DNA of 64,000 nt from Candidatus Brocadia pituitae (GTDB taxonomy: Bacteria > Planctomycetota > Brocadiia > Brocadiales > Brocadiaceae), in assembly GCA_017347445.1 (NCBI GenBank), contig AP021856.1, positions 1,806,613 to 1,870,612 on the forward strand, in the 5' to 3' direction. The notes under the pieces are model-generated. The model was given only the letters and a program-made list of their open reading frames with translations. It was not told where the DNA came from and did no database searches. Positions 1 to 64,000 of the stretch are shown piece by piece. Position 1 is the stretch's first letter; each line of letters begins with the position of its first letter. The translations under genes were made by a program, and so were the position numbers.

Positions 1-2
1 TG

Positions 3-560
3 GCCGGATTTGAAAAGGTGTTGTATGATATCCGATGTCTGACGTGTCACCGTATACAAGACAAAGGAGGCACATATGCCCCAAACCTCACATTTGCTGG
101 CAGTAAAATGAAGATGGACTGGGAGGGTGAATTTTTACAGTCACCTGACATTATCCGTCCTTTGAGCCAGCAGATGCCGAAGTTCAATTTGGCCGAGAGT
201 GAAGCAAAGGCGGCGACTGAATTTATTGAAAAAAATCTGCTTTTCAAAGAACCTCTGCCTGATTTTTATAAAGAGGGCCCGCCGACTGCTGATATTATTG
301 CTGCAGGAGAGAAGCTTTTTTATGAAAAAGGGTGTAATACCTGTCATGCAGAAAATATTACCAAGGGTGGCGGTGTCGTTGGTCCAAATCTCGCAACGGT
401 TGGTGATCGGCTGCAGCCTGCGTATATTTTATATCATCTTAAAAATCCACAACAGGCAAACCCCCAGGGGGTTGAGCCAAATTTTGGTTTATCTGATGAA
501 GAAATGAAGCAATTAGTAGGTTTTTTGATGGACCATGTAAAGAAGAAAGAGGGTAAATGA
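3..560 (+). CDS. Di-haem c-type cytochrome, 5'-partial
   Basis: The reading frame is open from the first bases of the window, so the N-terminus (probably more domains or a signal peptide) lies upstream. Two haem c motifs are visible, CLTCH near the start and CNTCH about 95 residues later, each followed by a cytochrome-c-like helix pair. The first domain has a QQMPKF segment that can supply the Met sixth ligand. In the second domain the equivalent place reads GVEPNFGLS, with no Met. The last codons overlap the next cytochrome by ATGA, which implies translational coupling. Its place just upstream of the NXR genes suggests periplasmic or anammoxosomal electron transfer, but the partner is inferred. 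The GTG at 18 is an internal codon, not a convincing start. Confidence 0.85.
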   Translation, partial: AGFEKVLYDIRCLTCHRIQDKGGTYAPNLTFAGSKMKMDWEGEFLQSPDIIRPLSQQMPKFNLAESEAKAATEFIEKNLLFKEPLPDFYKEGPPTADIIAAGEKLFYEKGCNTCHAENITKGGGVVGPNLATVGDRLQPAYILYHLKNPQQANPQGVEPNFGLSDEEMKQLVGFLMDHVKKKEGK

Positions 561-1129
561 TGCGATATTTTGCGTGTTGTAAAAAATTCGCTTTAAGCGC
601 AACGCTTGTGTTTGTTGTAACTGGTTGGTTTTCAACGGCAAACGGTATTGAAGTTTCTCCGAGGGATCAGTCCTTTTTACTGTCACCGAAAAAAACCTAT
701 GAATATTACTGTTCCCCCTGTCATGGTTTTAAAGGAAAAGGTGATGGGACCTTTTTCACTATTGATCTAAAGCCAAAGCCTAGAAACTTTACCGACATGG
801 ATTATATGAAAAAAAGGACGGACGATCAGCTTATTAAGTCGATTACTGATGGGTCAAAGTCTGTTGATAAATCGAATCTTTGTCCTCCGTGGGGAAAGAC
901 GCTTACCGATAAAAAGATTAAAGAGTTGGTTGTCTATATACGAGGGCTTTCTGCGCAGGAAGTTGAAAGTCAGGTTTCTGTGGCAAAAGGCCACGTAGCG
1001 GTTGAGGAAAAAGAAAGTCCGGTAAAATCTATGATGCGCTGGGGTTTCATTGCGATCATTACCATTGCATTGGCAGGTGGTGCGATCTGTGAATGGAAAA
1101 AACTGAGAAATGAAGCACCGAAGTGTTAG
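557..1129 (+). CDS. Mono-haem cytochrome c with C-terminal membrane anchor
   Basis: A 190-residue exported cytochrome. An N-terminal hydrophobic stretch (about residues 10-28) looks like a signal peptide. The haem motif CSPCH is at 52-56, followed by a cytochrome c fold ending near 132. A hydrophobic segment at about 160-178 precedes a short basic tail, giving a tail-anchored topology. In this family the sixth ligand is usually the Met of an MPPWG-type loop; here the loop reads NLCPPWG, so Cys109 occupies that position. The gene overlaps the preceding cytochrome by ATGA and lies 18 bp before the Usp gene, so the three are probably co-transcribed. A role in passing electrons to or from NXR or a bc-type complex is inference. 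Confidence 0.87.
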   Translation: MMRYFACCKKFALSATLVFVVTGWFSTANGIEVSPRDQSFLLSPKKTYEYYCSPCHGFKGKGDGTFFTIDLKPKPRNFTDMDYMKKRTDDQLIKSITDGSKSVDKSNLCPPWGKTLTDKKIKELVVYIRGLSAQEVESQVSVAKGHVAVEEKESPVKSMMRWGFIAIITIALAGGAICEWKKLRNEAPKC

Positions 1130-1147
1130 TCATCTCTAAAAAAAACT

Positions 1148-2485
1148 ATGTATAAAAAAATATTAATTGCTATAGACAATTCTTCACATTCCAACTTTTG
1201 CATTGATTTAGGCGTGGCCATTTCTCAAAAATATGGTTCTTCGTTGGTGGGATGTCACGTCTATGATGCGACATTACATCAAAGAAGGTTCCGTGATATG
1301 GAAAAAGGATTGCCCCCTCAGTATCAGGATGAAAGTGTCTTGCAACGGCAGCGTGACCTTCATAGTTCGCTTATCAATTTGGGACTCAAGCTCATATCAG
1401 AATCGTATCTGGATGTATTTAAGAAAAAGTGTCTTGAAATGTCTGTCCCACACGAGGAACTCTTGATAGAAGGAAAAAATTATTACGAAATTATTAAAGA
1501 AATTCAGGGAAACCAGTATGACTTGCTAATATTGGGGGCGCTTGGCCTGGCTGCGGTAAATAAACAGGTGATTGGCAGCGTTTGTGAACGTGTTGTCCGA
1601 CGTATTAAAACCGATGTCCTGGTAGCGAAGGATCGTTGTTTTGAAGGGAATGTAGTAATTGCGGTGGACGGTAGCGTAGCTTCATTTGCCGGATTTGTTT
1701 CTGCTCTTCGTTTGGCAAGGGCTTTCAATGTAAAACTTATTGCAGTTTCTGTCTTTGATCCCCATTATCATCGCATAGCCTTTGAAAGTATTGCAAATGT
1801 ACTTTCTCAGGAGGCTGGTCAAATTTTTCGATTTAAGGAGCAGGAAACCCTTCATGAGGAGATTATTGACAAGGGGCTGGCAAAAATATACCAGAACCAT
1901 CTGGATCGTGCAAGCAGCATGGCAAGAGATGCTGGGGTTGATCTTGACACCGTTCTTATGGATGGTAAACCCTATGATAAAATACTACAGTATCTTCGAA
2001 AGGAAAACTCATCCACCGTTGTACTTGGACGTACCGGGATTCATAATACCAACGGATTAGATCTTGGTAGTACGACTGAGAATATTTTAAGGCTGGCGCC
2101 ATGCAACGTATTACTTACGGGTGGGAATGTTGAAGGGCGTGGAATGGTATCGTCTGATTTTTTGGAGTTCCATAGACCAGTAAACGAAAAAGAATATATT
2201 CCTGTAACAAATACCATTGAGCATCAGAATAGCGAAGACAGTTTTGTCAGGGTAGGAAAAAGCGTCCAGAATATTTCCGATAAACAGCAGCTATTAAAGC
2301 CGTCCCCTGTTTGGACGCTGGAAGCGGAAATACAAACCGATCGGATTCCTTCTTTTATCAGAGGCGTAGTTAAGAAAAAAATCGAAGAGTTTGCACGGGA
2401 AAAGGGTTATCAGGAAATAACAACTCAGATTGTAGACGAGGCAAAGGCGTTAATTATGGGTGACAATTCAATTCATAGTATCTGA
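1148..2485 (+). CDS. Tandem universal stress protein with C-terminal PCP_red-like domain
   Basis: A 445-residue cytoplasmic protein with two Usp domains (about 1-160 and 168-325). Both keep the nucleotide-binding signature G-x2-G-x9-G-S: the first begins GALG, the second GRTG. After a polar linker, the last ~55 residues (from about VWTLEAE) resemble the PCP_red domain of light-independent protochlorophyllide reductase subunit B, with the W..EA...IP.F.R pattern and the ITxQIVDEAK helix. No chlorophyll genes are seen, so this domain must have another job, perhaps redox or metal sensing. No good Shine-Dalgarno site precedes the ATG, which fits coupling to the cytochrome 18 bp upstream. Usp assignment is firm; PCP_red is from pattern memory. 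Confidence 0.85.
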   Translation: MYKKILIAIDNSSHSNFCIDLGVAISQKYGSSLVGCHVYDATLHQRRFRDMEKGLPPQYQDESVLQRQRDLHSSLINLGLKLISESYLDVFKKKCLEMSVPHEELLIEGKNYYEIIKEIQGNQYDLLILGALGLAAVNKQVIGSVCERVVRRIKTDVLVAKDRCFEGNVVIAVDGSVASFAGFVSALRLARAFNVKLIAVSVFDPHYHRIAFESIANVLSQEAGQIFRFKEQETLHEEIIDKGLAKIYQNHLDRASSMARDAGVDLDTVLMDGKPYDKILQYLRKENSSTVVLGRTGIHNTNGLDLGSTTENILRLAPCNVLLTGGNVEGRGMVSSDFLEFHRPVNEKEYIPVTNTIEHQNSEDSFVRVGKSVQNISDKQQLLKPSPVWTLEAEIQTDRIPSFIRGVVKKKIEEFAREKGYQEITTQIVDEAKALIMGDNSIHSI

Positions 2486-3078
2486 AAAGCGGTATATGAA
2501 CTACATGTATCTCCCGTCTTTTCCTCAAGCCAATATATCTTGGTGCCATCCTTTTGCGAATGGAAACTATATCCTGTTCGTATCCTGTATTTATCGACAT
2601 TAACATCTGTTTCGACGGTGCATTATCTATTTCAAAAGAGAAATGCGTGTGCACTGTAATCTATTATAATAAAATCTGAAAGTTATTGTAATATGCTGAA
2701 AATGGTAAAATTGGATGATGCTTGTCGATGAGTAATTTCTTTTATAAATTGTGGAATGTCGTTTGCGATTTTATTTGTTAACATCGCGGAGGTGCTGGCC
2801 TGAAACAATCTTAATAGTGTGATTGCTTCAATGTCGCATATAATGACCAGTATGTGTCATACTTTTGTAATGTGTTTACTATATGTCATGGAATAATGAG
2901 CGATTGGTTCCTCATATGTGTTACGCTACAAAGAATTTCTGTCTCTTGACAGAAGGGGTGGTCGGTTCATTGGGAAGGAGGTCTTCGATTTTTTTAGATG
3001 GCAGTTTATTTTGTTTCATTGTATAATTTATAGTACTAGTTTTTTGTCACAAGAAATATTAATTAGGGAGGAGGGAAA
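2486..3078 (+). promoter_or_regulatory. Long leader upstream of the nxr genes
   Basis: A 593-bp AT-rich gap with no convincing gene. It probably holds the main nxr promoter. A TATAAT hexamer lies at 3022-3027, about 50 bp before nxrC, but without a clear -35 box at the right distance. A TTGACA is at about 2946. The nxrC ribosome site (AGGGAGGAGGG) is unusually strong, as expected for an abundant protein. The untranslated leader could be long. Confidence 0.35.
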
Positions 3079-4050
3079 ATGAAGAAAACATATTCGTTTT
3101 TAAAGAGATATGGCGTAGCCCTCTTAAGCAGTGCTTTTCTTAGCACGGCATTATTTGCGGCTGATGAAGCGCCCGGGGTAAAAGGGGCAAGCGATGAGGA
3201 ATTTATCCCGGCAAAGGAAGTGTTGACTATAAAATATGTAGATGTGGGTAAACCGTATCATTTGGATGTTGAAACATTGCATGGTTTTTTTAATGATGCA
3301 AAGGGCGTTACTGTCCCGCTTCAAAAACAAGACAAGGCGTTTCCAAATGGTGGTGGCTCGGTGAATAATGCAGAGGTTAAGGCCATCCATGATGGTCTTA
3401 CGGTCTATTTTAAGGTTTCCTGGAGCGATCCTTCAAAAAATGCCAGGGCAATTGCGGTTCAGGAATTCAGGGATGCAGTAGCCTTGATGTTTCCTTTGGG
3501 AGCAGTGGAGATAACACCAGCAGAACATTTTAGCCCAAGGATGGGAGATCGTGAGAAACCAACAAACCTCTGGCATTGGAAGGCAGATTGGGAGGCAGAT
3601 TTACTGGTAAAGGGCGAGCTGGAAGATGTAGAGGCACAGTACCCAAATATGCATGATGATTTTAACCTGAATCCATACAGCGCCTATTATCACCGGGAAC
3701 TTATAACGAGTGTTGAAGTTTTGTCTGGGGGAAGGGCTGCAAACAATCTGCTCTCTCAGCCATGGAGAGGAAGGTCGGTAGAGGACTTAAACGCCGAGGG
3801 TTTCGGTACGTTGACCACCCAGGATCACCAGGACGTGAACGGATGCAGTAAATATGATGATGGGGTATGGACGGTGATTTTTTATCGTTCTTTAATTACC
3901 AATGACCCGCATGATGTGCAGTTTGTGCCTGGCGGTACGAGCTATTTTAACATGGCGGTATGGAATGGTGGAGAACAAGACAGGAATGGTCAAAAGAATA
4001 TCTCTATCCAATGGCATCCGGTAACACTTGAACGAGTTGCCTGGCAATAG
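3079..4050 (+). CDS. nxrC: Nitrite oxidoreductase gamma subunit (haem b protein)
   Basis: A 323-residue exported protein with an N-terminal signal peptide (about 1-27, ending near LFAADE). The remainder matches the ethylbenzene-dehydrogenase gamma/DmsC-like haem b fold found in type II DMSO reductases, with the conserved HWKADWEADLL segment at about 166-176. In EbdC a Met and a Lys hold haem b; Met137 (in VALMFPL) and Lys306 (in NGQKNISIQW) are the likely equivalents here. It takes electrons from the NxrB iron-sulfur chain and passes them to a soluble carrier. It is first in the operon, 40 bp before nxrB, with a very strong ribosome site. The Sec-type leader, in contrast to the Tat leader on NxrA, is typical of this subunit. 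Confidence 0.93.
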   Translation: MKKTYSFLKRYGVALLSSAFLSTALFAADEAPGVKGASDEEFIPAKEVLTIKYVDVGKPYHLDVETLHGFFNDAKGVTVPLQKQDKAFPNGGGSVNNAEVKAIHDGLTVYFKVSWSDPSKNARAIAVQEFRDAVALMFPLGAVEITPAEHFSPRMGDREKPTNLWHWKADWEADLLVKGELEDVEAQYPNMHDDFNLNPYSAYYHRELITSVEVLSGGRAANNLLSQPWRGRSVEDLNAEGFGTLTTQDHQDVNGCSKYDDGVWTVIFYRSLITNDPHDVQFVPGGTSYFNMAVWNGGEQDRNGQKNISIQWHPVTLERVAWQ

Positions 4051-4090
4051 TTTAATCTGCTAGATTTAAAGTAAATAGGAGGATTGAAAG

Positions 4091-5302
4091 ATGACATTAG
4101 TACATAACTGGCACTTAGGGAGAAGGATGGAGTATCCCTATTTTGAGTCCAGACCAAAACATCAATTTGCGGCTGTATTTAATATTAACAGGTGTATTGC
4201 CTGCCAAACCTGTACTATGGCATGTAAAAGTGCCTGGACATATAACAAAGGACAGGAATACATGTGGTGGAACAACGTAGAGACCAAACCTTACGGTGGT
4301 TATCCGCAATCATGGGATGTTAAAACCCTTAAGTTGATTGATAATGGTGAAAATACCTGGTATACCGATGAAAAGGATGAGAAGTTATCTCCTTATGGTG
4401 TTTATGAAGGGGATACCATATTTGAAGCAGCCGCGAAGAAAAATATTAATCAGTGGGCAGTTGGGTATATTCCTGAAGATAAAGAATGGCGTGCCCCAAA
4501 TTTTGGAGAAGATGTGGCAAAGAGCAACAAACCTGACGAATATTCCTCGTTACCGGAACATAGCCGTTGGTTCTTCTATATTCAGAGGTTGTGTAATCAC
4601 TGCACTTATCCGGGTTGTCTCGCTGCCTGTCCCAGGAAGGCTATTTATAAAAGAAAAGAAGATGGGATCGTTCTGATAGATCAGAAACGGTGCAGGGGAT
4701 ACCGGAAATGCGTTGAGCAGTGCCCTTACAAAAAACCGATGTACCGCGGTTTAACAAGGGTAAGTGAGAAGTGTATTGCCTGTTACCCCAGGATTGAGGG
4801 ACGTGATCCGTTAACCAAGGGTCGTCCGATGGAAACCAGGTGTATGGCTGCCTGTGTAGGACAAATTCGATTACAGGGGTTCCTGGATGACAATCCAAAA
4901 AACCCTGTTACATGGTTAATCAAGCATGATAAATTAGCTTTGCCTCTTTATCCTCAATTTGGTACAGAGCCCAATATCTATTACATACCGCCGAGATGGG
5001 CGCCAAGGTCTTATTTAAGGCAGATGTTTGGTCCTGGAGTTGATGAAGCGATTGATAAATTTATGGTGCCTTCCAGGGAAAGGCTTGCGGTATTGTCTTT
5101 ATTCAGGATGACTCAAACGATTATATTTGAATACAAGATTGAGGAAGGGCCAAAGGTGTTTGAGACAACGATTCACGGTAAGAAGTTCGAGTTGTACAAT
5201 GATACCGTTATTGGGCTTGGCGAAGATGGACAAGAGGTTGTAAGGACTACGGTGGAAGAACCTGTCTACATCAGAGACCCGAAACATTACAATTCAATTT
5301 AG
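4091..5302 (+). CDS. nxrB: Nitrite oxidoreductase beta subunit (iron-sulfur)
   Basis: A 403-residue NarH/NxrB-type subunit that links the molybdenum site of NxrA to the haem of NxrC. Four cysteine groups are visible: C35-x2-C38-x2-C41-x3-C45; C168-x2-C171-x4-C176-x3-C180; C201-x5-C207-x3-C211; and C228-x2-C231 with C251-x3-C255. In the third group the residue NarH uses to create the 3Fe-4S site (Trp in CRGW) is Tyr204, so three 4Fe-4S and one 3Fe-4S cluster are expected. No signal peptide is present, which fits co-export with Tat-targeted NxrA. It lies between nxrC (40 bp) and the chaperone gene (14 bp). Cysteine spacing and length make this call secure. Confidence 0.96.
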   Translation: MTLVHNWHLGRRMEYPYFESRPKHQFAAVFNINRCIACQTCTMACKSAWTYNKGQEYMWWNNVETKPYGGYPQSWDVKTLKLIDNGENTWYTDEKDEKLSPYGVYEGDTIFEAAAKKNINQWAVGYIPEDKEWRAPNFGEDVAKSNKPDEYSSLPEHSRWFFYIQRLCNHCTYPGCLAACPRKAIYKRKEDGIVLIDQKRCRGYRKCVEQCPYKKPMYRGLTRVSEKCIACYPRIEGRDPLTKGRPMETRCMAACVGQIRLQGFLDDNPKNPVTWLIKHDKLALPLYPQFGTEPNIYYIPPRWAPRSYLRQMFGPGVDEAIDKFMVPSRERLAVLSLFRMTQTIIFEYKIEEGPKVFETTIHGKKFELYNDTVIGLGEDGQEVVRTTVEEPVYIRDPKHYNSI

Positions 5303-5316
5303 AACTGAGGTTGATT

Positions 5317-6111
5317 ATGGAAGCCGATAGGAGTAGTCTTTTAGATCAGGAAGTTGCATCCAAAGTAGATGGTTTGCTTACGCGGAGTGCTATGTATCAG
5401 GTTTTATCTGCCTGTTTTCTCTATCCAACAGAGAAAAATTTGTCAATGTTGAAATCGACTGAAGTTCAGGAACATCTGAATTCGTTGGCGCTGTGTTACG
5501 AAGCTATAGACGATGGTGCTGAGTTAAAACGGTGTTTTCGTGAGGTTTTGGCGGTATTTGCAACGACATCTGTTGAAACCTTACAATCCGAATACCAGCG
5601 TATCGTTGGACACACGATGTCAAAAGAGTGCCCCTTGTACGAAACGCAATATGGCGCGGCCCATGTGTTTCAGCAAGTGCATGAATTAGGAGACATTCAG
5701 GGATTTTACCGGGCATTTGGGCTTGATATTTCAGAGATAGAGAAAGAACGGTGCGATCACGTCAGTGTTGAGTTGGAGTTTATGCACTTTTTGTTGTACA
5801 AGCAAGCCTATGCCATAGAGAACCATGGTGATGAAAAGGCACAGATATGCGTGGATGCACAAAAAAAATTTCTGAAAGAGCATGTAGGAAAATGGGTGCC
5901 ACTCTTCTCAGTTCTCTTTGCCAGGAAGGCCGGGGAAGGATTTTATTCTGCGGTGAGTGTTTTAACGAAAGAGTTCCTGAGATTGGAGATGAAATTGATG
6001 GAGGTGAAGACTGAGATGTATAAGGAATCTGATCTCAATCAGGAGGCAGTGGCAGGAGCTTCAGATGAATGTCTGTCCTGTGCATCTTCTGAAGACTTCA
6101 GTGAGGAATGA
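5317..6111 (+). CDS. TorD/NarJ-family chaperone for NxrA
   Basis: A 264-residue all-helical cytoplasmic protein of the TorD/DmsD/NarJ family. The family core is clear around ECPLYETQYG and the following GFYRAFGLDIS segment. Such chaperones bind the Tat leader and help insert the molybdenum cofactor before export, so NxrA is the likely client. The C-terminal ~30 residues are acidic, with a CLSC pair close to the end. ATG at 5317 is preferred over the TTG two codons earlier because GAGG lies at proper distance. The next gene starts 1 bp after the stop, showing tight coupling inside the nxr operon. The symbol nxrD is sometimes used for this position. Confidence 0.85.
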   Translation: MEADRSSLLDQEVASKVDGLLTRSAMYQVLSACFLYPTEKNLSMLKSTEVQEHLNSLALCYEAIDDGAELKRCFREVLAVFATTSVETLQSEYQRIVGHTMSKECPLYETQYGAAHVFQQVHELGDIQGFYRAFGLDISEIEKERCDHVSVELEFMHFLLYKQAYAIENHGDEKAQICVDAQKKFLKEHVGKWVPLFSVLFARKAGEGFYSAVSVLTKEFLRLEMKLMEVKTEMYKESDLNQEAVAGASDECLSCASSEDFSEE

Positions 6112-6112
6112 T

Positions 6113-7066
6113 ATGAAGCTGGAATTTGATCCGAGTTTAATAGAGGAAGTAATTTTTAGTGAATTAAAGTCTAGGGAGGCAAAGGGGGATTTTACCTTGA
6201 CTCTCGACTATCATTCCTGCATCGACCCGATATACGAAAATTTTCCCCTGGATGAAAGGCCTTCACAATTTAAAAAGATTGAGTGGGATTTCTTTCAGAA
6301 GCTTGGACTTCCGAAGTTGATAAAAGAAATTTTTAATGAATTTCCTGAGCTGGAAAAAAAGGCTTGTGGGGGGGCGATTGCGAAGGCAGCGAATAACTTT
6401 GATGAAGGTGCTTATCTTACAAAAGGGATGAATCAGGAGTCTGGACAAAAAAAGATTGTTGTTAAGTTAATGCCAGACCGTTTCATGGAGATTCCGTATC
6501 TCAAAAAATTGGTAACGCATGAATTAATGCATGCCTCAGATATGCTTAGTGAAACATATGGCTATCGTGATGAACGCCTCGGTGGCAATCCTATGGAAGA
6601 AAGTATCGTCAAGGAACGATATTGTACTTTCTGGGATATCTATGTTGATAGCAGATTAATCAGAAAGGGAAAAGAAACCTTGTCTGATAAGGCAGGACGA
6701 TATGCAGAGTTTGATGCCCTCTATAGAAAGATTCCTGATGAAGTGAAAATTGCTATCTTCGATGTCCTATGGCAGGATGAGCATTTAACGCATGATAAGA
6801 TACTGAGTCTGGCAAAAGATGTAAATGAATTAATAAAAATTTCTGAAGGATTGCCCATAAAGCATTCTCTGAAAAAGAAAAAAACCATCTTGCCTGGCGC
6901 TCAATGTCCGCTCTGCCAGTTTCGGACATATCAGTGGGCGGAAGGTATTGAACAAGATGCCTATCTTGTGAATGAAATACAAAAGGATTTCCCCGACTGG
7001 GAGCCGGAGGATGGCGTGTGTGGACAGTGTGTAGAGGCTTATAAAGTAAGGAAATCTGTTTGTTGA
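6113..7066 (+). CDS. HExxH metalloprotease-like protein with zinc ribbon, embedded in nxr operon
   Basis: A 317-residue cytoplasmic protein I do not recognise as a named family. Residues 136-140 are HELMH, an HExxH zinc site, followed by Asp143; a later WDIYVDSR segment (about 174-181) could give a further ligand. The C-terminus carries CPLC (265-268) and CGQC (303-306), a likely zinc-ribbon pair. ATG 6113 follows GAGGA and sits 1 bp after the chaperone stop; the upstream ATG at 6065 would overlap that gene and is less likely. Position between chaperone and nxrA points to a role in NXR maturation or quality control, such as proteolysis of unassembled subunit. That role is inference; a non-proteolytic metal-binding role is equally possible. 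Confidence 0.75.
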   Translation: MKLEFDPSLIEEVIFSELKSREAKGDFTLTLDYHSCIDPIYENFPLDERPSQFKKIEWDFFQKLGLPKLIKEIFNEFPELEKKACGGAIAKAANNFDEGAYLTKGMNQESGQKKIVVKLMPDRFMEIPYLKKLVTHELMHASDMLSETYGYRDERLGGNPMEESIVKERYCTFWDIYVDSRLIRKGKETLSDKAGRYAEFDALYRKIPDEVKIAIFDVLWQDEHLTHDKILSLAKDVNELIKISEGLPIKHSLKKKKTILPGAQCPLCQFRTYQWAEGIEQDAYLVNEIQKDFPDWEPEDGVCGQCVEAYKVRKSVC

Positions 7067-7133
7067 TCTTCATCAATAAATTAGTTTAAAATTTTTATAT
7101 ATATGGTTTTACATTGAGAAAGGAGTAGGAAAT

Positions 7134-10100
7134 ATGAAACTTACCAGAAGAACTTTCCTACAAATGGCTGGTGCAACAGGTGCAATCTTTACCGTTGCCA
7201 ACAAGGCAATGGCGTTTAGGCTCTTGAAACCTGCCGTGGAAGTAGGAAATCCCTTGGATGCTTATCCGGACCGTGCATGGGAAAGCGTCTATCGTGACCA
7301 GTACCGGTATGATCGGACGTTTACCTTTACTTGCTCGCCAAATGATACCCATGCCTGCAGGGTAAGGGCGTTCGTAAGAAATGAAGTGGTTATGAGGGTA
7401 GAGCAGAATTATGATCATCAGAATTATGGTGATCTGTACGGAAATAAGGCGACCAGGAACTGGAATCCAAGAATGTGTTTAAAAGGGTATACATTCCATC
7501 GCAGGGTTTATGGCCCTTATAGATTACGATATCCGCTTATTCGAAAGGGATGGAAACAATGGGCGGATGATGGATTTCCTGAACTGACACCGGAAAATAA
7601 ATCAAAATATATGTTTGATGCCAGAGGACAGGATGAGCTCTTAAAGGCATCGTGGGATGATGCGTGGACGTATGCTGCGAAAGGGATTATCCATATTACT
7701 AAGAAATACAGCGGTGAAGAGGGCTCCAAGAAACTTATCGAGCAAGGGTATCCGAAAGAAATGGTGGATGCCATGAAGGGCGCTGGCACCAGGACGTTCA
7801 AGGGCCGTGGCGGTATGGGTCTTTTGGGCGTTATAGGAAAATACGGCATGTACAGATTTAACAACATGCTTTCCCTGGTTGATAGTCACAATAGGGGTGT
7901 AGGACCGGACAAAGCATTGGGTGGAAGAAATTGGTCAAACTATACCTGGCACGGAGATCAGGCCCCTGGCCATCCATTCTCTCATGGATTACAGACCTCT
8001 GATGTGGATATGAACGATATTCGGTTTTCGAAGCTGGTTATCCAAACGGGGAAAAACCTCATTGAAAATAAGATGCCTGAGGCACACTGGCTGACCCAAG
8101 TTATGGAAAGAGGTGGAAAACTCGTTGTTATTACGCCTGAGTATAGTCCATCTGCCCAAAAGGCCGACTATTGGATACCGATCAAGTGTAATACCGACAC
8201 GGCGCTTTTCCTTGGTTTGACAAAGATATTAATGGATGAGAAGCTCTACGATGCAGATTATGTGAAGAAGTTTACCGATTTCCCATTGCTCGTCAGGACG
8301 GATACCTTAAAAAGATTACAGGCAAAGGATGTCTTTCCCGATTACAAATTAGAAGACATTTCACATGGTGCCAGTTATAAGATTCATGGTTTACACGATG
8401 ATCAGAGAGAAATCATCGGTGATTTTGTCGTGTGGGATGCAAAGACGAAAGGCCCAAAGCCAATTACCAGGGATGATGTTGGTGATAAGCTGACGGCAAA
8501 AGGGATTGATCCCGTTCTCGATGGTACATTTAAAGTTAAAACGATAGATGGCAAAGAGATCGAGGTTATGCCACTCTTTGAGATGTATAAGATACACCTG
8601 AAAGATTATGATGTCGACAGCGTTGTCGAAATGACTAACTCTCCAAAAGAGTTAATTGTGAGGTTAGCTCATGACATAGCAACCATTAAACCAGTAGCAA
8701 TTCACTATGGTGAGGGTATTAATCACTATTTCCATGCAACCCTGATGAACAGGTCGACGTACTTACCTTTAATGTTGACGGGTAATGTCGGTTATATGGG
8801 TTCAGGTTCCCATACTTGGGCAGGAAACTACAAGGCTGGTAATTTCCAGTCGGCTAAGTGGTGTGGTCCTGGTTTTTATGGCTGGGTAGCAGAAGATGTG
8901 TTTAATCCAAATCTCGATCCAAACGCACCAGCGATGGATTTAAAGGTAAAGGGTCGTGCTTACGACGAAGAGGTTGCTTACTGGAATCACAATGACCGGC
9001 CACTAATCGTAAATACGCCGAAGTATGGGCGTAAATGCTTTACGGGTAAGACACACATGCCTTCACCAACCAAGATCATGTGGTTTACCAACGTAAATCT
9101 GGTCAATAACGCCAAGCATGTGTACCAGATGCTGAAGAATGTCAACCCCAATATCGAGCAGATCATGTCTACCGATATTGAGATGACGGGTTCTATTGAG
9201 TATGCAGACTTTGCATTCCCTGCTAATTCATGGATGGAGTTTGAAACCCACGAGATTACCAGTTCATGCTCAAATCCGTTTTACCAGATATGGAAGGGTG
9301 GTATCCGGCCTGTAAATGACTCCAAGGACGATGTGATGGTTATTGCCGGTATGGCCGCCAAACTGGGTGAATTGCTCAGAGATATGAGGTTCAGGGACTT
9401 CTGGAAATTTGCTTTGGAAGGCAGGCCGGAGGTTTATATAAACAGATTGCTGGATGGTAGTACGACTGCGAAGGGATATACCTTCGATGATATTGTAGCA
9501 GGAAAATACGGTGAACCTGGTGTTGCCTTGCTAAATTACCGGACTTATCCAAGGCAGCCATTCTGGGAACAGGTACACGAAAGTCTGCCATTCTATACGC
9601 CAACAGGGAGACTGCAGGCTTACAATGACGAATCAGAGATCATTGAGTACGGTGAAAACTTTATTGTACATCGTGAAGGGCCTGAGGCCACGCAGTACTT
9701 GCCAAATGTGATTGTCAGCACTAATCCGTATATCCGTCCGGATGATTACGGAGTTCCCGAGAGTGCAGAGCACTGGGACGAAAGAACGGTAAGGAATATT
9801 AAAAAATCCTGGGCTGAGACAAAGCAAACAAAGAACTTCCTGTGGGAAAAGGGGTATAAGTTCTTTTGTGTAACGCCAAAATCAAGGCATACGGTACATT
9901 CTCAATGGGCTGTGACTGACTGGAATTTTATCTGGAACAATAACTTTGGTGATCCATACAGAATGGACAAGAGAATGCCGGGTGTTGGTGAACATCAGAT
10001 TAATCTTAACCCGCAGGCAGCGAAAGATTTGGGCATTAATGACGGCGATTATGTTTATGTTGATGCCAATCCGGCAGACAGACCTTATGAAGGCTGGAAA

Positions 10101-10583
10101 CCAAACGATCCCTTCTATAAGGTTTCGAGGCTTATGTTGAGGGCAAAGTATAATTCTTCTTATCCTTACGATGTAACGATGATTAAACATTCATCATGGA
10201 TTGCAACGGAAAGAAGTGTGAAAGCCCACGAAACAAGGCCTGACGGTAGGGCGCTGTCTGCAGGTACCGGTTATCAATCAAGTTTCCGTTATGGTTCTCA
10301 GCAAAGTTTGACCAGGGATTGGTCGATGCCCATGCATCAGCTGGATAGTCTATTCCACAAGGCAAAGATCGGGATGAAATTTGTCTTTGGTTTTGAGGCA
10401 GATAACCATGGCATCAATACGGTCCCCAAGGAGACCCTGGTGAAGGTTACCAAGGCTGAGGATGGCGGTATTGGTGGTAAAGGATTGTGGGATCCGGCAA
10501 AAACCGGATATACAACCGGCAATGAGAACGACTTTATGAAGAAATACCTGAATGGTGAGTTGATAAAAGTGGAGAAGTCATAA
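7134..10583 (+). CDS. nxrA: Nitrite oxidoreductase alpha subunit (molybdenum catalytic)
   Basis: A 1149-residue type II DMSO-reductase-family molybdoenzyme that oxidises nitrite to nitrate (and can run in reverse). The N-terminus is a Tat leader with RRTFLQ and a hydrophobic stretch ending near residue 27. The proximal iron-sulfur site is C67-x3-D71-x3-C75 with C115, in which Asp71 lies where NarG-type proteins have another ligand. Asp290 in the LQTSDVD segment is the likely molybdenum ligand. The long body and C-terminal domain match NXR of anammox bacteria. A good ribosome site (GAAAGGAG) precedes the ATG. It is last in the operon and followed by a strong terminator. Product is exported with NxrB to the anammoxosome lumen. 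Confidence 0.96.
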   Translation: MKLTRRTFLQMAGATGAIFTVANKAMAFRLLKPAVEVGNPLDAYPDRAWESVYRDQYRYDRTFTFTCSPNDTHACRVRAFVRNEVVMRVEQNYDHQNYGDLYGNKATRNWNPRMCLKGYTFHRRVYGPYRLRYPLIRKGWKQWADDGFPELTPENKSKYMFDARGQDELLKASWDDAWTYAAKGIIHITKKYSGEEGSKKLIEQGYPKEMVDAMKGAGTRTFKGRGGMGLLGVIGKYGMYRFNNMLSLVDSHNRGVGPDKALGGRNWSNYTWHGDQAPGHPFSHGLQTSDVDMNDIRFSKLVIQTGKNLIENKMPEAHWLTQVMERGGKLVVITPEYSPSAQKADYWIPIKCNTDTALFLGLTKILMDEKLYDADYVKKFTDFPLLVRTDTLKRLQAKDVFPDYKLEDISHGASYKIHGLHDDQREIIGDFVVWDAKTKGPKPITRDDVGDKLTAKGIDPVLDGTFKVKTIDGKEIEVMPLFEMYKIHLKDYDVDSVVEMTNSPKELIVRLAHDIATIKPVAIHYGEGINHYFHATLMNRSTYLPLMLTGNVGYMGSGSHTWAGNYKAGNFQSAKWCGPGFYGWVAEDVFNPNLDPNAPAMDLKVKGRAYDEEVAYWNHNDRPLIVNTPKYGRKCFTGKTHMPSPTKIMWFTNVNLVNNAKHVYQMLKNVNPNIEQIMSTDIEMTGSIEYADFAFPANSWMEFETHEITSSCSNPFYQIWKGGIRPVNDSKDDVMVIAGMAAKLGELLRDMRFRDFWKFALEGRPEVYINRLLDGSTTAKGYTFDDIVAGKYGEPGVALLNYRTYPRQPFWEQVHESLPFYTPTGRLQAYNDESEIIEYGENFIVHREGPEATQYLPNVIVSTNPYIRPDDYGVPESAEHWDERTVRNIKKSWAETKQTKNFLWEKGYKFFCVTPKSRHTVHSQWAVTDWNFIWNNNFGDPYRMDKRMPGVGEHQINLNPQAAKDLGINDGDYVYVDANPADRPYEGWKPNDPFYKVSRLMLRAKYNSSYPYDVTMIKHSSWIATERSVKAHETRPDGRALSAGTGYQSSFRYGSQQSLTRDWSMPMHQLDSLFHKAKIGMKFVFGFEADNHGINTVPKETLVKVTKAEDGGIGGKGLWDPAKTGYTTGNENDFMKKYLNGELIKVEKS

Positions 10584-10595
10584 TACGTGTAATAA

Positions 10596-10645
10596 AAGTG
10601 AGCTAACAGATGGACAAGAAACATTTGTTAGCTCGCTTGTTTTTA
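10596..10645 (+). terminator. Rho-independent terminator after nxrA
   Basis: A long inverted repeat (arms about 10597-10612 and 10622-10638, core GAGCTAACA/TGTTAGCTC) is followed by GTTTTT. It starts 13 bp after the nxrA stop and separates it from the cupredoxin gene. Confidence 0.85.
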
Positions 10646-10682
10646 GGAAATTTTATTGAGGATAGGAGGAGACAAAGGGTTT

Positions 10683-11411
10683 ATGAAAAAATATCTTATT
10701 TCTGGTATGCTTGCAATTACGTCGATAGCATTTTCGTCACATTCGTTGGTCTGGGCGCAGGAAGAGGAAAAGAAGGTGTTGACGCCTGAAGAGATGGCCG
10801 CAGCAGCAAAGAAGCTGGAAGAAGCGCAGCAAAAGCTAAAGAAGGTGGTCAAAAATTTGCCTAAAGTGGATGATGCGGGCTCTATTACCGGTGTTGTAAC
10901 TTGCCAAAAGATGAGGAATAGTGCGGATGCAATTGTTTTTATTGAAAAAGTAGGGGATAATAAGTTTGCCCCTCCCACGGAGCATGCAATTGTTGATCAG
11001 CTTAATCTTACGTATGTACCTCGCGTTGTTGCCATGCAGAAAGGTACTACCGTGGATTTCCCGAACAGCGATGCCGTGCGTCACAACGTGTTTTCTCCAC
11101 CTACCGCAGCTTTGCAATTTAACCTGGGAACATACCCAACGGGTGTGGTAAAAGAGGTGCTTTTTGACGTCGTTGGCGAGACGCCGCTCCTGTGCAATGT
11201 TCACAGTGAGATGGCAGGTTTTGCCGTCACCTTTGAAAATCCTTATTTTGCCATTACTGATAAAGACGGAAACTATGCCATTGAAGGCGTTCCACCGGGA
11301 AAGTATACGGTGAAGACATGGCACGAAAAGCTAAAGGAACTATCACAGGAAGTTACGGTTGAGGCAGGGAAGGCTACCAAGGTTGATTTTGATCTGAAAA
11401 GAAGAAGATAG
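10683..11411 (+). CDS. Exported plastocyanin-like cupredoxin with carboxypeptidase-regulatory-like domain
   Basis: A 242-residue protein with a signal peptide (about 1-25, ending VWAQ), a charged helical linker rich in Glu and Lys (28-58), a cupredoxin domain (about 65-185) and a C-terminal beta-sandwich of the carboxypeptidase-regulatory type (187-240, with DKDGNYAIEGVPPGKY). Type 1 copper ligands are in place: His134 (RHNVF) and C171-x2-H174-x2-M177. ATG 10683 is preferred over the upstream TTG because the signal peptide starts there and AGGAGG lies about 12 bp before. It follows nxrA after a terminator, so it may have its own promoter or be reached by read-through. A role as electron acceptor for NXR is attractive but unproven. 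Confidence 0.85.
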   Translation: MKKYLISGMLAITSIAFSSHSLVWAQEEEKKVLTPEEMAAAAKKLEEAQQKLKKVVKNLPKVDDAGSITGVVTCQKMRNSADAIVFIEKVGDNKFAPPTEHAIVDQLNLTYVPRVVAMQKGTTVDFPNSDAVRHNVFSPPTAALQFNLGTYPTGVVKEVLFDVVGETPLLCNVHSEMAGFAVTFENPYFAITDKDGNYAIEGVPPGKYTVKTWHEKLKELSQEVTVEAGKATKVDFDLKRRR

Positions 11412-11459
11412 TCGTAAGATAACGGTCCGTTGTCTTTGTAAGATAGATTTCGGTTTTAA

Positions 11460-11498
11460 AATTCCAGTGAGGTGCTGAGTCTCACTGGAATTTTTTTT
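11460..11498 (+). terminator. Rho-independent terminator after the cupredoxin gene
   Basis: A perfect 12-bp stem (AATTCCAGTGAG at 11460-11471 with CTCACTGGAATT at 11481-11492), a 9-nt loop and a run of T. It closes the NXR region. Confidence 0.93.
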
Positions 11499-11763
11499 AT
11501 GTAATGCAACAAGAAGAATCATACCTTTTCAACGGCAATCGTCAAGGGGGAGCCCGTTTAGCTTGAAATTAACATTTGAAAAAATAGATGGATATCAATA
11601 TAATTAGTTTTTCTGGAAACACGTATCGTATAGGAAATTTCGTTTTATTTAAACGGTTTTGTAGTAAGGTGGATTAAGCGAAACGAATCCACCAATATCA
11701 AAAAATGTTAAATGTGTATACGGCGTAAAACCAACGCCTTTATACACCTTTAACCTGACGTTA

Positions 11764-11848
11764 AGGAATTTCAATCACTCCCTCCCATAATCCCCCCCGT
11801 TTACGGGGATAAAAAGGGGGGGAAGTCGCCGAAGACCTAATTCATTTG
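11764..11848. repeat. Dispersed repeat R1, copy 1
   Basis: The rest of 11499-11902 is AT-rich and shows no gene. This part contains a C-rich then G-rich element starting GGAATTTCAATCACTCCC and ending GACCTAATTCA. A second copy at 49113-49195 shares both ends and the CCCATAATCCC core. The CCCCCCGTTTACGGGG centre can fold on itself. It looks like a small non-coding mobile or REP-type sequence. Confidence 0.7.
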
Positions 11849-11902
11849 CATGATGCCGTATTTCTTAATGCATAGGTTTTCTCTGAAATAATTATCTAAC
11901 AT

Positions 11903-12955
11903 ATGATTCAACGACGAAAAACACGGGTAGTTAATGTTGGCACTGTACCGATAGGGGGAGATAATCCTGTTTCCGTGCAGACCATGACCAAGACCCACAC
12001 CGAAGATATTGACGCCACAGTGAAGCAAATTAAAGATTTGGAAGCGATCGGATGCCATATTGTTCGTGTGGCTGTGCCCACGATTGTTACCGCCAAGTGT
12101 CTCGGTGCTATTAAGAGACAGATACAGATTCCGCTTGTTGCCGATATTCATTTTGGACATCACCTTGCTCTTGAGGCTATTGCCCAGGGGGTTGACAAGA
12201 TACGAATTAATCCCGGAAACATGAAAGATAAAAAAAAACTGGAAGAAGTCGTTCTTGCAGCAAAAAATAAGGGCATTCCTATTCGTATTGGAGTGAATTC
12301 AGGTTCTGTCCGCAGTGAAGGTGACGAGACAGAAGCATTAACCACGCTCATGGTGAAAACGGTCTTGCGGTATTGCGAGCACTTCGAATCACTGGGGTTT
12401 AAAGATATCGTCCTTTCACTGAAGGCTTCCGATGTCCCTTCAACGCTGGAGGCTTATCGGTCCATAGCGACCCAGTGTGATTATCCGTTGCATTTAGGGG
12501 TTACCGCTGCTGGTCCACCGAGCCTGGCGACGATAAAATCTGCTATTGGTATCGGTGGTTTGCTCTCCGAAGGCATTGGCGATACCCTGAGGGTTTCTTA
12601 TACCGGTGCATCTGAACTGGAGGTCAAGGCTGGATATGATATCCTTGAGGCGTTGGGCCTTCACAAGCGCCATGAAGCAGAACTTATCTCCTGCCCTACG
12701 TGTGGACGATGTGAAATAGATTTAGTGGATATTGTAGAAAAGGTGCGGCAGCGTCTGCCGGGCGATAAAAAGCATTTGCAGATCGCTATCATGGGATGTG
12801 TGGTGAACGGTCCTGGTGAGGCGCGTGAGGTTGATATCGGAATTGCCGGTGGCAAGGGATTTGGGTTCCTTTTTAAAAAGGGTGAAAAGGTGAGAAAGAT
12901 ACCGGAGGATCGCATGGTAGATGAACTTTTGGAAGAAATTGCCCACATGGCGTAA
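11903..12955 (+). CDS. ispG: 4-hydroxy-3-methylbut-2-enyl diphosphate synthase
   Basis: A 350-residue IspG/GcpE. It reduces methylerythritol cyclodiphosphate to HMBDP in the MEP route to isoprenoids, needed for hopanoid, quinone and undecaprenyl synthesis. The N-terminal TIM-barrel starts RRKTRVVNVG and includes PVSVQTMTKT. The C-terminal iron-sulfur domain has CPTCGR followed by the MGCVVNGPGEA motif, supplying the three Cys ligands of the 4Fe-4S cluster. This is the short bacterial form without the extra domain of the plant type. dxr starts 2 bp after its stop, so the two MEP enzymes are translated together. Confidence 0.97.
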   Translation: MIQRRKTRVVNVGTVPIGGDNPVSVQTMTKTHTEDIDATVKQIKDLEAIGCHIVRVAVPTIVTAKCLGAIKRQIQIPLVADIHFGHHLALEAIAQGVDKIRINPGNMKDKKKLEEVVLAAKNKGIPIRIGVNSGSVRSEGDETEALTTLMVKTVLRYCEHFESLGFKDIVLSLKASDVPSTLEAYRSIATQCDYPLHLGVTAAGPPSLATIKSAIGIGGLLSEGIGDTLRVSYTGASELEVKAGYDILEALGLHKRHEAELISCPTCGRCEIDLVDIVEKVRQRLPGDKKHLQIAIMGCVVNGPGEAREVDIGIAGGKGFGFLFKKGEKVRKIPEDRMVDELLEEIAHMA

Positions 12956-12957
12956 GC

Positions 12958-14100
12958 ATGAAAAATATCGTCGTTCTTGGTTCTACAGGTTCTATCGGAA
13001 GAAACACTTTAGAGGTTGCCCGAAATCTCAAGAATGCCTTTCAGGTTGTCGGTTTGTCTTCAAATTCCCGATGGGAATTGCTTGCCGAGCAGGTCGAAGA
13101 ATTCAAGCCCCGGTATGTTGCTTTAACTGATAGTGGACTGGTCGAAAAGCTAAAACGGCGTTTTCAAGGCAATCAGATAAAAATACTCACCGGAAACCAA
13201 TGTTTGCAGGAAATTGTGGTAAAACCAGAGGTGGATATTGTAGTTTCTGCCGTCGTGGGCGCAGTAGGGTTGCCCGCTGCCATCGCTACCATCGAGCAGG
13301 GAAAGACCCTTGCTCTGGCGAATAAAGAGTCTCTGGTTATGGCCGGACATATTGTGATGTCTCTGGCCAAAAAGGATCAGATATTACCGGTAGACAGCGA
13401 GCACAGTGCGATATTTCAGTCCCTCCATTCCGGTAAGCCTTGTGAGGTGAAGAGGGTTATCATTACGGCGTCTGGCGGGCCTTTTTGTGACTATCCGGCA
13501 GATAAACTTCCCGAGGTAAAACCTGCGCAGGCCCTGAAGCATCCTACGTGGCAGATGGGACAAAAAATTACTATCGATTCAGCCACATTGATGAATAAAG
13601 CATTGGAGATTATCGAAGCGAAGTGGTTGTTTGGTCTCACGGCTGAGCAGATTGACGTTGTTATTCATCCGCAATCAATCATTCATTCCATGGTGGAATT
13701 TTGCGATGGGTCAGTTATTGCTCAGATGGGATTGCCGGATATGAAAGTGCCAATCCAGTATGCCTTAACCTATCCCGAAAGAAGCCCTCTCGATGTACGC
13801 TGGTTCGATTTGCCGGCGTTGGGACACCTGACTTTCAGGAAACCCGATGCTGAAAAATTTCCTGCCTTGCGTCTTGGTTACCAGGCAGCCCGGGAAGGCG
13901 GTACGACAGGTGCAACACTGAATGCTGCAAATGAAGTGGCAGTGCAGGCGTTCCTGGATGGTCAAATTCGGTTTACAGAGATTGCCTCTCATGTGGAAAA
14001 GGTAATCAGTCATCATCATTTTATTAAAAATCCTTGCCTCGAGGAGATACTGGCGGCGGATGCCTGGGCAAGACAGGAGATGAAAAAATGCCTTATCTAA
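12958..14100 (+). CDS. dxr: 1-deoxy-D-xylulose 5-phosphate reductoisomerase
   Basis: A 380-residue enzyme making 2-C-methyl-D-erythritol 4-phosphate from DXP with NADPH, the first committed MEP step. The NADPH-binding motif GSTGSIGRNTLEV is at the N-terminus. The metal and substrate region has PVDSEHSAIFQ and, later, ITIDSATLMNK and the EAKWLFG segment, all classic for the family. Length is usual. It follows ispG by 2 bp, and its end overlaps the start of rseP by 13 bp, so the three form one operon; dxr-rseP linkage is common in bacteria. Confidence 0.97.
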   Translation: MKNIVVLGSTGSIGRNTLEVARNLKNAFQVVGLSSNSRWELLAEQVEEFKPRYVALTDSGLVEKLKRRFQGNQIKILTGNQCLQEIVVKPEVDIVVSAVVGAVGLPAAIATIEQGKTLALANKESLVMAGHIVMSLAKKDQILPVDSEHSAIFQSLHSGKPCEVKRVIITASGGPFCDYPADKLPEVKPAQALKHPTWQMGQKITIDSATLMNKALEIIEAKWLFGLTAEQIDVVIHPQSIIHSMVEFCDGSVIAQMGLPDMKVPIQYALTYPERSPLDVRWFDLPALGHLTFRKPDAEKFPALRLGYQAAREGGTTGATLNAANEVAVQAFLDGQIRFTEIASHVEKVISHHHFIKNPCLEEILAADAWARQEMKKCLI

Positions 14101-15899
14101 ATGTATCAACCAATGTCATTCTGGTTATTGTGGGTATCGGTCTGCTTATCTTTGTCCATGAACTGGGCCACTTTCTCATGGCAAAAAAGATCGGGGTCAG
14201 GGTATTGGCCTTTTCGCTGGGCTTTGGCCCTGCGATATTTAAAAAACAGTGGGGGGAAACCGAATACCGGCTCTCGCTTTTTCCGCTGGGCGGCTATGTC
14301 AAGCTTGCAGGTGAAGGGCCAGAGGAAGAAAAGACGGGTTCTTCCTGGGAGTTTTCAGCGAAGAGCGTTGGACAGCGCGCCTCTGTGCTTGTAGCCGGGG
14401 TTGCATTAAATGCTGTCCTGGCCTTTATTGCCTTTGTCGTTGCCTTCCGGATTGGGGTGCCTTTTATTACTCCTGAGATTGGCCAGGTAGCGCCTGGTTG
14501 GCCAGCCTGGGATGCGGGAATTCAACGTGGGGACAAGATTGTTGCGATTGACGGAAGCAAAGACCCGGATTTTGAAGACCTTTTTACGATTGTTGCCCTG
14601 AGCGATCCTTCTACCGGGGTTAATCTTAACATTGAACGGGACGGTAAGACGTTTGATGTCAAAGTCACACCCAAGTACGATGCCGAGCATGGTATCCAGC
14701 GCATTGGCATTATGCCTGCCACCAGCCTGGAGATTGATAAGATATTTGCCTTTGAAAATAATTATTCCCCCGCCAGAGATGCTGGCATTCAAGTCAAAGA
14801 CGTCATCGTTGCCGTCAATGGTAAACAGATTGCTACCGAGGATGAATTTCGTGAGGTTGAGGCGACAAGCCCCGGGAAAGAGATTGCGCTTACGGTGCTG
14901 CGGGGCAATGAGGAAAAGAGGCTAAAGGTAGTTCCTTTTCAATCTACCCGCTGGATGCTTGGTCTCTCCTGTGCAACCGCAATATTAGACGGCGTGAAAA
15001 ATAACAGTATTGCAATCAAGGCTGGTTTCCGGAAAGGTGATGAGATCGTCGAAGTGAATGCAAAACCGGTGACGGGTTTTTCTGATGTCAGGAATCTGAT
15101 TATGAGCGCCGAAGAAGAAACCATTGTCTTTACGGTGAAAAAGAATGAAACGGTAACCCTGATTTCTGTGCCGCTTGGTGATGAGAAGGTGAAAGGAGAA
15201 TTCCTGGATGGACTTGCTCCTTTCTATGGATTGAAAGTGGATTCTGTTGTGGATGGGTATCCGGCGCAAAAGATTGGATTAAAACCTGGCGACAAGATAC
15301 TTTCTCTGAATGAGAAGGAGATAAAAGATTGGAGTTCCCTCCTGCAGCAGGTAATGATGGGCCAGGGAAAACCCATGGTGATTGAGTGGATACGGGGTAA
15401 TGAGCGGTTTGTGTCTCCTATTGAACCGCAAAAGGATGAAAAGACTGCTGTGAGCACGATCGGGGTGAAATTCAGGGAAAAAACGGTGATAAGACAGTAT
15501 GGCCTGTTTGGTTCGTGCGTCGTGGGTACGAAAAAAGCAATTATTAATGTTCAGAGATTATATCTGACGATAAAGGGGTTTTTCTCACAGCGGCTTTCAA
15601 CAAAAAATGTGGGTGGATTTATCCTTATTGCACAAGCTTCTTATGAATCGGCAAAGGTGGGTTTTGGAAAGTTGGTATATTTTCTGGGTATCTTGAGCCT
15701 TCAGCTTGCGCTCTTGAATATTTTGCCTGTTCCCGTGCTAGATGGCGGCCATCTGTTATTTTTAGCGATCGAAAAAATCAAGGGTTCCCCGGTGAGCCAA
15801 AGGACACTCTCGATTGCTCAATACATAGGTTTTGGTCTCATTATTACCCTGGTAATCTATGCCACGCGGAACGACATAATGCGATTGTTAACGCTTTAA
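14088..15899 (+). CDS. rseP: RseP-like site-2 zinc metalloprotease with four PDZ domains
   Basis: A 603-residue intramembrane protease. H24-E25-L-G-H28 in the first transmembrane helix and the LNILPVPVLDGGH motif (543-555) near the C-terminus form the zinc active site. Between them are four PDZ-like units (about 127-196, 205-285, 290-362 and 372-448), recognisable by repeated AGI..GD.I...NG patterns; E. coli RseP has two in about 450 residues. ATG 14088 is chosen because AGGAG lies just upstream; a longer frame from 14034 would lie deep in dxr. The family cleaves anti-sigma factors and leftover signal peptides. Here the substrate is unknown; a sigma54 activator follows directly. Confidence 0.93.
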   Translation: MPYLNVSTNVILVIVGIGLLIFVHELGHFLMAKKIGVRVLAFSLGFGPAIFKKQWGETEYRLSLFPLGGYVKLAGEGPEEEKTGSSWEFSAKSVGQRASVLVAGVALNAVLAFIAFVVAFRIGVPFITPEIGQVAPGWPAWDAGIQRGDKIVAIDGSKDPDFEDLFTIVALSDPSTGVNLNIERDGKTFDVKVTPKYDAEHGIQRIGIMPATSLEIDKIFAFENNYSPARDAGIQVKDVIVAVNGKQIATEDEFREVEATSPGKEIALTVLRGNEEKRLKVVPFQSTRWMLGLSCATAILDGVKNNSIAIKAGFRKGDEIVEVNAKPVTGFSDVRNLIMSAEEETIVFTVKKNETVTLISVPLGDEKVKGEFLDGLAPFYGLKVDSVVDGYPAQKIGLKPGDKILSLNEKEIKDWSSLLQQVMMGQGKPMVIEWIRGNERFVSPIEPQKDEKTAVSTIGVKFREKTVIRQYGLFGSCVVGTKKAIINVQRLYLTIKGFFSQRLSTKNVGGFILIAQASYESAKVGFGKLVYFLGILSLQLALLNILPVPVLDGGHLLFLAIEKIKGSPVSQRTLSIAQYIGFGLIITLVIYATRNDIMRLLTL

Positions 15900-15933
15900 T
15901 TTATAACCTTGGAATCTGTCGTTGTATGTGCGT

Positions 15934-17865
15934 ATGGCAGAACTAATCGATATTACCATTCCAGGGCTGAAAAAAAGTTACCCGCTCAAAGACATTACCA
16001 TTATCGGCCGGGCATCCACCACAGATATCAAACTCGACGATCTTATGGTGTCCCGGCACCACGCCAGGGTCAGCAAGTGGAATGAAGGGTATATGGTGGA
16101 GGATCTGGGCAGTCTGAATGGTGTCTTTCTCAATGATGAACGGATAACCTCCTCCCAACCACTTCCTGATAACAGCAAAATCTGCATCGGTCCGCATACC
16201 CTGATCTTCCGGAGTGCTGAATCCTCAGACCCCGCAAGTGTTGTGCCTCCATCCGTTGAGTATACCCAGATTGTCGTGGCTGCAAAGGATCAGTTGCCAG
16301 TTGAGACCGCTGATGAGAATAGTTGCGAGACTGCTGGTAAAGAGGCGTTTGAGAAATTACAGAAGAACCTAAAGGTCTTTCAGGAAATTTCAAGGGCGAT
16401 TGGTAATATTTTTGATATTAATGCATTGCTCAAAGAGATCATAAAGATCGTTTTTGCCATATTCCCTCATGCTGAACGATGTTTTGTTGCCTTGAAAGAC
16501 CATGGAGGTGACACCCTTGCAATCCGGACGATTCAAACAAAAGACCCAGCCCTTGCTGGGCAGGAATGCATCCTGAGCCAAACCCTTGCCCGTCGTGCCA
16601 TTGAGGAGCGGAGGTCATTGCTCATCATGAATACCCAAATGGACTCCAGGGTCAGCATGAGCATCAAGATTATTGGAGCGAATTCCATCCTGTGCGCTCC
16701 ACTTCTGAGTCCTCAAAGAACGTTGGGTATATTACAGATCGAGAGCAGGAGCAATACCTATGAATTTTCCAAGACGGATCTGGATCTTTTTACGGGTGTC
16801 GCCTCGCAGGTGGCGCTGTTGATCTATAATGCCGAACTGCTTGATGATCTCAAAATGGCAAAGGAACGTATCGAGTATGAAAATAAAAATCTTAAGAAGC
16901 AGCAAAAAGTTCACTCATCACTCAGCGATATTGTTGGTGCCAGCGCAAAGATCAAAGAAACGCTGGAATATGTTAGAAAGGTCAGCAAATCTCCTTACAG
17001 CGTGCTTATTACAGGAGAAAGCGGAACGGGCAAAGAACTTATTGCCAAGGCCATCCATTATGCTAGTGCAAGAGCTGACCTGCCTTTCGTTGTTTTAAAC
17101 TGCGCTGCGATTCCACAGGATTTGCTTGAAAGCGAACTCTTTGGCTATGAGAAGGGTGCGTTTACGGGTGCATTGCAAACAAAACAAGGGCTTTTCGAGG
17201 TTGCAGACAAAGGGACGATATTTCTTGATGAAATCGGGGAAATGCCTGCCCATACCCAGGCAAAACTTCTGAGGGTATTACAGGAGAAGGAACTGCAACG
17301 TTTGGGAGGAACCAGGATCGTGAAGATCGACGTGCGTATCCTTGCTGCGACCAACAAAGATTTGAAGGCTGCCATTGCCAGCGGTGAGTTTCGGGAAGAC
17401 CTCTTTTACCGGTTAAACGTTGTGCCGGTCCACGCACCTCCGCTTCGTGAACGGAAAGAAGACATCCCTTTGCTGATAGCGCATTTTTTAGCGTCGAGTT
17501 GTGCTGATGTTGGGAAGCGTATCAAGGGGTTTACCGCTGAAGCAATGACCAGTTTTATAAATTATACCTGGCCCGGTAACGTGAGAGAATTAAGAAACGT
17601 CATTGAGCGGATTGTCACCCTTGCTCCTGGTGATAGCGTGATCGGTGTTGAGATGCTGCCGAATGAGGTGTGTAATCGATCCGCGGTGCGGTTGCAAAAA
17701 TATAAATCCGCAGGAACCCTGTATGAAGCCCAAAAACAGTTAGAAATTGAGATGATTACTGACGCTCTGAAATCAGCGGAAGGCAATAAGTCTAAGGCAG
17801 CAACACTGCTGGGCATCAGCCGGAAGGTGCTCTATGAAAAGATAGAAAACTATAAGATCTTATAA
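15934..17865 (+). CDS. Sigma54-dependent activator with FHA and GAF sensor domains
   Basis: A 643-residue regulator. Residues ~1-100 are an FHA domain (GR.ST.DI, SRHHARV, DLGSLNGVFLN) that would bind a phosphothreonine protein. A GAF domain spans about 150-300, followed by a coiled linker. The AAA+ core has Walker A GESGTGKE, the sigma54-contacting GAFTGA loop, Walker B TIFLDEIGEM and the R-finger region FYRLNVVPV. A Fis-type helix-turn-helix ends the protein (KSKAATLLGISRKVLYEKI). It activates promoters read by sigma54 RNA polymerase. ATG 15934 is preferred over TTG 15922; no strong ribosome site is seen. The FHA domain implies input from a Ser/Thr kinase, not found in this window. Confidence 0.93.
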   Translation: MAELIDITIPGLKKSYPLKDITIIGRASTTDIKLDDLMVSRHHARVSKWNEGYMVEDLGSLNGVFLNDERITSSQPLPDNSKICIGPHTLIFRSAESSDPASVVPPSVEYTQIVVAAKDQLPVETADENSCETAGKEAFEKLQKNLKVFQEISRAIGNIFDINALLKEIIKIVFAIFPHAERCFVALKDHGGDTLAIRTIQTKDPALAGQECILSQTLARRAIEERRSLLIMNTQMDSRVSMSIKIIGANSILCAPLLSPQRTLGILQIESRSNTYEFSKTDLDLFTGVASQVALLIYNAELLDDLKMAKERIEYENKNLKKQQKVHSSLSDIVGASAKIKETLEYVRKVSKSPYSVLITGESGTGKELIAKAIHYASARADLPFVVLNCAAIPQDLLESELFGYEKGAFTGALQTKQGLFEVADKGTIFLDEIGEMPAHTQAKLLRVLQEKELQRLGGTRIVKIDVRILAATNKDLKAAIASGEFREDLFYRLNVVPVHAPPLRERKEDIPLLIAHFLASSCADVGKRIKGFTAEAMTSFINYTWPGNVRELRNVIERIVTLAPGDSVIGVEMLPNEVCNRSAVRLQKYKSAGTLYEAQKQLEIEMITDALKSAEGNKSKAATLLGISRKVLYEKIENYKIL

Positions 17866-17964
17866 TTCAGGGTATAGGGCTTTCAAAGTTATGGTTGTAG
17901 AGCGATGAGCCTCGTCGCTTTACAAGGAAAAGCAGTACGCTGAATATTGAACAAGGAGTGCTGA

Positions 17965-18355
17965 ATGATGAAGTATTTTACTTCACTATTCGATATTCTT
18001 TGTTCTACGGTATCGTGGGTTGATTCACCAATCATCGCAAGTGCGCCATTGTTTAAAAATGTGGGTCATCGTGGAAATGAGTGGGTAAAATTTAGGGAAA
18101 AAAGGTTGCTTTGAGGCATAAAGGAAGGTGAAAAAGGGGTTGAAGGGGAAGGGTTGTTCGTTTATCAAAGGGCGAAAGAAAAAGGGGGTAAAGAAAACCA
18201 CTTCTGATGAAAAAGGATCGTTTGTATTTACTGATTTGAAGGCAGATACTTATACAGTAAAAGTACGAAAGAAAGGTTATGTGGAATCAAAGGAAAAAAG
18301 ATTTCTCCTGGAAGGTGACTCTATCAGCATGAAAATTGAGTTAAAAAAGAAATGA
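17965..18355 (+). pseudogene. Decayed exported carboxypeptidase-regulatory-like domain gene
   Basis: AAGGAG precedes an ATG at 17965 that opens a signal-peptide-like frame (MMKYFTSLFDILCST...) ending at a TGA near 18114. In another frame, 18128-18355 encodes the second half of a carboxypeptidase-regulatory-like beta-sandwich, with TTSDEKGSFVFTDL and the following DTYTVKVRKKGY pattern. The two pieces would make one small exported protein if a frameshift and a stop were removed. The 18128 frame begins with GTG and a Lys/Gly-rich start unlike the family. A short real gene at 18128 remains possible. The remainder to 18526 shows nothing clear. Confidence 0.45.
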
Positions 18356-18526
18356 CCATTTCTAAGATTAAGATAATAGAAATTAAAGAAAAATTCAAAC
18401 CACATCAACAGGGGGTATGAATGAGAAATCCGGGAGAAGTCCACCGAAGAGGTTGAAAAGGAAAGACATGTTTTCATGGTTAAACCATCCCGCCTTGGTC
18501 AGAAAACCACGATTTCACATCGTATT

Positions 18527-21500
18527 TTACTTGCGCCGGCGCGCTTCGTAGTCTGTGCCGTCCATATCAGTAATCCGCATACGATCCCGATCGATAAATT
18601 CATACCACATGTTGGAAACTGATCCCGACTCTTCGTACAGCGTCATTTGTCCGCTGTCAGTATCCATTCCACCCTGCGGCATGTACCTTGCCCGCTGGGC
18701 GTCTACTTTTCCCTGGCGTGTTGAGCCTTCACTTTGGGAAACGATCGTGAAATTGGCGTTCGGCTCAATGGTCAGGGTTTTCTTCGATGGTAGAAATTTG
18801 TTATCTGGAGACATCTCCCAGATGCCAACCAGTTCTGGCCTTACCTTTGCTTTGGATGACAGGTGTCGTGATGCAGCCTGTTGACGCTCACGCTGCCGCT
18901 GATATTGAAGATCTACATAGGAGCGTTGTTCCTGACTCATTCCGTCGTACGGGTCCTGTTCCTGCGGCTGCAATTGCTGTTGCTGTGATTGAGTCCGTGC
19001 AATGGCCATGTTGAGCTGGTTGAGATCGCTTCTGAGATGTTCTGGGATCGTTCTCCCTATTTCGTAAAGGGCCTGGCTGGCGCCCTTAGTATCACCTTGA
19101 GCCAAAAGAGACTGGGCCAGGTAAAATGATGCCTCTGATGCCGGAGCACCGGCTAAACCGCCAAAGTTCGTGTCGCCCTGTGCATTCCCCACCATAGGGA
19201 TACCGGCCATGCGCTGTGGACCCAACTTGGCTGCTGCTGAGAATTGCCCTGTTGCCTCGTTCTGTTTGCCCATGGTTGCAAGGAGCTTACCGGCACGCAG
19301 ATGGGCTTCTGCTATTAAGGTGGCTGCATTTACCGGGGCAAGCAACCCGGTGCCCCTCTCTGGTTCCTGGTCCGGCAGCATGGCGGTGAACATTTGCCAT
19401 GATTCCCAGCCCGGTTGCATTCTCAGTTCATACCTGAGAGATGCAAGATACTGATCGATTCCTTCCTGCTGTTTTCCACCCTGTTCAAGAAAATGTGCAA
19501 GATGAAAACGGCACTGGATGGCAAGCCCGAAGTCAAGGGGGGTACGGGTCAGAAGCGCTCCATTATTCGTTGAAGGTTCATCGAGGCGAAGACGTGCCTC
19601 CTCCAGTGCCAGTGCGACCCAAAAAGCGGAGATGGCCTCTTTGGTCTTGCCTTCCTCTTCCAAAGCCACTCCAAAGTAAGCGGGGATCCTGGCGTCCACC
19701 GGATCGATTTGACGCGCCGCTGCCAGTCTGGCCCGTGCTCCTTGCCAGGCGGTTTTTGTAATCTGGTCCCAGGCCAGCCGAAGCATGGGCGCTGCGGTGG
19801 TGTGGATCAACTGACGGGCAATGAACTGTTGCTCTTCTGACTTTACCTTTTGTCCCGTCTTTGCATAAAAGTCGACCAGGGCATCCTGTGCTTCCAGAGA
19901 CTCGGGATACAATTTGACAGCATCCATAAGGGTTTGCTGTGCGGCATCGTAGTTGCCTGACCATATATCGAGATCCGCCTGAATGAGGTATCGGTCTACC
20001 GTGCCTCTGGCAGCCTTGATAGCCGCCTCCATGGCGGAACGCGCCTTCTCACGCAACCCGGCAGCCGCTGCATCGAGTTGATCAGCCCGCTCCAGATCTG
20101 CAGAAGAAGGCGGATAACACGTTGTCGTCGTAACTTCATAGATACCATCGTATCGCGTTTCCGTAGAGGTTGAGCTTGTGCACTCTGTTTGTCTGAGACT
20201 CATTGCCTCTGCCGAATACTGGTTTGCCCGCATGGAACGAAATTTTGCATAGAGACGCAGTGCGTCAGGATCATTACCTGACAACGCCAATGCCTGATCT
20301 GCAATTTGTTCTGCCTCGTTGTAACGCTTGAGCATACTCAATGCAATGGCCTTCTGAATCATCGCCTTTATGTGTTTCGGGTTGAGTGCCAAAGCGCGGT
20401 CGACAACTTCTACAGCCCGAAGCCGTTCTTTTTCCTGCGACTCCTGCCAGCGGTAGTACAGCAACTCCCGCCTGGGCTCTACAGATTCACCCCGGTTGTC
20501 AGATTCGGCAAGAATATATTCTGCCAGGTTGGCCAGATTGTCGGGATTCTTTGGGTGGGCGCGCACGGCATCTTCGAGGATGCGGAGTTTATCCTGATAC
20601 GTCTCATCATAGCGCAGCCGTCGCTCTCCCATAGTCTTGTGAACTTTGACAGCAAGATCGATGAGCTGATCCAAAGGGGCTCCGGCTTGTGATGCCTGTA
20701 CCAGGGCAGTTAAACACTGATCTGCAGTGCCATCGACCTGATGTTTTTTGAGTTCATTTTCAATAGAGGATCGGGCTTTTTTTGTGGCTGAGGCGTCCAG
20801 CTTGGCGGCAATGTCCAGATCGGCGCGGGTTCTCTTGGCATCTCCCCACCGGGCTGCCGCCATGGCCCGGCCGAGGTAGGCAGCGGCAAAATCGGTGCGG
20901 CCTGTGAGTGATATGGTAAATTCACGGCGGGCGGTAGCCGGGCGACCCAGGGAAAGCCAGCAATCCGCAAAAATATAGAGGACATCCGGATCTGCCGGAT
21001 AGGCTGCGCGGGCAAACTCAATTTCCCGCAAGGCCGCATCAAAATGCCTTGCCTCGTGCAATTGTTTCGCACGGGCAAAATGCGCAGGCGCAAGGTCAGG
21101 CCGTTTCAGAAAGCGTTTCGCAAACCAGTGGCCCGTTTTTACCATGTTCTCTCGAACGAAGCCTGTTTTTGTATTGCCGCTGCTCTTTCGTGCTTTACCA
21201 TAAGAACCGGCCATCTCATAATAAACATATGACGCGTAGGCCGTTGGATAGTCATCCCGTCCCTGAATCATGTGTCCGGGCATTGAAACAAAGCTGTATT
21301 CTTGTCCCTGCTGGGAATCCGCAGATGCTCCTTCTCTGCCCTGAAGACTCCGTGGAACGGGGAAGCTATGTTCCGGAGTTGCAATGCCACTCATTGCTTC
21401 TGCAACATACGTCCAGAGTTCCGCCTCGCGTCCCTTTCCGCCAAGCCGCTGATACCGCTTAAAATCTTTTATTGCCGGCTGAAATTGTTCGGCCAAAGTC

Positions 21501-21733
21501 TCAGCCACTCCCCGTGCGAGCACAAAGGCGGGATCGTCTCCACTGGCCTCAAGCGCTCGTGAGAACGCAGCTACGGCTTCAGGAAATTGACCCTGGGTCA
21601 GAGCATCCAGTCCTTCAAGGTAGGCCATGAGCCCGGGGGTAATCCCGACTGAAGCCGGGGCAGCCTGGATTTTTAACGGTAATACACCGAAGCAGATACA
21701 TACCAGTATGATTCTTGCGAACGTGGTGGGCAT
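18527..21733 (-). CDS. Large exported TPR-repeat protein
   Basis: A 1068-residue protein with a signal peptide (about 1-24, ending IQAAP) and TPR-type helical pairs along almost its full length, for example GLDALTQGQFPEAVAAFSRA, LALNPKHIKAMIQKA and the AQQTLMDAVKLYPES region. The C-terminal ~90 residues, after a Gln-rich segment, form a small beta domain (ELVGIWEMSPDN ... FTIVSQSEGS) reminiscent of lipocalin-like or DUF-type tails. It probably scaffolds a periplasmic or outer-membrane assembly; the partner is unknown. The gene is visibly richer in G+C than its neighbours and stands alone on the minus strand, which suggests different ancestry. Product class is secure, function is not. Confidence 0.85.
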   Translation of the reverse strand: MPTTFARIILVCICFGVLPLKIQAAPASVGITPGLMAYLEGLDALTQGQFPEAVAAFSRALEASGDDPAFVLARGVAETLAEQFQPAIKDFKRYQRLGGKGREAELWTYVAEAMSGIATPEHSFPVPRSLQGREGASADSQQGQEYSFVSMPGHMIQGRDDYPTAYASYVYYEMAGSYGKARKSSGNTKTGFVRENMVKTGHWFAKRFLKRPDLAPAHFARAKQLHEARHFDAALREIEFARAAYPADPDVLYIFADCWLSLGRPATARREFTISLTGRTDFAAAYLGRAMAAARWGDAKRTRADLDIAAKLDASATKKARSSIENELKKHQVDGTADQCLTALVQASQAGAPLDQLIDLAVKVHKTMGERRLRYDETYQDKLRILEDAVRAHPKNPDNLANLAEYILAESDNRGESVEPRRELLYYRWQESQEKERLRAVEVVDRALALNPKHIKAMIQKAIALSMLKRYNEAEQIADQALALSGNDPDALRLYAKFRSMRANQYSAEAMSLRQTECTSSTSTETRYDGIYEVTTTTCYPPSSADLERADQLDAAAAGLREKARSAMEAAIKAARGTVDRYLIQADLDIWSGNYDAAQQTLMDAVKLYPESLEAQDALVDFYAKTGQKVKSEEQQFIARQLIHTTAAPMLRLAWDQITKTAWQGARARLAAARQIDPVDARIPAYFGVALEEEGKTKEAISAFWVALALEEARLRLDEPSTNNGALLTRTPLDFGLAIQCRFHLAHFLEQGGKQQEGIDQYLASLRYELRMQPGWESWQMFTAMLPDQEPERGTGLLAPVNAATLIAEAHLRAGKLLATMGKQNEATGQFSAAAKLGPQRMAGIPMVGNAQGDTNFGGLAGAPASEASFYLAQSLLAQGDTKGASQALYEIGRTIPEHLRSDLNQLNMAIARTQSQQQQLQPQEQDPYDGMSQEQRSYVDLQYQRQRERQQAASRHLSSKAKVRPELVGIWEMSPDNKFLPSKKTLTIEPNANFTIVSQSEGSTRQGKVDAQRARYMPQGGMDTDSGQMTLYEESGSVSNMWYEFIDRDRMRITDMDGTDYEARRRK

Positions 21734-21817
21734 GGCATATCTCCTTTAAACGATGAAATTTCTATTGCAAAGGTACCTTGCAATAAGCTAATGTGTCATT
21801 GCATGAAATATCTTTGT

Positions 21818-21843
21818 TATAGTATATCGTTGTCAATTGACAA
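21818..21843. promoter_or_regulatory. Possible promoter and palindromic operator between TPR gene and murB
   Basis: The 167-bp divergent gap contains a TATAGT-like box at 21818-21823 next to a perfect 14-bp palindrome TTGTCAATTGACAA at 21830-21843. A dimeric repressor could bind there. No regulator is assigned. Confidence 0.3.
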
Positions 21844-21900
21844 TTAGCAACGGGAATTTTACCGACTGCCAGATGCGTACTCTTTACTGTTTACTGCACA

Positions 21901-22803
21901 ATGTCACTGAACATCCCGAATCTGGAAAGAAATAAACCCTTGGCACCGTTCACAACGTATAAAATTGGGGGATTGTCCGATTTTTTCGTTGAAGTCCATA
22001 CCATTGATGCATTGATACATGCATTATTTGAGGTGCGTCGTAACGCTATGCCCTTTTTTTTGCTTGGTTGTGGGGCTAATATTTTAATTACCGATAAAGG
22101 GTTTCGGGGTTTGGTTGTTCGTAATGCGGCGAATAAGGTCACTTTCTCCGAATGTGAGAAGGTGGTTGCCGAAAGTGGTGCAATTGTTGCCGATATTATA
22201 GGGCAATGTTGTAGCCGTGGTTTATCCGGCTTCGAACACTTTGTCGGTATTCCGAGTACGGTTGGCGGTGCCATGTGGCAAAATTTACATTTTTTGTCAC
22301 CCGATAGAAAGCAGACGGTATTTATTGAGTCAATAGTTCAGACCAGCCGTATTCTTACAGAAGAAGGGCGGTGTCGTACCGTTGGGGTCGATTACTTTCA
22401 GTTTGACTACGACACGAGTATCTTACAGAAGCGAAAAGATATTGTCCTCGACGTGACCTTTCAGTTGAGCGCAAAGCAAAAAGAGGAAATCCGGGCTATT
22501 ATGGATGCAAACATGGCATGGCGTAATGCCAGGCAGCCGCAATTAGAGGAATATCCCAGTTGTGGGTCGGTATTTAAAAAAATTAAGGATGTAGGTGCCG
22601 GAAGATTGATTGAACAGGCCGGCCTTAAGGGTACCTGTATTGGGGGAGCTGAAGTGTCGAAGAAGCACGCAAATTTTATCGTTAATAAAGGTAAGGCGAC
22701 GGCTCATGATGTTTTACAGTTAATCCAGTATGTGCAGACTGAGGTTAAACGGAAATTGGGATATGACTTGGAAACGGAGATTACCGTTGTTGGAGAGCTG
22801 TAG
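21901..22803 (+). CDS. murB: UDP-N-acetylenolpyruvoylglucosamine reductase
   Basis: A 300-residue MurB. It uses FAD and NADPH to form UDP-N-acetylmuramate for peptidoglycan. The FAD domain opens with PLAPFTTYKIGG and includes LLGCGANILITDKGFRG; the catalytic region has the YPSCGSVFKK segment with the proton-donating Ser, and a C-terminal Glu in the LETEITVVG end. The middle GGAMWQNLHFLSPD segment differs from the usual QN(I/A)GAYG form and marks a divergent subtype. The gene is alone rather than in a mur cluster. It is relevant because anammox planctomycetes were long thought to lack peptidoglycan. Confidence 0.92.
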   Translation: MSLNIPNLERNKPLAPFTTYKIGGLSDFFVEVHTIDALIHALFEVRRNAMPFFLLGCGANILITDKGFRGLVVRNAANKVTFSECEKVVAESGAIVADIIGQCCSRGLSGFEHFVGIPSTVGGAMWQNLHFLSPDRKQTVFIESIVQTSRILTEEGRCRTVGVDYFQFDYDTSILQKRKDIVLDVTFQLSAKQKEEIRAIMDANMAWRNARQPQLEEYPSCGSVFKKIKDVGAGRLIEQAGLKGTCIGGAEVSKKHANFIVNKGKATAHDVLQLIQYVQTEVKRKLGYDLETEITVVGEL

Positions 22804-22960
22804 GCGGAAAATGGTGGTGTTGTAACGTTGAGAACGTTGTGAAAAGAGAGGATGAGAAGTTGGTATATTCCCACCAACCTCCCATCCTCTGAGATGCCAT
22901 GTGCTGTATTCGTGTTGTGGATTTCCGGACTAACCCATTCGGAGATCCAGGATTACTATG

Positions 22961-23413
22961 TTAGCCAACCTTTACAGAAATCTGTTTCGGCTTTACTTCT
23001 TCCTTCTTTTGCATGGTAATCTCTAGCACGCCGTTTTTGCATTCTGCCGTTACTTTGTTCGTATCTACTGAGGCAGGAAGGTCAACGACACGCGAAAAAC
23101 TTCCGTACCGCCTTTCCATGCGGTAATAGTTTTTCCCCTTTTCCTCTTTTTCTTCCTTTTTTTCACCCTTAATGATCAGGGTTTCGCCCTGGATCGAAAT
23201 ATCTATCTCCTTTGGATCCATACCGGGAATTTCTGCCTTTACCGTGACTTTATCGGCCGTCTCCGACAGATCTAATGGAGGAGCCCAGGTACCAGCTACT
23301 GCAAAATCAGACAACTCCCCACCCTTGAAAAACCGGTCGAACATCCGGTTCATTTCCTCCTGCATAGAAGAAACGGTTGGCAATTGCGCCCATTTAATCA
23401 AATCCTTAGCCAT
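22961..23413 (-). CDS. Small heat-shock protein, Hsp20 family
   Basis: A 150-residue ATP-independent holdase. The alpha-crystallin domain spans about 45-140, starting PPLDLSETADKVTVKAEIPG and including the NYYRMERRYGSFSR beta strand and the final GVLEI motif (NGVLEITMQKKEE). The N-terminus (MAKDLIKWAQLP) is of the bacterial class A type. A short C-terminal tail with KQISVKV carries the I-x-V anchor used for oligomer assembly. A good ribosome site (AAGGAGTTT on the minus strand) lies just before the ATG. It is monocistronic. The AT-rich gap upstream (23414-23690) holds its promoter. Confidence 0.95.
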   Translation of the reverse strand: MAKDLIKWAQLPTVSSMQEEMNRMFDRFFKGGELSDFAVAGTWAPPLDLSETADKVTVKAEIPGMDPKEIDISIQGETLIIKGEKKEEKEEKGKNYYRMERRYGSFSRVVDLPASVDTNKVTAECKNGVLEITMQKKEEVKPKQISVKVG

Positions 23414-23579
23414 AATAAACTCCTTTCAAAAATAAAATATAGATGATAAACAATACATTTGTATGAAAACAATAACAAATGTTATGCCATACTGAGTGTT
23501 GTTGTAAATGTATATCGTAACATATATTAATAATTATAGTTATATAATATTTTCGAATTAATCTTTCGGAAAATTGTGG

Positions 23580-23594
23580 CTGCCATTATGGCAG
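23580..23594. promoter_or_regulatory. Inverted repeat in the Hsp20/NnrS-like divergent region
   Basis: CTGCCATTATGGCAG, a 7-bp perfect inverted repeat around one base, lies about 100 bp before the NnrS-like start. A TATTAT-type -10 element is only ~10 bp before that ATG, so a near-leaderless transcript is possible. Operator function is a guess. Confidence 0.3.
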
Positions 23595-23690
23595 TACAAC
23601 ATTACAGCATGGCATTAATAAAGGTCATAATGATAGACAATTTTTAATTTTCTTGAATTTTTTATTTAAAGTTTGTTATTATACGTAACT

Positions 23691-25430
23691 ATGGAAATTA
23701 ACAGAAATACTATCATTAAAGACCTTATAGAGACGCATCCGGAGACTCTTGCGGTATTCAAGAAATATAATCTTGTCATTGCAGGTGGAGTTCGTGGGCC
23801 GAATGAACCCATTGCCTTTTTTGCCAAGGCTCATGAGGTTAATTATGACATCCTTGTGCAGGAGCTAAACGAGGCAATTGCAAAAGGTGGCGGGGAGCCA
23901 GTTGAAATACCGGCGCTGGAAGAAGACAAGGTCTATGAAAGATTCGTTAAAACAGCAATCATTTTAACACTCACGGTCGGGGTGACGTTTGGCGCAGCCG
24001 TACTGAGTTACGTTGCCGTTAAGCTGGATTTCAATTCCATTTATTATGCACTGATTCAGGCGCATGGTCATGCACAGCTCTTTGGTTGGGTTGGTCTTTG
24101 CATCATGGGATTCGCTTTATATATCATACCGAGAGTAAAAAATACCGAGCTCAAACACAGGAACCTGGTAAGTACCTGTTATGGTTTTATTATCGTTGGT
24201 TTAGTTCTCAGGATTATTTTACAATCAACACCTATTTCTGCCCTCAGATTTTTGTTGCTCACCTCCGCCTTTTTAGAGATGATTTCAGTTTGCCTCTTTG
24301 CATTTATCATTTTGCGGACCATATTTGCCAGCAAAGAAAAGGTGGGCATCTTTGATAAATTTTTTCAGGCTGGTATTATCTGGTTACTTATCTCCATAGG
24401 CATCAATTGTGGAATGATCATATACCTTTATAAACACGGTACCTACGAGATACCAAAGTTCGTTTTTAGTCCGTTTGTGCATCTCTATCTGTTTGGTTTT
24501 GTGTTCATGTTTATCTTTGCCATCAATGTTAGGACCGTTTTTGCCTTTCTTGATATCAAACCGGTCAGGGAAAAAGCTGTCAATATCACCTTTTGGGTAT
24601 TGAACGCATCTGTTCCGATTTATTTTGTTGCTCATCTGTTTGCACATCGTTCTACCGTAGCGCTCAGGGTTACACAAGGTATTGTATTTCTCATAGCCTT
24701 CGCTCTGATTTCATTCATATATGGATTACGTATCTTTGAAAGATCGACAAAGGAGCTTCAGGATGTCGTTATGGACCGGAGTTATGCCAAGACCATTCGT
24801 ACGGCGTATCTCTGGCTCATTGTCACCATGGTTATTTTGGTTATTATTCCGTTTCTCGGACAAGATTCTGATATACAGCGAAGATTTCACGGATCTCTCA
24901 ATCATGCCGTTACGGTTGGCTTTATTACGATGATGATTATCGGCTATGCATCGAAGATGATTCCTACCTTCAAAGGGATTGATATGTACAGCCTGAAGTT
25001 GTCAAACCTGACCTTTATCCTGCTCAATACTGGTTGTTTCCTCAGGGTATTTTCGCAGATCCTGGTGGGGATTAACGAAAAGCCTTTATTTTATGCGGTT
25101 ATGGGATCATCCGGCTGGTTTGAAGTAGCAGCGATAGGCATCTTTGGTTATAATCTGTGGAAAACCATGAACACCACGCAGGAGGTAAAATCACCGGTAG
25201 CCGGGAGACTAACTGAGGTCACAAAGGACACGAAGGTCTTTGATATCGTGGAGCAATACCCGGAAACCCTTCAAATATTTCTCGACTTTGGTTTTAGTCA
25301 GATGGCAAATCCCGTTATGCGTAAGACCATGGGTCGGGTCGCAAGTGTTGAGATGGCCACTAAGATGCATAATGTAGACATAGAAAAATTCCTTCATACC
25401 CTGAACGATAAGATTAGTTCAAAAAAATAA
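23691..25430 (+). CDS. NnrS-like polytopic haem/copper protein with DUF1858 domains at both ends
   Basis: A 579-residue membrane protein. Residues ~1-65 and ~510-575 are DUF1858-type domains (TIIKDLIETHPETLAVFKKY and TKVFDIVEQYPETLQIFLDF), a fold also seen in ScdA/hybrid-cluster-associated proteins. Between them are about twelve hydrophobic helices with His-rich segments: HGHAQLFGW, HLYLFGFVF, AHLFAHRST and the NHAVTVGFITMMIIGYASKM region. These fit the NnrS family, linked to nitric-oxide resistance, and distantly recall haem-copper oxidase subunit I. ATG 23691 is favoured over the upstream TTG. With the cytochrome c'-like gene downstream it suggests NO handling, important because NO is an anammox intermediate. 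Function is inferred from family. Confidence 0.8.
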   Translation: MEINRNTIIKDLIETHPETLAVFKKYNLVIAGGVRGPNEPIAFFAKAHEVNYDILVQELNEAIAKGGGEPVEIPALEEDKVYERFVKTAIILTLTVGVTFGAAVLSYVAVKLDFNSIYYALIQAHGHAQLFGWVGLCIMGFALYIIPRVKNTELKHRNLVSTCYGFIIVGLVLRIILQSTPISALRFLLLTSAFLEMISVCLFAFIILRTIFASKEKVGIFDKFFQAGIIWLLISIGINCGMIIYLYKHGTYEIPKFVFSPFVHLYLFGFVFMFIFAINVRTVFAFLDIKPVREKAVNITFWVLNASVPIYFVAHLFAHRSTVALRVTQGIVFLIAFALISFIYGLRIFERSTKELQDVVMDRSYAKTIRTAYLWLIVTMVILVIIPFLGQDSDIQRRFHGSLNHAVTVGFITMMIIGYASKMIPTFKGIDMYSLKLSNLTFILLNTGCFLRVFSQILVGINEKPLFYAVMGSSGWFEVAAIGIFGYNLWKTMNTTQEVKSPVAGRLTEVTKDTKVFDIVEQYPETLQIFLDFGFSQMANPVMRKTMGRVASVEMATKMHNVDIEKFLHTLNDKISSKK

Positions 25431-25514
25431 AAGCTTTCAGTTTCAAGCTGTTCTGAACTATTGCTCTGCACAAAATATGCTTCACGTAAATAGTACCCAG
25501 GGAAAGAATACATT

Positions 25515-25628
25515 TCGATAAAGGCAAACCTCGAGTAATCGTGGGACGCAAAGTAACAGGGTCTTCTGCAAAGTTGAGAGTCGAGAGTGTAGAGTTATAT
25601 TTCTGGAGACAGCCTTACTGCCGAAGAT
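25515..25628 (+). ncRNA. Probable cyclic-di-GMP-I (GEMM-I) riboswitch
   Basis: The sequence carries the two most conserved blocks of this class in order and spacing: GGCAAACC (25523-25530) and GGGACGCAAAG (25543-25553), then AGGGTCT paired with AGACAGCC about 45 nt later, and a closing TGCCGAA (25619-25625) able to pair with GGCA at the 5' side. It lies in the leader of the cytochrome c'-like gene at 25761. Its 3' strand overlaps the terminator stem, so ligand binding should block termination (an ON switch). The P2 loop is not a textbook GNRA loop, so the call rests on motif match, not computed folding. Confidence 0.8.
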
Positions 25629-25662
25629 GTTTAATAAGTGTCTTTGCAGTAAGGCTTTTTTG
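25611..25662 (+). terminator. Riboswitch-controlled terminator
   Basis: AGCCTTACTGC (25611-25621) pairs with GCAGTAAGGCT (25646-25656), followed by a T-rich run. The left arm is the same stretch that closes the c-di-GMP aptamer, so the two folds exclude each other. About 100 nt of leader remain before the start codon at 25761. Confidence 0.85.
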
Positions 25663-25760
25663 TTTTTACGATATTTGCAATAAAAGTGTTTTACGCATAA
25701 TAAGGTTTGTGTGATAGTTGTATATTTTGATTAGTGTCTCTTTTGAAAGGAGGCAGAGAA

Positions 25761-26312
25761 ATGGGAAAAACAGCTCTAAGGCGTGTTACTGCAAGTTGCT
25801 TTTTTATTGTTGCAGCAGTCGTTGTGTCTTATGTATGGACTGATAGTATAATTCCTGCGAAGGATATCGAATCCAAGCATACGGCAGAGCCAACACCTAC
25901 CAGGTCGCTGATGCGGGTTATCAGTTCTCATACGTCCAGGATCCTTGAGGCCATAATGAATGGTGATCATGAGGCTGTGATTAAGGAGTCTCGTGCAATT
26001 ACAGAAAGTAGTCAGGCTATAATGAAGAATTTCTTTCCGGAAGGCAGACAAATTGGAGAATGGTTCAAAGAGACGGGTAAGGATTCCAATAACCCAGAGG
26101 ATGTAAAGGCTGTAAAACAGGATTTTGAAAAATACTTAAAAACTGTTATTGATGCTGCAAACAATATTGCCGAAACCTCCAAAAAGCATAATATTGTCGA
26201 TACTTATAAAAGTCTCGATGCAATGTTGAAAAATGCATGTTTTACCTGCCATGAGGTTGCTCGTCCAAAATGGCCAGAATGGCCGGAGTGGATGCAAATA
26301 ACTGGGGGTTAA
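25761..26312 (+). CDS. Exported cytochrome c'-like mono-haem protein
   Basis: A 183-residue protein with an N-terminal signal or anchor helix (about 9-24). The mature part is predicted as a four-helix bundle with the haem motif CFTCHE near the C-terminus, as in the cytochrome c'/c556 class, which binds NO and often protects against it. The last residues are Trp/Pro-rich (PKWPEWPEWMQ). ATG 25761 follows GAAAGGAGG; the longer frame from 25734 would place the ribosome site inside the gene. Expression appears controlled by the c-di-GMP riboswitch and terminator upstream. It is downstream of the NnrS-like gene but separated from it by that leader. A hairpin follows. Confidence 0.85.
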   Translation: MGKTALRRVTASCFFIVAAVVVSYVWTDSIIPAKDIESKHTAEPTPTRSLMRVISSHTSRILEAIMNGDHEAVIKESRAITESSQAIMKNFFPEGRQIGEWFKETGKDSNNPEDVKAVKQDFEKYLKTVIDAANNIAETSKKHNIVDTYKSLDAMLKNACFTCHEVARPKWPEWPEWMQITGG

Positions 26313-26323
26313 TCAACCAGGGA

Positions 26324-26356
26324 GATAGTGCATCCGCTGAAAGTGGATGCACTATC
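26324..26356 (+). terminator. Hairpin after the cytochrome c'-like gene
   Basis: A perfect 12-bp stem (GATAGTGCATCC / GGATGCACTATC) with a 9-nt loop, 12 bp after the stop. No T tract follows, so it may stabilise the mRNA or act only weakly as a terminator. Confidence 0.6.
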
Positions 26357-26558
26357 ACTAACGAATGAAAGGTTCACTCAAGAGGATAAAAAAGGAAATT
26401 ACTCTTCCATAGCGTGTCGGCACTATTCATGGATAATAACATAACAAAAGTGTATGCAGGGATTGTTTTCTGATTTTTTAAATAACCTTACGTTTCATGC
26501 CCGCCTGGTGATGAGCGTTTGAAAGAGGTATTTGGGTGCCGACAATCAATGGTGTGCG

Positions 26559-26939
26559 CTATTTTTGGTACCATTTCCCATTTTGATCCTGCAACCAGTC
26601 ACCATGCCTTGCCTGATTCGTAATCTGCAGTGCCCTGCGTTGGCCCACTTGTTCAGGGGTTACCCCTTCTTTTTGTGCAATTGCTTCATAAACCTTTCTT
26701 CTATCCTGATTTTCTGCCTTAACAACGTCCTCTTTTTCCCGTTTTCCACCGATAAACTGCAGATATCCCATCTTATCTTCCCCGGCGATCCCCTTGTTTT
26801 TTAATTCAACAATAAGCGACCTCCGTTTTTCCATCTGTTGCTTTATTGCATTGAGATCCTGAGCGCTGGACGCAGTGCACATGAGAACCCCACCGATAAT
26901 CGTAACAAGTATAAAAGACACGTATATGGTTAATTTCAT
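26559..26939 (-). CDS. ydbL: YdbL-like DUF1318 exported protein
   Basis: A 126-residue protein with a signal peptide (about 1-24, ending ASSAQ). The body is helical and matches the YdbL/DUF1318 pattern: a conserved RRSLIVELKNKGIAGED start, a middle VVKAENQDRRKVYEAIAQKEG, and the closing GQRRALQITNQARHGDW segment. In E. coli YdbL assists YnbE/YdbH assembly of an envelope bridge. ATG 26939 is chosen because CAGGAGAC lies just upstream and the signal peptide begins there; a longer frame from 27068 overlaps the lipoprotein gene. It is last in a three-gene minus-strand cluster. Confidence 0.85.
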   Translation of the reverse strand: MKLTIYVSFILVTIIGGVLMCTASSAQDLNAIKQQMEKRRSLIVELKNKGIAGEDKMGYLQFIGGKREKEDVVKAENQDRRKVYEAIAQKEGVTPEQVGQRRALQITNQARHGDWLQDQNGKWYQK

Positions 26940-26979
26940 TTTTGTCTCCTGTATAAAAATATTAAATTTTACCAAAAAT

Positions 26980-27216
26980 CTATTGGGCCGGCTGCTGTGA
27001 ATCCTCAGTTTTCCCCGCTTTCGTTGTTTCTCCGCTGATACTTTTTGCCGCTTCATCCAGGCTGCCAAAGAAATCTTCCAGTTGACGATCGATGCGAATA
27101 TTTACATCGATCGTAATTTGCATCGGCTTTACTTCCAGTTCCACTTTGTGTTCCGTTTTGCATCCAGGCGAAAAGATGCAAAATATGATACAAGGTGCTA
27201 TCAACGCTTGTTTCAT
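26980..27216 (-). CDS. ynbE: YnbE-like small lipoprotein
   Basis: A 78-residue lipoprotein. The N-terminal hydrophobic stretch ends at a lipobox-like SPGC, so Cys19 would be lipidated. Downstream the VELEVKPMQITIDVNIRID segment is a short beta-rich stretch typical of YnbE, which stacks with YdbH to form the outer-membrane end of a lipid bridge. The C-terminal tail is Lys/Glu/Gln-rich. It lies 92 bp after the YdbH-like gene and 40 bp before the YdbL-like gene on the same strand, the same order as in E. coli. Size, lipobox and context make the call, not strong sequence identity. Confidence 0.75.
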   Translation of the reverse strand: MKQALIAPCIIFCIFSPGCKTEHKVELEVKPMQITIDVNIRIDRQLEDFFGSLDEAAKSISGETTKAGKTEDSQQPAQ

Positions 27217-27307
27217 CTGTTCCTCCTTGTTTTAAAGAAATAAGGCCAATACGATGAAAATTTAACTATACCATGACGCCCCCCTAAAGGTAAGCAAATT
27301 TCGGAAA

Positions 27308-29842
27308 TCATTTGTTTTGCATAAGTCCACTGAATCCAGAACCGTAATAGAGCATCTTATCGAGTGGCAGTTTAAAGTTAATGTGAAAAAGAATTCCCTG
27401 GAAATAGGCACGAGGCTGTTCTATTTTTACAAGCCCGGCTTTTTTGTTAAAGCCAAAAGGCAACGGTCCGGCAGGTCTTCCGTTCATCTGCATACGGATT
27501 ATAAGGTTCTCCTCCTTGCTTCGTAATGAGAGCCTTGCCCAGTCATAGGTAAAATTTTTCAGGGCCTCCTGGGCAACTTGCATTTGAATACTCTGCTGAA
27601 CGCCTGACGCCCCTGGTAATAGGGTATCCGTGTGAAAACGTATCGTGCCTCCTTCGCCAGGGGTAGAATAGAGGAAGCCGTCAAGAATTTTTATTTTCCC
27701 GTCTTGGTAACTTATGGGAATCCGTCCATTCACGGCGCCTTCACCTTCTGCGCTTGCTGCATTAAACTGTTGTAATAATATTGCAAGTTTAAGGCGGTCA
27801 CAATAGCAGGTAATATCGATTTCTCGTTTACCAGATTCAATTTGCAAACCATGGGTATATACATGGCCGCCGCACCAGGAAAAATTGCTCTTTTTCAGGA
27901 AAAACGATGATAACGATTCTATCTGAAATGAGACCTCTCCTTCGTTCACTTCTATATCTCCCCAGGCAAACCGTTTAAATTTCAATACCTGATCTGGGTC
28001 GCTGCGAAATTGATAAAGATCCTGCAGATGCAGGTTCAGATCAAGGCCTTCAAGCGCCATTTTTTTCCCGGGGATTTCTATCTTTGCATTATGCGTTGAT
28101 AATACCGCATTGCCTGTTACTATGCTCCCAGTTACCTGGCAACTGCCGTTCATACCGATAGTACCCTCAAAATAGGTATCAATCAACTGGGATGAAAACT
28201 TTCCCAGGTCGATTTTTATCACCTTATCGGGCTCAGAGGCTTGAAAATCAATGTTTGTTACAAAAGTACCCGCATCGCTTATTCCGGCCCTTCCCGAGAA
28301 ATCAAGACGAAAATCCGGGAGCAGATCCGCATATTGTCCGGTAAAACGAATACCCAAGCCATCCTGATAGGGTGTGGAAGCAATGGTTCCAATATTCACA
28401 TCATAATATTTCAGTTTATCAATAGTAAAGCATCGGTTTTTTTTGTTTTTAGGCTTGCTCAACTCCTTTTCAAGTGAAGGGCATGGCCATTGAAATGGAA
28501 TTTTAGCATCTATTTTTTCAGCAGAGAAACCACCGCTTTTGAATGTAGCATCGGCTAATTTCAAAAAGGTTTGTATGGGAATGCTACGTGAACTTTTTAT
28601 TGCCGAATTGCCATAGACCGTCATATTTGCACAGATTGCATGAACATTATCCGAATCATAAACAATATCAGACATCTTCAGTGCAAATCGCATATTTCCC
28701 TGCGATCCCGTTCCTCTGCCCCGGATGGAAAGATGTTTAGGATGCAAACGGATCGTTTCTGTTTGTCTGCGAAATTTCAGTGGCTTTTTTGACCGTAACG
28801 TATTTAAAGAAAATTGCCAGTTATTTCCCTGTTTTTGACCTCGAAACCTTATGGGGATTGACTCTGTCTCTGAAAATGTTAATCCCATAACAGAAGCCGA
28901 ATCTGGAGGTTCTTTCTGGAAATTCACACGTATCATGCCTTGTGCATCAATTCCATTCTGGGTAAAACGAATACGGAAATCGGCAGCCCTGTCCATAGAT
29001 ATTTCAATGGGAAGAGGGGTGGCAATACAAAAGCGGGAAAAGTTGACATGAAGAACGTCATGTTTTTTTCTTAGTTCTATGGTTAGCGGTGTATTGCCGG
29101 GAGAATTCTGGATTTGGTATCCATCGTATGCTATGTTCATATCCGAGAATGCAAGTCTCGCGCTTATCTCATCCGTTTGAAAATTAACGGTTGTATCAAT
29201 ATTTATCTGTGAAGCAAGATTCACCGCCGTTTGTGCATCGCCGAAATCAAAATTTAGCCCCATGTGTATCGTGTAACCTGGAGGGGTGTCATTTTCAGCT
29301 TCTGCAACAGGCATTGCCTTTATACTGAAGGGAATTCTAACAACGGATTTTCCCGATGTTAGGATCATGGTCGCATTGCGGATTTCAAATTCTTCAAAGC
29401 TTACAGGCAGCCCTGGCAGCCAGGGGCCATCCGGGCCTTTCTGTTTTATCTCTGCAGGGTTCTCAAAAATATTTTTAAAATCCCCCCCGGGAATCACGAT
29501 GCTTCCATCCTTATATTCAGCCCTGATTTCAATGCCACTTATAATGATCTTTTTGATATGCCTTTTCAATAAACCAGGTAAGGAATAATCGACTCGAACA
29601 GAGTCGAGCAAGAGAAAAGGATTGTTGGGTGTTCCCCATCGCAACGAGGCCATATCGAGCCTTGTCAATCCTAATTTACGCACCTCGACGGTTGAATTGA
29701 TAAAACCGATACTCCCGGCAAGACGGGGAATCAGGATGTTTTCGAGAAAGATGGGAATGAATACGTATACACCGCATCCCAGGAAAATAGCAACGAATCC
29801 GGCCATGATTACATAAAAAAATGTCTTCCTGCTTATTTTCAT
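27308..29842 (-). CDS. ydbH: YdbH-like intermembrane (AsmA-type) protein
   Basis: An 844-residue protein with one N-terminal transmembrane helix (about 7-30) and a long beta-rich periplasmic body, as in the AsmA-like/YdbH family that spans the envelope and moves phospholipids. Repeated short strands with amphipathic pattern run through the sequence; the end has conserved YdbH-like features such as GEGAVNGRIPISYQDGKIKI and the PGEGGTIRFHTD segment. It is followed by the YnbE- and YdbL-like genes, which supports the assignment. In an anammox cell the membranes joined could include the outer or cytoplasmic membrane. Length is close to that of the E. coli protein (about 880). Confidence 0.8.
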   Translation of the reverse strand: MKISRKTFFYVIMAGFVAIFLGCGVYVFIPIFLENILIPRLAGSIGFINSTVEVRKLGLTRLDMASLRWGTPNNPFLLLDSVRVDYSLPGLLKRHIKKIIISGIEIRAEYKDGSIVIPGGDFKNIFENPAEIKQKGPDGPWLPGLPVSFEEFEIRNATMILTSGKSVVRIPFSIKAMPVAEAENDTPPGYTIHMGLNFDFGDAQTAVNLASQINIDTTVNFQTDEISARLAFSDMNIAYDGYQIQNSPGNTPLTIELRKKHDVLHVNFSRFCIATPLPIEISMDRAADFRIRFTQNGIDAQGMIRVNFQKEPPDSASVMGLTFSETESIPIRFRGQKQGNNWQFSLNTLRSKKPLKFRRQTETIRLHPKHLSIRGRGTGSQGNMRFALKMSDIVYDSDNVHAICANMTVYGNSAIKSSRSIPIQTFLKLADATFKSGGFSAEKIDAKIPFQWPCPSLEKELSKPKNKKNRCFTIDKLKYYDVNIGTIASTPYQDGLGIRFTGQYADLLPDFRLDFSGRAGISDAGTFVTNIDFQASEPDKVIKIDLGKFSSQLIDTYFEGTIGMNGSCQVTGSIVTGNAVLSTHNAKIEIPGKKMALEGLDLNLHLQDLYQFRSDPDQVLKFKRFAWGDIEVNEGEVSFQIESLSSFFLKKSNFSWCGGHVYTHGLQIESGKREIDITCYCDRLKLAILLQQFNAASAEGEGAVNGRIPISYQDGKIKILDGFLYSTPGEGGTIRFHTDTLLPGASGVQQSIQMQVAQEALKNFTYDWARLSLRSKEENLIIRMQMNGRPAGPLPFGFNKKAGLVKIEQPRAYFQGILFHINFKLPLDKMLYYGSGFSGLMQNK

Positions 29843-30059
29843 AGAAATGATTTTGGTTTTTTCGAACGTATAGGAAATGGCTTACGTATTGAAAAAAAAT
29901 CACCGAATGGCTACTCTGATCACGATAATTCGAAATCTCTATAAATTGCTACAACAGGCAATGTTAAAATTCTATCAGAATCTATTGTTTGAATCACCTA
30001 TATTTAAAAATCCATGAAGCAGGCAGAAATCATATGCATATATTTGAAATTTCAAGCTC

Positions 30060-30898
30060 ATGAAAGAAGTGAATCGTTGGGTTTCGTGTTGGCGAAAACC
30101 AATCTACTTTGCTTACTGTGGAGAGTCTGAATATGCTGTTAGAACGACAAAGGAGTCAAGACTTTTTAATATCACTATACAGGGGACCGTATCCGGGTGG
30201 TTATTTACCCGGTCAGGTCTCTTGATATTATCACCAACAATTACTAATGCAACCACTAACGATATTAATCTTGTGGAAGTGGTAATCAGTTCTGGTGATC
30301 CAATAATTCATCCTGAAAGAGGAGCGATTCAATTTGCTACAAACAATTATTTTCTCTGGGGTATCGATCCCTTTGATGTCGTGAATATGTCCGTATCCGG
30401 CAACTGTGTAACTATTCATCCGGATCCTGACTATAAAGATCTAAATCTCAATTATTTTAATGTCAGCTCCGGCTTATTTGCTATCCCATATCAGATTTAT
30501 ACCGGCGCAATAGAAGGTTGTGTGAATAAAAAGTCTAAAACGGTATCAGGTCATATAAACGTTAAAGGAAAAACATCTATATCTGGCGAAAGTGCTTCCT
30601 ATGTTGCAGATTTCGAAGGCCAGTTTGCAGGAACTGGAAACTTTAGCGATGTGATACCGACATCTGAAACTGATGGATTTATGAATGTTTTTGTAACGTT
30701 GAGGTTAGATGCATCCTTTGGCAATAATGCACGCAAATCCATTTCCAGGAGAGAAATCCGTAAACTACAGAATGCGGTACTTGAAAAACTGAATCCGGGT
30801 GATGTGTTGGCCGTTAAACGATTAAAATATGCACCAACGATGATTATGAAAATAAATGCAAGTGCATTAGAAGAATTAGTAGTCGTCAATAAAATAAA
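30060..30898 (+). pseudogene. Unknown gene cut by an IS element
   Basis: The frame encodes about 280 residues before it runs into the insertion sequence at about 30899; everything beyond is antisense to the transposase. The visible part is beta-rich, with no recognised domain (WLFTRSGLLILSPTITNATT, HPDPDYKDLNLNYFNVSSG and SGHINVKGKTSISGE). After the IS, one frame starting near 32158 (YIDISLDTFPEV...) stays open to a TAA near 32240 and may be its lost C-terminus. The 5' end overlaps a GTTGGGTT-type palindrome (30076-30102), so the true start is uncertain. Likely a secreted or surface protein, by analogy with the following gene. Confidence 0.6.
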
Positions 30899-32152
30899 TT
30901 TACAATTAGGTATTTTTGCTTGGTTGAATTCGATAGTTCCATTCGCCATGAAATTTATCTGGAACGAGATTAATTTTCGCCATTTCCACGTCATTAACTT
31001 TGCATCCTATTGGGTATTTCCGTCTATCAAGACGACATACCACCGCCAGCCCCTTGGCCGTTGTCGTTCCAGCAATCAGGCGGACAACCGTTTCATAATC
31101 TCGCAGCGGTTCACTCCGCCAGTTGGACGAAATGAACGAGAAGAGGCGATGCTCTACCTTGTTCCACTTGCTCGTTCCCGGGGGAAAGTGACACACGGAA
31201 ATAGGAATGTCGATCTCGTCCGCCATTTTCTGTAGTTCTCGTTTCCATAGGCGCAATCGATAACCATTACTCCCCCCACTATCGGCCGTAATCAATAGTT
31301 CGGTCACCTTGGAGTATAACGTGCGGCCCTCGTGTCGCCACCACCCCCGAAGGGACGCAACCGCAAAGACGGCTGTATCGTGATCCGTGCCTACGTTAAC
31401 AAATCCACGATTCAATCCCAGATCATAAATGCCATACGGATAGGCCCGAGGGATGGATGGTTTCGGAAAGTCATGTCCGTTGACGCGGAGAGCATTCTTC
31501 GCTTTTCTCCATTGCCTGCCCTTGTTGTCGAAGTTACCAATCAACTCCTTTTTCTTCGTATCGACCGAAACAACAGGGTTCACGCAGGCCATCGCCTTGC
31601 GTACTTTTTTGTTGATGTACCGGAACTGCTTATCACGATCAGGATGGTCACTCCCCTCCTCTGTCTTTCGGTTCCCTTGAAGGCTATAACCCGTGGAGCG
31701 AAGTAATTGCGCGACCTTCTCGTGACTAATCCGGCATCCCTGACGGGTAAGCTCTTTTGCGAGCACGCGGGTACTTTTGCAGGTCCAGCGCAATGGCGAT
31801 TCCGGATCCCCTCGGATCGATGGCTCAATCAATTCCTCCAACATGGCAGGCAAATCTGGTTTCGCAGAGACAAGACTCTGCCTTCCCGCCCCTTTGCGTC
31901 GTATCCTGATAACCGATGGCGACTCGTCCTCATTGGCTAGCTCGCGAATACCTTTGGTAATCGTCACGCGCGACAGTCCACAGGCACGACTCACCAAAGA
32001 AACCCCCCCGCGTCCAAGCTGTTTTGCTTCTGCCGCGGCAAGAACCCGGCGTGAACGCTCGTTCAAATAAGGCCATACGTACAACAATTTCTCTTTTAAA
32101 CCCGCCTCGGTTGTCATACATAATAGTATAGCTTATCCTATATATTTGTAAA
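30899..32152 (-). mobile_element. ISAzo13-like insertion sequence
   Basis: About 1254 bp containing a complete transposase gene. Both ends start with TTTACAA (30899-30905, and 32146-32152 as the complement), and about 11 of the first 16 bases match, so these are probable terminal inverted repeats. No target duplication is obvious. The element interrupts the gene that starts at 30060. Confidence 0.7.
30906..32117 (-). CDS. ISAzo13-family DDE transposase
   Basis: A 403-residue transposase. The N-terminal helix-turn-helix region (LNERSRRVLAAAEAKQLG, then SRACGLSRVTITKG) is followed by the Rhodopirellula-type DDE catalytic domain. Catalytic residues probably include the Asp of PVVSVDTKKKE, the Asp of LLITADSGGSN, and the Glu of SKWNKVEHRLFS. 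All three segments are intact and the frame is full length, so the element may still be active. The enzyme cuts and pastes the surrounding ~1.25-kb element. It lies head-on against the disrupted host gene. Family name is from pattern recognition (long ISAzo13 core with CHFPPGTSKWNK). Confidence 0.9.
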   Translation of the reverse strand: MTTEAGLKEKLLYVWPYLNERSRRVLAAAEAKQLGRGGVSLVSRACGLSRVTITKGIRELANEDESPSVIRIRRKGAGRQSLVSAKPDLPAMLEELIEPSIRGDPESPLRWTCKSTRVLAKELTRQGCRISHEKVAQLLRSTGYSLQGNRKTEEGSDHPDRDKQFRYINKKVRKAMACVNPVVSVDTKKKELIGNFDNKGRQWRKAKNALRVNGHDFPKPSIPRAYPYGIYDLGLNRGFVNVGTDHDTAVFAVASLRGWWRHEGRTLYSKVTELLITADSGGSNGYRLRLWKRELQKMADEIDIPISVCHFPPGTSKWNKVEHRLFSFISSNWRSEPLRDYETVVRLIAGTTTAKGLAVVCRLDRRKYPIGCKVNDVEMAKINLVPDKFHGEWNYRIQPSKNT

Positions 32153-32325
32153 GTTAATATATTGACATTTCCTTAGATACTTTCCCGGAAGTAAGTGAAA
32201 TTACGACGATATCTTCTGCTTTTAGAATACCGCAGTAAGATAACGTTCCGGAAGACTTTTGTTTTTAAAGGAGATAGCCTATTTGCACAAATCTTTAACT
32301 CTTTTTTGAAAAGGAGAAAAGAAAG

Positions 32326-33645
32326 ATGAAGAAATATTGGTTTGTCGGCTTGTTTTCGATTGTTTTTGGTGTGATGGGTGATGTTCTTGCGGGGGATATG
32401 GGTGCAACGCTCAAGGATAATACCCCAAACAGTGGTTTTACTATAAAAGAAGGAACCACGAACAGTACCGTAGCCCGTTTTAGGGGGGACGGCAACGTCG
32501 GCATTGGCACAGCAAATCCATCCGCAAAGTTAGATATAGCAGGAAATGTCGCTATCAACGGGACACCCGTGATCGATAGCACAGGGAAGTGGGTGGGAGA
32601 TTCTACTGGTTTGGTAGGACCTCAAGGACCTCAGGGACCACAGGCGAAATATGGCGGTGTTGCTGTAGTAGCTAAAAGTGGCGGTGATTATACGGATCCC
32701 GTAGCAGCAATGGCGGGTATTGCCGTATGGGGTGGTACGCCGTCGCCATCAAATCCATGCCTTTTAAAGATCATGCCCGGCGTTTATGATATTGGCACAA
32801 ATTCTCTCGTAATGCAGCCATATGTTGATATCGAAGGGGCAGGGGAAACTGTTACCAAAATAACCGGCACGACATCTTCTGTTGGTTATCCCATATCGAA
32901 TGGGGTAGTGCAGGGGGCATCAAATGCAGAGATCAAATCATTGACCGTGGAAAATACGGGCACGGGTTCTTACAACGCTGCCATCTATAATGGTAATGGT
33001 GCAGCACCCAAAATTACGCATGTAACTGCTATATCAGTGGGTGGTAATACGTATAATTGTGGTATTTTCAATAATAACAGTGCCCCTTACATTGCTTACA
33101 CGACGGTTAAGGTATCTGATGGAGCTTCCAATTATGGTATTGACAGCCATAATTCTTCTTCTCCTGATCTATTCGATGTAAAAATTGATGTGTCTGGTGG
33201 AAATGTTGCTGTTGGCGTAGCAGAGAATAGTTCAACATATGCAATTGCCAATTCAAGAATTTATGCATCCGGGTCACCTGATAATAGAGGTATTTACTCC
33301 GTTAAATCCGCCGGAGCATTAATTAGAAATTCAATGATTCATGCATCTGGTGGGACGAATAATCACGGTGTTTATACTAGTGAAGCCACACTTACGATGG
33401 CATCTGTATGGCTTTATGCCGCTGGTGGAACGGGATTAAATTACGGCGTTAATACCCATGGCTCAGGAATTATAAGGATAGATAGCTCTGTAACAAGAGG
33501 TAACAGCAGAACAATCAGTAATAATTTAGGTGTTACTACTAACTTTGGTAGCAGTAAACTTGAAGGGGGTAATTGGTTTAATGCTGGTGTGATACATTGT
33601 GTGGGATGTTATGACGAAAACTATGATCCAATTGCAAATCAATAG
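32326..33645 (+). CDS. Exported beta-helix surface protein with phage-tail-like N-terminus
   Basis: A 439-residue protein with a signal peptide (about 1-22). The early part carries VGIGTANPSAKLDIAGNVAI, the repeat typical of phage tail-spike/S74-type and large surface proteins, then a short collagen-like GPQGPQGPQ stretch. From about 110 onward the sequence is a right-handed parallel beta-helix: Gly/Asn-rich rungs such as GAAPKITHVTAISVGG, NSSTYAIANSRIYASG and TLTMASVWLYAAGG repeat every ~35 residues. This suggests a secreted trimeric or fibrous surface or cell-wall protein. The ribosome site (AAAAGGAGAAA) is strong. No catalytic residues are recognisable. A palindromic repeat region follows. 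Confidence 0.8.
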   Translation: MKKYWFVGLFSIVFGVMGDVLAGDMGATLKDNTPNSGFTIKEGTTNSTVARFRGDGNVGIGTANPSAKLDIAGNVAINGTPVIDSTGKWVGDSTGLVGPQGPQGPQAKYGGVAVVAKSGGDYTDPVAAMAGIAVWGGTPSPSNPCLLKIMPGVYDIGTNSLVMQPYVDIEGAGETVTKITGTTSSVGYPISNGVVQGASNAEIKSLTVENTGTGSYNAAIYNGNGAAPKITHVTAISVGGNTYNCGIFNNNSAPYIAYTTVKVSDGASNYGIDSHNSSSPDLFDVKIDVSGGNVAVGVAENSSTYAIANSRIYASGSPDNRGIYSVKSAGALIRNSMIHASGGTNNHGVYTSEATLTMASVWLYAAGGTGLNYGVNTHGSGIIRIDSSVTRGNSRTISNNLGVTTNFGSSKLEGGNWFNAGVIHCVGCYDENYDPIANQ

Positions 33646-33666
33646 CATGGGAAAAAAGAAAAGTAG

Positions 33667-33806
33667 GTTGGGTTGAATGAAATGAAACCCAACAGAATAT
33701 TTCAATACGATTCAGGTAAGGTTGGGTTGAACGTGATTAAGACCTAACAAAATCGGTAAATAAGAGATAGGAGACGTTGGGTTTCGCTTTTGGCGAAAAC
33801 CCAACC
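33667..33806. repeat. Cluster of GTTGGGTT palindromes
   Basis: Three hairpins sit in a row: 33667-33693 (GTTGGGTT with AACCCAAC), an imperfect one at 33721-33748, and 33776-33806 (GTTGGGTTTCG with CGAAAACCCAAC). Related copies lie at 30076-30102 and a half-site at about 33973-33980. They resemble REP or extragenic palindromes. Confidence 0.65.
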
Positions 33807-33873
33807 TTATATGTTAAGGTATCTATAATTCATTGAAATATTATAAGAGTTAACTAGAATAGTTACCATATTA

Positions 33874-33936
33874 GCAGGCAGGAGTGGTTAACGGAAGGAG
33901 TCCGTAGGACGACTGGAGTTAACCACTCCTGCCTGC
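33874..33936. repeat. Long perfect-arm hairpin
   Basis: Two perfect 19-base arms, GCAGGCAGGAGTGGTTAAC (33874-33892) and its complement (33918-33936), enclose a 25-base spacer that itself can form a small hairpin. It lies 220 bp before the IS110 transposase. 33937-34157 shows nothing else clear but could hold the left end and a guide RNA of that element. Confidence 0.8.
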
Positions 33937-34157
33937 CCGAAAAATTTATTCAGGAGCACGGAAAGATAGAGTCAAACCCAACCTGTCACTCGATGACCTT
34001 GCGTAGACCGCACTCATCTTTTTGTGCTAATTTCTGAAACTGTATGATCAATAGAATGTTCTAAAAAAAGTCCATATAAGGCCATCAACAGGTAACAGAA
34101 ATAGCCCGCTCTTTCTGGGTAACCATAAACACTTTTTCATGTAAGGAGACAAACGTA

Positions 34158-35165
34158 ATGGAACAAAAAATGATTTATGTCGGTATTGACTGGGCTGATG
34201 ATCATCACGATGTCGTTATTACCGATGACTCAGCAAAAACACTCGACCAATTCCGGATTGGCCATACCTGCGACGGCTTTGCCCTGCTTCATTCACACAT
34301 CACACAACATCAGACATCACCCAGCCTCGTATTAGTAGCCATCGAGACAAGCCGTGGACTGCTGGTTCACGAACTCTTGCAGAAAGGCTACACCGTCTAT
34401 GCCATCAATCCAAAGGCGCTGGAGATGTTTTCCCTGAATTCACAGATATTCATGGACTTCCTCAAGGCCTTTCCCGATCACGACACCCTGAGCTCCTGCA
34501 AAAAAAAGACCTTCCTTGCATTTCTCAGGAAACATCGTTACTCGTATCCCGCCAAGACCGAAGAACTCTGGAAGACCATTCAATCTCCTTCCCTTCAACC
34601 CGACAAAGTAACCGCTCGTTCCGGAAGGCTCCGCCTGGGAATGCTTCTCGGCCAACTCGAAAATCTCAAAGAACATATTACCCATTATGAACGGGAAATT
34701 CAGCATATCCTCGATCATCTTCCCGAATCAACCCCGGTCAAGAGTTTGCCGGGCGTGGGAGAACGCCTTGCGCCGGAACTGGTTGCAATCCTTGGGCCAA
34801 ACAGTAAAAATGGCCATCATCGGTTCCAGGCTGCTGAGGAAATCGCAAAACTCTCCGGCTGCGTACCGGTTGTCAGAGAAAGTGGAAAGTGGAAAAGTGT
34901 ATCTCTGCGTTACGCCTGCGTAAAATCCCTCAGAAGGACATTTCATGACTGGGCTTTTGCCAGTATTAACTACTCATCCTGGGCAAGGGCATTTTACGAT
35001 TACCACAAAACAAGAAACCAAAGCCATGGTACCATTCTGCGTAATCTTGGCAAAAAATGGATTAAAATCCTTTTTGCTGTCTGGTTAAAGGGCACTACCT
35101 ACAATGAAACTTTGCATATCCATAACCTTAAGGCGAGGAATGTCCCTTGGGCTATGGCGCTTTAA
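34158..35165 (+). pseudogene. IS110-family transposase with an internal deletion
   Basis: A 335-residue open frame of the IS110 family. The RuvC-like DEDD domain starts YVGIDWADDHHDVV (Asp11) and has Glu63 in AIETSRG. IS110 proteins then have a block of about 70 residues after INPKA with the SGAKSD.xDA motif carrying the last two Asp. Here INPKALEMF passes straight into a later, coiled region, so those catalytic Asp are absent while the frame is kept. The C-terminal Tnp_20 part (SLPGVGERLAPELVAILG, then KLSGCVPVV) is intact. A clear ribosome site precedes the ATG. Probably inactive in catalysis, but it may still bind its RNA or DNA. Confidence 0.8.
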
Positions 35166-35255
35166 TCCTCTTTTTTTAAAGAACTTTTTTCCCCTTTTTT
35201 TCTTTTAGAAAAAAAGAGCTTGACATAGAATGTCTACTGAAATGCGTGCTTTAAA

Positions 35256-35281
35256 GGGAGGCAAAATGCCTCCCTTTTTTG
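35256..35281 (+). terminator. Rho-independent terminator
   Basis: GGGAGGC (35256-35262) and GCCTCCC (35268-35274) with a 5-nt loop and a run of T. It ends the IS110 region before cobU. The remaining 35282-35562 shows no clear gene; no cobalamin riboswitch was seen. Confidence 0.9.
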
Positions 35282-35562
35282 TTTCCCGGTAGCCGTTACT
35301 ATTGGGTTTAGCTTATGTTCAACCAAACCTTGCATGCTCATGAATACTGGCTGCTATGCCTCACTTTTTCTGGCATGCTTGTTTTGGCTTTTTTACCATT
35401 TGTATGGATTCGTGATACTTGCAATAAAATTTATTTTCACGTTCTGTTGGATTTGGTATAGTAAAGAGAAAGTCAATGGGATGACAGGTGAAATCCCGGG
35501 TGTTACCTATGGAATCACTGAAAATGGTGTTCTTATAGAATATTCTTTGTGTTTTAGTAAAT

Positions 35563-36297
35563 ATGGCAAAAATAACGTTGGTTCTTGGCGGTGCACGAAG
35601 CGGAAAATCTGTCTTTGCAGAAAGACTTGCTAAGAAGTATAATGATGTGGTTTATATTGCTACCGCAGAGACACGAGATGACGAAATGCGTGAGCGGGTC
35701 CGTCTCCACCGTGAACGGCGTCCGCGGAACTGGAAGACAATTGAATCTCCCCTTCACGTTGACAAGGTTGTATCAGATCTCAATGGTACAGACGGTCTTG
35801 TTTTGATTGATTGTATTACGCTCTATGTTACGAATCTGCTTTTGAGGGGTGATCCAGATGTGGAGAGTGGTCAGCGTCCGGTTGCCCCTCTTCCTGCAAA
35901 AGGGCTAGATTCACCTCATTCCAGCTCTCCTTCCAGGAAGAGTACAATGGACGATAGGGCGTTTTCTCCACTCCTGACGGGGACAGGTGCAGGAGCAGAG
36001 GAAAAGATATTTTCAAATCAAAAGACACATCCGGACGGTTGTACCGGTATGCAGACTGGAAATCCACAAGAGAGACAGCAGGTGATTCTTTCAAAGATTC
36101 GTAAGCTTGGTCAGGTGTGCCGTGAATCTGGATCGGATGTGATTCTAATATCGAATGAGGTTGGTTTAAGTATCGTGCCTGATAATGCCTTATCCCGCGA
36201 ATTCCGGGATATTGCCGGTTACGCAAACCAAATTCTTGCTGGTGAAGCGAATGAGGTATATTTTATGGTGGCGGGAATTGCCCAGAGGATAAAATGA
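35563..36297 (+). CDS. cobU: Adenosylcobinamide kinase / guanylyltransferase with a central insert
   Basis: A 244-residue CobU/CobP. It phosphorylates adenosylcobinamide and then adds GMP, in cobalamin nucleotide-loop assembly. The P-loop GGARSGKS (9-16), the guanylylated His49 in RLHRERRPRNW, the LIDCITLYVTNLL strand, and the ISNEVGLSIVPDN loop are all intact. Usual length is about 180; here about 70 residues (roughly 96-168) of Ser/Pro/Gly-rich, low-complexity sequence are inserted before the QERQQVILSKI helix. The insert looks like a translated repeat. holA begins inside the stop codon (ATGA overlap), which shows coupling. Confidence 0.92.
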   Translation: MAKITLVLGGARSGKSVFAERLAKKYNDVVYIATAETRDDEMRERVRLHRERRPRNWKTIESPLHVDKVVSDLNGTDGLVLIDCITLYVTNLLLRGDPDVESGQRPVAPLPAKGLDSPHSSSPSRKSTMDDRAFSPLLTGTGAGAEEKIFSNQKTHPDGCTGMQTGNPQERQQVILSKIRKLGQVCRESGSDVILISNEVGLSIVPDNALSREFRDIAGYANQILAGEANEVYFMVAGIAQRIK

Positions 36298-37301
36298 TGG
36301 ATATTTATCAGTTTAAGACCTTGATGAATAAAGGCAATAGCTATCCGGTCTTTGTTTTTTATGGTGATGAGGCATTTTTTGTTCACGAGGCACTTTCGGC
36401 AGTGAAGAAGAATCTACTTAAGGGCAAAGATCCCGGTATAGCTCTGATTGAATTCAACGGTGATGAAATTTCCGGGGGTGTAGTGTTTGATGAATTAAGG
36501 ACGGTGCCGTTCTTTCCGGGCGTGAATAAACTGGTATTTGTTGAAGATGCGGATGATTTTGTAGAGAAAAACCGCGGTATCCTTGAAAAGTATTTGCAAA
36601 CGCCTGCAAGCCGTGCCCATCTTATACTGATATGCAATAAATGGGATAAACGGACAAAATTGGCAACCCTGGTAGATAAGATTGGTGTGTCTGTGGAGTG
36701 CAAAAAGTTAAAGGAGCACTCCCTGCCAAATTGGGTGCAGACTCATGCACGGCAGTACAAAAAGGAAATCACTATCCTGGCAACGCAAAAACTCGTTGAT
36801 GATGTCGGTGGCAATCTGGCGATTCTGGATAAACATCTTGAAAAGTTGTCTGTTTACCTGGGTGAGAAGACCGTTATCGATGAAAAGGACGTGGATGCCC
36901 TCGTGGGTGTGGATAGAAGCCGTACGGTATTTGAGCTGACGGAGGCAGTTGCGCAAAGAAATGTAACGCTGGCGCTGAAAGTGTTAAGCCAGATGCTGGC
37001 TCACGGCGAAGATTCTGCGCGGATTATTAGTTTGCTGGCATGGCAGATGAAAAGGCTGTGGAGGGCAAAACAATTGCTGCAACAAGGGGAAGACGAGCAA
37101 AAGGTTGCATCCGAGTTGCAGCTCATATCGTTCTTTGCAAAACGGTTTTTTGAACAGGTGAAACGGTATAATCTGGATGATTTGGCGAAAAATTATGAAC
37201 TTTTACTGGATGCCGATGTGAAAAGCAAGACCAGTTCCCTGAGTATACAGTTATTGCTGGAACTGCTTGTGTACAGACTTTGTGCGAAAAGAGAGAAATA
37301 G
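36294..37301 (+). CDS. holA: DNA polymerase III delta subunit
   Basis: A 335-residue clamp-loader subunit. The N-terminal AAA+-like domain (PVFVFYGDEAFFVHEAL) has the degenerate nucleotide-binding region usual for delta. The second domain has the VDRSRTVFELTEAVAQRN segment and the C-terminal collar domain shows LISLLAWQMKRLWRAKQL, a HolA hallmark. Delta opens the sliding clamp and loads it on DNA. The start overlaps the cobU stop; a second ATG follows directly, so the start could be at 36297. It is followed 58 bp later by a transaldolase gene. Length is normal. Confidence 0.93.
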   Translation: MMDIYQFKTLMNKGNSYPVFVFYGDEAFFVHEALSAVKKNLLKGKDPGIALIEFNGDEISGGVVFDELRTVPFFPGVNKLVFVEDADDFVEKNRGILEKYLQTPASRAHLILICNKWDKRTKLATLVDKIGVSVECKKLKEHSLPNWVQTHARQYKKEITILATQKLVDDVGGNLAILDKHLEKLSVYLGEKTVIDEKDVDALVGVDRSRTVFELTEAVAQRNVTLALKVLSQMLAHGEDSARIISLLAWQMKRLWRAKQLLQQGEDEQKVASELQLISFFAKRFFEQVKRYNLDDLAKNYELLLDADVKSKTSSLSIQLLLELLVYRLCAKREK

Positions 37302-37359
37302 ATTTTTCACGATGTAACAATTTAGTCTTTGAAAAAGTAATGAGAGAAAGGAAGCGGGA

Positions 37360-38007
37360 ATGAAGTTTTTTATTGATACGGCAGATGTGAAAGAAATTCG
37401 TGAGGCGCATAGCCTGGGTATTCTGGATGGAGTGACAACGAATCCTTCGTTAATAGCCAAGACGGGGAGGCTTTTTAGCGAGACGATTGAGGAGATATGT
37501 TCCATTGTGAAGGGGCCGGTGAGTGCCGAGGTCGTAAGCCTTGATACGGAAGGTATGCTGACTGAGGCAAGAGAACTGGCAAAGATTGCTGACAATATCG
37601 TGGTGAAAATTCCTTTAATAAAAAATGGCCTGAAGGCCGTAAGGCGGTTAACCGATGAAGGTATTAAAACCAATGTGACGCTCTGTTTCTCCTCAAATCA
37701 GGCGCTTTTGGCAGCGAAGGCCGGTGGCACGTATGTGAGTCCCTTTGTTGGAAGGTTGGACGACAGAGGCCAGTTTGGCATGGATCTCATACAGGAAATC
37801 CGTACGATCTATGATAATTACGGCTATCAAACGGAGATCATTGTTGCAAGCATCCGTAATCCTGTTCATGTCCGTGATGCGGCGTTAATGGGGGCAGACG
37901 TTGCAACCATTCCCTTCAACGTATTCGATTTGCTTGTACAACATCCGCTTACGGATGACGGTGTTAAGCGGTTTCTGGCTGATTGGGAGAAGGTGCCGAA
38001 AAAGTAA
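37360..38007 (+). CDS. tal: Transaldolase, small (FSA/TalC-like) type
   Basis: A 215-residue TIM-barrel enzyme of the short transaldolase family, which transfers a dihydroxyacetone unit between sugar phosphates in the pentose phosphate pathway (or cleaves fructose 6-phosphate). It opens [13 protein letters not shown] and has [11 protein letters not shown]. The Schiff-base Lys is in the NIVVKIPL strand; then [20 protein letters not shown] and IVASIRN are family hallmarks, and [15 protein letters not shown] closes the barrel. AAAGGAAGC precedes the ATG. It lies between holA and rarA on the same strand. The 225 bp after it contains no clear gene. Confidence 0.94.
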
Positions 38008-38232
38008 AGAGGGGTTATTGTTGTTGCTTTCTTTTTAGGGGAAAAAATTTCTGTGCTCATTTGTACTGTACAAGGGTTGCATATCAATCTGATGGCGAGG
38101 TAGGGGTACTTGCCCAGCCCATAAACAGGCTGGTGGAAATCCTGGAAAGAAGGTTACAAATATCTGATGCTATGCCTGGGAAAAAAACCGGTGTAGAACC
38201 GCAGGGTGGTGAAGTGAAGTGAGGGGAGGTTG

Positions 38233-39573
38233 ATGACAACAAAGAAGCTGCAAAAAGATTTATTTAATACAACGCCGGGTATGATAAATAATGCCCCCCT
38301 TGCCGATAGGATGCGTCCGCGTGATTTAAAGGAATTTATCGGACAGGAGCATCTCGTGGGCGCGGGCAAGATACTTTACCGGCTTGTGGAAAAGAAAGAA
38401 ATGGTGTCTCTGATATTTTGGGGGCCGCCCGGGGTAGGAAAAACGACCCTGGCCTTTATCATTGCCCAGGCAATGGATGCGCATTTTGTCTCCTTTTCTG
38501 CAGTGTTGTCAGGGGTCAAGGAGATCCGGGTTGTTATTGAAGAAGCAAAAGAGCAACTGAGGTTTTACAGGAAAAAGACTATCCTCTTTGTTGATGAGAT
38601 TCACCGGTTTAACAAGGCGCAGCAGGATGCATTTCTTCATCATGTGGAAGACGGCACGATCACCCTGATTGGTGCGACTACCGAGAACCCTTCTTTTGAA
38701 GTGAATGCGCCACTTCTCTCCCGTTGCAAGGTGCTGGTGCTGGAACAACTCACCGAAGACCATATTAAGGTTATTATGACACATGCGCTCAAGGATAAAG
38801 AAAGAGGGCTTGGCAATCTGAATGTGGCAATCGATGATGATGCCTTTGATTTCATTGCACGACTTGCTCAGGGAGATGCCCGGGTGGCCTTAAATTCCCT
38901 GGAAGCGTCTGTTATGCTTGCGAAACCGGATCAGGAAAACAACCGGAAAGTGCCCTTAACGACGGCACAGGAGGCAATACAACGGAAGGCGCTCCTTTAC
39001 GACAAGGGAGGTGAGGAGCATTATAACGTCATTTCCGCCTTTATTAAATCGATGCGGGGTAGCGACCCTGACGCTGCCCTTTACTGGCTGGCACGGATGC
39101 TGGATGCGGGTGAGGAGCCGCTCTTTGTTGCACGACGCATGGTCATATTCGCCTCAGAGGATATTGGAAATGCCGATCCACAGGCGCTTCAACTGGCAAT
39201 TGCCGTAAAAGACGCATTTGACTTTGTGGGTATGCCGGAAGGTTGGATACCTCTCGCTCAGGGTGTTACCTACCTTGCCTGTGCACCAAAAAGCAACGCA
39301 TCCTATATGGCTTATCTGGAGGCATTGAAGGATGTCAGCGAGAAGGGTGCGTTGCCCGTGCCGTTTCATATTCGTAATGCCCCTACGCCATTAATGAAAG
39401 ACCTTGGATATGGGATGGGGTACAAATATCCACATAGCTATGGAGGATATGCCGAACAGGTGTATCTTCCCGAAGGACTGCAAGGGAAAGAATATTACAA
39501 GCCGACGGACAATGGCTTTGATAAGGTAATCAAAGAGAGGCTTGTGTCTTATAAAAAAGGACGTAGGCCGTGA
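38233..39573 (+). CDS. rarA: Replication-associated recombination protein A (MgsA/RarA)
   Basis: A 446-residue AAA+ ATPase related to RuvB and the clamp loader, acting at stalled replication forks. Walker A is [12 protein letters not shown], Walker B is [17 protein letters not shown], sensor 1 is [14 protein letters not shown]. The C-terminal tetramerisation domain has the Y[18 protein letters not shown] pattern and the closing [15 protein letters not shown] loop. ATG 38233 is used rather than TTG 38230; GAGGGGAGG lies just before it. With holA nearby the segment holds two replication-linked genes. Length is normal. Confidence 0.95.
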
Positions 39574-39830
39574 AATAAGATAATTTTATAATCCTGAACA
39601 ATTTTATTTATGCTAAACAATGTAACTAATTTGAAATTTATAAAACAATAGATTATAATATCTTGAAAGATAACTCCATTAAAAGTTTGTTAAAAGTCTG
39701 TGAATGGCGGTCTCCTTCCAAAATTTTATTAAAGGAATTTCGGGTGATAAAATTCTTGCATATCATACACTTGATTGGTATATTTCTCTTGATATCGATC
39801 CCGCAGCTATTTTTTTAAGAAGGAGAAGCA

Positions 39831-41606
39831 ATGCGTAAAACAGCCAGTGTAGCCATAGTTGTATTCGTTCTATTTTCTTCACTATCTTTGTTTTTTGACA
39901 AAATGACTTTTTCCGATACCCTGAGTATCATTCGGGAAGGTATCGTAAGGGACTTACAAGGTATCACACGAAAGCAAGCGGAGATTATTACCAACTGGAT
40001 GGATGCACGAAAGAAAGACATACGGGTTACCGCACATAACCTGCCTGCTTACCATGGCTCAGCAATTCGTGAGGACAAGGAACCAGATTTATCCAAACCT
40101 CTTGAATATCTCATGCTTATAAAAGATATTTATCATTATAAGGAAGTATTTATTGCAAATCCCACGGGTGCAATTATTCTTTCAACGGACAAAAATAATG
40201 TGGGGAAGGACGTAGCCTCTACTCAGTATTTTCAAGAGGCAATGAAGGGGAAAACGTTTTTTTCCGACATTATGCCCTCTACCGTGCCTATCGAGAATGA
40301 GTTTGGTGAGTTGGAGCTGGGATTACCCACGATGTTTGTGTCAACTGCGGTTACTAATGAAAAGATGGAGGTTCTGGGTGTCTTGGTCTACCGGCTTGAT
40401 GTGAACGAGCTTATCAAATTGATTATACCCATGAAAGCTACCGAAACGGGAGAGATTTATTTAATTAACAAAGACGGCTTCATGTTAACCAAATCCAGAT
40501 TTACAGACAATCTTAAAGAAAGTGGTGTTATAAAGAAGAGGACGTCTCTTGAATTAAAGGTGGTAAATCCCAAGACGGGCAATCTGGCATTTGCTGTCCA
40601 GCAATGTCTGAAAGGTCAGGAAGGGCATAATGAAACGGGTTACCTTGACTATCGGGGCGTCAGTGTGATTGGTTACTGGACGTGGCTGCCGTATCTGAAT
40701 TGGGGTCTTATTGCCGAAATCAATGTGGATGAGGCGTGTAATGAAGTGCGCAAATTTTTTCAAGACACCACCTTAAAGAATCTGCGCGGGCTGATGCATC
40801 GACAGGTCAACTTGGTGAAGATGTGTATAGAAGGACACAAGAATAACGCCAGGGCAATTACCCGTAAGCCCCAGACGATTCAATACACCAAGGGCGTCGG
40901 ATCTGTAGATGAATTCGTAAGTGCATTAAATTATTTGGAGTTTATCAGAGATGAGTACGGATATAAAGGTGTCTTTATCTGTGATGCTTCAGGAAAGATA
41001 AAATTAGCCACTGAAAAAAATTTGGTGGGTATGGATGTTTCGCGCGAAGACTATTTTGTCGAAGCAAAAAAGAACGGAGTCTTTGTAAGTGACGTAAAAG
41101 CGTCAACAACCCCAATCCTCAGCGAGTTTGGCAAGGTTGAGCGTAATATACCAACCTTGTTTGTCTCTTCGGTGATTCAGGAAGCGAACGGGACTTTTGC
41201 CGGTGTATTGGTCTTCCGTGTTGACACCGCAGAGTTGAACAAGCTTATGCAGGGTATTGAAATTGGTGAAAGCGGGGAGGCCTATCTTATCAATTCAGAG
41301 GGGGTTCTTATTACCGAATCACGGTTTGTTATTGAGCTCAAACGCAACGGCATGATTAAAGACAGAACGGCCCTGGAACTGAAAGGAATTAATCCCAAGA
41401 CAGGAAGGTTGACAAAGGGGATTGTTGAATGCCTGAGTGGAGGTGAGGGATATGATGTTACGGGTTATCCTGACTACCGGGGTGTACCGGTATTGGGAAC
41501 GTGGTGCTGGATTCCTGAATATGAGTGGGGTATAGTTGTGGAGATCGATCTTGATGAGGCATTCCGTAAGAGTTCCGCTTTTTGGGGTATCAAGCAGTAT
41601 TTCTAG
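39831..41606 (+). CDS. Tandem double-Cache sensor protein without output domain
   Basis: A 591-residue protein with one N-terminal membrane helix or signal (about 5-22). The rest is two homologous halves, about 40-300 and 320-585, each a dCache-type ligand-binding module. The repeats share YLxLIKDIYHYKEVFIxN / YLEFIRDEYGYKGVFIC, a TTPI.SEFG...LPTLFVS segment and an end GYxDYRGVxVxGxWxW. No HAMP, kinase, cyclase or chemoreceptor domain follows. It may act as a periplasmic receptor or binding protein for a partner sensor. AAGGAGAAGC is an excellent ribosome site. No adjacent signalling gene is present, so the partner is unknown. Confidence 0.85.
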   Translation: MRKTASVAIVVFVLFSSLSLFFDKMTFSDTLSIIREGIVRDLQGITRKQAEIITNWMDARKKDIRVTAHNLPAYHGSAIREDKEPDLSKPLEYLMLIKDIYHYKEVFIANPTGAIILSTDKNNVGKDVASTQYFQEAMKGKTFFSDIMPSTVPIENEFGELELGLPTMFVSTAVTNEKMEVLGVLVYRLDVNELIKLIIPMKATETGEIYLINKDGFMLTKSRFTDNLKESGVIKKRTSLELKVVNPKTGNLAFAVQQCLKGQEGHNETGYLDYRGVSVIGYWTWLPYLNWGLIAEINVDEACNEVRKFFQDTTLKNLRGLMHRQVNLVKMCIEGHKNNARAITRKPQTIQYTKGVGSVDEFVSALNYLEFIRDEYGYKGVFICDASGKIKLATEKNLVGMDVSREDYFVEAKKNGVFVSDVKASTTPILSEFGKVERNIPTLFVSSVIQEANGTFAGVLVFRVDTAELNKLMQGIEIGESGEAYLINSEGVLITESRFVIELKRNGMIKDRTALELKGINPKTGRLTKGIVECLSGGEGYDVTGYPDYRGVPVLGTWCWIPEYEWGIVVEIDLDEAFRKSSAFWGIKQYF

Positions 41607-41638
41607 AGATCCAGATAAAACGCAGCAGTTTATTGAAG

Positions 41639-41668
41639 ATAAGGGGCGAACGGCCGTTCGCCCCTTAT
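41639..41668 (+). terminator. Perfect 30-bp palindrome, probable terminator
   Basis: The 30 bases read the same on both strands; the arm is ATAAGGGGCGAACG. It starts 33 bp after the Cache gene stop, followed by TTTATAG. It can fold with a tiny loop or cruciform. It may serve genes on both sides as a bidirectional terminator. Confidence 0.7.
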
Positions 41669-41813
41669 TTATAGTATCAGATGTAGACGAGAACTATTGA
41701 ACAGTTCTCTTTTTGTAGTTTTTTAATTCCCTTTGCCCCTGAGCGAGGTCAACCGCCCCGATTAACATCATAATGACAATTAGGGTGCTTGTCCTACTCA
41801 TAAGGTGGGTTGG

Positions 41814-42917
41814 TTACGTTTGTGCTGTATAGGGTATTATCTTCTTTGATCCGCAATGCTCGCAGTGAATAAGCAGAGCATGTCTGATTTGCTGACAGGA
41901 TGGGCATTGTTCGAAGAGTCCTGTTCCGCAGGAAGGGCAGATATAAGGCTCATTCTTTCCGGTAAATTTCTGTTGCGGCAGAATCTTGTAGGCAGTTCTG
42001 CGGTCCCAGGAAAGGAACTTAAGCGGGCCGATGCGGATGGGATACTCACAAACAGGGCAGAGAAATTGTTCATATGCTTCCCGGTATTGCCTCATGAGCA
42101 AGTCAGGCTTTGGAAATGCTTTGATGCGGACGAGATGGACAAGAAGACGCGCAACGACAATTATCAGGGTGACCGTGAGTATATACTTGAAGTAACGGAT
42201 GGGTAAATAGCCGTGAATAACGAAGCCTACCTTTAGCAATGTTGCAGCGCCAAAGGCAAGTAAGAACGGGAAATAGATGCTCCGTCGTTTCCCTATCAGC
42301 AGATAACCAGCAATCAGCAAGAGTGGAACGAGGATGGAAAGCTGATACAGGGCAAGCCGAAGCCGGTGTAATTGAGTCAGCTTTCTGAACTCATCATGGG
42401 CAGGTCTTGTCTGTTCCTCAATCTGCTGCTCTATGCTCCTCTTTTCGTTATCGAGCCGGTGTTTCTGAGACGTTAGTTCGGTAAGGCGCTTGTTTAGCTC
42501 CTGATACCTCCTTTGACTTTCGAAAAAGTGTTTCAGGCTCAGGGATAAGTTTTCCTTGTCGGCCTCGGACAAGGAAATCGCCTTCTCGATACTGATTTTC
42601 TGGAGATCAAGGAACTGGTTGATCGTTCGCTGGAGGTTTTGGGAGCTGTCGCCGGTTAGTCGTTGTTCCTCGTGTTTGCTGGTGATCCGCCTTTCCATTT
42701 TGGCTAACTGTGCTTCCAGTCGTTCCTTCCTCATTATGACAGACTGGTCAAGGTGTTTACTCTCAATCAGCGCATACTCCGGACCTTGAAGGGACTCAAT
42801 ATCCCTGACCATGAAGCCAAGCAACCAGAAAATCAGTATGCCAAGGAACGCTGTGAAGAGATGGATTAAAAAACGGGTTCCCCCTGTCCCTCGCTTATTG
42901 TTTTCTTTCTCTTTCAT
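41814..42917 (-). CDS. Coiled-coil membrane protein with C-terminal zinc ribbons
   Basis: A 367-residue protein I do not recognise. It has an N-terminal transmembrane helix (about 16-38), a long coiled coil (about 55-180, rich in E, K, L and Q), two or three more hydrophobic helices (about 188-265), and a cytoplasmic C-terminus with Cys pairs CPVC, CPSC, CPSC and CEHC, probably two zinc ribbons. The coiled coil would lie outside and the zinc ribbons inside. It is monocistronic or ends a minus-strand pair with the gene at 42980, 62 bp upstream in transcription. Function unknown; a structural or sensing role is possible. Confidence 0.7.
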   Translation of the reverse strand: MKEKENNKRGTGGTRFLIHLFTAFLGILIFWLLGFMVRDIESLQGPEYALIESKHLDQSVIMRKERLEAQLAKMERRITSKHEEQRLTGDSSQNLQRTINQFLDLQKISIEKAISLSEADKENLSLSLKHFFESQRRYQELNKRLTELTSQKHRLDNEKRSIEQQIEEQTRPAHDEFRKLTQLHRLRLALYQLSILVPLLLIAGYLLIGKRRSIYFPFLLAFGAATLLKVGFVIHGYLPIRYFKYILTVTLIIVVARLLVHLVRIKAFPKPDLLMRQYREAYEQFLCPVCEYPIRIGPLKFLSWDRRTAYKILPQQKFTGKNEPYICPSCGTGLFEQCPSCQQIRHALLIHCEHCGSKKIIPYTAQT

Positions 42918-42979
42918 GATTTTTTTCTGACGTAATAAGAAGCAGAGGAAATTGTTGCGTTTGTGTTGTTTGAAAAAAC

Positions 42980-44191
42980 CTAGTGTTTCGTTTTCAGTCC
43001 CATCCTCTGTTCAACTCCATCAACGATAAATTTACTAAACGAAAATGCCGAGGTAAATGCGGGTGAAACCGCATTTAAGATGTGCGTGGAATTTTCTCCA
43101 TGTTCAACAACAAAGTCCATTACTAATTTCAGGGTTTCGGTGTCTAACAGTTGTGCTCTGATGCCTGGTTTCAGGTAGTCACCAAACTGGGTAGTATCTA
43201 TTGTTTTTACTAAATGCAGTGCCTGCCGGATAAAATACTCCCGGTAATACTTTTTCATTTCCTCAAAGGCCAAACTTCTGAAACGAAAGGCATTTGTCAG
43301 AAAAAGCTTTGATTCATAGTACAGTACTTCAAAGAACTCACCCATGCTAAAATTGGAGATGCCCCGATAATTCTCTCTCCAAAAGGCTGGAATTGCCGTC
43401 GGCCCTATCTTAATTTTACCGGCTGCAGTTATGGTAAAATGAACGCCTAAAAACGGGTTTTTTAAATTGGGTACAGGATAAATGTGTTTGCGCAGTAGAT
43501 TCTTGTCCTTGTACTCCAGGTACAGACCTTTGAAGGGGATTAACGTATATTTCTGTCCGATACCAAATTGATGGGCTATCTTATCTGCATAGAGTCCTGC
43601 CGAATTGATGAAGTGTTTGAATTGTATTTTCTGCTTATTTGTACTAATGGTTGTGTCATCTTCTCTTTTTATGAATTTCTCACGAAGGAAGATCTTTACG
43701 TTTCCGCTCAAATTCTGAGCGATATGTTCGACAACCTCTGTTGGATTTACTACCGATGTGTTTGGTGAATATAAAGCCTTATCAAATGTCCTGGCATTTG
43801 GTTCAAAGGTTTCTAAAGATTTCTCATCGACGATCTCAAGTTCTACACCATTTTTATCTCCCCTTCGTTTCAGCTCAAAGATGCCTTCGAGTTCCTTTTC
43901 GTCCTTTGCCACAACGATTTTCCCGCATCTGTTAATGGTAAGGTTGTGCCGTAGACAGTATTCCGTTAAAAGCCTGTTCCCTTCCACGGTAAACCTTGCC
44001 TTGAGACTGTCAGGGGAATAATAAAAACCGGCGTGGAGTACGCCGCTGTTTCTCCCGCTTGCATGGCATGCTACCGAATGCTCCTTTTCCAGCAGAACAA
44101 TGTTTAAATCAGGATACCTGTTCCTAAGCTCCTTCGCGATGGAAACTCCAACGATGCCGCAACCGGCGATTACTATATCAGTCGTTATCAT
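42980..44191 (-). CDS. lhgO: FAD-dependent L-2-hydroxyglutarate oxidase-like protein
   Basis: A 403-residue flavoprotein of the DAO/LhgO family. The Rossmann motif is GCGIVGVSIAKEL at the N-terminus, then an acidic end to strand 2 (IVLLEKE). The HASGRNSGVLHAGFYY segment is typical of LhgO/YgaF; it and the later GPTAIPAF and GIRAQLLD strands line the active site. Such enzymes oxidise L-2-hydroxyglutarate to 2-oxoglutarate and pass electrons to quinone. A related 2-hydroxy-acid could be the true substrate. It stands alone on the minus strand, with a MITE-like repeat upstream. Family is firm, substrate is inferred. Confidence 0.87.
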   Translation of the reverse strand: MITTDIVIAGCGIVGVSIAKELRNRYPDLNIVLLEKEHSVACHASGRNSGVLHAGFYYSPDSLKARFTVEGNRLLTEYCLRHNLTINRCGKIVVAKDEKELEGIFELKRRGDKNGVELEIVDEKSLETFEPNARTFDKALYSPNTSVVNPTEVVEHIAQNLSGNVKIFLREKFIKREDDTTISTNKQKIQFKHFINSAGLYADKIAHQFGIGQKYTLIPFKGLYLEYKDKNLLRKHIYPVPNLKNPFLGVHFTITAAGKIKIGPTAIPAFWRENYRGISNFSMGEFFEVLYYESKLFLTNAFRFRSLAFEEMKKYYREYFIRQALHLVKTIDTTQFGDYLKPGIRAQLLDTETLKLVMDFVVEHGENSTHILNAVSPAFTSAFSFSKFIVDGVEQRMGLKTKH

Positions 44192-44421
44192 AGTTATTTA
44201 TTCAGGCAATCTTGAATATCCTCCATGAATTGTTCAAAATTGGGTATGTTGTGATCCGCATATCTGTTTTACAGGTGATTTTTCAGGTTGACCCCGTAAA
44301 ATATTTGCTGTACTATAACAAAGTTTAAAGACAGATTCAAGGTCATAGATCCAGCACCAGAGCAAACGTATTACCCATTATCTTCACGATATTCTCTTGC
44401 ATACAAGAGATGGAGAAAGCC

Positions 44422-44557
44422 CCTTGAAAAAACAGGGTTGAAGCATTTGTCCCTTTTGATATGAATGTGCTCATGACAACTATTGCAAATGCTTCGCCAA
44501 TACCTGTACGACAAGTATTGGTATTATTGAAAATTTCTAAAAAACTAAATTATTACG
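44422..44557. repeat. MITE-like repeat R3, copy 1
   Basis: GAAGCATTTG (about 44440) and its complement CAAATGCTTCG (44486-44496) flank a spacer with GCTCATGA; the 3' flank TTATTGAAAATTTCT...AAATTATTACGAC matches the copy at 58035-58185. The rest of 44192-44611 shows no gene or riboswitch. Confidence 0.7.
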
Positions 44558-44611
44558 ACTTTTTTGTATTCTTCGAAATGATAAAAAAATTTTTTTGTAC
44601 GGTATTGTGAC

Positions 44612-45385
44612 ATGATCCTTGTGCTATCAGGTACTGAAGAAGGCAAAGAGATCGTCAGAAGGCTTCATAAGGATGGTTTAAGTCTGTTGACAACGGTTGC
44701 GACGGAATACGGCAAAAAGATGTTTGAGGAAATAGGATTGAAAACGGTTTGTCTGCAAGGCCGTTTGGACGCACAGGGATTTTCCCGGTTAATCAAAGAA
44801 AAGGGAATAGACACGGTGGTGGATGCCACTCATCCCTATGCGATTGAAGTCTCTCAGAATGCAATGGATGCCTGTAAAAATACCAATACGCAGTATCTCC
44901 GTTATGAAAGGCAGCAGATAGAGATTCCAACAGATCCTTTGATTCACAAGGTGAAGACGATGGCTGAGGCCGTTGACAAGGCCAGGGTACTTGGGAAAAG
45001 GATATTTCTGACAACGGGCATATCCAGCGTTGCTAATTTTATCCTCCTGAAGGATGAAAAAGAATTGTATGTACGTATCCTCCCTGTGCCTGAGCATATT
45101 GCGTTATGCCTGGATATGGGGATTCCACCCACTCACATCATTGCCATGCACGGCCCATTTTCCGAGGAATTGAACTGGGCTATGTTCAGACAATATCAGA
45201 TTAATACCATGGTAACCAAGGACAGTGGCGAGGTGGGAGGAGTGCTCGAAAAGATTCATGCTGCGCTCAACGAAGGAATAGACACGATCATCATTGAGCG
45301 ACCGAGACTAGAGTATCCCAGAAAATACTCGTCTATTGACGAGGTGGTAAAGGCAGTTAAGTTTGTTCGTATAAGTCCCCATTAA
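44612..45385 (+). CDS. cbiJ: Precorrin-6A reductase (CobK/CbiJ)
   Basis: A 257-residue NAD(P)H-dependent reductase of corrin-ring synthesis. The N-terminal MILVLSGTEEGKEIVRRL nucleotide-binding loop, VVDATHPYA motif, the YLRYERQ segment, and LTTGISSVANF are CbiJ/CobK hallmarks. The C-terminal half has the MHGPFSEELNWAMF loop and VTKDSGEVGG motif typical of the family. It reduces precorrin-6A or cobalt-precorrin-6A. It is isolated from other corrin genes; cobU is 8 kb upstream. No cobalamin riboswitch was seen before it. The start has a poor ribosome site. Confidence 0.92.
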   Translation: MILVLSGTEEGKEIVRRLHKDGLSLLTTVATEYGKKMFEEIGLKTVCLQGRLDAQGFSRLIKEKGIDTVVDATHPYAIEVSQNAMDACKNTNTQYLRYERQQIEIPTDPLIHKVKTMAEAVDKARVLGKRIFLTTGISSVANFILLKDEKELYVRILPVPEHIALCLDMGIPPTHIIAMHGPFSEELNWAMFRQYQINTMVTKDSGEVGGVLEKIHAALNEGIDTIIIERPRLEYPRKYSSIDEVVKAVKFVRISPH

Positions 45386-45431
45386 TAAAAGGGATTCAAT
45401 TCTCTTTTCCCATTGGCGCTTTCTCTCCCCT

Positions 45432-46091
45432 TTAAGCAACGGATTTCAGCGCTGCAGATATCTGTCCCTTATCAATAATAACCTCAGCATACCAGCCGTC
45501 CCTGAACATGCCTGCATTTAATATAATGGTATCACCTACCGTGTCCCTGGCCCTTGATTCATGGATATGGCCGGTTATACAGACATGTGGTTTGTGTTTA
45601 AGCACAAAGTCCCTGACCGTTTGACTCCCCACATGCATGCCATTCCGGATAATGTCTGTTGCTGTATCTTTGGGCGGCGTGTGGCAGATCATGATCTTCC
45701 ACGTTGCACCTTGTACCTTGTTAAAACCATGTGTTAAGAACCGCCCGATGTCCGCTTCTGAGATTTCAGAGGGTGTGTGAAAGGGAGTCGGACTGGAACC
45801 GCCACAGCCAAAGATAGCGACGTCTCCAAACAGATATCCATTACCATGCAGATTTATCCCTTCAGCGGATAAATAGCGGTCAACCTCCGGGATATCCATG
45901 TTTCCGTATTGCACAAGCAGGTGCTTATTATATTTTTTAACCGCGTCTAATACCTTTTTTGTCTCGGCCTTTCCATGGCAATTAGTCAGATCGCCGGATA
46001 ACACAATCACATCGGCCGTTTCCAGTTCCGGCTTAATCTTGATAAGATTACTAGTGTCCTCATGGATATCTCCAAATGAAATAATCTTCAT
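45432..46091 (-). CDS. Calcineurin-like metallophosphoesterase
   Basis: A 219-residue enzyme with all five metallophosphoesterase blocks: GDIHED (D, H), SGDLTN (GD), YGNMD (N), MICHTPP (H), and TGHIHE (GHIH). These hold a two-metal centre that cuts phosphate esters. It resembles YfcE/archaeal-type small phosphoesterases. ATG 46091 is used because GGAGGAGAT lies just upstream; six more residues from 46109 are possible but less likely. It ends facing cbiJ and starts divergently from thiL with about 90 bp between, where both promoters must lie. Substrate unknown. Confidence 0.87.
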   Translation of the reverse strand: MKIISFGDIHEDTSNLIKIKPELETADVIVLSGDLTNCHGKAETKKVLDAVKKYNKHLLVQYGNMDIPEVDRYLSAEGINLHGNGYLFGDVAIFGCGGSSPTPFHTPSEISEADIGRFLTHGFNKVQGATWKIMICHTPPKDTATDIIRNGMHVGSQTVRDFVLKHKPHVCITGHIHESRARDTVGDTIILNAGMFRDGWYAEVIIDKGQISAALKSVA

Positions 46092-46180
46092 ATCTCCTCC
46101 AATCTGCATTCAAAACAAAAAATAGATACTAATAAATTTAAAATGTTGAGTCAAGTAAGTTAAAGATGGTATAGTATTTT

Positions 46181-47113
46181 ATGGGCGAATTTTCATTTAT
46201 AGAATGGCTTCGGAAATGGCAGAAAAGGCGTAAGGACGTTATGCTGGGGATCGGGGATGATTGTGCCGTTATAGACGTCTCCTCGGATAAGGCGTGTCTC
46301 ATTACGACAGATATGCTGGTAGATGGCACTCATTTCGATCTGAAAAAATGTACCGCTCAGGAGGCGGGCAGGAAGGCGATTGCCTGCAGTATCAGTGATG
46401 TGGCGGCTATGGGGTGTCAGCCAACCGTTGCGGTGATATCACTTTGTTTTCCTGATCATACTCCCGAGAAATTTGCAAGGGAACTCTATAAAGGTATATG
46501 GGGTATCTCAGATACCTATGGCATTGAGATTGTGGGTGGTGATATTATCAGTGGACGCAGTCCTTTCTGTATTAATGTTACCATGCTGGGAAGAGATGAA
46601 GGTTTAAAACCCATCAGGCGTTCGGGTGCAAGAATAGGGGATGCGATTCTGGTAACCGGGACGCTGGGAGGTTCAATTCTTGGCAGACATCTCTCGTTTG
46701 AGCCTCGGCTGAAAGAGGCGCTTGTTTTAAATAAGAACTTTGCGATACACGCCATGATTGATATTAGTGACGGGTTGACGGCGGATTTAAATCACATCCT
46801 GGAAGAGAGTGGTGCGGGTGCTATTCTCTATGAAGATCAAATTCCTGTTTCCCGTGCAGCGGTTGAATTATCAAAGAAAACCGGGTGTACACCGCTTCAC
46901 CATGCGTTATCCGACGGTGAGGATTACGAGTTGTTGATAACGTTATCGAAGGCGCAGGCAAAAAAGGTCTTGTCCTCCGGTTTGTTTGCCGGTGTAACAG
47001 TAAGCTGTATTGGAGAGATTGTGAAAGGACACGGTGTTCGGATGAAGTCTTCTGTCGGTGCTATCCGACTTATAAGACCTCGTGGGTATGAGCATCTGAA
47101 ATATAAGGAATGA
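46181..47113 (+). CDS. thiL: Thiamine-monophosphate kinase
   Basis: A 310-residue ThiL, which phosphorylates thiamine monophosphate to the active diphosphate with ATP. The N-terminal GIGDDCAVID metal/ATP motif, the TTDMLVDGTHF segment, the ACSISDVAAMG helix and GGDIISG loop are typical of the PurM/ThiL superfamily, and the ISDGLTADLNHILEESG and DGEDYELL motifs of the C-terminal half are ThiL-specific. Length is normal. It is transcribed away from the phosphoesterase. No TPP riboswitch is seen upstream. Nothing convincing is found in the 520 bp after it. Confidence 0.95.
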   Translation: MGEFSFIEWLRKWQKRRKDVMLGIGDDCAVIDVSSDKACLITTDMLVDGTHFDLKKCTAQEAGRKAIACSISDVAAMGCQPTVAVISLCFPDHTPEKFARELYKGIWGISDTYGIEIVGGDIISGRSPFCINVTMLGRDEGLKPIRRSGARIGDAILVTGTLGGSILGRHLSFEPRLKEALVLNKNFAIHAMIDISDGLTADLNHILEESGAGAILYEDQIPVSRAAVELSKKTGCTPLHHALSDGEDYELLITLSKAQAKKVLSSGLFAGVTVSCIGEIVKGHGVRMKSSVGAIRLIRPRGYEHLKYKE

Positions 47114-47633
47114 AAAAAGTAAATTGTCATTCTCCTTATCAAGCACGGGGCAAACTCTGTGAAAGCAGGAATTTCGTCTTTTTGACCACCCCATATACTC
47201 TCCTTCTTTATAAGGAAGGGATATTTAGTTTTTTTTATACTCTAACAATTTTGCACGACTGTGTGATGTCCATACACCTCCTCTAGCCAAATGGTAGTCA
47301 AAACGGAGCAAACACCATCTGATACGGCCGGAATTCACAAGAATGAACGGAAAATGAATTTGTGTTGCAAGCCATCAAAAAACAAGGTATTATAATCGAC
47401 ATAAGCATGCTTCTGGTCATTTGTAATAAATAGTAAAAAATACAAAATGCCATTCCTAATAATGGGTTTGTCGGTTTGGTTCAGATCGCGGACTTTTATT
47501 ATTGTCAGAAAAGAGATAACCGGTAAATCCTCCCGATGCTCGTAGATCAGACCAAAACCCACGTTTTTTCAAGATATAAGACGGTTTCACTTCATACGAA
47601 AATCATAGAAAATTTTTCAGGCAATGCACTTAT
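47114..47633. other. Intergenic region without recognised features
   Basis: 520 bp between thiL and the alkaline-phosphatase-family gene. Short frames exist but none has a domain or ribosome site. No strong hairpin or known repeat was noticed. The promoter of the next gene must lie near its end. Confidence 0.5.
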
Positions 47634-49028
47634 ATGGTAATTAATAAGAAAAAGGTTTTTGTGTTAGGTTTGGACTCCGTGCCGCCCGAACTTCTTTTCA
47701 ATCGTTGGTTGGATCAGTTGCCGAACATACAACGGTTGATTGCTCACAGCAGGTACGGCGAGATGAAGAGTACGATTCCTGCCATCACTTGCCCGGCCTG
47801 GATGTCCATGATGACAAGCGCTAACCCTGGAAGGTTGGGAATCTATGGGTTTAGAAACCGGTCGAGTTATGATTATGAGGGGTTGTCTTTTGCAAATTCA
47901 AAGACCGTTACTGTGGACACCGTGTGGGACATCCTGTCGAGGTTGGGAAAAAAGGTTGTAGTAATTGGGGTACCGATGACATATCCACCCAAACAGGTCA
48001 ATGGGTGTATGGTCACCTGCTTTATGACACCCGATACAAAAGGAGAGTATACCTATCCACCGGGACTGAAAACAGAGGTTGAGACTGTTTCAAAAGGCTA
48101 TATCCTTGATGTTGATGAGTTCAGGAGTGACAACAAGGAATCAATCTTAAAAGATATTTACTCCATGACGGAGAAGCGGTTCAGGCTCACGAGACACTTT
48201 ATCCGTTCGAAAGAATGGGATTTCTTTATGATGGTAGAAATGGGTCCCGACCGGATACATCATGCCTTTTGGAAATATTTTGATCAGGACCATCCCAAAT
48301 ATATGCCTGGTTCAAAGTTTCAGAACGCCATCCTGAATTACTATAAATACCTCGATGAGGAAATAGGCGAGACCTTCAAGCTTTTCGGTGACGATATCAT
48401 GACCCTTATTGTGTCCGATCATGGAGCCAAGAAGATGCTCGGCGGTATTTGCATCAACGAATGGCTCATTCAAAACGGCTACCTGAAATTGGTGCACTAT
48501 CCTGCAGAGACTACCCCCTTTAACAAACTTATCGTCGATTGGGAAAACACTATGGTCTGGGGAGAAGGTGGCTATTATGGACGGGTGTTTATGAATGTAA
48601 AGGGACGTGAACCTAAAGGAGTCATTGCACCCCAGCACTATGAACACGTAAGAAATGAACTGATAAAAAAGCTGGAAGATTTACGGGATGAAAAGGGGAA
48701 TACGATCAATACGAAGGTCTTTAAGCCGGAACAGATCTACTCAGTATGTAACGGCATACCCCCTGATTTAATTGTATATTATGGCGACCTCTTCTGGCGC
48801 TCGATCGGCAGCGTTGGGAACAGGTCGATTTGGGCAAGCGAAAACGACACCGGTCCCGATGATGCAAACCACTCCCAATACGGTATCTTTATTATGCACA
48901 ATGGTAATGACCCGGAGGGAATCCGGCTTCAGGGTGTCACCTTATATGACATCGCCCCGACGATATTGCATTACTTAGGTATCCGTGTCCCCGAAGATAT
49001 GGAAGGGAAAGTCATATCACGGTGTTAA
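47634..49028 (+). CDS. Alkaline-phosphatase-superfamily phosphodiesterase/pyrophosphatase
   Basis: A 464-residue enzyme of the type I phosphodiesterase/nucleotide pyrophosphatase clan. The first metal Asp is in VLGLDSVPPELL, the nucleophile Thr in PAITCPAWMSMMT, the middle metal ligands in EMGPDRIHHAFWKY, and the last in IVSDHGAKKM. No signal peptide is evident, so it acts in the cytoplasm. It is one of several similar families common in planctomycetes and archaea. cysC, an APS kinase, lies 243 bp downstream with a repeat between, so shared work on adenylylated sulfate or PAP is possible but not shown. Substrate unknown. Confidence 0.87.
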   Translation: MVINKKKVFVLGLDSVPPELLFNRWLDQLPNIQRLIAHSRYGEMKSTIPAITCPAWMSMMTSANPGRLGIYGFRNRSSYDYEGLSFANSKTVTVDTVWDILSRLGKKVVVIGVPMTYPPKQVNGCMVTCFMTPDTKGEYTYPPGLKTEVETVSKGYILDVDEFRSDNKESILKDIYSMTEKRFRLTRHFIRSKEWDFFMMVEMGPDRIHHAFWKYFDQDHPKYMPGSKFQNAILNYYKYLDEEIGETFKLFGDDIMTLIVSDHGAKKMLGGICINEWLIQNGYLKLVHYPAETTPFNKLIVDWENTMVWGEGGYYGRVFMNVKGREPKGVIAPQHYEHVRNELIKKLEDLRDEKGNTINTKVFKPEQIYSVCNGIPPDLIVYYGDLFWRSIGSVGNRSIWASENDTGPDDANHSQYGIFIMHNGNDPEGIRLQGVTLYDIAPTILHYLGIRVPEDMEGKVISRC

Positions 49029-49112
49029 GCGAATCTACTCCTGAGTTCCCTTCCAGAAGGGAGATTGAGGGATGGGTATTGTGAAGGTGGTCTTTGTTGT
49101 AAGTTCATGTTC

Positions 49113-49195
49113 GGGAATTTCAATTACCCCCCCATAATCCCTCCCGTAAACGGGGGGAAACAGGGGGGCTCCGGAGGCCTAATTCAACGTACAGG
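49113..49195. repeat. Dispersed repeat R1, copy 2
   Basis: Starts GGGAATTTCAATTACCCC and ends GGCCTAATTCA, with the same CCCATAATCCC core as copy 1 at 11764-11848. The centre pairs CCCGT with ACGGGG. Confidence 0.7.
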
Positions 49196-49271
49196 AATTA
49201 TAAATTTTTGTAATGCCACGCTAAAAAATACAGAGCATAGTCATTTTAAGATATGAAAGAGGATACAATAA

Positions 49272-49880
49272 ATGAACAAAGGTTTTACGGTTTGGTTTAC
49301 GGGCTTATCAGGTGCAGGGAAATCTACCCTCTCCCAGATCCTGGGGAAGAAACTCAAAGAATTTGGACGAAATGCTGAAATCCTGGATAAAGACCTGGTC
49401 AGTGCAAACCTCTGCCAGGATCTGGGTTTGACGAAAGATGACCGTGATATTTGTATCCAAAGGATTGCTTTTGTCTGTAAGTTACTCACGAGAAACGGTG
49501 TGGCTGTTCTTTCTCCTGCGATCTCTCCCTACCGTGAGGCCAGAGAAACGGCACGGAATGAGATTGAGCATTTTGTTGAGGTGTATGTAAAATGCCCCCG
49601 GGAGGTATGTGTGGAACGGGCAGTGAAGGGGTTATCCGGGAGGGCGCTAAAAGATAATGTGAAGGAGTTTGCAGGGATTTCAGATCCTTACGAAGAGCCA
49701 CTTAACCCCGATGTGGTGGTAGAAACTGATAAAGAAACTATAGAAGAATCTGCAAATAAGATTGTGCAAAAATTAATAGAACTTGGTTACATAAGTCAAA
49801 CAGGGTCGGCCGGACACGTCTATTCACCGGAAGAAGAAGATAAGATAAAGGAAAGGTTGTCGCGGCTGGGGTATCTCTAA
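49272..49880 (+). CDS. cysC: Adenylylsulfate (APS) kinase
   Basis: A 202-residue CysC, which makes PAPS from APS with ATP. The P-loop is GLSGAGKST. The substrate region reads LDKDLVSANLCQDLGLTKDDRD, where most CysC have LDGD.VR; the ISPYREARE motif and the GLSGRALK loop are intact. The C-terminal ~25 residues (SAGHVYSPEEEDKIKERLSRLGYL) are a helical extension. No sulfate adenylyltransferase is seen nearby. Product could feed sulfation of lipids or sugars rather than assimilation. A ribosome site is weak. The gene follows the alkaline-phosphatase-family gene on the same strand. Confidence 0.92.
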   Translation: MNKGFTVWFTGLSGAGKSTLSQILGKKLKEFGRNAEILDKDLVSANLCQDLGLTKDDRDICIQRIAFVCKLLTRNGVAVLSPAISPYREARETARNEIEHFVEVYVKCPREVCVERAVKGLSGRALKDNVKEFAGISDPYEEPLNPDVVVETDKETIEESANKIVQKLIELGYISQTGSAGHVYSPEEEDKIKERLSRLGYL

Positions 49881-50071
49881 TCATTTTTTCTTTTCTTTGG
49901 TGAAAGGAGTGTTTGCAGCTATAGCTCAATTCATTAATTATGCAATATAGCAATGGAAATAGATGCTGTTTAACATATCAGTATTTATTGGCATTTTACC
50001 TATTTGTCTTTCAAGAAATATTGCAAATATTATGAATAGGTCTATATGTTTCGTTATGAAACGGATGTGCA

Positions 50072-50770
50072 TTATTTTGTACCTGTTTTCTCTGCATAGG
50101 CTGATTCCACTATCTTTTTCGTCTTCGCTGCAAGTTTGGTGATGAGTTTATCCAGCCTGGGATTCAGGATAGGGCCTGCAGCCTTAGCAATAAGGCCAAG
50201 AAAGGCATTGTCGAACTTCAAATGAGCGGACGTATTCACCATTTCATATGGGCCCGCCTCGTCATTATGTGTTGTGTACTCAACCTCCAAAACGATAGCG
50301 CCGGAAAAATTAAAAAAAACCTTGGCATTGCCATGTCCCAGATAGGTTACCTTGTGAGGCTGCTGTTCCACTAAAGCAAACTCACCTGTGATGTTTTTTG
50401 ATGGCATTTGTATGCCATATCGTCCTTTCCCTCTAACCTCAAGGATCAAATCTTTTTTCTTAAAATCTTTTCCGTGTTTGGTGAGTTCCTCTACATGTTC
50501 CATAAAATATTCGAGCGTTTTCCGGTCGGTACGGACTGGAAGTGGTTTCTGAATTCTTGTGATGGTGCTGTTACCAATGATGTCGTGCGCCCGGTTGGTT
50601 TGCTCAGATGCCGGGCACAAGGTGCTGGTAAGTAATGTGCAGATGAGCAACGTCAGACAGGTCACAGAAAAGCAAATATTTTTTCCTGTCAGTGGCGTGT
50701 AACAAAGTTTATACCACCAGGTAGCTATGATATTTCTGTGTATTCCGTAAGAACGAAATGCTTGCAACAT
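50072..50770 (-). CDS. Unknown exported protein
   Basis: A 232-residue protein with a long N-region and a hydrophobic segment at about 32-52, ending near CPASEQ, probably a signal peptide or anchor. The mature part is a mixed alpha/beta domain with LEVRGKGRYGIQMPSK, a strand VFFNFSGAIVLEVEYT, and a C-terminal helix rich in Lys. The pattern recalls SRPBCC/START-like proteins but is not certain. The first ATG could be too early; a Met closer to the hydrophobic part is not available. It is 142 bp downstream of the carbonic anhydrase gene on the same strand, with a hairpin between. No function assigned. Confidence 0.65.
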   Translation of the reverse strand: MLQAFRSYGIHRNIIATWWYKLCYTPLTGKNICFSVTCLTLLICTLLTSTLCPASEQTNRAHDIIGNSTITRIQKPLPVRTDRKTLEYFMEHVEELTKHGKDFKKKDLILEVRGKGRYGIQMPSKNITGEFALVEQQPHKVTYLGHGNAKVFFNFSGAIVLEVEYTTHNDEAGPYEMVNTSAHLKFDNAFLGLIAKAAGPILNPRLDKLITKLAAKTKKIVESAYAEKTGTK

Positions 50771-50849
50771 TGTAATATAATTAAATGAGAAGTGGGGGAT
50801 GATGTCTGATGTACAAGAGAATACAAGACGGAAACGGAAGTCATCACAA

Positions 50850-50880
50850 GGGCACTACGTCCAGAATATACGGAGTGCCC
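50850..50880 (-). terminator. Hairpin between carbonic anhydrase and the downstream gene
   Basis: GGGCACT (50850-50856) pairs with AGTGCCC (50874-50880), extended by CGT/ACG after one mismatch. It lies downstream of the carbonic anhydrase stop on the minus strand. No long T run, so it may be a weak terminator or mRNA end. Confidence 0.5.
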
Positions 50881-50912
50881 CGATATACGATGAAAATTAC
50901 AGAGATGCTGGT

Positions 50913-51692
50913 CTAATTGCTCTCCTTTACCACACGGCCATGAACATGTTGAATCGGCCTTGCGTCATGCTTGAATAGCGAATGAAATTTGTGCAATCCT
51001 GCTGCCGACACTTCAATTGGCGTCTTTAAGATTAACCAATTCACGTTTTCTGTGCATGGTGGTGTGGTAAGTGAACCGGGATAGGCATAATATGCTTTGG
51101 TATTCTTGGGAAGGAGCTGGCTTGCGCATATCTTTATATCAGAAACAATATGTTCTGTGCCCACATCTTTTGGAAAGTTGCTCCACAGGGTTTTTATGAA
51201 GGCATTTTCTTTGCCCTTGTCAATGAGCACAGCGACCACTGCGAGATGGCCATGGTCACCCTTGTGTACTAAATGCGCCTCCATATCGTAATGTTTCCCA
51301 TGTATGACGTGCTCACTTGGCGTATGAAAGTGGAACTGCACAAGGTCATATTTCTTATGGCCGATAGTTATGTAGCTACCCTTTTCATAGTTGACCTGAA
51401 TGGTGTGACCATTGTTGATAATCTTTAAAGGGGTTGGGTGGTAATGAAAGAAGATCTCGTCCAGTTTGGCCTTTTCTGTTACGGTAATACTGATAGGTGA
51501 TTGCATATCGCCAATTTTGCAGTGCCATTTTTCGAGCACGAGTCTGTCCCAATGGTCAGGCCCCATCTCCCCTTCGTAATCCCAGTGGACTGAAGGGCTT
51601 TGTGTGCCTGAATTGGCTAGCACATCTGTTAAGCCAAGAAAAGAAAGAGACAAGAACGTTATTACTAAAATAACCTGTTTTATGGCATTCAT
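50913..51692 (-). CDS. Alpha-type carbonic anhydrase, exported
   Basis: A 259-residue protein with a signal peptide (about 1-27, ending VLANSG). It hydrates CO2 to bicarbonate. The zinc-binding His are in QFHFHTPSEH (two) and MEAHLVH (one), and the QSPISI, SLTTPPCTENVNW and NGHTIQVNY motifs confirm the alpha class. A strong ribosome site (GAAAGGAGAAACG) precedes the ATG. Exported location implies action in the periplasm or anammoxosome, where anammox consumes and produces protons and where carbonate supply to carbon fixation matters. It is the first gene of a minus-strand pair. Confidence 0.95.
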   Translation of the reverse strand: MNAIKQVILVITFLSLSFLGLTDVLANSGTQSPSVHWDYEGEMGPDHWDRLVLEKWHCKIGDMQSPISITVTEKAKLDEIFFHYHPTPLKIINNGHTIQVNYEKGSYITIGHKKYDLVQFHFHTPSEHVIHGKHYDMEAHLVHKGDHGHLAVVAVLIDKGKENAFIKTLWSNFPKDVGTEHIVSDIKICASQLLPKNTKAYYAYPGSLTTPPCTENVNWLILKTPIEVSAAGLHKFHSLFKHDARPIQHVHGRVVKESN

Positions 51693-51989
51693 CGTTTCTC
51701 CTTTCTCTATAATAATGAAATTAGTCCTTCATCGACTGCTTACAATAGAGTAATAGTGGCAAGGGCTACCATGCTATCACGGGGGTTTGAAATTCCTGAA
51801 CATGAAAATATTGGTCATTTGATAAAATCGTCCTCTCGAAAATTTTGCTTTTTATAGCATTCTTACGGTTTTCTGTCAATTGAGAAATTTTACAGATGTT
51901 GCATCTCAGGATGAGTTATGTATTGACAGCCGATATGTGGTTTATTATTATTCAAAATATCCCATTCTATCTACGTAAAATTAAATATT

Positions 51990-52120
51990 CCTGGATCTTA
52001 AATTAGGCTGCCATAGGCAGCGACTTTGCGTTACTTTGTCATTCCCGTGTAAACGGGAATCCAGATTCCTCAAAAAGGTGCATAGATTCCCACGTTCGTG
52101 GGGATGACATACTAAAAACA
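51990..52120. repeat. Dispersed repeat R2, copy 1
   Basis: TAGGCTGCCATAGGCAGCG contains an inverted repeat (CTGCC/GGCAG) and is matched at about 58995-59020. It is followed by TCATTCCCGTGTAAACGGGAA and a later GATTCCCACGTTCGTGGGGA, both short palindromes of a repeat type common in environmental genomes. The rest of 51693-52222 shows no gene. Confidence 0.6.
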
Positions 52121-52222
52121 AGATGCTTTGAAATTCCTATACGTTAAACTATCTTATTTTTTTTACCTGCCTGGTTAACACATGATTGAAGGCATGCAGG
52201 GGGGAAGGAACGGACAACTTCT

Positions 52223-55200
52223 ATGCGAAAAATTAATTCAATGTTTTTGTGTTGTGTGTTTATGTTGATGCTTTGCCTTGACGGGAGTGGGCTATGCGGT
52301 GATGGGGTGGAAAAGGGAGAAGAACGATTTTTAACAAATATCCGTCAATTAACGTATCAGGGGAAAAGCGCCGGTGAGGGATATTTTTCATCAGACGGGA
52401 AATATCTGATATTCCAGAGCGAACGTGACCCCGAAAATCCTTTTTACCAGATTTATATGATGAGTCTGGAAACCGGGGACACTAACAGAATTTCTCCAGG
52501 AACAGGAAAAACTACCTGTTCGTTTTTCAGACCTAATTCTGACGAGGTGCTCTTTGCGTCAAGCCACCTTGATCCTGATGCAAAGGCAAAACAGCAGGCG
52601 GAAATTGAATTCCGCGCTTCAGGCAAAAAACGCCGTTTTACGTGGGACTACGACACACAGTACGACATCTTTTCCGCCAAGCGCGATGGCAGTGCATTGA
52701 AGCGTTTAACAAACGCACTTGGTTATGATGCGGAAGGCGCTTACTCTCCAGACGGAAGCAAAATTGTGTTTTGTTCACTGCGTGATGCGTATCCCACAAA
52801 AAAGCTTTCGCCGGAAGATCAAAAGCGCTTGGAAACCAATCCAGGCTACTTTGGTGAGATCTATATTATGAACGCCGATGGCTCTGACCAGAAACGATTA
52901 ACCACCTCAGATGGATACGACGGAGGGCCATTTTTCAGCCCTGATGGTGAACGGATTATCTGGCGGCATTTCAGCGAGAGTGGCATGCTGGCAGATATCT
53001 ACACCATGAAGCTTGATGGATCGGATGTGTGCCGGCTGACCGATTTTGGGTCAATGTCCTGGGCTCCTTACTATCATCCATCGGGTGAGTACGTCATCTT
53101 CCACTCGAATAAACAGGGATTCACAAATTGCGAACTCTTTCTTGTTGATACCCGTGGAGAAAAAGAGCCCGTACGCGTAACGTTTACGGACCGGTTCGAT
53201 GGTTTGCCGGTATTTTCACCTGATGGTAAACAGCTTTCCTGGACTTCCGGACGCACCGCAAACAGTGATTCTCAATTATTTATGGCTGCATGGAATCATG
53301 AAGCAGCACGGGAGGCCTTACAATTATCCGGCAAAAGATCTGCATCTCAGGCAATACCGCAGACTTACCCTGCCGATAAGATGAATCAAGGCACCGGAAC
53401 TGACCCTGTACGGAAACAACATGATGAGAGCATGAGCGGGACATACCGGTTTTCACCGGACATTACTTCCTCTGATCTTCGTGCACAGGTACAATACCTG
53501 GCTTCTGATGGATTGGAAGGCAGGATGACGGGTAGCCGGGGCACGCAAATGGCCGCTCATTATATTGCCGGCTATTTTAATGAGATTGGATTAAGGCCGC
53601 TTAATGGTATGGGCAGTTATTTTCAGGAATTTCCTTTTGTCTCAGGATCGAAATTGATCCCGGATCAAAACCACTTTCAAATAATGAGAGAGGGGAAAGG
53701 AACAGAAACGGTGTCGTTTGAGATCGAAAAAGATTTTCTCCCCCTGGCGTTTACTGCCAATGGTACGGTGGAAGGAGAGGTGGTTTTTGCCGGCTACGGA
53801 CTGTCCATTGCGGGAAACGAAGGGCATCGATATGATTCATATGCCGGTATTGACGTAAAAGATAAAGTGGTACTGATTCTGCACCACGTCCCTGAAAAGG
53901 TTGATCTGAAGAGACACCTCGAACTCAGCCGGTACGCCGGCTTGCGTTATAAGGCGCTGCTGGCGCGTGAACGCGGTGCGAAGGCACTTTTAGTTGTCAT
54001 TGGACCGGGTTCTGCCGGCTCAGGAAAATTGATCCCGCTTTCCAGTGATAAGGCATCCGCAGGATCGGGAATCAGCGTGGTCTCTATAACTGGCACGATG
54101 GCCGAAGCGCTCTTTGCTGGTTCCGGTAAAAATCTTGGAACTGCCCAAACGGGACTGGATGTAGAAAATCCACAGATCGAGGGGAGTTTTCCTTTACCGA
54201 AGGTGAGGGTAAAGATTGCCACTGCGGTTGAACAAATAAATGAAACCGACCGTAACGTCCTTGGTTTTTTATCACCCGGCGAAGGAAGCGACAGTGCGGA
54301 GTGTATTATCATTGGTGCTCACTATGACCATATCGGATACGGAGGTGCCGATTCGCTGGCGCATAAGGGTGAAGAAGGCCAGATACACAATGGCGCCGAT
54401 GATAATGCATCGGGTGTATCTATCGTGCTGGAATTAGCCTCTTCCCTTGCTGAAGAACGAAGAAAGAATCCCCAGGCACTGAAGCGCGGAATTGTGTTTG
54501 CCCTCTGGTCTGGGGAAGAAATGGGATGTCTTGGATCTTCCTTTTTTACCAGACATCCCATGGTTCCTCTGAAAAGCGTTATCGCTTACATGAATTTCGA
54601 TATGGTGGGACGGCTGAGAGAAAACAACCTGATTGTCGAGGGGGTTGGTTCGTCCAACATCTGGGCTCGCCTCATTGAAAAATCCAATGTAAAGGCGGGA
54701 TTTCACGTAAAATTGATTCATGACCCGTACCAACCCTCCGATGTCAGCTCATTTTACCCGAAGGGTATACCGGTAGTCCATTTCTTTACCGGTAGCCACG
54801 AGGATTACAACCGGCCTACGGATGATCCAGCAACCCTGAATTATGACGGTATGGTAAAGATTGCTGAATTTACGCGAAACATGGCGCTGGATTTGGTTCA
54901 ACTGGCAGAACGTCCGGATTATATAAAGGTTAAGCAGTCGGAAGGACAGAGTGTGGAAAAGGTTACGCGGAGGACTTCCTGGGGAACGATACCGGATTTT
55001 ACCGCTGAAACAAAGGAAGGGGTAAAGATCAATACGGTGAAAAAGGATGGACCTGCAGATAAGGCAGGTATGAAAGACGGAGATATTGTTGTCGAAATTG
55101 CAGGTAATAAGATTACCAATCTTTACGATTATAATTACCTGATGGATATTGCGGGGTCCGGCAAGCCCATCGAAGTAACCATACTCAGGAATGGTAAGCG

Positions 55201-55237
55201 TGAAATATTGACCATTGTGCCGGTAGCGCGCAAGTAG
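52223..55237 (+). CDS. Exported beta-propeller / M28 aminopeptidase / PDZ protein
   Basis: A 1004-residue protein with a signal peptide (about 1-25). Residues ~40-375 are TolB/PD40-type propeller repeats (SPDGSKIVF, FSPDGERIIW, HPSGEYVIFHS). Residues ~415-890 are an M28-type zinc peptidase: IGAHYDHIG, GADDNASG, WSGEEMG, FDMVGR, and VVHFFTGSHEDYNRPTDD give the two-metal site. An apparent PA-like insert (about 500-630) precedes the catalytic core. Residues ~920-1000 are a PDZ domain (KDGPADKAGMKDGDIVVEIAG). It probably degrades peptides in the periplasm or outside. Three domains in one chain is a known but less common arrangement; propeller plus M28 may capture substrate. Confidence 0.9.
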   Translation: MRKINSMFLCCVFMLMLCLDGSGLCGDGVEKGEERFLTNIRQLTYQGKSAGEGYFSSDGKYLIFQSERDPENPFYQIYMMSLETGDTNRISPGTGKTTCSFFRPNSDEVLFASSHLDPDAKAKQQAEIEFRASGKKRRFTWDYDTQYDIFSAKRDGSALKRLTNALGYDAEGAYSPDGSKIVFCSLRDAYPTKKLSPEDQKRLETNPGYFGEIYIMNADGSDQKRLTTSDGYDGGPFFSPDGERIIWRHFSESGMLADIYTMKLDGSDVCRLTDFGSMSWAPYYHPSGEYVIFHSNKQGFTNCELFLVDTRGEKEPVRVTFTDRFDGLPVFSPDGKQLSWTSGRTANSDSQLFMAAWNHEAAREALQLSGKRSASQAIPQTYPADKMNQGTGTDPVRKQHDESMSGTYRFSPDITSSDLRAQVQYLASDGLEGRMTGSRGTQMAAHYIAGYFNEIGLRPLNGMGSYFQEFPFVSGSKLIPDQNHFQIMREGKGTETVSFEIEKDFLPLAFTANGTVEGEVVFAGYGLSIAGNEGHRYDSYAGIDVKDKVVLILHHVPEKVDLKRHLELSRYAGLRYKALLARERGAKALLVVIGPGSAGSGKLIPLSSDKASAGSGISVVSITGTMAEALFAGSGKNLGTAQTGLDVENPQIEGSFPLPKVRVKIATAVEQINETDRNVLGFLSPGEGSDSAECIIIGAHYDHIGYGGADSLAHKGEEGQIHNGADDNASGVSIVLELASSLAEERRKNPQALKRGIVFALWSGEEMGCLGSSFFTRHPMVPLKSVIAYMNFDMVGRLRENNLIVEGVGSSNIWARLIEKSNVKAGFHVKLIHDPYQPSDVSSFYPKGIPVVHFFTGSHEDYNRPTDDPATLNYDGMVKIAEFTRNMALDLVQLAERPDYIKVKQSEGQSVEKVTRRTSWGTIPDFTAETKEGVKINTVKKDGPADKAGMKDGDIVVEIAGNKITNLYDYNYLMDIAGSGKPIEVTILRNGKREILTIVPVARK

Positions 55238-55404
55238 CCTGCATGTCTTCACGATTGTCCCTGGAACCGCATTGCCAGACAAGTTCTCACAAAAGGAAGG
55301 TGTCTTTGCTGTTTCTTAAACGGGTTGCTTAGTATGGAAAAGAGTTTCAGGTGGATGGGGATTTCCTGAGACAGAATACTTTTTGTCTTTTAAAGGAGCA
55401 TGAG

Positions 55405-55974
55405 ATGAAAAAATTTCTTGTAACAAATTTTATAGCGTTTAGCTTAACGGGCACGATAGCCGGACACGTTTATGCAGGATGGCGTCCGTCAGAAATGGAT
55501 GCTGCAACGGCTCACAAAGTTGACATCACACAAACGTACGCAGCAAAGACCATCACAGATTTTAAAAATTATTATCCTTATTTGGATATCTATTTTGAAA
55601 AGGCATACGGTTATGCGGTGTTTCCAACGGTAACAAAGGGGGGGTTGGGTATAGGTGCTGCCCACGGTAAAGGGGATGTTTTTGAAAAGGGAAGCTTCAT
55701 TGGCACCGCAAATATGATACAAGTGACTCTTGGTGCACAAATTGGCGGTCAGCAATACAGCGAGATCATTTTTTTTAGGGATAAGGTCGCCCTTGAAGAC
55801 TTCAAGGCTAATAAGGTTAAATTAGGGGCACAAGCTTCCGCAATAGCTGCCACCTCCGGGGTTTCTGCAGATGCAGCTTATAGTGAAGGAGTTGCAGTCT
55901 TTACCTTATCAAAAACGGGTTTAATGTACGAGGCATCGATAGCGGGGCAAAAATTTACCTTTAAACCGAAGTAA
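55405..55974 (+). CDS. Exported SYLF (Ysc84-like) lipid-binding protein
   Basis: A 189-residue protein with a signal peptide (about 1-24, ending VYAGW). The mature part is a SYLF/Ysc84 domain: KAYGYAVFPTVTKGGLGIG, the GAAHGKGDVFEKG turn, the VTLGAQIGGQQYSEIIFF strand and the TLSKTGLMYEASIAGQKF end. The family binds phospholipid and often occurs in exported proteins of bacteria. ATG 55405 is chosen because AAGGAG lies just before it and the signal begins there. It is 170 bp after the M28 gene, same strand, probably its own promoter. No partner is visible. Confidence 0.88.
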   Translation: MKKFLVTNFIAFSLTGTIAGHVYAGWRPSEMDAATAHKVDITQTYAAKTITDFKNYYPYLDIYFEKAYGYAVFPTVTKGGLGIGAAHGKGDVFEKGSFIGTANMIQVTLGAQIGGQQYSEIIFFRDKVALEDFKANKVKLGAQASAIAATSGVSADAAYSEGVAVFTLSKTGLMYEASIAGQKFTFKPK

Positions 55975-56280
55975 TAGTCTCTTCTAAAAAACAGATTGAC
56001 ATTTTTAGTAAAAATGTGAACAAGTTTAACCCTGACAGGGTTGATCCGCTTCGTTTTATCCACCATACCGCAAACTGACTTGAACTGCCTTTTGTACGCA
56101 TAATCTCTTGCAGGGCATTATATGATCTTTTCAGAGGTAAAGGAATGTGATAATTTGATAAAAAGTAATTATACCATAATGCCCGTCTCAGTGAGGAAAG
56201 GGGTCAAACATGTCACCTGCCGGGGTAACGAGCGGAAGTCAATATTCAGGGATGCCCATGATAAGCATCTGTTTCTTGGC

Positions 56281-56990
56281 GTGCCCAGCGAAGGGTAGTG
56301 TCTTCTTACGGGTGGAAGTCCCGTCATGGTAGAAGCCAGAGCCATGTAGCATGGATGGCAGGGGGCGATGGAAACGTAGCCTTCTGAAGCCCATCGACAA
56401 AGTCTGCAATAAGGCAGGCGAGCAACTATCCGGGTGGTAACGAACGTGAACGTAGAAGTAACCTTGTAAAAGTGTAATTTTACTGGCCGAGCCTCTCACA
56501 AATAGGCGAAGACAGAATTCTTTTGCCATACTGGTTAATAAGGTATAAGGACGGTGACGGGGTATCAGCGGCGACACGGATAGAAAGAGACGCAATCAAC
56601 TGGGGAAGCCCTCCTCGTCCCTGAGAGAAGTATCAGGAGCAAGGTAAGCCTTATAAGTCGAAAGACGAAGTAGGCTGACAGGCGAGAGGGTGACGGATGA
56701 GTCCGTAGTAGTGAAGATGGTAAGGACAACACAACCTGACCGGAGCGAAGGGACTCTGCTGTATCTCAAATCTTTCTTTGGAGGTGAGGTAGGGAAGAAT
56801 GATAAAAACTTTCATAAGTCTACAGGAGCTGAGGGGGAAGATATACAGCAAGGCGAAGACCGATTGACTCTTGGTCGATTGGTGGATATGCCTTGTTGAG
56901 AAGGGAGCAGGAAAGCCGTATGAGGGAAAACCTCACGTACGGTTTGATGTGGCAGGGGATGGAAAAGTACTATGGAGAGCCTAAACGGGC
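56281..56990 (+). ncRNA. Group II intron RNA lacking a reverse transcriptase
   Basis: The 5' end GTGCCCAGCGAAGGG (56281) matches the conserved GUGYC start, and domain V is clear at 56913-56946: AAGCCGTATGAGG, a GAAA-type loop, then CCTCACGTACGGTTT, with the AGC catalytic triad. Between lie about 630 bp with group-II-like GC-rich pieces (AAGTCCCGTCATGG, GGTGACGGATGAGTCCG). A typical intron carries a ~1.3-1.8-kb reverse transcriptase in domain IV; only short frames remain. The 3' end is uncertain because domain VI was not resolved. 55975-56280 shows no gene. It may splice in trans or be dead. Confidence 0.75.
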
Positions 56991-57115
56991 ACAAAGCTGG
57001 AAACGGCAGAAACAGCCAAGGAGATAAGGTGTACCCCAATGTCTAGACAATTATTTAATAAAAATAAGATAGACTTTTAATATTGTTTTTGTGACGTATC
57101 TTTTAATTATTTGAT

Positions 57116-57162
57116 GAGCAGGAAAACGGAATGGAGCGAAGCGGAATGGAGCTTTCCTGCTC
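57116..57162. repeat. GAGCAGGAAA hairpin
   Basis: GAGCAGGAAA (57116-57125) pairs with TTTCCTGCTC (57153-57162). The 27-nt spacer contains a direct repeat CGGAATGGAGC. It recalls the long-arm hairpin at 33874. No gene lies in 57040-57273. Confidence 0.65.
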
Positions 57163-57273
57163 ATTCGCCGTGCGTTTCTCCGTTCTTGCTCTCTTGCCAT
57201 CTTTATCCTGTCAGTTCAATAGTATCTACCTAAAGTGGACGGGTTTGTCAAGACCATTTTGTGTTAAGATTTT

Positions 57274-57960
57274 GTGAATGGTCAGACCATAGGAGATTCA
57301 GACACCAGAGGCATCGTGCTGAAGGGGCCGAGTGCGGGACGTTCTCAATCGTTTGAAAAATTTCAAGCTGCGGACAGACCGCTCGACGTGGCAGATTTTG
57401 AAATCACCCTGGAAGGGGACGGCGGTGAAGTAATCGTACGTGCCTGTCCTGTGCAACACATTCCGGCGGATCAATCACCCAGTGAAAGCAGGGGAAAGAC
57501 GCTGGTACATTTTGATCCGGCGACTTGTTCTGCCTGCAGGGTAAACACGCGATGTCCGGTAAAGATGGGCAAGCGTGTTGCCACCGTAACCATTGATGAT
57601 GCATCGTATCGGGGAGCATCCCGGCATCATCAGTACATGGAGAAAATGGATTACCGTAAGCAGTGCGCGATCCGCGCCGGCGTGGAGGCAACGGTGAGCG
57701 AAATGGTTTGCTCTCGTGATGTCAGAAAGTCAAGGCATCGAACGGAGAGCAGAACACGATTGCAGTTACCCTTTGCAGCCATCGCCTGCAACGTAAAGAG
57801 ATTCATCCGGCATGGGCTTCTCTATGGATATGTGACGTCAGGTGCAGTAAAAACAACGGTTGTTAACTCTTTTTCCTCGATAAAAACAGTGTTTCGGTGC
57901 ATTTATTCCACTTTTTGTGGTTGGAATGCCCTTTTCTCGCTAAAAATTGTTCTGTTTTAA
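57274..57960 (+). pseudogene. Transposase remnant, IS1182-like C-terminal part
   Basis: The frame carries the C-terminal DDE_Tnp_1-type region of an IS1182-like transposase: a Cys cluster (DPATCSACRVNTRCPVK) and the block YRKQCAIRAGVEATVSEM followed by RDVRKSRHRTESRTRLQ and the AAIACNVKRFIRH end, which includes the catalytic Glu. The N-terminal half, with its helix-turn-helix and first Asp, is absent, and the first ~40 residues are unlike the family. The tail after FIRHGL is also unrelated. It is therefore a dead fragment left by an earlier insertion or deletion. Confidence 0.8.
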
Positions 57961-58034
57961 TTTCTCAAAGAACAAAATTGCAAAAACCAATAATCCTCAT
58001 AAATTGAGGTTATTCAACAGAGTCATAAATCTAC

Positions 58035-58185
58035 GGTAACAATGTAGTTGTTTGAAAAAGTAGGGGCGAAGCATTTGCCTGCTTGTATATGAACACATGT
58101 ATGCTCATGATAACAAATGCTTCGCCCCTACATTGCTCGGTAAACATTACCATTATTTGAATTTTTCAAAAAATAAATTGTTACA
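58035..58185. repeat. MITE-like repeat R3, copy 2
   Basis: About 150 bp. The ends are inverted: TAACAATGTAGTTGTTTGAA at the left and, on the other strand, TAACAATTTATTTTTTGAA at the right. The centre has GGGGCGAAGCATTTG with CAAATGCTTCGCCCC. Copy 1 is at 44422-44557. Confidence 0.8.
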
Positions 58186-58404
58186 ACCTGCGCAAATCAG
58201 TACCTATTTCCATTTTTAAGTTTGTATTTTTTGCTCTCTAGAAAAGGATTGACTTTAAACAGGATATTTAATAATCTAAATAATTTATTGAAGATAACCT
58301 TAAATGCTTCAGACTCTTTGACATCGCACAGCATGACAAAGGCTGTTATTTTGAACACTTGTTCTGAGTAAACATTCATGAGCCAAAGGTTCACAAAAGA
58401 CGTG

Positions 58405-58750
58405 AAAATACTTCACTCTCCCTTAATCCCTCCTTCAAGGGAGGGAAAGCTCCCTCGCCCCTTGTGGGAGAGGGTCTGGGTGAGGGGTATTTCGTACCAA
58501 AACTAAAGGGAGTGAAAACGACAAAGCATTTAACTTTGATGTAGAGGAATTTCAATCGTTGGTCTGAAAGGCCGACAGTATACAACAGGGGCAAGCCCCT
58601 GTTATTATAATGTATAATAACAATCAGCCCTGAAAGGGTGAAAGAAATTACTGCTCAATCATTTCCAATACAATTTGTGTTCAATCCAGTATTTCTGGAG
58701 AAATCAATAAAATCCTTTTTCTTTCACCCCTTCGGGGTTAATTCTTTTTA
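58405..58750. repeat. Cluster of non-coding repeats
   Basis: 58410-58490 holds a CTCCCTCGCCCCTTGTGGG-type element common in intergenic DNA. 58624-58745 has inverted ends GCCCTGAAAGGGTGAAAGAA and TTCTTTCACCCCTTCGGGG. A CAGGGGCAAGCCCCTG palindrome lies at about 58587-58602. Nothing codes for protein. Confidence 0.65.
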
Positions 58751-59360
58751 TTTTCCTTTGTCCAGGGGTTTTACCCTTGGCTATGTGCTTTTTGCCCTTT
58801 GGGCATAGATTATGTATAAGAATTTTAACCTCAGGGTCAAACATACACGAAGTTTTTTTTGTGTCATACGTCTTTGTGGCTACAAGTAGCCGCGTGGCTT
58901 CAGCCTCGTGGAATTTGTGATAAACTTGTTTATATATGCCCTAGGAACGCACCCTGAAGGGATTGCGGGTACCTGGTTAAATTCCTTAATGTCGGATAGG
59001 CTGCCTTTAGCAGCGACTTTTAGATACACGGCAAATGCCAGTAAGAAACAACCCCCTCGCCTCCTTTTGTAAGGGGGATTTTTTAGGTTTTTCCTTTCTT
59101 AAGAGGGATTTCCTCAAGTCCCTCTCACAAAAGAGGGATTCAGGGGGTCGTCTGGTATGCTATGATACAAACTTTGAAATTCCTTAATATACTCAGCAAA
59201 GACGCAATCTAGTCCCCTTTTTCGGTAGGACAAGCGTCCATGCTTGTTATTATGAAGTCGACCGGGACGGTTGACCTACCTCATGAGTGTAGGGGGGGTG
59301 TAAAAAACTTGTTTAAAAGGAAAGATTTTATACGGTAAAAACCTTCGGTAAGGATAAAAT
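58751..59360. repeat. Repeat-rich intergenic region before lysC
   Basis: About 610 bp without a gene. It has R2 copy 2 at about 58991-59020 (TAGGCTGCC...GCAGCGACTTT), several CCCTTTTGTAAGGGGG-like and GAGGGATT-type palindromes at 59041-59150, and GGACAAGCGTCCATGCTTG. The lysC promoter must lie near its end. Confidence 0.5.
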
Positions 59361-60608
59361 ATGGGACTTATTGTGCAGAAATTTGGAGGTACCTCTGTTG
59401 CCAATGCAGAGCGCATCAAGGCTGCCGCAAAACGGATTGTTGAGACATACAAGGCAGGAAATCAGGTCATTGTGGTGGTCTCGGCAAGGGGCCAAACGAC
59501 GGATGAACTGATCGACCTTGCCCGTGAAATAACCGACACGCCTTCGATGCGTGAAATGGACATGCTCATGTCCACGGGCGAACAGATTTCCATTGCCCTT
59601 GTTGCTATGGCGATCCATGCCCTTGGCTATCCTGCGGTCTCTTTCACCGGTGGACAGGTTGGCATTGTTACTGACAGCTATCATACCAAGGCGCGCATCA
59701 GGAATATCAGTGCGGATCGTATAAAAAGAGAGGTAGAAAACGGCACGATCGTTATTGTTGCCGGATTTCAGGGGGTTGACGCAAACGAAAATATTACCAC
59801 CCTCGGCCGGGGCGGATCGGATACCACGGCTGTAGCCCTGGCCGCAATTATGAAGGCGGAGCGGTGTGATATTTTTACTGATGTGAACGGGATTTATACG
59901 GCCGATCCGAGAAAGGTTCCCCATGCGCGCAAACTCAGCAAGGTATCGTACGACGAGATCCTGGAACTGGCGAGCCTGGGCGCGCAGGTGATGCATTCCC
60001 GTTCTATTGAATTTGCAAAGAAATATGATGTTCCGCTGTATGTCCGTTCGAGTTTTAATAACAAAGAAGGGACGTTGATTTGTAAGGAGGTGAAAGAGAT
60101 GGAAGATATTGTGGTAAGCGGTGTGGCGGTAAGTAAGGATGACGCAAAGATCACGATTCGGGCAGTGCCGGACGTCCCGGGACAGGCAGCAAAGATTTTT
60201 CATGAGATCGCAAAGAGAAACATCAATGTAGATATGATCATACAAAATGCCAGCATTGAGGGTCGTGCGGATGTGACGTTTACCGTGCCCCGGAGTGATT
60301 TGAAAGAGGCATTGAATGTTGCAGAGAAGATCAAGAAAGACCTTGGGGCGAAGGAGGTATTGCATGACAGTAAGATTGCAAAACTTTCTGTCGTTGGCAT
60401 TGGTATGCGAAGTCACTGCGGTGTGGCAGAAAAGATGTTTAGCGTACTGGCGACGGAAAAGATCAATATCCAGATGATCAGCACCTCGGAGATCAAGATT
60501 TCCTGTGTCATCGATGAAGCACATGCAGACCGCGCTTTACGGGCAGTCCATACTGCTTTTGGACTCGATAAAGTCGAAAAGGGAGAGGATGTAAACGTTA
60601 ACATATAG
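59361..60608 (+). CDS. lysC: Aspartate kinase
   Basis: A 415-residue aspartokinase, first step of the lysine/threonine/methionine (and diaminopimelate) route. The N-terminal KFGGTSVANAERI binds aspartate and ATP; the MSTGEQIS loop, RGGSDTTAVALA and FTDVNGIYTADPR segment follow. Two ACT domains (about 265-335 and 345-405; VVSGVAVSKDDAKITI and LSVVGIGMRSHCGVA) allow allosteric control, most often by lysine and threonine. Length is normal for the single-function class. GGTAAGGA precedes the ATG. A long frame on the opposite strand (59328-60524) is a shadow. Confidence 0.97.
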   Translation: MGLIVQKFGGTSVANAERIKAAAKRIVETYKAGNQVIVVVSARGQTTDELIDLAREITDTPSMREMDMLMSTGEQISIALVAMAIHALGYPAVSFTGGQVGIVTDSYHTKARIRNISADRIKREVENGTIVIVAGFQGVDANENITTLGRGGSDTTAVALAAIMKAERCDIFTDVNGIYTADPRKVPHARKLSKVSYDEILELASLGAQVMHSRSIEFAKKYDVPLYVRSSFNNKEGTLICKEVKEMEDIVVSGVAVSKDDAKITIRAVPDVPGQAAKIFHEIAKRNINVDMIIQNASIEGRADVTFTVPRSDLKEALNVAEKIKKDLGAKEVLHDSKIAKLSVVGIGMRSHCGVAEKMFSVLATEKINIQMISTSEIKISCVIDEAHADRALRAVHTAFGLDKVEKGEDVNVNI

Positions 60609-60625
60609 TAAACTTCTTAAATAGG

Positions 60626-60654
60626 TTGACATGAAGTTAGTTATTGTGATCACA
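60626..60654 (+). promoter_or_regulatory. Possible promoter/operator before the glycine-zipper lipoprotein
   Basis: TTGACA at 60626-60631 could be a -35 box; the perfect palindrome TGTGATCACA at 60645-60654 resembles a CRP/FNR-family half-site pair. No good -10 is seen. Confidence 0.25.
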
Positions 60655-60752
60655 TTCGCATTGCCCGGAATGACAGGCAGAGTAGGTATTGCTTCGTTAT
60701 TCAATGATAACCTACTTTTTCGATCACGACAGCTCTTTTTTTGTACAATGAA

Positions 60753-61175
60753 ATGAATAATTTACGTTACCTCTTCATAGCCTTTTTTCCCGTGCTCTTT
60801 CTGGCGAGTTCATGCGCCACCAAAAAACCCGTCCTTTATCCCAATGAGCATCTGAATAAGATGGGACGCGAAGCGGCTGACAAAGATATTGACGACTGTT
60901 TTCAGCTTGCAAAGGCGTATGTAGGTGACTACGGAACTGAAAAGAAGATTGCCGAACAGACCGTTATGGGTGCAGTAGTAGGCGCCGCGACAGGCGCTGC
61001 GGTAGGGGCTGTTAGTGGAAATGCCGGACGTGGTGCCGCTTCAGGGGCAGCAGGTGGCGCCGCGGGTGGGCTTGTCTTTGGCTTATTTAGAGCCAGAGAT
61101 CCCGACCCTTTGCTCAAACAATACATGGAAAAATGCCTGGGTGAAAAGGGATATTCCGTTATCGGTTGGAAATGA
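60753..61175 (+). CDS. Glycine-zipper lipoprotein
   Basis: A 140-residue lipoprotein. The N-terminal hydrophobic run ends at a lipobox LASSC, so Cys21 is lipidated. The middle has a glycine-zipper stretch (AVVGAATGAAVGAVSGNAG and AASGAAGGAAGG) of alternating Gly and Ala that can insert in or pack against membrane. The C-terminus has two Cys. ATG 60753 is used; the TTG at 60741 is less likely and no strong ribosome site is seen. Outer-membrane, Gly-zipper proteins often accompany envelope-stability genes. It is 84 bp before the DUF4197-like gene on the same strand, so they may be an operon. Confidence 0.8.
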   Translation: MNNLRYLFIAFFPVLFLASSCATKKPVLYPNEHLNKMGREAADKDIDDCFQLAKAYVGDYGTEKKIAEQTVMGAVVGAATGAAVGAVSGNAGRGAASGAAGGAAGGLVFGLFRARDPDPLLKQYMEKCLGEKGYSVIGWK

Positions 61176-61259
61176 GGATGATCATTGTTTCATTTGCGCA
61201 GGTGCATGCAGGTATTCTGCGCTGCATTAGTCTGTAGACATTCTTTGTCGGAGAGGGTG

Positions 61260-61985
61260 ATGATGAAAAAACAATATATTGCATTTATCCTGGCAGTAAT
61301 ACTGGCGGCAGGCACTGCGTATGGAGGACTTCTCAGCGATCTTTTTAAAAAGGGGAGCAGCGCCGTTTCAAAATCTACCCTTGATGAGAATACCGTTATA
61401 TCGGGGCTAAAAGAGGCGTTGTCCATTGCAACAGATAAAACCGTAACTTCCGTATCCGCCCTGGATGGTTATTTTGCCAACAAGGCGATTAAGATTTTAA
61501 TGCCTGAAAAGATACAGAAGGTTTCTGATACCATGGAGAAATTTGGATTCCAGAAGCAGGTCGATGACTTTGTCCTAAGCATGAATCGTGCCGCGGAAAA
61601 GGCAGCGCCGGTTGCCAGGGGATATTTCACCGATGCAATAAAGCAGATGACGGTCAAGGATGGTATGAAAATTTTAGATGGCGGCGACACGGCAGCTACC
61701 GATTTTTTCAGAAAAAAGACATATACGAAACTCTACGGCTCATTCAAACCAACTATCTCTGAAGCAATGGACCAGGTTGGAGTTGCCAGTTATTATAAGG
61801 ACATGATGGGCAAATTCACGGCGATTCCTTTTATGAACTCAGCGTCAGTCGATCTGGATGATTATGTGACAAACGAGGCCCTTGACGGACTTTTTCACAT
61901 GGTCGGTGAGGAAGAAAAGAAGATCAGAAAAGATCCTGCCGCGCGGGTGACAGACCTCCTGAAAGAAGTGTTCGGGAAGAACTAA
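61260..61985 (+). CDS. Exported DUF4197-like protein
   Basis: A 241-residue protein with a signal peptide (about 1-21, ending TAYGG). The rest is helical and matches the DUF4197 pattern: KSTLDENTVISGLKEALSIA, the MPEKIQKVSDTMEKFGFQKQ block, the MNRAAEKAAPVARGYFTDAI helix, and LDGLFHMVGEEEKKIRKDPA at the end. The function of the family is unknown. ATG 61260 or the adjacent 61263 is the start; GAGAGGG lies just before. A longer frame from 61185 has no signal peptide. It follows the lipoprotein gene by 84 bp. Confidence 0.85.
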   Translation: MMKKQYIAFILAVILAAGTAYGGLLSDLFKKGSSAVSKSTLDENTVISGLKEALSIATDKTVTSVSALDGYFANKAIKILMPEKIQKVSDTMEKFGFQKQVDDFVLSMNRAAEKAAPVARGYFTDAIKQMTVKDGMKILDGGDTAATDFFRKKTYTKLYGSFKPTISEAMDQVGVASYYKDMMGKFTAIPFMNSASVDLDDYVTNEALDGLFHMVGEEEKKIRKDPAARVTDLLKEVFGKN

Positions 61986-62016
61986 ATTGTTACCTAATTT
62001 CTTAAGGATGAATGCG

Positions 62017-62979
62017 CTATGACAGCATAATGAACTTCAAATAGGGTTCCGCGAGATGTATTCCATCGATGGGAAAGTCTAAGCCCTGCGATGAGACACC
62101 AATGAGTTTGTACGGCTTTGAGGTAAAGTTTTTTATCTTTGGCAGCAATTGAAAAAATTTTGAAAAGCTCATTTTTGCCAGGTTTGTGGAAAAGATGAGG
62201 ATGCCGTCTTCGCGAAGGAGATTAAGCCCCCGTCCAAGTAATTGAGGGAAATCCTTCTCTACGGTAAATACCGTTGTTTTGCTCGTAGAGAAACTGGGAG
62301 GATCAATGATGATCATATCAAAGGCGCGCCCCTTTTTCTGAAATATTTTCGTCCAATCCCACACATCTCCAACGATGAACTCATGATGCTTTGCGTCCAG
62401 TTGGTTCAGCAGGAAATTCTTTTTGCCCCATTCAATTGCCTTCTTCGACAAGTCTATATTGGTCGTCCTGACTGCCCCCCCAAGTCCTGCATACACTGAG
62501 AAGGATGCGGTATAACAAAAGCAGTTCAACACCTCCTTGTCTTTTGCTAAGGCTTGCACCTTCTTTCTGTTGTCCCGCTGGTCTAAGAACAACCCGGTCC
62601 CACCGCCTTCCGTGAATGATATATTGAATGGTATGCTGTTTTCCAGCACGACAAAATTTTCTGGAATTTTCAGGCCGGAAACCAGATGCGTTTTGATGTC
62701 TTCTCCCTTTAACCGTATCTTTTCCGTGACGGTTTTGGGTGCCAGGAGTTCATTCAGGGCTTGGTAAATACTGTTCTTGCTGTGTTTTTCATACGGTGTA
62801 AAATATTGCACAAGGATATTTTTATCATAGACGTCTATCGTCACCTCAGGCAAGGCATCTCCGTAAGAGTTTATCAGGCGGTAGACGTTTGTGCCGGTGA
62901 GATGGAGATATTGTTTCCGTAATACCCACGCTTTATGAATGATTGAGTTATAGGATAATAGCATCTTTCTTTGGAACAA
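62017..62979 (-). CDS. RlmI-like class I SAM-dependent methyltransferase
   Basis: A 320-residue enzyme of the RlmI/RlmKL-type rRNA cytosine methyltransferase family. The N-terminal region (LTGTNVYRLINSYGDALP) is an EEHEE-like domain. Next comes the GLFLDQRDNR loop and the Rossmann core: VLNCFCYTASFSVYAG binds SAM, then a DLSKKAIEWGKKN helix, and the catalytic FDMIIIDPPSFS motif. It lacks the N-terminal PUA domain of E. coli RlmI (about 390 residues), so the start may be real or it is a shorter subfamily. The ATG could also be five codons later, at 62964. It converges on the DUF4197 gene. Confidence 0.88.
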   Translation of the reverse strand: MFQRKMLLSYNSIIHKAWVLRKQYLHLTGTNVYRLINSYGDALPEVTIDVYDKNILVQYFTPYEKHSKNSIYQALNELLAPKTVTEKIRLKGEDIKTHLVSGLKIPENFVVLENSIPFNISFTEGGGTGLFLDQRDNRKKVQALAKDKEVLNCFCYTASFSVYAGLGGAVRTTNIDLSKKAIEWGKKNFLLNQLDAKHHEFIVGDVWDWTKIFQKKGRAFDMIIIDPPSFSTSKTTVFTVEKDFPQLLGRGLNLLREDGILIFSTNLAKMSFSKFFQLLPKIKNFTSKPYKLIGVSSQGLDFPIDGIHLAEPYLKFIMLS

Positions 62980-63058
62980 AATAATTTTTTGTCGTGTTTG
63001 TTGTAATGTGAATTTTCCGCTGGTTTTTATTACTCATACTCGTAAGGAGGCTGAATGC

Positions 63059-63343
63059 ATGATAACGAAGAAATTTTTTGTATGCCCCCAATGTGGGAAC
63101 AATAAAGAGTTTAAAATTTTCACAAGCAATTTTCATGTTGTCAAACAATCCCCAGAGCTAGGTATCAGGACGGAGGAAAGCGGTGCTTTGCCCAGTCTAC
63201 GACAAAACGACAACTACATTGAATGCCCGCGTTGTTTTCAACGGTTTGATTATGATAGTGCTGCAACTGCGGCAAAAAAAGGTAACCAGTCAAGACAAGG
63301 TCTCCGAAAAGCCGTTGTGTCCTCCACGGTGTCTCATCCCTGA
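63059..63343 (+). CDS. Small zinc-ribbon protein
   Basis: A 94-residue protein with CPQC near the N-terminus and CPRC 48 residues later, a probable four-Cys zinc ribbon. The end is basic and low in complexity (KKGNQSRQGLRKA). AAGGAGG precedes the ATG at the proper distance, so translation is likely. No family is recognised. The stop lies inside a terminator hairpin. It is transcribed away from the methyltransferase gene. It could be a DNA- or RNA-binding regulator, but that is a guess. Confidence 0.65.
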   Translation: MITKKFFVCPQCGNNKEFKIFTSNFHVVKQSPELGIRTEESGALPSLRQNDNYIECPRCFQRFDYDSAATAAKKGNQSRQGLRKAVVSSTVSHP

Positions 63344-63368
63344 GGATGGGACACCCTCTCTTTTCTCA
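63328..63368 (+). terminator. Rho-independent terminator after the zinc-ribbon gene
   Basis: GGTGTCTCATCC (63328-63339) pairs with GGATGGGACACC (63344-63355) with one G.T pair and a 4-nt loop, followed by CTCTCTTTTCTC. The preceding gene ends in the loop. Confidence 0.7.
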
Positions 63369-63414
63369 TCGCGCAGTACATAGATTTTTCAAAAAACGAA
63401 GGTGTTCTTATTCT

Positions 63415-64000
63415 TCAGACCGGGTCTATATGGACAAATGCCTTGTGAATACTCTCAAGAGACTCTACTGCCCGTTGCACGTTTTTCCCGATGTCGTGTG
63501 CTTGTGTCAGCGTCAATGTCTGGTCTAATGAGATATGAATTTCAACATGTATATAATTTCCTACATAGTGCGCCCGGACGTCGTGAATACCCCTGATGCC
63601 TGAAACGGCCGTTGCCTTCGTTTTAATCTCTTTCATAATACTATCTTCCGGTTGCCTGCCCATAAGGTAATCAATATTTTGCACACCTATCTTGTACCCT
63701 GAATAAATGATCCAAAAACTGATAAGGGTCGCTGCAATACTATCTATCTGAGCATACCCGAAGAATCCACAACCAATTCCGACAAGGGCAGTCGACGATA
63801 TATAGACATCGTTTCTGCTGTCGATAGAGCTTGCTAGTAATGCGGGGCTGTTGATCTTACGGCTTACCTTTTTAAAATAGGAGGACATAATCAACTTCAT
63901 AACGATGGATATGAGGAGTACTATTATTGCCGGGACGCCGATGGTATGGGCATGGGTTTCCGTGAGCTTAAAAAGAGAGGTGTGCAGGATTTCAAATCCT
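63415..64000 (-). CDS. Cation diffusion facilitator, partial
   Basis: The frame stays open to the window end, so the N-terminal half is missing. About 195 residues are visible: three or four hydrophobic helices and the cytoplasmic C-terminal domain (EIKTKATAVSGIRGIHDVRAH, then HIDPV). In the fifth helix the usual HxxxD metal site reads D-S-R-N-D (in SSIDSRNDVYISS), as in manganese-type CDF proteins. HSRD-type zinc carriers would have His. It exports a divalent metal from the cytoplasm using the proton gradient. Family is secure; metal preference is inference from two residues. Confidence 0.88.
   Translation of the reverse strand, partial: GFEILHTSLFKLTETHAHTIGVPAIIVLLISIVMKLIMSSYFKKVSRKINSPALLASSIDSRNDVYISSTALVGIGCGFFGYAQIDSIAATLISFWIIYSGYKIGVQNIDYLMGRQPEDSIMKEIKTKATAVSGIRGIHDVRAHYVGNYIHVEIHISLDQTLTLTQAHDIGKNVQRAVESLESIHKAFVHIDPV

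Follow-up and report, generated by a model that had tools for sequence, protein, structure and literature searches.

The window, a 64,000-nucleotide stretch of the Candidatus Brocadia pituitae genome, contains an ordinary, well-supported c-di-GMP-I riboswitch in front of a target gene of interest, one encoding a cytochrome c'-like protein. We put at about 0.82 the probability that this element is a transcriptional ON-type c-di-GMP-I riboswitch and one of about 48 copies of a module that stands before many, mainly surface, genes. Coordinates are positions in the window unless genome coordinates are indicated.

A c-di-GMP-I aptamer upstream of a cytochrome c'-like gene

The aptamer lies at 25514..25626 on the + strand, where two Rfam covariance models score above their cut-offs: RF03167 (c-di-GMP-I-GGC) with 59.9 bits (E 1.3e-11 in the 64-kb window; cut-off 59) and RF01051 (c-di-GMP-I) with 57.3 bits (cut-off 35). 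The match of the riboswitch models to the window is far beyond chance, and neither model gave a match in any of 14 control genomes. A c-di-GMP-I riboswitch had been proposed in an earlier sequence-only reading of this DNA, which named the RF01051 search beforehand as a check; the score, 22 bits above the cut-off, bears the proposal out. The extent given in that reading, 25515-25662, ends with the terminator described below; the aptamer itself spans 25514-25626.

The sequence blocks that had been singled out are all present: GGCAAACC at 25523-25530, GGGACGCAAAG at 25543-25553, GGGTCT at 25559-25564 paired with GAC at 25608-25610, and the closing TGCCGAA at 25619-25625. They form an architecture of P1, a P2 stem closed by a GUAA tetraloop of the GNRA type (25535-25538), and a P3 stem with a 43-nt loop insert (25565..25607, + strand), the sequence of which varies among orthologues and paralogues. 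The base pairs of P1 and P3 form, and P2 has five of its six pairs, with one U-U mismatch. The element resembles the c-di-GMP-I riboswitches Vc2 and Cd1 (RF01051, GEMM-I) in the P1-P3 three-way junction, the GNRA tetraloop and the bases G20, A47 and C92. It differs from them in the 43-nt insert in the P3 loop, in a 3' strand that doubles as a terminator arm, and in being present as about 48 copies in a single genome. MicroRNA matches at the terminator in a permissive Rfam run were rejected as chance matches to the hairpin, far below their own cut-offs.

The pocket bases and the ligand

Positions 20, 47 and 92 of the window aptamer follow Vc2 numbering, by alignment of the conserved blocks. G20 (25523), the base that selects between c-di-GMP and cGAMP, was placed by model alignment and extraction; A47 is at 25550, and the pocket base C92 is at 25621. 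Read from these three bases, the predicted pocket is of the canonical c-di-GMP type. Among the elements extracted from the genome, A47 is found in 47/47, G20 in 44/47 and A20 in 3/47, and position 92 is C in each of the 38 elements whose 3' strand could be parsed. In the nearly complete Brocadia genome G019, G20 is present in 51/55 copies, A20 in 0/55 and A47 in 53/55.

RF03167 is the top Rfam family for the element (59.9 versus 57.3 bits), its cut-off is passed by 17 copies in the genome, and the window copy shares with it an A at position 19. The element might on these grounds be a c-di-GMP-I-GGC variant, with another signalling molecule perhaps being what the switch reports. The window copy, however, is only 0.9 bits above the RF03167 cut-off, and reads CGCAAAG where the RF03167 consensus reads CGCGAAG. 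Since c-di-GMP-I also reads CGCAAAG here, the mark of RF03167 is G47, which we infer to be the base that gives the GGC family its name. In the column of this strongly conserved G, the window copy and 46 other extracted copies have A, and G occurs in none of the 55 copies of G019. The A at 25550 is the reason for rejecting the GGC variant as the ligand class, and we consider this alternative improbable.

The same aptamer class, ON-type terminator design and cytochrome target are found together in the Geobacter GEMM-Ib riboswitches, which sense cyclic AMP-GMP and precede cytochrome, pilus and polysaccharide genes (PMC6456294). The Geobacter pilM and pgcA riboswitches in particular are ON-type, with a mutually exclusive terminator, and are likewise positioned before cytochrome or pilus genes. 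These carry A20, whereas the Brocadia copy has G at this position (25523), and an A20G exchange makes a Geobacter cGAMP riboswitch selective for c-di-GMP (PMC6456294). Hypr cGAMP synthases have Ser in place of Asp at the selectivity position of the GGDEF domain (PMC6456294), a position that by our own reading falls within the GHxxGD segment. The Asp of this segment is kept in all 16 GGDEF domains encoded in the Brocadia genome, and none of the 16 is of the Hypr type, with Ser or Thr for the selectivity Asp. G20 together with this GGDEF inventory led us to reject cGAMP as the ligand class, and a cGAMP-sensing element in the window is very improbable indeed. PilZ proteins are also encoded in the genome. 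Because of the G20/A47/C92 pocket, the 16 Asp-containing GGDEF domains and the PilZ proteins, c-di-GMP is the best-supported predicted ligand.

The cGAMP-type base A20 occurs in three copies, L035 (2823847), L043 (128045) and L047 (3564239; all genome coordinates). L035 is otherwise intact, with a terminator, and is upstream of a sigma54 activator gene; a Hypr cyclase was not found in the genome.

The aptamer shares a strand with an intrinsic terminator

An intrinsic terminator is located at 25611..25661 (+). Its arms, AGCCTTACTGC (25611-25621) and GCAGTAAGGCT (25646-25656), complement each other exactly, a T-run comes next, and the hairpin folds at -22.2 kcal/mol. The left arm consists of the 3' strand of P3 plus C92, as the sequence-only reading had recognized in assigning the aptamer's 3' strand to the terminator, and therefore the aptamer and the terminator are mutually exclusive. 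A generic terminator scan listed nothing at 25611-25661, its simple stem-loop rule excluding long, bulged hairpins. In the Geobacter pilM riboswitch, aptamer and terminator are likewise mutually exclusive and the output is ON (PMC9262584).

Since the 3' strand of the aptamer is the left arm of the terminator, ligand binding should permit read-through, and the overlap supports the ON-type design that had been proposed. The full leader folds at -42.4 kcal/mol with the terminator and at -25.4 kcal/mol with the aptamer enforced, energies that exclude the ligand and tertiary contributions. As the ligand-free terminator fold is better than the aptamer fold by about 17 kcal/mol, switching would have to be kinetic. 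In the mechanism that we propose, the aptamer would fold while the leader is being synthesized. With c-di-GMP bound, P1 and P3 would hold the strand AGCCUUACUGC (25611-25621), which would block the terminator and allow RNA polymerase to continue into the cytochrome c' gene. In the ligand-free leader, AGCCUUACUGC would instead pair with GCAGUAAGGCU (25646-25656), and transcription would end at the U-run. It is most likely that high c-di-GMP would turn the gene on; the direction of switching, and its effect on the cytochrome c' gene, are thus predictions.

The target gene and its neighbor

The gene downstream of the riboswitch (25761..26312, +) encodes a protein of 183 aa with one C-terminal CxxCH motif (CFTCH). 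The cytochrome c' family PF01322 matches it with 28.1 bits against a cut-off of 26.5. The predicted fold (mean pLDDT 72) has well-predicted helices and poorly predicted ends, with four helices at residues 46-66, 70-91, 112-141 and 145-170. Cytochromes c' were the best Foldseek matches in the PDB (probability 1.0, with a weak E-value of 0.046), and the Kuenenia Kusta0087/0088 complex (PDB 6R6M) was also among the matches, with a weak E-value of 0.17. The PF01322 score above the cut-off and the agreeing predicted fold support the first reading of the target at 25761 as cytochrome c'-like. The four-helix fold and the C-terminal CxxCH are shared with cytochromes c' and with the Kusta0087/0088 complex; sequence similarity to these structures is not, as a PDB sequence search with the protein gave no match at E up to 1. 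NaxLS (Kusta0087/0088) was rejected as a sequence homologue for this reason.

Upstream of the riboswitch, at 23691..25430 (+), is a gene for an NnrS/COX1-like membrane protein with DUF1858 domains (PF08984, PF00115 and PF05940, all above cut-off), and read-through from this gene would also cross the riboswitch. From the gene families and the NnrS/COX1-like neighbor, a function of the cytochrome c' in NO handling would be plausible, though speculative. Elsewhere in the window there are pieces of a group II intron at 56306-57040 (+; D1D4-4, 104.5 bits, and Intron_gpII, 45.3 bits), and a gene for a 403-aa transposase-like protein at 30906-32117 (-), a near-identical copy of which is found downstream of the L038 riboswitch.

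Conservation of the riboswitch-cytochrome link and possible independent promoters

A search of 32 related genomes found clear orthologues of the cytochrome (at least 49% identity) in 22. The riboswitch and terminator are in the same place in four other Brocadia genomes, G051, G008, G022 and G019 (protein identity 97-79%), and the riboswitch before the cytochrome c' gene is thus kept in five Brocadia genomes, including that of the window. The core of these orthologous copies is nearly invariant and the P3 loop is wholly changed. The gene is present without the riboswitch in Brocadia genome G058 (72% identity), in Jettenia, in Kuenenia and in other genera; genus g3 has the two genes, NnrS-like and cytochrome, side by side without an intervening riboswitch. 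The sequence-only reading had correctly taken the genome to be of an anammox type, and had suggested a search of other anammox genomes for the same leader; the leader is found in the four further Brocadia genomes but is absent from the other genera that have the gene. Because other genomes have the gene without the riboswitch, the riboswitch would have been gained within Brocadia, or lost elsewhere.

The promoter scan listed none before the window aptamer, and we could read there only a weak sigma70-like candidate, TTCACG-17-AAGAAT (8/12), at 25481..25509 (+). The leader between terminator and gene (25697..25760, +) contains a ribosome site and, from the alignment, a possible second promoter. 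Within it, GTATATT...GAAAGGAGGCAG is kept even in G058, the Brocadia genome without the riboswitch, and this conserved stretch could be a second, riboswitch-independent promoter. A different reading of the locus is that the structure is real but mainly ends or gates transcripts of the NnrS-like gene, with the cytochrome c' gene having its own promoter after 25661. The weak promoter before the aptamer, the leader conserved in G058 and the identical gene order in genus g3, where the riboswitch is absent (L082, L083), are consistent with such an arrangement. However, the G019 and G022 orthologues have a near-consensus sigma70 promoter, TTGACG-17/18-TATAAG, directly before the aptamer, and stopping transcription needs no aptamer, yet the aptamer is conserved. 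We regard this reading as unlikely, though not far-fetched, and favor riboswitch control of the cytochrome c' gene. Given the weak promoter and the leader conserved in G058, the gene may have a second promoter or be reached by transcripts that start at the NnrS-like gene, and the cytochrome c' may also be made independently of the riboswitch.

A genome-wide set of riboswitches

The window element belongs to an unusually large, fast-changing regulon. RF03167 matches the genome at 47 places. RF01051 does so at 45, one of which is not among the 47, and at least 48 elements are therefore present. Standard pairs occupy 95.6% of P1-P3 cells, whereas the highest value over 200 shuffles was 92.3%, and two-sided changes are seen in P2 and P3 across the extracted copies. 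A shared-strand terminator, pairing with the aptamer 3' strand at -16 kcal/mol or better, is present in 35/47 copies, a count that leaves out two weaker positives (L010 and L046), and is missing in about a quarter of copies. In G019, it is present in 49/55 copies.

The genes downstream are mostly for surface functions: prepilins and pilins, the exosortase EpsH, adhesins and an autotransporter. Other targets encode proteins with PKD, cadherin or Ig-like domains, glycosyltransferases, polysaccharide synthesis proteins, the T6SS protein TssK, a caspase/PEGA protein followed by a CsgG-like one, and two sigma54 activators. GGDEF genes are downstream of two copies (L025 and L042).

Between 19 and 56 copies are present in each of ten further Brocadia genomes, and complete or nearly complete genomes of the genus have 45-56; G. 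sulfurreducens, by comparison, has 17 GEMM-I copies (PMC8835794, PMC6456294). Genomes from the remaining genera of the family have 1-28 copies, the rest of the order 0-11, and sampled Planctomycetota outside the order 0-3, where at most 14 candidates were scored per genome and counts above 14 were undetectable. A homologue of the target is found behind a G019 element for only 14/47 elements, the cytochrome included.

Several copies have unusual forms. A tandem pair of short-P3 aptamers (L009, 2195099-2195292 in the genome), without the usual terminator, precedes a gene for a large Sortilin/BNR-type surface protein, and a 95% near copy with one aptamer is at 2295158 (L012). In L021, L026, L027, L034, L041 and others, P3 is extended to variable lengths by arrays of GTTTAAAC-like palindromic units. 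The units (39 matches, versus 0 in a reversed control) also occur outside riboswitches, at 448051, 452951, 1123478, 1133478 and 3873020 of the window genome (G000). A dispersed ACCGCAAAGACGCTAAGG repeat, apparently inserted, lies inside or just after P3 (L016, 838372-838591, and 836105; L047 and L048). Four elements are crowded into about 3 kb, at 835-838 kb (genome coordinates).

A possible portable cassette under dual control

In nine copies, a common block with three tandem inverted repeats (consensus GTGTGNCATGNCACAC) lies about 200 bp upstream of the riboswitch. With up to 2 mismatches, this operator occurs 38 times in the genome and 5 times in the control. A sigma54-like -24/-12 box is found between the repeats and the riboswitch in most of the nine; with up to 3 mismatches the box is present in 11 copies, against 3 expected from shuffles, and with up to 2 mismatches in four, against 0.2 expected. 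The pairwise similarity of several operator-bearing copies reaches the terminator and stops there. G019 has this pairing of operator and riboswitch at about seven loci.

These features could indicate that, in Brocadia, promoter, riboswitch and terminator make up a portable cassette that has been copied before dozens of surface and respiratory genes with fast turnover. We hold this tentatively, at a little under even odds, because the copies of a single cassette do not count as independent evidence. The fast turnover rests on only 14/47 target links being common to two Brocadia species. As the upstream operators and the sigma54-like box precede the riboswitch, expression from such a cassette would need both an enhancer protein and c-di-GMP.

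The GTGTGNCATGNCACAC repeat loci on contig G000:C1 of the window genome include 797013, 1030455, 1389789, 1393766, 1926580, 2440688, 2824131, 2834754 and 3508061. About five further repeat loci lack a riboswitch, and in Jettenia (L078-L080) the operator is before the cytochrome c' gene itself, the riboswitch being absent. The operator was rejected for the window copy, none being found within the window even at 3 mismatches, and a sigma54-type promoter for this copy gave one match with 3 mismatches, which was not convincing.

Significance

Among the results of a search of mainly open-access papers, we recognized no work on riboswitches in anammox bacteria. These bacteria grow as biofilms and granules and have no routine genetics. 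Reading a c-di-GMP regulon straight off its riboswitches yields a list, open to testing, of genes for surface, secretion and respiratory functions that are linked to the biofilm or granule state, and the cytochrome c' within it would connect biofilm signalling with the handling of NO or electrons. With its many copies, Brocadia is a natural experiment in the growth of an RNA regulon, and, if the cassette proves true, it would have the largest regulon of c-di-GMP riboswitches of all genomes checked.
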